The notes beneath the pieces are model-generated. The model did no database searches, was not told the DNA's origin, and worked only from the letters and a program-made list of their open reading frames with translations. A stretch of 23,735 nt of DNA from positions 1-23,735 of the IMG/VR virus record IMGVR_UViG_3300032220_000612. The stretch is one strand, 5' to 3'. This document shows positions 1 to 23,735 of the stretch, piece after piece (positions within the stretch are counted from its first letter, which is position 1; every line of letters begins with the position of its first letter). Position numbers and translations under genes: made by a program. The stretch comes from a virus.

Positions 1-44
1 CCCAAGGGCGAAGGAAGATCGTCTCAATAAGTGAGATAGTGTAA
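1..44 (+). other. 3' end of an upstream gene (frame unresolved)
   Basis: The first bases precede the protease gene, where HK97-like phages normally carry the portal gene, so this is probably the tail of that gene. All three + frames are open at the window edge. Frame 1 ends PKGEGRSSQ at the TAA at 28-30, frame 2 ends PRAKEDRLNK at the TGA at 32-34, and frame 3 ends at the TAA at 42-44. The fragment is too short to choose between them or to identify a product. A small inverted repeat (TCTCA 22-26, TGAGA 32-36) lies here, but no T-tract follows it, so it is not called a terminator. Confidence 0.3.
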
Positions 45-54
45 AAAATTGCAC

Positions 55-60
55 TATAAT
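55..60 (+). promoter_or_regulatory. Candidate -10 box of the protease gene
   Basis: TATAAT stands 10 nt before the ATG at 71. No TTGACA-like -35 is visible at the usual distance and there is no TG extension. Transcription starting 6-7 nt downstream would leave only about 3-4 nt of leader. That agrees with the absence of any Shine-Dalgarno sequence before the ATG. The region is AT-rich, so a chance match is possible. Confidence 0.45.
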
Positions 61-70
61 ATATACTAGT

Positions 71-1405
71 ATGATTATATCAAAAGCCCAGTGGAACGCA
101 GAGGGCGAAAATCTTAGATTATCAATGCCTTTCAGTAAGGTAGATAAAGAAAGACGAACTGTTTCTGGTTTTGCAACTCTTGACAACGTAGATAAGCAAG
201 ATGACATTGTTACAACTGAAGCAAGTTTAAAAGCATTTAAAAAATTTCGTGGAAATATTCGTGAGATGCATCAACCATCTGCTGTTGGCAAAATGGTTTC
301 ATTTAAAGAAGATAAATATTATGATGAGAATTCAGAAAAAATGTACAATGGAGTTGTTGTTTCTGCATACATTTCAAAGGGTGCACAAGACGCTTGGGAA
401 AAAGTTTTAGACGGAACATATACTGGTTTTTCTATTGGCGGAAGAATGAACGAGTGGGACGATGCCTATAATGAAAAAGTAGACAAAACAATTAGAGTTA
501 TTAAAGATTATGACTTAGTAGAATTATCTTTAGTTGATAGCCCAGCAAATCAATTTGCAAATATAATTTCAGTAGAAAAAGTAGATGGAGTAAATGTTGT
601 TAAGGGTGCAGACACAGTAATTGAAAATGTATTCTGGGATAAAAATTCAGGTGTTGTAATGTTGTCACAAAATGAATCAGAGTTAAGTCCAACTGATGGA
701 GTACAAATGGAAAATATAGGTTTCGTTGAAAAAACAGACAACGAGAAAACAAAAATGATAAAGTTCTTAGTAGCAAGTGCTAAAGGCACAAACACTTCTA
801 AGATGAATAAGGAGGAAAATCCTATGTCAAAAACAACAAAAAAGACAGCAGAAGAAATCGTTAAGAATTCAAATGCTGTTGTTGAAGATATTCAGGTCGC
901 TCCTCAGGTAGAAGCCATAGTCGAAACTGCTGAAACTGAAAAATCAGAAGATATTACAGTGGCAGAAGTTGCAGCAACAGAACAGAATGAAGTTTCCGAA
1001 ATTACTAAAACAGAAGATGTTAAGGTAGAAGAAGTTACAAAATCTGAGTCAGTGGCAACACCAGAAAAGACTGAAGAGGTATCTAAATCTGATCAGGTAA
1101 TTGCAGAAGCAGTTATTGAAATCAACAATACTTTAACATCAGCCTTTAGCGATCTAGTTGCAACCGTTAAGTCTCTACAAGAGCAGGTTAATACAATCAC
1201 AAAATCAATTGATGCAGTTACACAAGATGCAATTGCAACAAAAGATGCATTCAATGAATTTGGAAAGCGAGTAAACGCCGTTGAAGCAGATACAGCATTC
1301 CGAAAATCTGGAGATCTCGGAGAGATTATTCAGAATCAGCCTGAAATGGTTGAAAAATCCCTATGGGGCGGTCGTTTCCTCAAAACAGCCGATCTATTTA
1401 GATAA
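71..1405 (+). CDS. HK97-type prohead protease fused to capsid scaffold
   Basis: The N-terminal ~170 residues look like the phage HK97 (S78) prohead protease family. There is a region around VSGFATLDNVDKQDDIV (residues 31-47), a candidate catalytic His67 in IREMHQP, a GFSIGG turn (119-124), and the typical ELSLVDSPAN segment with candidate nucleophile Ser153. After ~residue 175 the sequence becomes acidic and low in complexity (about 260-345, rich in E, V, T, K). A predicted helical or coiled-coil stretch follows (about 345-410) and then a C-terminal WGGRFL motif, as expected for a scaffold that binds the capsid protein. In this family the protease removes scaffold and capsid N-termini during head maturation. 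The start at 71 is fixed by the in-frame stop at 32-34 and has no Shine-Dalgarno. The next gene is the capsid protein, as expected. Confidence 0.85.
   Translation: MIISKAQWNAEGENLRLSMPFSKVDKERRTVSGFATLDNVDKQDDIVTTEASLKAFKKFRGNIREMHQPSAVGKMVSFKEDKYYDENSEKMYNGVVVSAYISKGAQDAWEKVLDGTYTGFSIGGRMNEWDDAYNEKVDKTIRVIKDYDLVELSLVDSPANQFANIISVEKVDGVNVVKGADTVIENVFWDKNSGVVMLSQNESELSPTDGVQMENIGFVEKTDNEKTKMIKFLVASAKGTNTSKMNKEENPMSKTTKKTAEEIVKNSNAVVEDIQVAPQVEAIVETAETEKSEDITVAEVAATEQNEVSEITKTEDVKVEEVTKSESVATPEKTEEVSKSDQVIAEAVIEINNTLTSAFSDLVATVKSLQEQVNTITKSIDAVTQDAIATKDAFNEFGKRVNAVEADTAFRKSGDLGEIIQNQPEMVEKSLWGGRFLKTADLFR
809..815 (+). promoter_or_regulatory. Internal strong Shine-Dalgarno for nested scaffold
   Basis: AAGGAGG lies inside the protease reading frame, 8 nt before an in-frame ATG at 824. 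It is the best ribosome-binding site in the capsid block, and the fusion gene's own start has none. This is the evidence for separate internal initiation of the scaffold protein. Confidence 0.75.
824..1405 (+). CDS. Nested capsid scaffold protein (in-frame internal start)
   Basis: ATG 824 is in frame with the fusion gene (codon 252) and is preceded by AAGGAGG at 8 nt. The predicted product is 193 residues starting MSKTTKKTAEEIV. It lacks the protease and consists of the acidic linker, the coiled-coil region and the WGGRFL C-terminus. The layout matches phage lambda C/Nu3, where an independent scaffold is made from the 3' part of the protease gene. It would let the phage make many scaffold subunits per protease. 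The role is inferred from layout; only the start signals are directly visible. Confidence 0.7.
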   Translation: MSKTTKKTAEEIVKNSNAVVEDIQVAPQVEAIVETAETEKSEDITVAEVAATEQNEVSEITKTEDVKVEEVTKSESVATPEKTEEVSKSDQVIAEAVIEINNTLTSAFSDLVATVKSLQEQVNTITKSIDAVTQDAIATKDAFNEFGKRVNAVEADTAFRKSGDLGEIIQNQPEMVEKSLWGGRFLKTADLFR

Positions 1406-1424
1406 ATCATCTGGAGGTGTAATC

Positions 1425-2573
1425 ATGTCGGAAGAAATTAAGAAAAATCAGCCAGGTACAAGTGGCAACTTAGGTGGAACTACTCCAGGCCTTTTCCAAG
1501 GTCAGGGTGCATTCGCATCAGGTTCAGACGCAGCAACAAACGTACCAGGTAATTACTCTGATGGTGGAGTTATTGGGAATATCCCAACAGCACTATCAGG
1601 AATCGTAGATGGTCCAAACGCAGTTAACCCCTCAGGTGATGCTGGCAGTGGTATTCTTCGTCCAGAACAAGCACGTCAATTCATTGACTATGTTTGGGAC
1701 GCAACAGTACTTGCACAAGATGGCCGTCGCGTTACAATGCGTGCTAATACAATGGAACTTGAAAAAGTTAACGTTGGTGAGCGTGTAATTCGTGCTGCTT
1801 CACAGGCAGTTGGTGACTATACCAATGCTGGAGCAACATTTAGCAAAGTAGAACTTACAACCAAGAAGATTCGTCTAGATTGGGAAGTTTCTGCAGAAGC
1901 ACTAGAAGATAACATCGAAGGTGCAGCGCTAGAAGATCACATCGTTCGATTAATGACAAATGCTTTCGGTAATGATATCGAAGACCTTGCTATTAATGGT
2001 ACAGGTGCAGGATCAAATGCATTCCTTTCAATTATGAACGGATTTGTTAATAAGGTAAAGACCGATGGGGATGCCCATGAGTCAGAAGTAACTGTATCAG
2101 ATAACGCTTGGACACCATCTGTGATGCAAAACATCATTAATGCAATGCCACGTAAATATCGTGCACTTAAGAACAATCTTAAGTTCTATGCAGGAACAGA
2201 TGTATTTGGAGGAATTGTTAAAAATAACGGTACCCTCGCAGATGCAGTTGCAGAAGCATTTGCTGGACAAGTTCCAGGAAGTACACAAGCAAACCGTCAG
2301 AATTACTTAGACGGTCTAGGACAAACTTTTGGCGGAGCACGTACAACTCGTGTTCTAGGTATTGAAGTTCAAGAAGTTCCTTACTACCCAGCAGGATATG
2401 TTGATTTAACATTCCCTGCTAACCGTGTATGGGGTTTCCAAAGAGACATTACCGTAAATCGTCAATACCAAGCAAAGAAAGATACAATCGAATACACAGT
2501 ATTCGTTCGTTTCGGTCTGCAATGGGAAGAGCAAGATGCAATTGCATATGCTGACGCTGCTTCAGATTCATAA
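1425..2573 (+). CDS. Major capsid protein (HK97 fold)
   Basis: This 382-residue protein has a glycine-rich, probably flexible N-terminal region (about residues 8-75). A body beginning near residue 77 (LRPEQARQFIDYVWD) then reads like a phage major capsid protein of the HK97 class. It includes an extended E-loop-like stretch (GERVIRAASQAVGDY), a helix with EVSAEALEDNIEG, a long helix through ALEDHIVRLMTNAF, a central domain, and a C-terminal strand-rich part ending FVRFGLQWEEQDAIAYAD. The start at 1425 is chosen over an in-frame ATG at 1281 because GGAGG (1413-1417) sits 7 nt upstream and the longer form would overlap the scaffold gene. Arginine codons are almost all CGT, unlike most neighbours, which suggests very high expression. 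A terminator follows directly. Confidence 0.9.
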   Translation: MSEEIKKNQPGTSGNLGGTTPGLFQGQGAFASGSDAATNVPGNYSDGGVIGNIPTALSGIVDGPNAVNPSGDAGSGILRPEQARQFIDYVWDATVLAQDGRRVTMRANTMELEKVNVGERVIRAASQAVGDYTNAGATFSKVELTTKKIRLDWEVSAEALEDNIEGAALEDHIVRLMTNAFGNDIEDLAINGTGAGSNAFLSIMNGFVNKVKTDGDAHESEVTVSDNAWTPSVMQNIINAMPRKYRALKNNLKFYAGTDVFGGIVKNNGTLADAVAEAFAGQVPGSTQANRQNYLDGLGQTFGGARTTRVLGIEVQEVPYYPAGYVDLTFPANRVWGFQRDITVNRQYQAKKDTIEYTVFVRFGLQWEEQDAIAYADAASDS

Positions 2574-2594
2574 TCTGTAAACAGTTTTTATTTT

Positions 2595-2627
2595 GGGGGT
2601 AAGAGTTAAATCTCTTATCCCCATTTT
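2595..2627 (+). terminator. Intrinsic terminator after the capsid gene
   Basis: An 11-bp stem (2595-2605 with 2612-2622, one G-T wobble; arms GGGGGTAAGAG and CTCTTATCCCC) closes a 6-nt loop and is followed by ATTTTAATTT. It lies between the capsid stop and the next promoter. It would limit read-through from the highly expressed capsid gene into the neck genes. Confidence 0.85.
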
Positions 2628-2636
2628 AATTTATAA

Positions 2637-2645
2637 TGATATAAT
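2637..2645 (+). promoter_or_regulatory. TGATATAAT extended -10 promoter, neck operon
   Basis: The exact nonamer TGATATAAT lies just downstream of the capsid terminator and 17 nt before the ATG at 2663. No -35 hexamer is evident. The expected start of transcription near 2652 would give a very short leader that still includes the GAGGGAG ribosome-binding site. Confidence 0.7.
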
Positions 2646-2662
2646 ACAATTGAGGGAGAAAA

Positions 2663-2935
2663 ATGTCAACAGAAAAACAAAAAATTGATTTAATTGAAAA
2701 TAATATTTTAGGAGTATCTGTAGATAATTTGCCTGCCCAAACCAAAGAAATTAAATCAGTTAAGGTAAAAGAGTTGGTAGCCATACACTCAATTAAAAAT
2801 TTATACTCTTCAAGTCTAGGAAAAGTATTAAAAGGTTATAACATTATAGAAAAAAAGAATTTAGAAAAATGGCTAACTAAATCAGGAATTAGGCTTGCCG
2901 ACCCCGAAGAAGTAGCGAAGGAATACGGATTATAA
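2663..2935 (+). CDS. Small neck-region protein, function unknown
   Basis: This 90-residue, lysine-rich protein has no family I recognise. It starts at ATG 2663 behind GAGGGAG (2652-2658). The C-terminal half (about residues 35-90) looks like a compact helical fold, with segments such as VKELVAIHSIKNLYSS, LEKWLTKSGIRLADPEEV and a terminal EYGL. Its place between the capsid protein and the head-tail adaptor is where phages often carry a small head-tail joining or Rho-N-like protein, but nothing in the sequence proves that. It is the first gene of the neck operon and ends 1 nt before the next start. Confidence 0.6.
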   Translation: MSTEKQKIDLIENNILGVSVDNLPAQTKEIKSVKVKELVAIHSIKNLYSSSLGKVLKGYNIIEKKNLEKWLTKSGIRLADPEEVAKEYGL

Positions 2936-2936
2936 T

Positions 2937-3845
2937 ATGGATATATTAAGAGTGCCCACATACCCCAAATTAACTACTTGGGAAGTACCAGACAATAATG
3001 CTGACTATACAATATACGTTGAAGATTTAGTAGACCATGAAATGGTATCTTCTAACGTTGTATCAACAGTAAACTCTAAAGTTACTTACAACTTTAGTCA
3101 ATCTGATTTATTGCTAGACAGGAAATTTTTATTTCAAATTTTAGACGAAGATGAAAATATAGTTGTAGAAGATGTAATTGATTTTGTAAGACCGTATGTT
3201 AACCCAAATAGTTTGGGATCTACGGCTTCAGAAATTATAGAGTATACACAACTAGAAATGGTTGCTAGATCAATAATAGATACTATAATTCAGGATGGTT
3301 TTTATAATTCAAAAATGATAGTCCAAGGCGTTGGTCAAGGATCAGACTATTTTAATGTTTGGAAAAAATTTAATAAAGTTTTAAAGGTGTATGAAAACAA
3401 TATTTTAATTTTTGATTTTGAAACTCCAGATGAAAATTTTTATGCATTTAATATTACTGGAGACAACTCTGCAATTCAACGTGTTTCTGAATCTATATAC
3501 AACCGAGTTGAGCAAGGTTCAATCATACTTCCTGCATCCGCTGGAGATTTAGGATCCGTAGGAACTGGAAGAGTTGTTGATTTTCCAAGAGGATATGATT
3601 ATATTTTTCTACTAGACGCAGGATATAAAACAGTTCCTGTTGATATTGAATATGCAACAAAGTTATTAATTGAAGATTTAAAGTGCGGGAAATTAGACTA
3701 TTATAAACGATATGTAACATCTTACAATACTGATCAGTATAAAATTCAGTTTGATAAAACTGTTTTGAATGGAACAGGAAACATGATAGTTGATAAAATT
3801 TTAGACAAATACAGAAACAACCTTGTTAGGCCAGGTGTGATTTAA
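2937..3845 (+). CDS. Head-tail connector/adaptor protein (gp6-like)
   Basis: The 302-residue protein begins with a beta-rich segment (about residues 1-90: TYPKLTTWEVPDNNADYTIY and onward) resembling an added Ig-like domain. A mostly helical part then starts at EIIEYTQLEMVARSIIDTI (about 100-120). Near the C-terminus, PVDIEYATKLLIEDLKCG followed by a tyrosine-rich helix and NMIVDKILDKYRN is typical of head-tail adaptors that form a ring under the portal. Such adaptors prepare the head for tail docking. The adaptor family is inferred from these patterns and from position after the capsid gene. Its TAA overlaps the next ATG (TAATG), indicating translational coupling. Confidence 0.65.
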   Translation: MDILRVPTYPKLTTWEVPDNNADYTIYVEDLVDHEMVSSNVVSTVNSKVTYNFSQSDLLLDRKFLFQILDEDENIVVEDVIDFVRPYVNPNSLGSTASEIIEYTQLEMVARSIIDTIIQDGFYNSKMIVQGVGQGSDYFNVWKKFNKVLKVYENNILIFDFETPDENFYAFNITGDNSAIQRVSESIYNRVEQGSIILPASAGDLGSVGTGRVVDFPRGYDYIFLLDAGYKTVPVDIEYATKLLIEDLKCGKLDYYKRYVTSYNTDQYKIQFDKTVLNGTGNMIVDKILDKYRNNLVRPGVI

Positions 3846-4291
3846 TGTTATGCGAGTTAAATGACTTTATTCATCCCATGTGTGCAGATGTTTACTATGC
3901 AATAGCCTCTCAAGGTGGCTACGGTGAAATAAAAAAACAATGGGTAATTGACAGAACAATTGCCTGTAACGCCACCCCATCCTCTAGTAAAAACGTTGAA
4001 GAGTTAGACCCCAAGATGATTTCAACACTAAGCAATAAACTAAGCGCAAGATCATTAACCGACCTAAGAGTATCTTCTCTTGGCAAAAGTTATGCCATAA
4101 CAGATATTTTAATTACAAATATAAGAGATGACGTTGGAAACTCAATATATAAAGAAACCTCTGGCATTCGTTCCGGAAAAGGAACAATATACGAAATTGC
4201 AACAATAAATCCATTTGTTGGTCCATTTGGAAGGATTGATTCATATAGAATGGTTTGGAGACGTACTGATAGTCAAGCGTCGGTAGACTAA
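3845..4291 (+). CDS. Probable head closure/stopper protein
   Basis: This 148-residue protein is mainly beta by eye, for example QWVIDRTIACNA near the N-terminus and SYRMVWRRT near the C-terminus. It contains a conserved-looking central segment (SLTDLRVSSLGKSYAITDILITNIRD). It lies between the adaptor and the gp10-like neck protein, the usual place for the stopper that closes the DNA channel after packaging. No diagnostic motif fixes the family, so the name rests mainly on position and size. It overlaps both neighbours by one base (TAATG at each end), so it is probably translated by coupling. Confidence 0.5.
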   Translation: MLCELNDFIHPMCADVYYAIASQGGYGEIKKQWVIDRTIACNATPSSSKNVEELDPKMISTLSNKLSARSLTDLRVSSLGKSYAITDILITNIRDDVGNSIYKETSGIRSGKGTIYEIATINPFVGPFGRIDSYRMVWRRTDSQASVD

Positions 4292-4968
4292 TGTTAGTTA
4301 AGTTAAACACCAAACTTTTTCAAAAACAGTTAGATAATATGGTAGATTATTCTTTTGGTTTTTTAGAAGGTGCTGAGTCTGGAAAAAAAATATTTTTAGA
4401 TAATCTTGCAAGAGGAACAGTTGAAGCGTTAAAATTATATATAGATGCTATGGCAAGAAGCAATCCTGCAGCATTGCATCACGTTTATGAATGGTATCAA
4501 GTTGGAAACAGGGGGCAAAGATTATTTGATGTTGAATACAGAGTAACAAGTTTGGGAATATCGATTAACTCTAAATTCAAGCAGTCACAATCAATACAGT
4601 CTGGATCTTATGAGCCTTTTTATAGTAAAGCAAAAATTATGGAAGAGGGCGTACCAGTTGTTATAAGGCCAAAAGGAAACAATGCTTTAGTGTTCATGGA
4701 TAATGGGACTGAGGTTTTTACTAAAAAAACAATAGTTAATGATTTTCCTGGGGGTAGAGAAGTTAAAGGATCCTATGAGAAAGTATTTGATACTTTTATG
4801 AACGTATATTTTGCTCAGTCATTTTTAACATCAACAGGATTGTATGAGTATTTAAATAATCCAAAAATATATAAAAAGAATTTTGCAGCAGGGGTTAAAG
4901 GTGGTAGATCAGTAGGTAAAGCCACTGGTTTTAAATGGATGGTCGATGCAAAAATTGAGGTAGAATAG
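4291..4968 (+). CDS. Neck/tail completion protein (HK97 gp10-like)
   Basis: The 225-residue protein has an N-terminal helical part (FQKQLDNMVDYSFGFLEGAESGK, then LARGTVEALKLYIDAMA, about residues 10-55). A beta-rich region follows, including AKIMEEGVPVVIRP and NALVFMDNGTEVFTKK. Near the C-terminus a PGGREVKGSYEKVFDTFM stretch leads into basic residues. This arrangement recalls HK97 gp10-like and neck-type minor structural proteins, which sit between adaptor and tail terminator. The call is inference from pattern plus gene order. It starts by one-base overlap with the previous stop. Confidence 0.55.
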   Translation: MLVKLNTKLFQKQLDNMVDYSFGFLEGAESGKKIFLDNLARGTVEALKLYIDAMARSNPAALHHVYEWYQVGNRGQRLFDVEYRVTSLGISINSKFKQSQSIQSGSYEPFYSKAKIMEEGVPVVIRPKGNNALVFMDNGTEVFTKKTIVNDFPGGREVKGSYEKVFDTFMNVYFAQSFLTSTGLYEYLNNPKIYKKNFAAGVKGGRSVGKATGFKWMVDAKIEVE

Positions 4969-4972
4969 AATT

Positions 4973-5542
4973 ATGGTATTTGCAGCAGCAACATTTGATT
5001 TTCCAATAAAGTACATTAATGAGTATTTATATTCTGAACTTAGTAAATATGAAGATATAAATATGGCAACAAACCCAAGCATCACATCTTATATTCCGTT
5101 TTTACCAGCAGGGCAAGCAGTTAATATTTCAGAAATATATGATGGTTTACAAACTTCAGAAGACGGAGCGCTTCCTGCTGTTATATTTTATGATCGCATG
5201 ATTCGTTTGAGATCTAGCGCCTTCCCAGTGGGCAAAAGAGAACAAGTTTTATACACAGTGTATGGATCTATTGCTAATTGCACCAACATTGGAAACGTAA
5301 TGTTGGGAGTACTAGATCGAGAAGACTACTCTGGGCAAGATTTAAATAAATGGATGCATGATAATAGGGAAGATCTTATTGCAAAGGAATTCCCAATGAA
5401 GGTATTTTTTAGAGGAATTAGGGTTTTTCAAGCAGACGAATCCCAAGATTTAGTAGAATTAGACGAATATAGAAGAGGAAGTATTCATAAGTATATAGTA
5501 GAATACGATTATCATTTTAAGGACAACCCAGAATTTCTTTAA
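4973..5542 (+). CDS. Probable tail terminator protein
   Basis: This 189-residue protein lies immediately before the major tail gene, the standard place for the protein that caps the tail tube and joins it to the head. It has an N-terminal helix (FDFPIKYINEYLYSELSKYE), a strand pair around ALPAVIFYDRMIRLRS, a helix-containing middle with VLDREDYSGQDLNKWM, and a final strand region (YIVEYDYHFKD), compatible with the mixed alpha/beta fold of such proteins. The role is inferred from position and general pattern. The ribosome-binding site is weak: GAGG at 4957-4960 is 12 nt away. TAGAAT ends exactly 6 nt before the ATG, the same geometry as the apparently leaderless gene at 6352. Confidence 0.55.
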   Translation: MVFAAATFDFPIKYINEYLYSELSKYEDINMATNPSITSYIPFLPAGQAVNISEIYDGLQTSEDGALPAVIFYDRMIRLRSSAFPVGKREQVLYTVYGSIANCTNIGNVMLGVLDREDYSGQDLNKWMHDNREDLIAKEFPMKVFFRGIRVFQADESQDLVELDEYRRGSIHKYIVEYDYHFKDNPEFL

Positions 5543-5581
5543 TTTAATATAAAGTGTCCTAGCCTACAACAATAAAAAGGC

Positions 5582-5589
5582 TGTATAAT
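5582..5589 (+). promoter_or_regulatory. Candidate promoter of the major tail gene
   Basis: TGTATAAT lies in the 97-nt gap before the tail tube gene. It differs from the other promoters by lacking the spacer base of TGnTATAAT, and no clear -35 is seen. A leader of about 43 nt would follow, ending in the GAGGTG ribosome-binding site (5629-5634). A weak inverted repeat (AGCCT 5561-5565 with AGGCT 5578-5582) overlaps its upstream side. Confidence 0.45.
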
Positions 5590-5639
5590 TGTTCTGAGGA
5601 AACAAATCGTCCATATACTAACCAAAACGAGGTGAATAA

Positions 5640-6284
5640 ATGGCATATACAAGAGGTACATCTAGCGATATTATCGTTGGCGCTGCTGCACTGTTTACAG
5701 CAGACAGTACATTAACACCAGGTACAGTGCCTGCGTTTGTAACAACACAGTCTTACAAAGAGACTTTGTCCAACTCAGCAAATATTGCTGGTGGAATTGA
5801 AAACGTAGGATACACAAGTAATGGTATCGAAATCACATTTCAACCTGATTTCGGCGAGGTTCAAGTAGATCAAATTCTTGACGTTGCAAAACTTTACAAG
5901 CAGGGTATGCAAGTAACTCTTGCTACTTCGTTTGCAGAAGCAACACTAGAAAATTTATTATTTTCAATTGCAGGTCAAGCCGACGATCTTTCAGGAACAA
6001 AAAGCACATCAGCAGGTCGCGTTCTTAATCTTGCGTCAGGCGATATTGGAGAATGTCCAGTTGAACGTGCATTAATTGCAGTAGGACCAGGAACTGGAGA
6101 TTGCGAAGATTCAGACGTTATTGAGCGTGTTTATGTTGCATACCGTGCACTTTCTATTGAAAATGTTACAGTGTCAGCAAAGCGTGATACAGCAACAATG
6201 TTTGATGTTACATTCCGTCTTCTACCAGAAGATACTTCTGGATCATACGGAAAAATTATTGACCGTACAATTCAAGGTTCATAA
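5640..6284 (+). CDS. Major tail tube protein
   Basis: This 214-residue protein has the features of a siphovirus major tail protein. The N-terminus starts MAYTRGTSSDIIVGAAALFT. A middle part (GGIENVGYTSNGIEITFQPDF and onward) is followed by strand-rich segments, and the C-terminus reads AKRDTATMFDVTFRLLPED. It sits between the tail terminator and the tail-assembly chaperones, exactly as expected. Subunits would form the tube around the tape measure. The start at 5640 is supported by GAGGTG 5 nt upstream. Arginine codons are mostly CGT, like the capsid gene, pointing to high expression. It is isolated transcriptionally by its own candidate promoter and a strong terminator. An overlapping +1-frame reading (6121-6315) is a shadow. 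Confidence 0.85.
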   Translation: MAYTRGTSSDIIVGAAALFTADSTLTPGTVPAFVTTQSYKETLSNSANIAGGIENVGYTSNGIEITFQPDFGEVQVDQILDVAKLYKQGMQVTLATSFAEATLENLLFSIAGQADDLSGTKSTSAGRVLNLASGDIGECPVERALIAVGPGTGDCEDSDVIERVYVAYRALSIENVTVSAKRDTATMFDVTFRLLPEDTSGSYGKIIDRTIQGS

Positions 6285-6305
6285 AAACTTAATAAAGAAA
6301 GGAAG

Positions 6306-6337
6306 GGCCCACTAGTCAAACTGGTGGGTCTTTTTTT
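6306..6337 (+). terminator. Intrinsic terminator after the tail tube gene
   Basis: A 10-bp stem (6306-6315 with 6321-6330; arms GGCCCACTAG and CTGGTGGGTC, two wobbles) closes a 5-nt loop and runs straight into seven T residues (6331-6337). It is the strongest terminator in the window. Its last T is also the first base of the next promoter box. Confidence 0.92.
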
Positions 6338-6345
6338 GATATAAT
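6337..6345 (+). promoter_or_regulatory. TGATATAAT promoter of a leaderless chaperone gene
   Basis: The exact nonamer TGATATAAT begins within the terminator T-tract and ends 6 nt before the ATG at 6352. Transcription normally begins about 7 nt after a -10 box, so the predicted +1 is the A of the ATG. No Shine-Dalgarno exists between the terminator stem and the start. No -35 is visible; that position is occupied by the hairpin loop and right arm. Confidence 0.75.
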
Positions 6346-6351
6346 AGAATT

Positions 6352-7032
6352 ATGGCAAACACTGTTTATGATATTAAAAACGTATACTCTGTTGATAGTT
6401 TTGAAATAGAAATTAGTCCTTTAAAAATTAAATATTTAAGGGAGTTTATGGACATTTTTCAATTAGTCAAAGACACTAATGGCGATGATGAAGCCACAGA
6501 TGTTTTAATTGAGTGCATTAGAATATGTATGAAACAGTTTCATCCAGAATGGTCTAAAAATAAAAAAGATGTAGAAGATAATTTTGACATGCCAACAATA
6601 TTTGAAATATTGGATGTAGCAGCAGGCATTAAAGTTAATAAAGACTCAAAAGACTCTGTAGCAAAAAACGTCACAGAGGATAAATCGGTTTGGGCAGATC
6701 TAGATTTAGTAAAATTAGAATCAGAAGCATTTTTGCTGGGAATATGGAAAGACTACAATGAACTAGAAACCTCTATATCCATGCCAGAATTAATGGCTAT
6801 TCTTAAATCAAAAAGAGAAGTTGATAACGAAGAAAAAAAATTTCTTGCTGCTATCCAAGGCATTGATTTAGATAAGAATAAGTCGCAAGAAGAAGATCCA
6901 TGGACCAAGTTAAAAAATAAAGTATTTAATGGCGGAAGACCAGACAATGACATTCTTACCTATAAAGGCGACAAAGCCAAGAGGGCAGGGTTTGGGATAG
7001 GTCTGGGTTTGGATTATGAAAAAATTGAATAA
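6352..7032 (+). CDS. Tail assembly chaperone, long form (gpGT-like)
   Basis: The 226-residue protein has an N-terminal domain (about residues 15-97) clearly paralogous to the next gene. Shared landmarks are PLK, LR-FM--F, L-EC--I-M-QF-PE-SK and D-PT---I---A-GIK. A linker leads into an extra C-terminal domain (about 113-165) with AFLLGIWKDYNELETSISMPEL, which resembles the T part of G/GT tail chaperones, and then a basic tail rich in K and G. Such chaperones coat the tape measure before tube assembly. In lambda the long form arises by ribosomal frameshifting; here it is a complete independent gene placed first. Translation appears leaderless. An A8 run at 6833-6840 is discussed under rejected items. 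Confidence 0.8.
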   Translation: MANTVYDIKNVYSVDSFEIEISPLKIKYLREFMDIFQLVKDTNGDDEATDVLIECIRICMKQFHPEWSKNKKDVEDNFDMPTIFEILDVAAGIKVNKDSKDSVAKNVTEDKSVWADLDLVKLESEAFLLGIWKDYNELETSISMPELMAILKSKREVDNEEKKFLAAIQGIDLDKNKSQEEDPWTKLKNKVFNGGRPDNDILTYKGDKAKRAGFGIGLGLDYEKIE

Positions 7033-7048
7033 AAATACGCTGGTTTTG

Positions 7049-7057
7049 TGATATAAT
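7049..7057 (+). promoter_or_regulatory. TGATATAAT promoter of the short chaperone gene
   Basis: The exact nonamer lies in the 55-nt gap between the two chaperone genes. Transcription would start near 7064 and give a ~24-nt leader that contains the GGAAAGGG ribosome-binding site. No properly spaced -35 is visible; the nearest TTGAAT (7025-7030) is 21 nt away. Confidence 0.7.
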
Positions 7058-7087
7058 TAATTCAAATCTACCTAGGAAAGGGAATAT

Positions 7088-7420
7088 ATGCCAACAACAA
7101 AAACAGATGGAACAGAACTTGTATTAATGGATGGAACAAAAATTAATGTTAGACCATTAAAACTATCGTTACTAAGACCATTTATGAAAAAATTTGAGCA
7201 GGTTGCAGCAGTAGCAGAAGATAATGATAAGTCTATGACATTGTTAGTAGAGTGTGCTCAGATTGCAATGGAGCAGTTTAGTCCAGAGTTATCAAAAGAC
7301 ATCGAAAAATTAGAAGAAATTTTAGACCTTCCAACTACTTATAAAATTATTGAAGCAGCATCTGGAATTAAATTGGCAGACGCAAATGCCTTGTTAAATA
7401 CAGTACTCGCCAATAACTAA
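7088..7420 (+). CDS. Tail assembly chaperone, short form (gpG-like)
   Basis: The 110-residue protein matches the N-terminal domain of the preceding gene and lacks the T-like extension. Landmarks include RPLKLSLLRPFMKKFEQV (about 22-39), LLVECAQIAMEQFSPELSK (about 56-74) and LPTTYKIIEAASGIKLAD (about 83-100). It would be the abundant G-type chaperone that works with the long form on the tape measure encoded just downstream. A purine-rich ribosome-binding site (AGGAAAGGG, 7074-7082) stands 5 nt before the ATG. That contrasts with the leaderless start of the long form and may set the G:GT ratio. No terminator separates it from the tape measure gene. Confidence 0.8.
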   Translation: MPTTKTDGTELVLMDGTKINVRPLKLSLLRPFMKKFEQVAAVAEDNDKSMTLLVECAQIAMEQFSPELSKDIEKLEEILDLPTTYKIIEAASGIKLADANALLNTVLANN

Positions 7421-7441
7421 AAATAAACGGGGTGCAAATGA

Positions 7442-10400
7442 ATGGCTGATGTAAACGCTAGAATTGGCGTTCAAATTGATTCGTCAGCCGCTTTAGCAGA
7501 ACTAAAAAGTTTACAAAGGCAACTAGCAGCCTTTCATTCATCTCTATCAAAAGGTAGCGCAGCCTCAATTGCAGCGCAAAAAAATCTATCCACTAATCTT
7601 TTAAATTCAATCAATGCTACGGGCAAATTTACTGCCCAAATGGGACTAGTAAGAAGTTCGACAGAATCATTTACTCACTCACTTGAAAAGAACAAACTTT
7701 CAATGCGTGAGTATTTCCGTTATGCAGGAGGATCTACAAGAACATTTGGAAAATTATTTAAAGAAGAATTTAATACTATTGGCAAGGTAGCAGAAGAACG
7801 TGTTAAGAAGATGCAGACTCAATATATCAAAATGGGTCGTGACGCATCTGGAGCAATTAAAGCAATGTCAATTACTCCAAGAACATTGGACATGAATGAC
7901 TATGCAACCAAAACAGCATTAGCAGCACAAAAACAGGCACTATTTAATCAATTACTAAAACAAGGATCGACAAATCTTTTAAATTTTGGTAAAAATACTC
8001 AGTGGGCTGGTCGTCAATTGATGGTAGGTTTTACAATACCACTTGCATATTTTGGAACTGTAGCATCAAAAACATTTATGGATCTTGAAGCGCAAGCCAT
8101 TAAATTTAAACGTGTTTATGGAGATATTTTTACTACTGCAGATGAAACTAATAAAGCATTAAAAGAAATACAACTTCTTGCTGAAGGTTTTACTAAATAT
8201 GGTGTTGCAGTTACTGAAACTATGGAGATGGCTGCCAAGGCAGCAGCAATGGGTAAAACTGGAGCAGACCTTACAGCACAAGTAGCACAAGCAACTCGAC
8301 TTGCAGTTCTTGGCGGGGTAGAGCAGGGGCAAGCATTAGAAACAACTATATCAGTAACAAACGCTTTTGGAGTAGCAGCAGAAGACCTAGCAAATAAAAT
8401 TAACTTCCTTAACGCAGTAGAAAACCAAACTGTAGTATCCATTGAAGATTTAACTATTGCAATCCCTAAAGCAGGCCCAGTAATAAAACAACTTGGCGGA
8501 TCTGTTGAAGATTTAGCATTTTTCTTAACCGCAATGAAAGAAGGCGGAATTAATGCATCAGAAGGCGCTAACGCACTTAAATCTGGTCTTGCATCATTAA
8601 TTAATCCAAGTAAAAAGGCTAGCGAAATGTTGGCTGGTTTTGGAGTTAATATTAAAGCAATTGTTGAGGGAAACCAAGGAAACATTAGAGAAACAGTCGT
8701 AGATTTTGCTCAGGCATTAGACACGCTAGATCCACTAAATCGCTCCCGTGCAATTGAACAATTATTTGGTAAGTTTCAATTTTCACGTTTATCAACACTA
8801 TTTCAAAACATAACAAAAGAAGGCACTCAGGCTTCCAAAGTATTAGGCCTTGCCTCAGCGTCAATTGAAGAACTTGCAATTTTATCTGAACGAGAATTAA
8901 AGACTGTAGAAAATGCTATAGGAACTGACTTTAGAGAATCTATTGAAAAATTAAAAGTTGCTATTGCACCAATAGGAAAAACATTCCTACAGGCCGTAAC
9001 TCCGATGGTAAAAGTTATAGGTTCATTATTAGATAAATTTGACAATTTAAGTGAAGGAACAAAAAAGTTTATTGTTGTAGCAGGAACTTTAGTTGGAGTA
9101 ATTGGCCCTGTGTTGTTGATGACATTTGGTTTAGTTTTAAATGCTACAGCAAATATCATTAAATTGTTCGGAACACTGAGGGCTGGATTTTTAAAATCTG
9201 GCGCTAGTACCAAAGTTTTGGCTGATCAAACAAATTATTTAAATTCAGAACAGTTGGAAGCGGCAACAGTTGCAGCCTCACTGGACCAGGCTCACAATAG
9301 ACTTACTCAATCATTTACAGTAGAAGCGTTAGCAGTCAAAGCATTAAGACAAGCATATATAGACGCAACAGTAGCAGCAGCAAATTTTGCCAGAACAAAT
9401 CCAGGAATGATGGCTCCAGGATTCAGAAACCCTGGCCCTAAGAAATTTGCATCAGGAACAACTGGTGTTGTTGGTGGAACTTCAGGAAAAGATTCTGTGC
9501 CATCTCTATTGATGCCAGGAGAGGCTGTCATTCCTACAGAAATTGCACAAGATGAAACATATAAACCACTTGTAGAAGCGCTTGTTACTGGAAAAATTAA
9601 AAAATACGGAAAGGGAACTGTTTCTGCAGGGGATGACTATACTCACATAGGCGGGGGAAGATTAACAAATCTAGATGACATAATTGCACAAGGAAGACTA
9701 ACAGAGACTGAGAAACTTCAGGCCCAAGTGTATAGAGATGTATTACAAGCAACAGGAAAATCTCCAGAAGCAAGAGCATACGGTTCTTTAGCACTTTCAT
9801 TTGATCCTACATTAAATAAAGGTTTGGCAACAAGAAGTGGTGTGTCTTTAAGTGATTTTGAAAGAGAATGGACAAGCCGCCCAAATAAGTGGGCACCTTC
9901 AGGATTAACTTCAGCACAAACTCAAGCAATTGATTCAGCAATGATGGATCAAATAAGAAGATCTCCAAGAGTTACTGATGCCGTTGTAGAAAATGCTTTT
10001 AAGAATGTTCCTGAAAACATTAAATCTACCCCAGCATATCAAAAAATGCTAAGTCAATATAATAGAATTGGCGGATATTCTTTAGGAAAAGGATTGGGAT
10101 CTACTCCTAAGACTAGCGCTCAAATTTTAGAGCAAGCAAAACGTTCTGGAATTATTAAAGACTTTAGAGTAGAAGAAAGACAAAGGCAGTCTGGACAAAC
10201 AGCAACAAAAAGTCTTATTGTTACAACTAACGATGGAAAAGAAATAAATCTTGGTCGTGGGTCAAAAGCCAATAGAGTTTATTTCTCAGATAAATCTTTA
10301 GAAAAGGGGTACCAATCTACAACATCTACTCTGGCAGTAGCCAAAGGAGAAGTTTATCAAACTAAAGATGGAAAAGTTGGTGTAGTTGATGGACAAACTG

Positions 10401-13400
10401 GAGAACCAAAACCAAGTGGCAAAACAATAACAGCAAATCCAAGAGATACAAGACTTATGTCTACGTCTAATTTGGCAAGAGTATTTCCATACGGTGTCAA
10501 AGGCCCAAGATTTTCTGGCGCAATAGGTGGAGCAGATGATCCATCCTTAATGACTGGAAAAACATTTTCACAAACTGCAAGTGGTTTATATGTTCCAGAA
10601 TCAAAACTTATTGATGCAATAGAAAAAAATACTGATGCATCTAAAGATAATACACAAAATGATAAACAGTCAAAAAGAGACATGAAATCACAAAAAATGA
10701 ACCGTATGGCTGGCATGACAGGTCCTCTATCTATGGTTGCAGGAACTGCTGCAATGGCTGGTTATGCTACAGGAAATACTGGTTTAGGAAATGTTGCAAT
10801 GGGAGTTTCTGGATTAGCAATGATTGCTCCAATGCTTGCAAATCCATTAGGTGCAGCAGCAGCAGGATTAACAGCATTAGCAGCATCTGTTGTTCTTATT
10901 AGAAGGGCATTTGATAAAGCACAAGATAGTGCTATTGAAATGTCTGAAGCAATGGGAAGTGGAAATAAAGCAATACAGGATCTTGCAATATTTTCAAATA
11001 AAGTAAGTGCTGGAGAAATTATGAATAGAAGAAGAGGAAATCTTCTTAATCCTTTTGCAGTGCAAACTGGAAAAACAACATTTGGTGAAAATTTTGTTAA
11101 ATCTGAAACAGGAAAATCTATGGTATCTGGTGTTTCTGAATCTATTAAAACTGGGGGAAGGGAATCCGCACAGAGTCAATTATTAAATCAATTAGCAACC
11201 GGAATTGCTGCAGGAGCAATTAATCCAGCACAAGCCAGAAGTATTGCTGCTAACATAGCCTCAGAAATAGGAGACTACTCATTCGGAATTAGTGTTAATG
11301 CAAAACTTATAAACTTGATTGGTGTTAATGGGGAAAATTTAATAAAAGATCCTTTAAAAGTAAGAGTAGCACTAATGGAGGAATCAAGTCAAGGTTTGGC
11401 AAAACAGTCAAAACTTTTATCATCCACTGGCGCAGGGGCAATGACAAAAACACAAACAAAGGTTGGTGCAATAGGTTTCGGCGCAGGAGGTGCCGTTGCT
11501 GGCGGAATGCTAGGTGCTACCGCTGGATCAGTTGTTCCAGTTGTTGGAACAGCAATCGGAGCCGCTATTGGCGCAGCAATTGGCGCAGGAGCGCTATGGT
11601 ATAGTCAAAAAGGACAACAGGAAAAACTTGGTAGGGCATCTGGAGCAAATGTTGCTATGCAAAAAATGGCCTTAGAACAAAGCCAACAGATGCAAGATTC
11701 TTTAAGACTTGAGTATGAACAAAGAATTGCTAATGCTAAGGCTGCTGGAGACACTGCAAAAGCAATCCAGTTACAAAATGAATATCAACGAGCAAATTCT
11801 ACATTGCTTGAGCAAAATGGAAAATTAGTTACAGATATACAAAATACATATAAAAATTCATCTGGAGCAGTTCGTGGAGCACTTGAAACTGGATTAGACA
11901 AACAGATTACAAGTAAATATAAAGATACTGCTATGGCAGATATAGCACCACTTGCTACAGATTTATTAAGTGGCTCGTCTTTATCTAAAGAGGCACAATT
12001 TACTATAAAAATGCAATTAGCCTCTGGTCAAATGGACCCAATGCAAATTGTTAATTTGATAGAAACATTTGGGAAAGATTCAGAAACTTTAACCAAAGTT
12101 ATGAATATTGTTACAAAATTTGGTGGTGCTTTTGCTAATCAAACAATGTCAGTTATTAACCTATTTCAAGATAAAAATGGAAATCCAATTAAAGAGCAAC
12201 AGACAAAATTTATTGCAGACATTAGCAATAAGACTTCAGCAGAAGCAGAAAAATATTTAAAACTTTTTGCAGACATAAGTAAAGTTGGAAATGTTATGGA
12301 TATTGAAGTTGCATTAACATATTACAGTAATAATCCAATTGAAGCAGCAAGAATACAATCAATAATAGATAATATTAATGAGCAAAAAGGAAAAATTGAT
12401 TTAGACATTGCAACAAAAATACTAGGTGCAAAAGAAATGGAGGCCTTAAGAAAAGATCAAGAATATTTTAGTAAACTTCCAGCAGAACAACAAAAGGTAT
12501 ATTTGCAAACACTTACAACAATGGCAAATATTAAAGGAAATAATGCAGAAGCAATTCAAAATTGGCTAAAACAAAATCCAGGAAAAACTGAAGCAGATTA
12601 TTATGTTGAGTCTGCACAAAAAGTAACAAAAATTAGTCAAGATAATACAATACCAAAAGGCAATGGGTCAACATCAGAAGGAAATAGAGATACAATCCTT
12701 GATTCAATTTTAACTGACTTAAAGCGCACAAGGGATTCAAGAATTAATGCCGAGGGTGGAGACGCAGAACTTATGCGTATTCTTGGAGGAAATAAAGATT
12801 TAACAATATTTAAAGGATTAAATCAACAACTATCTGCAATTACTGGAAACACAGATTTTATTGATTGGGTAGGGGGAATAGAAAAGGCTATTCAAGGTAA
12901 ATTAATTAAAGTGAGCAATGATGGAGCAGTAGCATTAACAAATCTTGGAAAGGCAGCACAAAAAGCATATGACGAAAAAACAATTGGAATATTCCAAGCA
13001 AGACAGATTGGTTTAACAAAAACTGCTAATGATCAAAAACAAGCATTTATAAAATTAACAAAGGCAGGAATAGATAATGCAACGGCTTTAGAAATGGTTG
13101 CAGATGCAAACCTAGCAGCAGCAATCGCATCAAAGTCAGCAGGAAAAGATGCTATAAAAGCAGCAGAAGATTTTAAGAAAGCCCAAAAAATTAGTCAAGA
13201 ATCTTTAAGGTTTATTAATCCTATTCAATCATTTCGTGATGATATGTCCAAGGTTTCTGAAATGCTAGACGTTCAAGAAAGTCAGGCTCGTGCTAGATAT
13301 GAACCAGAAATTAAAAGAATTAACGGGCTAATTAAAGCGAACGAGGATGCAATAGATGCAAAAAGAAGATACATTGAAATAGAATATGACAGACCAATTC

Positions 13401-14638
13401 AGGCTCTTCAAGATCAAACTAAAAAATTAAATCACGATTTATCTTTAATAGAAAAAAGTGCAGAGTTAATAACTAAAAAATATGAAGAGCAAAGAGAGGC
13501 TCTTCAGAAAGTTTATGAGTTAAACAATAGACTTGTCCAACAAGAAAAATCCAAGATATCTCTTGCCGATGCACTATCTAGTGGAGACATATCTCAAGCA
13601 GCACAAATAGCGCAAGACATAAGATCGCAGAATCAGCAATACGCTCAAGAGGATAGTTTAAATGCTTTACAAGTTGCTCAAGAAAATCAAATCGCAGCCT
13701 TAAGATCTGCTTCTGGATTAAGCAGGGTCCAAATTGAAGAAAAAATGTATAACATAAGTTTACAAATATATGCTATTGAAGAACAGCAACAAATTAAAAT
13801 TAATGAAATTATTGCATTAGAGGATCAAAACTATCAATTAAAAGTAAATCAATTGTCTGTATTGGAGTCATCCTTAAAGAAAGAAATAGATGCCATTGAT
13901 GCGCAAAGACAAAGGTTTGCTCAGGCAGAGTTGGCAATACGTGCTGCTGAAGTTCAAACCGATTCATACACAGAAGCACTAAAAAGAGCAGAACAAGTTT
14001 TAATAAGAATGGTAGCCCTGGCAGCAAAACTCGCAGGGGGTGGAACCTTAGATGATGTTGAAGATACTGTTAGAGGTGGAACGCCTACAGGTCTTGATAG
14101 TACACAAAAAGGAATTGCCTCAAGATTAACTTCTGGAATTCAAAATCTTGTTAAGCAGGGTAATTACAATGCAGCAGAATCTGCAACAGTAAAAATGATG
14201 AAAGAAATTGGAGCAGTAAAGGCCATCGCTTCTACCGATGCTGTTTCTTTAAGAAAACAGGCGCTAGGCTATTTAAGTAAGGGAGGCATGGTTCCTCAAT
14301 ATTTTGCAAAAGGTGGTTTGTCTCGTGGATCAGATACCGTTCCCGCAATGCTTACTCCAGGAGAATATGTTATGAGTAAGTCTGCAACTCAAAGGTTTGG
14401 ACCATTATTAAAACAAATGAATGAATCAAGATATCCACAAAATGCACTATCAGGATATGATTCTAGAATGATACAGGCTAATAGAAATGAAGTCACAAAC
14501 AATTCCAATTCAGTGTATAATTATAGTTTAAATATTGATGCAAGTGGTGGATCAATGAATCCAAATGATATTGCTAGGGTTGTTCTTACGCAAATTAAAA
14601 ACATGGAATCACAAAGAATTAGGGGGAATAGATACTGA
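7442..14638 (+). CDS. Tape measure protein, 2398 residues
   Basis: This is the longest gene and lies after the chaperones. Residues ~210-410 carry a classic phage tape-measure core (FMDLEAQAIKFKRVYGDIF, MEMAAKAAAMGKTGADL, FLTAMKEGGINASEGANALK). Hydrophobic segments lie at about 543-578, 1091-1153 and 1341-1386, the last two rich in Gly/Ala. A VPSLLMPGE motif occurs at about 686-694 and again as VPAMLTPGE near 2300-2308 at the C-terminus. A globular, poorly recognised stretch covers about 705-1090 and a long coiled coil about 1929-2190. At roughly 0.15 nm per residue the tail could reach about 360 nm if the whole protein were extended. GGGGTG (7429-7434) stands 7 nt before ATG 7442; the nearby ATG at 7438 opens only three codons. 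Confidence 0.93.
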   Translation: MADVNARIGVQIDSSAALAELKSLQRQLAAFHSSLSKGSAASIAAQKNLSTNLLNSINATGKFTAQMGLVRSSTESFTHSLEKNKLSMREYFRYAGGSTRTFGKLFKEEFNTIGKVAEERVKKMQTQYIKMGRDASGAIKAMSITPRTLDMNDYATKTALAAQKQALFNQLLKQGSTNLLNFGKNTQWAGRQLMVGFTIPLAYFGTVASKTFMDLEAQAIKFKRVYGDIFTTADETNKALKEIQLLAEGFTKYGVAVTETMEMAAKAAAMGKTGADLTAQVAQATRLAVLGGVEQGQALETTISVTNAFGVAAEDLANKINFLNAVENQTVVSIEDLTIAIPKAGPVIKQLGGSVEDLAFFLTAMKEGGINASEGANALKSGLASLINPSKKASEMLAGFGVNIKAIVEGNQGNIRETVVDFAQALDTLDPLNRSRAIEQLFGKFQFSRLSTLFQNITKEGTQASKVLGLASASIEELAILSERELKTVENAIGTDFRESIEKLKVAIAPIGKTFLQAVTPMVKVIGSLLDKFDNLSEGTKKFIVVAGTLVGVIGPVLLMTFGLVLNATANIIKLFGTLRAGFLKSGASTKVLADQTNYLNSEQLEAATVAASLDQAHNRLTQSFTVEALAVKALRQAYIDATVAAANFARTNPGMMAPGFRNPGPKKFASGTTGVVGGTSGKDSVPSLLMPGEAVIPTEIAQDETYKPLVEALVTGKIKKYGKGTVSAGDDYTHIGGGRLTNLDDIIAQGRLTETEKLQAQVYRDVLQATGKSPEARAYGSLALSFDPTLNKGLATRSGVSLSDFEREWTSRPNKWAPSGLTSAQTQAIDSAMMDQIRRSPRVTDAVVENAFKNVPENIKSTPAYQKMLSQYNRIGGYSLGKGLGSTPKTSAQILEQAKRSGIIKDFRVEERQRQSGQTATKSLIVTTNDGKEINLGRGSKANRVYFSDKSLEKGYQSTTSTLAVAKGEVYQTKDGKVGVVDGQTGEPKPSGKTITANPRDTRLMSTSNLARVFPYGVKGPRFSGAIGGADDPSLMTGKTFSQTASGLYVPESKLIDAIEKNTDASKDNTQNDKQSKRDMKSQKMNRMAGMTGPLSMVAGTAAMAGYATGNTGLGNVAMGVSGLAMIAPMLANPLGAAAAGLTALAASVVLIRRAFDKAQDSAIEMSEAMGSGNKAIQDLAIFSNKVSAGEIMNRRRGNLLNPFAVQTGKTTFGENFVKSETGKSMVSGVSESIKTGGRESAQSQLLNQLATGIAAGAINPAQARSIAANIASEIGDYSFGISVNAKLINLIGVNGENLIKDPLKVRVALMEESSQGLAKQSKLLSSTGAGAMTKTQTKVGAIGFGAGGAVAGGMLGATAGSVVPVVGTAIGAAIGAAIGAGALWYSQKGQQEKLGRASGANVAMQKMALEQSQQMQDSLRLEYEQRIANAKAAGDTAKAIQLQNEYQRANSTLLEQNGKLVTDIQNTYKNSSGAVRGALETGLDKQITSKYKDTAMADIAPLATDLLSGSSLSKEAQFTIKMQLASGQMDPMQIVNLIETFGKDSETLTKVMNIVTKFGGAFANQTMSVINLFQDKNGNPIKEQQTKFIADISNKTSAEAEKYLKLFADISKVGNVMDIEVALTYYSNNPIEAARIQSIIDNINEQKGKIDLDIATKILGAKEMEALRKDQEYFSKLPAEQQKVYLQTLTTMANIKGNNAEAIQNWLKQNPGKTEADYYVESAQKVTKISQDNTIPKGNGSTSEGNRDTILDSILTDLKRTRDSRINAEGGDAELMRILGGNKDLTIFKGLNQQLSAITGNTDFIDWVGGIEKAIQGKLIKVSNDGAVALTNLGKAAQKAYDEKTIGIFQARQIGLTKTANDQKQAFIKLTKAGIDNATALEMVADANLAAAIASKSAGKDAIKAAEDFKKAQKISQESLRFINPIQSFRDDMSKVSEMLDVQESQARARYEPEIKRINGLIKANEDAIDAKRRYIEIEYDRPIQALQDQTKKLNHDLSLIEKSAELITKKYEEQREALQKVYELNNRLVQQEKSKISLADALSSGDISQAAQIAQDIRSQNQQYAQEDSLNALQVAQENQIAALRSASGLSRVQIEEKMYNISLQIYAIEEQQQIKINEIIALEDQNYQLKVNQLSVLESSLKKEIDAIDAQRQRFAQAELAIRAAEVQTDSYTEALKRAEQVLIRMVALAAKLAGGGTLDDVEDTVRGGTPTGLDSTQKGIASRLTSGIQNLVKQGNYNAAESATVKMMKEIGAVKAIASTDAVSLRKQALGYLSKGGMVPQYFAKGGLSRGSDTVPAMLTPGEYVMSKSATQRFGPLLKQMNESRYPQNALSGYDSRMIQANRNEVTNNSNSVYNYSLNIDASGGSMNPNDIARVVLTQIKNMESQRIRGNRY

Positions 14639-15243
14639 TGGCAAGTTCAGCATATTTAGGTAGCAGAAAAAAATATTATAGCCCTCAGGCTATGCTTTGG
14701 TCAGAAAATTCCGGGACCTTATCAAATGGATTTTATTACCCAATAGGAACAGAAATAGGGGCAAATAATACTGGAGTTCCAACTGACGAACAAAATACTT
14801 TTTTAATAACTAGCGATCACAATAGATCTGAGTTAAATTTTTCATCTAATAGAATTCAAAATAGGCAAAGAATGATTAATGGAAACATGAGGGCCTATAA
14901 CATTGCTGACAAACTTACATTATCCACCTCTTGGCAGTTACTCCCATCAAGGTCATTTAAAAATAGTCCAAATTATGACTCTTCTGGAGTATCTCAACTA
15001 TCTGGCACTTATGAGCAGTTTACTGTAGATGCGGGTGCAGGAGGCACAGAACTATTAAATTGGTACGACAATCATCCAGGACCATTCTGGGTATTTTTTG
15101 CTTATGACAACAATGCAGATCAAACTAAATATAATCAAATTGTTTTAATGTATTTTGCAGATTTTTCATACTCCGTTGTAAAAAGAAGTGGTTTCGCAAA
15201 CCAAGACTTATGGAATATTAATATAACTTTAGAAGAGGTCTAG
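14638..15243 (+). CDS. Distal/minor tail protein
   Basis: The 201-residue protein follows the tape measure with a TGATG overlap and precedes the large hub protein, the position of Dit-like or other distal tail proteins. It is beta-rich. Landmarks are SSAYLGSRKKYYSPQAMLW at the N-terminus, NFSSNRIQNRQRMINGNMR (about 63-81), a tryptophan/phenylalanine-rich region near GPFWVFFAYDN, and a strand-like C-terminus DLWNINITLEEV. It is likely a ring component linking the tube to the tail tip. No catalytic motif is seen. The family name is inferred from gene order. AGGGGG (14621-14626) serves as a somewhat distant ribosome-binding site. Confidence 0.6.
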   Translation: MASSAYLGSRKKYYSPQAMLWSENSGTLSNGFYYPIGTEIGANNTGVPTDEQNTFLITSDHNRSELNFSSNRIQNRQRMINGNMRAYNIADKLTLSTSWQLLPSRSFKNSPNYDSSGVSQLSGTYEQFTVDAGAGGTELLNWYDNHPGPFWVFFAYDNNADQTKYNQIVLMYFADFSYSVVKRSGFANQDLWNINITLEEV

Positions 15244-15244
15244 C

Positions 15245-18200
15245 GTGTTTAGCAATGAAGATCTATTAGATTATTTAAAAAAATCTAACGATATATACAT
15301 TAATTCTTTAATAATTGCTGAATGGAACATGAATGTTCCTGGGAATATTAAAAAAATAGGTAACTATAGATATAGGCCAAATGAAAATACAAGCATATAT
15401 AAAACAATTCCAAACACGTTTGATCCAGACGACCTGGGAAATTATTATGAAGACGCATTGTTATCTTATGAAAAAAAACAAAATACTTACAACCTAGATG
15501 ACAGTCTACAGGTTTTTCAGTCTTTAGATGAAAAGAAATCCTTATATTATTCTTTAGAGGATTGTACAAAGCCGTTTAGGCCAAGGTCTGGAATTAACAA
15601 GACGGATTACTTTAATAATAAATATTTGCCCAATAATACAAATTTTGGAAACAACTCACCTAGATATTATATGTCATCTAGAAACGATGACTTTAAATAT
15701 TGGAGTTCATATAGAAAAGAAGATGGAAAAGAAAGGGGCATTTCTAATATTAAAATTAATAACTTTAACTATATAGAAGATGCTTGTCCATTTATAGTAT
15801 ATAAAGATAGCGTGCCATGCAATAGAATTGTTTTTAAAATGCAGACAAACGTAGGATATTTAGACAGAGGCAATTTTGTTGGAATTTCTGAAACAATTTC
15901 AGACCCGTTTTATGGAAATAAAAACAAAACAGTTCCATCAAAATTTAAAATTCAGGTTTTAAAAAATAACAATTGGGTAGATATTTTAGATATAAATGAA
16001 AACAATAAAAGAAGTGATGACTCAGAAATTATTGCACCAGATGGATATTTAGAATTATACTACTCAAACAATGAATGGTTTTTAAAGTCAGAAGATGTTG
16101 ACTATGAAACTCCATTTGTTACCGAGTTATCTAATCCTACAAAAACAACAAATGACGATTCAACTTTTTATTACAACGAATTTGAATATATTGATGGAAT
16201 AAGGTTTGTGGTAAAGGCGATGAACAAATTTGATTCAACATTTGATTTAATTGAAATGTCTCCAAGACTAACCGCCAACATTTCTAGCATGATAGTTGAT
16301 TTTAAAATTAATAAAACCCTTTCCGACCTATCACAGGGAGCAATTCCAGTAGGGCAACTTTTGCCATCAACGGGAAGCATTACAATTTTTGATGAAAATT
16401 TTTCTTTTAATGAAAACAATGACAGCAGTATAATTAAAGATTACTTGAATAAAAACGTTAAGTTTGTTTTTTATGAAAACATTTATAATAAAGATTTATC
16501 AGTTAATTATTTTGTTCCAATAAAGACTTTGTATTCGGATAATTTTCCACAAACAAATAATGACGGATCTTCAGTATCAATAAACTTACGTGATTTTTAT
16601 TTTTATTTTGAATCAAAAACTGCTCCAAGAATGCTTCTAACTGACGTGTCTCTAAGTTTTGCAATATCAACAATTCTTGATTCTGTAGGTTTTACTAATT
16701 ACACGTTTAAAAGATTAGGATATGAAAAAGATCCAATCATTCCTTATTTCTTTGTTGCTCCAGAACAAAGTTTGGCAGAGGTTTTAAACGAGTTAGCAGT
16801 TTCAACTCAAACAGCAATGTTTTTTGATGAATACAATAATTTTGTAGTTATGAGTAAAAATTACATTATGCCAGAAAAAAATGAAAGGGTTACAGATTTT
16901 AAATTAATTGGAACAAACAATCAAATTATTGACGGGGTAATTAAAAATAAATCACAAAGTGAAAATCTTCCAAACATAATTTCAATATCGTCTCAAGATA
17001 AAAAAATATATAATGACGGGAAAATAAACTATACCTCAAGATACATTCAAAGATCTTATGGGTCATTAAATCAAAGTTCTTTATTGGATAGAGAAAAAAC
17101 ATGGATATATAAACCAGCACTTCTATGGGAATCTTCCGGAGATGACTCCATGAAAACAATAAATGACAGAGTTTCTAAGCAATCAAATTTTACTTTATCA
17201 GCAGTGCCAATAAACTCTGATTTAGTTTCTGCTTTGCCAACAGTTAAAAATGGTGTAGTAATAAACAACATAATAGACGTTGGAGAAAATGCTTATTGGT
17301 TAACAAGATATACAGGATATTTTTATTCAAGTGGAGAAATAATAAAATACGATGCCGTTGAGTATAACATAACTGGAGTTGGTAACGTTTGGATCAGCAG
17401 CAATCAAGAATATCAAGATTACTTTGGTAATTTAAAGTTTAATGGAAAAATATATCCTACTGGACTAGTTCGTATTTTTTCTAACCCACACTACGAAACA
17501 ATTGACAATCAATTGAGATTAAAGGAAGGTGCAGTTTTTGAGCACGGGAGAGCGCAGTTTGGAACAAAAATATCTAGTCATAGTGCTGGAATATCTAGTA
17601 ACTGGACAGACAATTCTTATGTTCGTGGATGCACTATGAGAGCAGACTTACTATTTAATACTAGTTTAGAAATTGAGTATCCAATTACAACTTTAGGGGA
17701 GGCAGGTAAAAATGATCTTTTAGCCAAAAAATCTTTAAGAAATGGCATTATAAAAAACTTTATGTCTAATAATTTTTTAACAGAAACTCAGTTAAATAGT
17801 TTGCCATCTGCAGAGACTGGAACAATTCAATCCTCTGCTTTAGTATTTTCTGGGCCAGTATTTGAATCATCAGAAAGCCCAATAAATTTTATTTCATATG
17901 TATATAAATCATTAAACAATTCATTTAAACATTTTGGAACAAGAATGAGAATAATTGGAAAATCAGAAAATACTGATAACAGGCTACAAACTCCTACTGG
18001 TAGCGCAATATATTATCAATTGCCATCTACTCAGCCAAATCAAAACTCTAATATTGGTGGTGGCTCTGGAGGTATAGGCATAATGATAAATCCAGAAACA
18101 AACAATGGATATTATTTTGAGATTGTTGCATTGACTCAAAAAAATATAGAATCTTATACAAAAATAAATGCCGATGGAACAAAAGACGTAAATGTTTACA

Positions 18201-19372
18201 ATATGGTTTTTTATAAAATTAAAAAAGATGCTAGCGGAAACGCTATACCAATAAAGATTTGGTCTGGACTTTCAAGTATTTTAGTAGATGATGGACAGTT
18301 TACTGGTCAGTATAGAATTGCGGGAGAAGAAAAGCCAACAGTATATGATTTGTCAGTAGAGTATGAAGACGTAGGAACATCTAAAAGGTTTTATTTGTTA
18401 ATTAATAATAAAGTTGTTGGCATAGCAGATGACCCAGATCCATTGCCATTCTATAACAATGCATGCTTATTTGTTAGAGGATCTTCAAAATGTATGTTTG
18501 AAAACATTTATGCACTTGGTAAAAACTATTCTCAAAATACTGTTTTTGATGTTGCAGATTCAGTCTCTAATGTTTTTGGAGATTCTAAAATTAGTGCTAA
18601 TGACTCATTTAGAAAATACGCTATGAGTGGAATTTTGCAATCCACGTATCTAACTGGTATCTCTGCTGTTCAACCGCCAGATTACAATATATACTATGAT
18701 GAATTTGGTTCTATATTTAGAGAAGTAGCATATTTTAATATAAAATATGATAAAGCATTTCCAGCGTTATACGCTCAAATATCTCCAACCCCTAGTACTA
18801 TAAAGGGATATGTTGTTTCTGGATTTCAAGCAGACTCTTATGGAGCAGAATTTTTAGTTTTTAATGCAACAGATTCTGCTTTAAATTTAGATGAAACTGG
18901 AGGAAATTATTTAAAAATTCAAGGTATAACTTTTACCCAAGACACAACCTACACTGCATCTGTTGATGATTATTTTAATAAAAAATCTAACTTTTCAGAA
19001 CAAGACAACTTAGACACTAACACAATAAGATCTTCTTTGTTTGCATTACAAAATTATAATTATATAAAACAAAGCAGACTAAACCACGGAGTTTCTGCTT
19101 TTTCTTTAGAGACTCCTTATATACAAAATTCCTCAGACGCAGAAAATTTACTAGGTTGGATTATTAATAAATCCATGAAACCTAAAAAAATGGTTGGAGC
19201 AGAAATATTCTCATTACCAGTTTTACAATTAGGGGACATAGTTGAAATTGATTATACAAAAAATGATGTTAATATAATTTCTGATCCAGAAACTCAATTT
19301 GTAGTTTATAGTATTGAGTATGGTAGAAAAAATAATGGTCCAGAAATGACCGTATATTTGGCGGAGGTGTAA
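15245..19372 (+). CDS. Large tail hub/tip protein with inserted binding-like domains
   Basis: This 1375-residue protein starts at GTG 15245 behind GAGG (15235-15238). Four parts can be proposed by eye. A discoidin-like beta region (about 178-340) contains PCNRIVFKMQTN and YIDGIRFVVKAM. A gp27/hub-like part (about 345-545) has FAISTILDSVGFTNYTF and SLAEVLNELAVSTQTAMFFDE. A LamG/concanavalin-like sandwich (about 890-1095) includes GGIGIMINPETNNGYYFEI and RFYLLINNKVVGIAD. The C-terminus (about 1295-1375) has LPVLQLGDIVEIDYT and YSIEYGRKNNGPEMTVYLAEV, typical of the closing part of tail hubs. It probably forms the tail tip and may bind host glycans. No peptidase or lysozyme motif was spotted. Arginine is mostly AGA/AGG, unlike the capsid gene. 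Confidence 0.7.
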   Translation: MFSNEDLLDYLKKSNDIYINSLIIAEWNMNVPGNIKKIGNYRYRPNENTSIYKTIPNTFDPDDLGNYYEDALLSYEKKQNTYNLDDSLQVFQSLDEKKSLYYSLEDCTKPFRPRSGINKTDYFNNKYLPNNTNFGNNSPRYYMSSRNDDFKYWSSYRKEDGKERGISNIKINNFNYIEDACPFIVYKDSVPCNRIVFKMQTNVGYLDRGNFVGISETISDPFYGNKNKTVPSKFKIQVLKNNNWVDILDINENNKRSDDSEIIAPDGYLELYYSNNEWFLKSEDVDYETPFVTELSNPTKTTNDDSTFYYNEFEYIDGIRFVVKAMNKFDSTFDLIEMSPRLTANISSMIVDFKINKTLSDLSQGAIPVGQLLPSTGSITIFDENFSFNENNDSSIIKDYLNKNVKFVFYENIYNKDLSVNYFVPIKTLYSDNFPQTNNDGSSVSINLRDFYFYFESKTAPRMLLTDVSLSFAISTILDSVGFTNYTFKRLGYEKDPIIPYFFVAPEQSLAEVLNELAVSTQTAMFFDEYNNFVVMSKNYIMPEKNERVTDFKLIGTNNQIIDGVIKNKSQSENLPNIISISSQDKKIYNDGKINYTSRYIQRSYGSLNQSSLLDREKTWIYKPALLWESSGDDSMKTINDRVSKQSNFTLSAVPINSDLVSALPTVKNGVVINNIIDVGENAYWLTRYTGYFYSSGEIIKYDAVEYNITGVGNVWISSNQEYQDYFGNLKFNGKIYPTGLVRIFSNPHYETIDNQLRLKEGAVFEHGRAQFGTKISSHSAGISSNWTDNSYVRGCTMRADLLFNTSLEIEYPITTLGEAGKNDLLAKKSLRNGIIKNFMSNNFLTETQLNSLPSAETGTIQSSALVFSGPVFESSESPINFISYVYKSLNNSFKHFGTRMRIIGKSENTDNRLQTPTGSAIYYQLPSTQPNQNSNIGGGSGGIGIMINPETNNGYYFEIVALTQKNIESYTKINADGTKDVNVYNMVFYKIKKDASGNAIPIKIWSGLSSILVDDGQFTGQYRIAGEEKPTVYDLSVEYEDVGTSKRFYLLINNKVVGIADDPDPLPFYNNACLFVRGSSKCMFENIYALGKNYSQNTVFDVADSVSNVFGDSKISANDSFRKYAMSGILQSTYLTGISAVQPPDYNIYYDEFGSIFREVAYFNIKYDKAFPALYAQISPTPSTIKGYVVSGFQADSYGAEFLVFNATDSALNLDETGGNYLKIQGITFTQDTTYTASVDDYFNKKSNFSEQDNLDTNTIRSSLFALQNYNYIKQSRLNHGVSAFSLETPYIQNSSDAENLLGWIINKSMKPKKMVGAEIFSLPVLQLGDIVEIDYTKNDVNIISDPETQFVVYSIEYGRKNNGPEMTVYLAEV

Positions 19373-19373
19373 G

Positions 19374-20048
19374 TTGGGCGCTTTAGATGCAGCAAATTGG
19401 GCAAAACATAATCCAACAACTCCCTATAACAATTCTTTTCCAACTTATATTGACGAACAGTGGAAAATGAATAGGATGAGGGAGGAAGATAAAAAAGTAG
19501 AAAATTCAAAAGTTATAAAAGGGGATAGTCCAGACTCCTTTAATTTAACGGTAACTGTTCCAGCAACACCCCCATACATGCCTAGCCCACCACCACCACC
19601 GCCTACGGTTAAAGTTAAAAGTGCAACCCCAGAAATTATATTGTGGGATGATGCCACAATTCCAATGGAAATGTTATCAAATTTAACTCTTGAAAACATT
19701 GGGGGCCAAGAGTTACTTTCCTTGTCAAGGCACGACAGAGTGAGTGGAGAAAACGTATCCAATCAACTAATCAAAAATTTAACATTCTTTAATCAAGAGT
19801 ATTCTTCAAAAAAAATATTAGGATTACAAAATACATCAGATAAATATTTTTCAAATTTTAGCATTAAACTTGAATCTAAGATTCCATTCGAGGGTAATGG
19901 TCCTGGGGGAACAAATGTATACCTAGACCCTACAACAAAAGACTTAGTTATTGATTTAATAAATTTAGAGTCAGACGAAATTATTGAAATTCAAGTAGGT
20001 GCGGGTGGTACAATATATACTATAACTGTTGGAGTTGAAGAGTCATGA
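19374..20048 (+). CDS. Minor tail protein with proline-rich linker
   Basis: The 224-residue protein starts at TTG 19374. That start is supported by GGAGG (19363-19367) 6 nt upstream, inside the end of the hub gene. An N-terminal charged helix-like part (about 1-50) leads to a proline-rich hinge (about 62-76, PPYMPSPPPPPP). Two strand-rich parts follow: about 80-160, with LENIGGQELLSLSRHDRVS, and a C-terminal part with DLVIDLINLESDEIIEIQVG. It is probably an accessory tail-tip or fibre-attachment protein; I do not recognise the family. The stop overlaps the next start (ATGA), so it is coupled to the fibre gene. Confidence 0.65.
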   Translation: MGALDAANWAKHNPTTPYNNSFPTYIDEQWKMNRMREEDKKVENSKVIKGDSPDSFNLTVTVPATPPYMPSPPPPPPTVKVKSATPEIILWDDATIPMEMLSNLTLENIGGQELLSLSRHDRVSGENVSNQLIKNLTFFNQEYSSKKILGLQNTSDKYFSNFSIKLESKIPFEGNGPGGTNVYLDPTTKDLVIDLINLESDEIIEIQVGAGGTIYTITVGVEES

Positions 20049-21169
20049 TAACTAATATCGGAAAATATATAATTGCTAAGTACTTGTTGGGTCAATCACC
20101 AGCATTTGCGTCATACATGGCCGTAGGATGTGGAGTTAAACCTTTAGATAATTTAACAACCGCACCAGATCATTCTTTAAAAGAAAATCTTAATTTTGAA
20201 ATGTTTCGTGTTCCAATTAGTTCAAGGGGATATATTGTTGAGGATGGTAAATCAAAATTAGTTTTAACAGCAGAATTACCAACGGAAGAAAGATATGAGA
20301 TATCTGAAGTTGGAATATATTCCGCTGGCGCAAATCCAAATGCAACAGCAAACGATAGTAGGCCAATTTTAGTTTTTTCTGAAACAGAGAGTTGGGAACA
20401 CGTAACACCAACAGCAACAACAGACATAGCAAGAATAACAGTTCCCCTTGATTCTGCGCTATCAAATAACGTTATAGATTCGACTTTAAAAATCTTTGAA
20501 ACCAATGCTGACAATAAAATATTTTATAACCAAAATAGGACAAATAGGTACGAAAGGTGCAGATATTTTAATAACGCAATTGCAATACGTGGGGACTCTT
20601 GCTCAATGACTTCTTCTGGAGGACATTTAGTTGTTGGCTCAAATCCACAATATATTAGGTTAGTAGGAACATCCGTAGATCTATCAAAAGTTTCACCGTT
20701 AGATGAATTAAGATTGGCGTTTTCAGTTATTAACAAAGACGGTGATTCAGTTGCAATTCCAGATACTGTAAAAATTATTATAGAATTTACCAACAGTTCA
20801 GATACTTCAAATTTTTCAAGATTTGAGGCGGTAGTTGACAATGGTTCGGCAAGTGGCCAACAAGATTTTGCAAATAATAGATACTGTGTAGTAAGTAAAC
20901 AAAAACAAGAACTATATACAACTTCTAATTTTTCCTGGACATCGGTAAACACAATAAACATATATGCCTCAATTGTAGATTCTGGGTCAGTGTCTAGTAA
21001 TTTTTATGTATTTCTTGATGCATTAAAATTTGAGAACACAACTGCATCCAACCCTTTATACGGATTAGTTGGTTATTCAATAATACAAAATGACGAAGCA
21101 ACAACAATTATAAAATCAAGTAATACAAATAATTATATAGAGTTTAAGTTTGCAATAGGAGTAGGGTAA
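20045..21169 (+). CDS. Tail fibre/adhesin-like protein
   Basis: The 374-residue protein begins with ITNIGKYIIAKYLLGQSPAFASYMAVGCG, a pattern seen at the N-terminus of many phage tail fibre proteins. The N-terminal part (about 1-150) includes YEISEVGIYSAGANPN, resembling fibre attachment domains. From about 165 to 345 comes a beta-sandwich-like region (for example SGGHLVVGSNPQYIRLVG and SSNFYVFLDALKFEN) that looks like a carbohydrate-binding module. It probably sits at the tail tip and takes part in receptor recognition. It overlaps the preceding stop by 4 nt and the next start by 1 nt. Confidence 0.65.
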   Translation: MITNIGKYIIAKYLLGQSPAFASYMAVGCGVKPLDNLTTAPDHSLKENLNFEMFRVPISSRGYIVEDGKSKLVLTAELPTEERYEISEVGIYSAGANPNATANDSRPILVFSETESWEHVTPTATTDIARITVPLDSALSNNVIDSTLKIFETNADNKIFYNQNRTNRYERCRYFNNAIAIRGDSCSMTSSGGHLVVGSNPQYIRLVGTSVDLSKVSPLDELRLAFSVINKDGDSVAIPDTVKIIIEFTNSSDTSNFSRFEAVVDNGSASGQQDFANNRYCVVSKQKQELYTTSNFSWTSVNTINIYASIVDSGSVSSNFYVFLDALKFENTTASNPLYGLVGYSIIQNDEATTIIKSSNTNNYIEFKFAIGVG

Positions 21170-21717
21170 TGCCTGACAATAACATTAAAAAAGTTATAAT
21201 AAAAAAATCAGACCTATATCAAGTTGGAGATGTTTATGAATTAAATCATAATATTAGATATAGAGTAATTTCTGAAGACAGAAATAGATACTCCCATTGG
21301 TCCCCAATTACAACTTTAAATATTGATCCTACTGCATCCGAGGTTGGATTTATAGTTTCAGATACAAGCACTTATATCCCATATAATTTTGAGGTAGACA
21401 TCGCCAAACATTTAATTAATCTTTCTTGGACAATGCCAGCATTGCAAATAGTAAACCCAACAGAAGCAGAGGTTGCATTACAACAAGAGCAGGCTGCAAT
21501 TTCTGTTTTTGACGTATATGTTCAGTGGAAAACTGCAACAGTTAATAGTAATTGGATTTGGATGGGTCAGTCCTCTGGCTCTAGTTTTTCAATTTCTTAT
21601 CCATACGCATCCGGAAGTCCAGACATGGCAAGATTTAGGGTTCAAAGGTATACTCTAATAAAGAAAGAATTTGATCTGGCAACTTATTTAATTACTGATT
21701 TTAAAGATTTAGACTGA
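21169..21717 (+). CDS. Tail protein with fibronectin III-like fold
   Basis: This 182-residue protein starts with a TAATG overlap and has AGGAG (21157-21161) 7 nt upstream. The sequence reads like one or two Ig/FnIII-type modules. The first part has NIRYRVISEDRNRYSHWSPI (about 28-47). The second has LINLSWTMPAL, VFDVYVQWKTATVNSNWIWMG and ARFRVQRYTL, with the tryptophan and tyrosine spacing typical of FnIII strands. Such modules are common in phage tail proteins and may aid weak glycan binding on the host surface. The stop codon TGA is also the first part of the next promoter box. Confidence 0.55.
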   Translation: MPDNNIKKVIIKKSDLYQVGDVYELNHNIRYRVISEDRNRYSHWSPITTLNIDPTASEVGFIVSDTSTYIPYNFEVDIAKHLINLSWTMPALQIVNPTEAEVALQQEQAAISVFDVYVQWKTATVNSNWIWMGQSSGSSFSISYPYASGSPDMARFRVQRYTLIKKEFDLATYLITDFKDLD

Positions 21718-21723
21718 TATAAT
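21715..21723 (+). promoter_or_regulatory. TGATATAAT promoter overlapping a stop codon
   Basis: The exact nonamer TGATATAAT begins with the TGA stop of the upstream gene and ends 14 nt before ATG 21738. The predicted transcript would start around 21730 with only about 8 nt of leader, including the GGAG part of the ribosome-binding site. No -35 is evident. Confidence 0.65.
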
Positions 21724-21737
21724 AATAAAGGAGACAT

Positions 21738-22181
21738 ATGGCAAAAATACCACTACCAGAAAGAGGGCAACCTTTAGATTTAACATATATCAATCAATTG
21801 GCTAATGCGGTCAATGGATTGTATAATCAGGTATCATCTAGCACAGGTAATTACGCTAAAATAAATATTACAAACAACGACGTAGTTAACGTTAAGACCT
21901 CGGAAATGGGAGTTGTAGCAGCCCGTGTAGAAATATATAATAACGCAACAGTAATCGTTGCTCAAGAAAAAGAGTTTTTTTATGACTTCAGTAACAATTT
22001 TAAATATGCCCCAATTGTTACCGCTACGCCAGTAAACATTGGAAACACATTAGCAGGTAAAAATGTGTCTGTAATTTTAAAAAATGTAACTACTTCTAGA
22101 GTAGAAGGGGTTGTAAGGTTTGGAAGTGCTGGAGATTTATCTTTGCACGTAAATTTAATTGCAATTGGCGTCCCTACTTAA
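21738..22181 (+). CDS. Fibre/adhesin with H-type lectin-like C-terminus
   Basis: The 147-residue protein has an N-terminal helix (LTYINQLANAVNGLYNQV, about 15-32) that could trimerise. The C-terminal beta region (about 75-147) has the order of an H-type lectin or fibre tip domain: FSNNFKYAPIVTATPV, then VILKNVTTSRVEGVVRF, then LSLHVNLIAIGVP. In other phages this kind of fold closes receptor-binding fibres. It has its own promoter and AAAGGAG (21727-21733), so it may be made at higher levels than its neighbours. The lectin assignment is by pattern only; a head fibre or decoration protein is an alternative. Confidence 0.6.
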   Translation: MAKIPLPERGQPLDLTYINQLANAVNGLYNQVSSSTGNYAKINITNNDVVNVKTSEMGVVAARVEIYNNATVIVAQEKEFFYDFSNNFKYAPIVTATPVNIGNTLAGKNVSVILKNVTTSRVEGVVRFGSAGDLSLHVNLIAIGVPT

Positions 22182-22372
22182 TGATAAAATGTTCAAGATG
22201 TAAGTCTAGGATGTTCTTAGACAGGCAATACAGCAGGGAAGATCATCTGGAATCATTTTGTTTGTCTTGTGGAAATAGAAAATTTTATAATCCGCCATCA
22301 GCATCAAGCGAGGGGAAATGGCTACTTCAAAAGGAAATATTGAAAGCGAAGAATACAATCAGTCGCCTGTAA
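22181..22372 (+). CDS. Small zinc-ribbon protein
   Basis: The 63-residue protein has two CxxC pairs (Cys4/Cys7 in CSRC and Cys27/Cys30 in CLSC), separated by a basic, hydrophilic loop; together they would bind one zinc ion. It is small and basic, so a nucleic-acid or protein-binding role is plausible, but no specific family is recognised. It starts in a TAATG overlap with the previous gene and has no own ribosome-binding site, suggesting coupling. Its last 55 nt overlap the next gene in another frame. Confidence 0.7.
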   Translation: MIKCSRCKSRMFLDRQYSREDHLESFCLSCGNRKFYNPPSASSEGKWLLQKEILKAKNTISRL

Positions 22373-22863
22373 TAAAAGGCAGCGAGGCTGTTTGGTTTTT
22401 GAATAATGATTTAGTAAGAATACATCATTATAATAGGTCAAACGGAACTGTTGCATTGTATAATATTATTAAAAATAAAATTGAGTTGTGTTTTATTTTA
22501 GATTTTAAAAAAAATAGAGAGAAAGCATATACTATAACTGAGACCGCAAAAATTATTAATAGGCATAGAAAGTATATGCCAAGTTTAATAAAACGAGGAG
22601 TCATTCCTCCACCAATAGGCTGTTCTGAAAATGGTAAAAGAGGTTTTCAAATAAGAGCGTACTATTCTGAAAATACAGTAAAAGAGATTCGTGATATACT
22701 GGCAAGTATACATATTGGACAACCAAGAAAAGATGGTTTAATAACAAATAATATGACGCCTACAAAACAAGAATTGACTAGAAAGTTGGGAGATGGTATA
22801 CTTACTTATACAAAAACTAAAGATGGAAGATTTATTCCAGTCTGGAATGAATCAATAAGATAA
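22318..22863 (+). CDS. Putative HTH DNA-binding protein (MerR/excisionase-like)
   Basis: The 181-residue protein contains a helix-turn-helix-like segment at about residues 70-130. YTITETAKIINRHRKYMPSL is followed by IKRGVIPPP, a wing-like RGFQIRAYY, and SENTVKEIRDILA, as in winged MerR/HTH_17 proteins that read 'adaptor' DNA sites. The N-terminal part (about 20-65) is a small beta-rich region (AVWFLNNDLVRIHHYNR). It may regulate phage transcription; the target is unknown. GAGGGG precedes ATG 22318 by only 2 nt, so the start is not certain, but no better in-frame start is visible before the domain. Confidence 0.6.
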   Translation: MATSKGNIESEEYNQSPVIKGSEAVWFLNNDLVRIHHYNRSNGTVALYNIIKNKIELCFILDFKKNREKAYTITETAKIINRHRKYMPSLIKRGVIPPPIGCSENGKRGFQIRAYYSENTVKEIRDILASIHIGQPRKDGLITNNMTPTKQELTRKLGDGILTYTKTKDGRFIPVWNESIR

Positions 22864-22879
22864 CTGTTGGGAGACAACA

Positions 22880-23095
22880 ATGGAAAATGATCAAGCAAAA
22901 ATAAACGTAACATTGGGATATACATATAATTTAGGAAACTTTCAATCTCTTAGATTAGATCTTGGCGTAGTAGATAGTAAAAAAGATGGTGAAAATATAA
23001 ACGATGCATTTGAAAGAGTTTATAATTTTGTTGAAAACAAACTTGCCGAAAAATTAAATGAGGCAAAGTTAGCAAAATTAGAAATATCTGAATAA
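22880..23095 (+). CDS. Small conserved-looking protein, replication region
   Basis: The 71-residue protein begins with strands (KINVTLGYTYNLGNFQSLRLDLGVVDS) followed by an amphipathic helix (DAFERVYNFVENKLAEKL). The YxxNLGN-S-R-D-G pattern resembles small proteins near phage replication genes, but I cannot name a family. The start is supported by GGGAG (22868-22872). It overlaps the next start by one base (TAATG), so the two are probably co-translated. Confidence 0.7.
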   Translation: MENDQAKINVTLGYTYNLGNFQSLRLDLGVVDSKKDGENINDAFERVYNFVENKLAEKLNEAKLAKLEISE

Positions 23096-23403
23096 TGGCA
23101 GAGCGCAAGGACCGAATGGCCTTGTTGAGTCGTTATAGTAAGTTTCACACTGCTAAGTACGAAAAGAAGGCTATGCTAAACCTAAATGTAGAACAATGGG
23201 CATCTGATGCCTTAATAGATTCTTACGGACTTGCAAAATGCTATGAGTTGCTTGAGTACTATTTTGCCCACTCTTTGTCCCCCTCTTGGAATTATTTTGC
23301 ATACAATTGTGAAAAAATATTGCAGTCAAAATTAGATAAAATTTATGATGATGAAGCAAGATTAGAAAGAAGAAAAAAAGCAAAGGAATGGTTAAGTGAA
23401 TAA
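23095..23403 (+). CDS. Small helical protein upstream of helicase
   Basis: The 102-residue protein is charged and mostly helical. It has an aromatic-rich middle (KCYELLEYYFAHSLSPSWNYFAYN, shown here only as a landmark around residues 48-71) and a lysine/arginine-rich end (ARLERRKKAKEWL). Its position just before a DnaB-like helicase, with an 8-nt overlap, suggests a replication accessory role such as helicase loading. No loader motif is visible, so this is inference. It begins by coupling (TAATG) without a Shine-Dalgarno. Confidence 0.65.
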   Translation: MAERKDRMALLSRYSKFHTAKYEKKAMLNLNVEQWASDALIDSYGLAKCYELLEYYFAHSLSPSWNYFAYNCEKILQSKLDKIYDDEARLERRKKAKEWLSE

Positions 23404-23735
23404 CACAGAGTCTAAACTAATATCTGCACTACTAAGTGATAAACAAATGCATGTTTTATTACAGGCTAATGTTGAAAATTTGTTAAAGACCCACACCGAC
23501 CTTTGGATATTTATTAGAAAATATTATGAGGCCAATAATTCTGTTCCTCCACAATCACTTATTGTAGATAAATTTAGAGACTTTCAATTTGTAGAAAATG
23601 TTGGGGCGACAAAATACCATTTAGAAGAATTACAGTCTGAATACTTAACTGATAGCCTTAAGGGTATATTGAGGTCGGCTGCTTCAGAAGTGCAGTCTGG
23701 AAATGGAGAAATTGCTTTAAATGAAATAATTAATA
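23396..23735 (+). CDS. DnaB-like replicative helicase, N-terminal part (truncated)
   Basis: A GTG at 23396 opens a frame that runs off the window after 113 codons. AAGGA (23383-23387) stands 8 nt upstream, within the previous gene. The visible part resembles the helical N-terminal domain of DnaB-type helicases: TESKLISALLSDKQMHVLL at the start, then LWIFIRKYYEANNSVPPQ, then YHLEELQSEYLTDSLKGIL and a helix ending ALNEIIN. The ATPase domain with Walker A would lie beyond the window, so the helicase call is not proven here. It marks the change from structural to replication genes. Confidence 0.65.
   Translation, partial: MNNTESKLISALLSDKQMHVLLQANVENLLKTHTDLWIFIRKYYEANNSVPPQSLIVDKFRDFQFVENVGATKYHLEELQSEYLTDSLKGILRSAASEVQSGNGEIALNEIIN

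Follow-up and report, generated by a model that had tools for sequence, protein, structure and literature searches.

The tail assembly chaperone (TAC) locus of the studied virus very likely provides its two isoforms from two paralogous genes and not from one gene with a programmed −1 frameshift. We analyzed a whole virus record of 23.7 kb, below called the window, whose tail module is siphovirus-like and homologous to that of the Stanwilliamsviridae. The long, GT-like and the short, G-like gene share an N-terminal domain (N), and a T-like domain (T) is present in the long protein only (Table 1).

Table 1. Features of the tail chaperone locus in the window
Feature	Position	Strand	Remarks
Major tail protein gene, Ig-domain type	5640..6284	+	214 aa; 5′ of both chaperone genes
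Intrinsic terminator-like hairpin and T run	6301..6336	+	separates the long gene from that of the major tail protein
Extended −10 box TGATATAAT of the long gene	6337..6345	+	ends 6 nt 5′ of ATG; no Shine–Dalgarno sequence
Long chaperone gene, GT-like	6352..7032	+	226 aa; one complete frame; stands first
Extended −10 box TGATATAAT of the short gene	7049..7057	+	ends 30 nt 5′ of ATG
Shine–Dalgarno-like sequence AGGAAAGGG of the short gene	7073..7082	+	
Short chaperone gene, G-like	7088..7420	+	110 aa; N domain only
Tape measure protein gene	7442..14638	+	2398 aa; PF10145 PhageMin_Tail, E 8e-28

Gene layout and the two putative chaperones

Both chaperone ORFs lie between the genes of the major tail protein and the tape measure protein, the position typical of TAC genes. 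The product of the former matched phrog_885 ‘major tail protein’ (E 3e-4) and, more strongly, phrog_2175 ‘protein with Ig domain’ (E 2e-34); its counterparts in phages Faust and Wakanda are annotated as ‘protein with Ig domain / major tail protein’. The tape measure protein is the expected client of the chaperones. Elsewhere in the window, a small Cys-rich, zinc-ribbon-like ORF with a CxxC...CxxC pattern (22181-22372) is followed by a second one, which overlaps it and weakly matches HTH_17 (22318-22863, E 0.024).

We infer a tail assembly chaperone function of both proteins from their position, the annotation of relatives, weak PHROG matches, and a non-significant structural match to the HK97 chaperone. 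Homologues in related phages are annotated as tail assembly chaperone; 16 of 52 members of the N family gave weak matches to phrog_1932 ‘tail assembly chaperone’, and weak matches of some family members covered the TAC families phrog_1932, phrog_1442, and phrog_330. The HK97 chaperone 2ob9 was the third-ranked PDB match of the short protein model, with a TM score of 0.43 but an E value of 2.5 and a probability of 0.18; the alignment was full-length (103 columns versus 104 residues) though non-significant. Foldseek with the full-length long model found nothing. No significant Pfam family and no match among solved structures searched by sequence were obtained for either protein, and no relatives of the short protein were found in the bacterial and archaeal genomes searched.

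The preliminary description of this DNA had stated that the two adjacent genes share a domain and that a T-like extension is carried by the first alone, which proved correct. The long and short proteins were 38% identical over 96 aa (BLASTP, E 2e-21), and comparison of their family profiles gave a probability of 99.9% over 99 columns (E 3e-37). The common N domain comprises approximately 97 N-terminal residues and matched phrog_10504 in both proteins. The C-terminal part of the long protein matched a separate family, phrog_10474, to which the short protein had no match. In the long protein, the N domain (residues ~1-97) and the T-like domain (~112-226) are fused in frame, and the latter has as its homologue in Streptomyces phages the ORF in the −1 frame. 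A common N domain with a C-terminal extension on the long form only is the composition of a two-isoform system; that the long form is complete and comes first, as had also been described, is evident from Table 1.

The likeness of the two N domains extends to their predicted structures, in which the same elements follow in the same order: E9-12, E18-21, H26-41, H45/46-63/64, H65/66-68/69, H71/72-77/78, and H80/81-91/92. Mean pLDDT was 65.6 for the long model and 74 for the short one, the latter being predicted as a beta-hairpin plus helices. Both genes are under purifying selection, with dN/dS values well below 1 (0.05-0.16 for the long gene and 0.03-0.07 for the short gene).

Two states of the locus and its expression signals

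We scanned 253 related loci with profiles of both domains, and 244 of them were classifiable. State A, the type of the window, with N and T fused in one frame and followed by a separate short N paralogue, was found in 196 loci (128 distinct pairs). This type makes up a sizable group of freshwater phages, and no cultured member of it is known to us. State B, with a single N gene and T in the −1 frame, was found in 48 loci (35 distinct), including all Stanwilliamsviridae phages of Streptomyces examined and many freshwater relatives. A mixed form did not occur among the 244 classifiable loci, and every complete state-A locus seen kept both copies. Among the few loci outside both states, some are truncated by contig ends, L138 probably has a sequence indel, L135 and L136 have a wider gap, and one belongs to a Rhodococcus phage, whose chaperone is annotated as joined and frameshifted. 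In L135 and L136, the gap between the long and short genes is about 130 nt above that of most relatives (172 nt in L135). Counted over whole records, the N domain was present once in 7/7 frameshift records and twice in 5/5 duplicated records; in 130 records of cultured phages, the matches fell in one place per record. Several Streptomyces phage records (L163, L165, and L169) have the T part entered as a small gene of its own rather than joined to N as a frameshift product, and that of Faust is annotated as only 60 nt (L165:3591-3650). The database entries for these phages thus misrepresent the long chaperone.

An in-frame slippery heptamer was found in all 35 distinct state-B loci (CCCAAAC in 18, CCCAAAT in 12, and CCCGGAA in 5), whereas neither CCCAAAN nor CCCGGAA was present at the junction of the long gene or in the tail of the short gene in any of the 128 distinct state-A pairs. 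The window lacks the lambda-type frameshift arrangement, its T part being in frame with N. Most short genes no longer have the proline codon of the heptamer (GIKLADAN in the window versus KLNDPN in frameshift relatives). A different sequence, T TTA AAT/C, occurs close to the end of some short genes; it is not universal, is missing from the window, has no T frame behind it, and was rejected as a slippery site. A conserved frameshift joining either gene to another frame, which would have contradicted the preliminary description, was looked for in the relatives and not found. Its proposal that duplication has replaced recoding agrees with the two states: relatives have the −1 frame and the heptamer, and in the group of the window the heptamer is lost from both copies, T is fused, and a second N is gained.

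The terminator-like hairpin upstream of the long gene, GGGCCCACTAGTC-AAA-CTGGTGGGTC followed by a T-run, has a folding energy of −22 kcal/mol (z −5.6). All dereplicated relatives (75/75) have a comparable hairpin at this place, and none of the 75 has a terminator between the long and short genes. Each gene has a box of its own in the window, as had been noted before. The window holds five perfect boxes versus 2.3 expected, a number that is not impressive alone; the position and conservation of the boxes are far beyond chance. An extended −10 box ending 5-10 nt before the ATG of the long gene was found in 72/75 dereplicated relatives (0.78 loci in shuffles) and in 71/75 loci it ends 6-9 nt before the ATG. 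A perfect TGNTATAAT stands 23-36 nt before the start of the short gene in 75/75 dereplicated loci (0.07 loci in shuffles). A scan of the region with the sigma-70 consensus performed no better than on shuffles and missed the hairpin at 6301; conserved-position tests were therefore used instead.

The conserved difference between the two starts, leaderless in the one and Shine–Dalgarno in the other, was also confirmed: an SD-like motif precedes 2/75 long genes versus 75/75 short genes. The box of the long gene is perfect in 8/75 relatives and imperfect in 67/75, so the perfect box of the window is atypical. These features suggest that the long gene has a leaderless mRNA, as predicted, from a usually weaker promoter. 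The claim that promoter strength sets the isoform ratio found partial support. Across the relatives, the long gene mostly has the less perfect of the two putative promoters (a perfect box in 8/75 versus 75/75), but in the window both boxes are identical and perfect; box strength alone therefore cannot set the ratio there, and any bias would have to come from the SD/leaderless difference and the arrangement of transcripts. Since a terminator precedes the long gene and none separates the two genes, the short gene should be served by both promoters and the long gene only by its own, which would bias output toward the short form, in the direction of the lambda ratio.

A hairpin and an AGGAGG-type SD precede the frameshift G gene, and the freshwater relatives have a TGNTATAAT box as well. 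This leader corresponds to that of the short gene in the duplicated type, the long gene lying between its hairpin and its promoter.

Origin of the two-gene locus and alternative explanations

The arrangement may be derived as follows. The ancestor would have had a G/T locus with T in the −1 frame and a slippery CCCAAAN close to where G ends. Tandem duplication of this locus would have taken place in a lineage of freshwater actinophages. In the upstream copy, T would have been fused in frame, yielding the long, GT-like gene; the downstream copy would have kept the promoter, the Shine–Dalgarno sequence, and the tail of G and lost T and the slippery site, yielding the short, G-like gene. Probably, initiation specific to each gene determines the ratio of isoforms: with upstream transcripts shut off by the terminator, the long gene would depend on a −10 box that is usually imperfect and on a leaderless start, and the short gene would have its own perfect extended −10 box and SD and should also receive the transcript of the long gene. 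By analogy with lambda, coating of the tape measure protein would fall to the short protein, and the long protein, the rarer of the two, would recruit tail-tube subunits via its T domain.

The N-domain tree was built from a set of 48 rows used in place of all 127 N domains. The long and the short N domains were each monophyletic, lying on one side of a branch (support 100/99 and 99/93), and the short family was nested within the freshwater frameshift G sequences. Long, short, and freshwater frameshift G sequences together were separated from the other frameshift sequences with support of 98/92. In the free tree, the divergent long N domain fell outside the group of short and freshwater frameshift G sequences, on a long branch, as might be expected if the long gene had been gained from another phage by recombination instead of arising by tandem duplication within the lineage. 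We consider such a gain unlikely: a tree with long and short sequences as a single clade was equally good (p-AU 0.52, with a likelihood slightly above that of the free tree), the T domain of the long gene was nested within freshwater frameshift T (support 0.989), and the two genes stand in tandem in all loci. The trees fit one tandem duplication within a frameshift-using lineage. Later module exchange or recombination, or a second event, is possible, because the marker trees of the major tail protein and the tape measure protein show two changes of state each. The record L064 combines the duplicated chaperone state with a tape measure protein that groups with those of the frameshift phages L185/L190/L194, suggesting recombination inside the tail module.

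The long branch of the long N domain also means that this domain may have diverged in function. Together with the modest identity of the N domains, it could indicate that the long protein covers the chaperone tasks of both isoforms by itself, the short paralogue having been neofunctionalised, with no division into G and GT. This is improbable, since it is the short gene, not the long one, that keeps the ancestral G leader, the C-tail length, and the tree position; both copies are retained throughout the complete loci, and loss of the slippery site from both is what a split of products predicts. Still less probable is recoding in the reverse direction, in which a −1 slip at A AAA AAC followed by an early stop would yield a truncated G from the long ORF, as in dnaX of Escherichia coli. 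The heptamer is indeed in frame at codon 104 of the long ORF of the window, exactly at the N/T junction, and the −1 frame stops within a few codons. However, A AAA AAN was found at codons 95-112 in only 17 of the 128 distinct long genes, A-runs occur at many other positions of these AT-rich genes, and a dedicated short gene is present. Thus, the heptamer at codon 104 looks like a chance occurrence in AT-rich DNA.

The host is probably an actinobacterium, judging from the Streptomyces and Rhodococcus relatives and from WhiB in related records. WhiB was encoded in 8/12 related records and in 1/14 control genomes (Corynebacterium), and was not present in the 65.7 kb record matching the window (L003/G001). 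A TerL family search, made for context, gave no match in six records.

Taken as a whole, the two-gene reading of the locus probably reflects an independent replacement, of single origin, of chaperone recoding by tandem duplication in actinophages, by which control of the ratio would have moved from slippage to transcription and initiation, with sister lineages of the same tail architecture in both states. The locus is a natural case of recoding loss. Recoding and the two-gene solution both occur in close relatives whose major tail and tape measure proteins are homologous, so that it becomes possible to ask directly whether the frameshift serves the ratio as such, co-translational coupling, or a compact genome. 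Annotation rules that demand a frameshift will mis-call two-gene loci.

Comparison with known chaperone systems

In phage lambda, gpG and gpGT are produced by a programmed −1 frameshift at a short-to-long ratio of about 30:1 (PMC5009743), and the frameshift in tail chaperones is described as widely conserved (Xu 2004, as cited). The lambda locus resembles that of the window in having isoforms with a common N domain, encoded between the major tail protein and the tape measure protein. It differs in that the long form arises by frameshifting; no sequence homology of gpG/gpGT to the proteins of the window was detected.

The nearest cultured relatives are the Stanwilliamsviridae (Streptomyces phages EGole, Coruscant, Faust, and others). 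They share with the window the order of major tail protein, chaperone, and tape measure protein, as well as homologous N and T domains, and the leader of their G gene has the hairpin, extended −10 box, and SD seen at the short gene. They differ in having one N gene, with T in the −1 frame after a slippery CCCAAAT or CCCGGAA.

In the literature on duplicated tail chaperones, we found the T4-like case only. Some T4-like phages are cited as having a separate short gene and a long fusion gene, with no frameshift (Vladimirov, Gautam and Davidson 2022, Virology 566:9, as cited in PMC10885494). In our comparison, T4 gp26 and gp51 were alike (E 2e-6); both matched phrog_150 and gp51 alone matched phrog_634, which supports gp26/gp51 as a short/long pair. 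We take them to be the pair meant in the 2022 paper. The T4-like pair has the same two-gene organization as the window, a short gene plus a long fusion of the short part with a downstream part. At the same time, it belongs to contractile-tailed coliphages, T4 gp26 and gp51 are encoded on opposite strands whereas the genes of the window are in tandem, and no sequence homology between the two systems was detected. Unlike the T4-like pair, the type found in the window has immediate relatives that still carry the frameshift site. The two-gene principle was thus already known from T4-like phages; new here are the apparently independent origin and the occurrence of sister lineages in both states.
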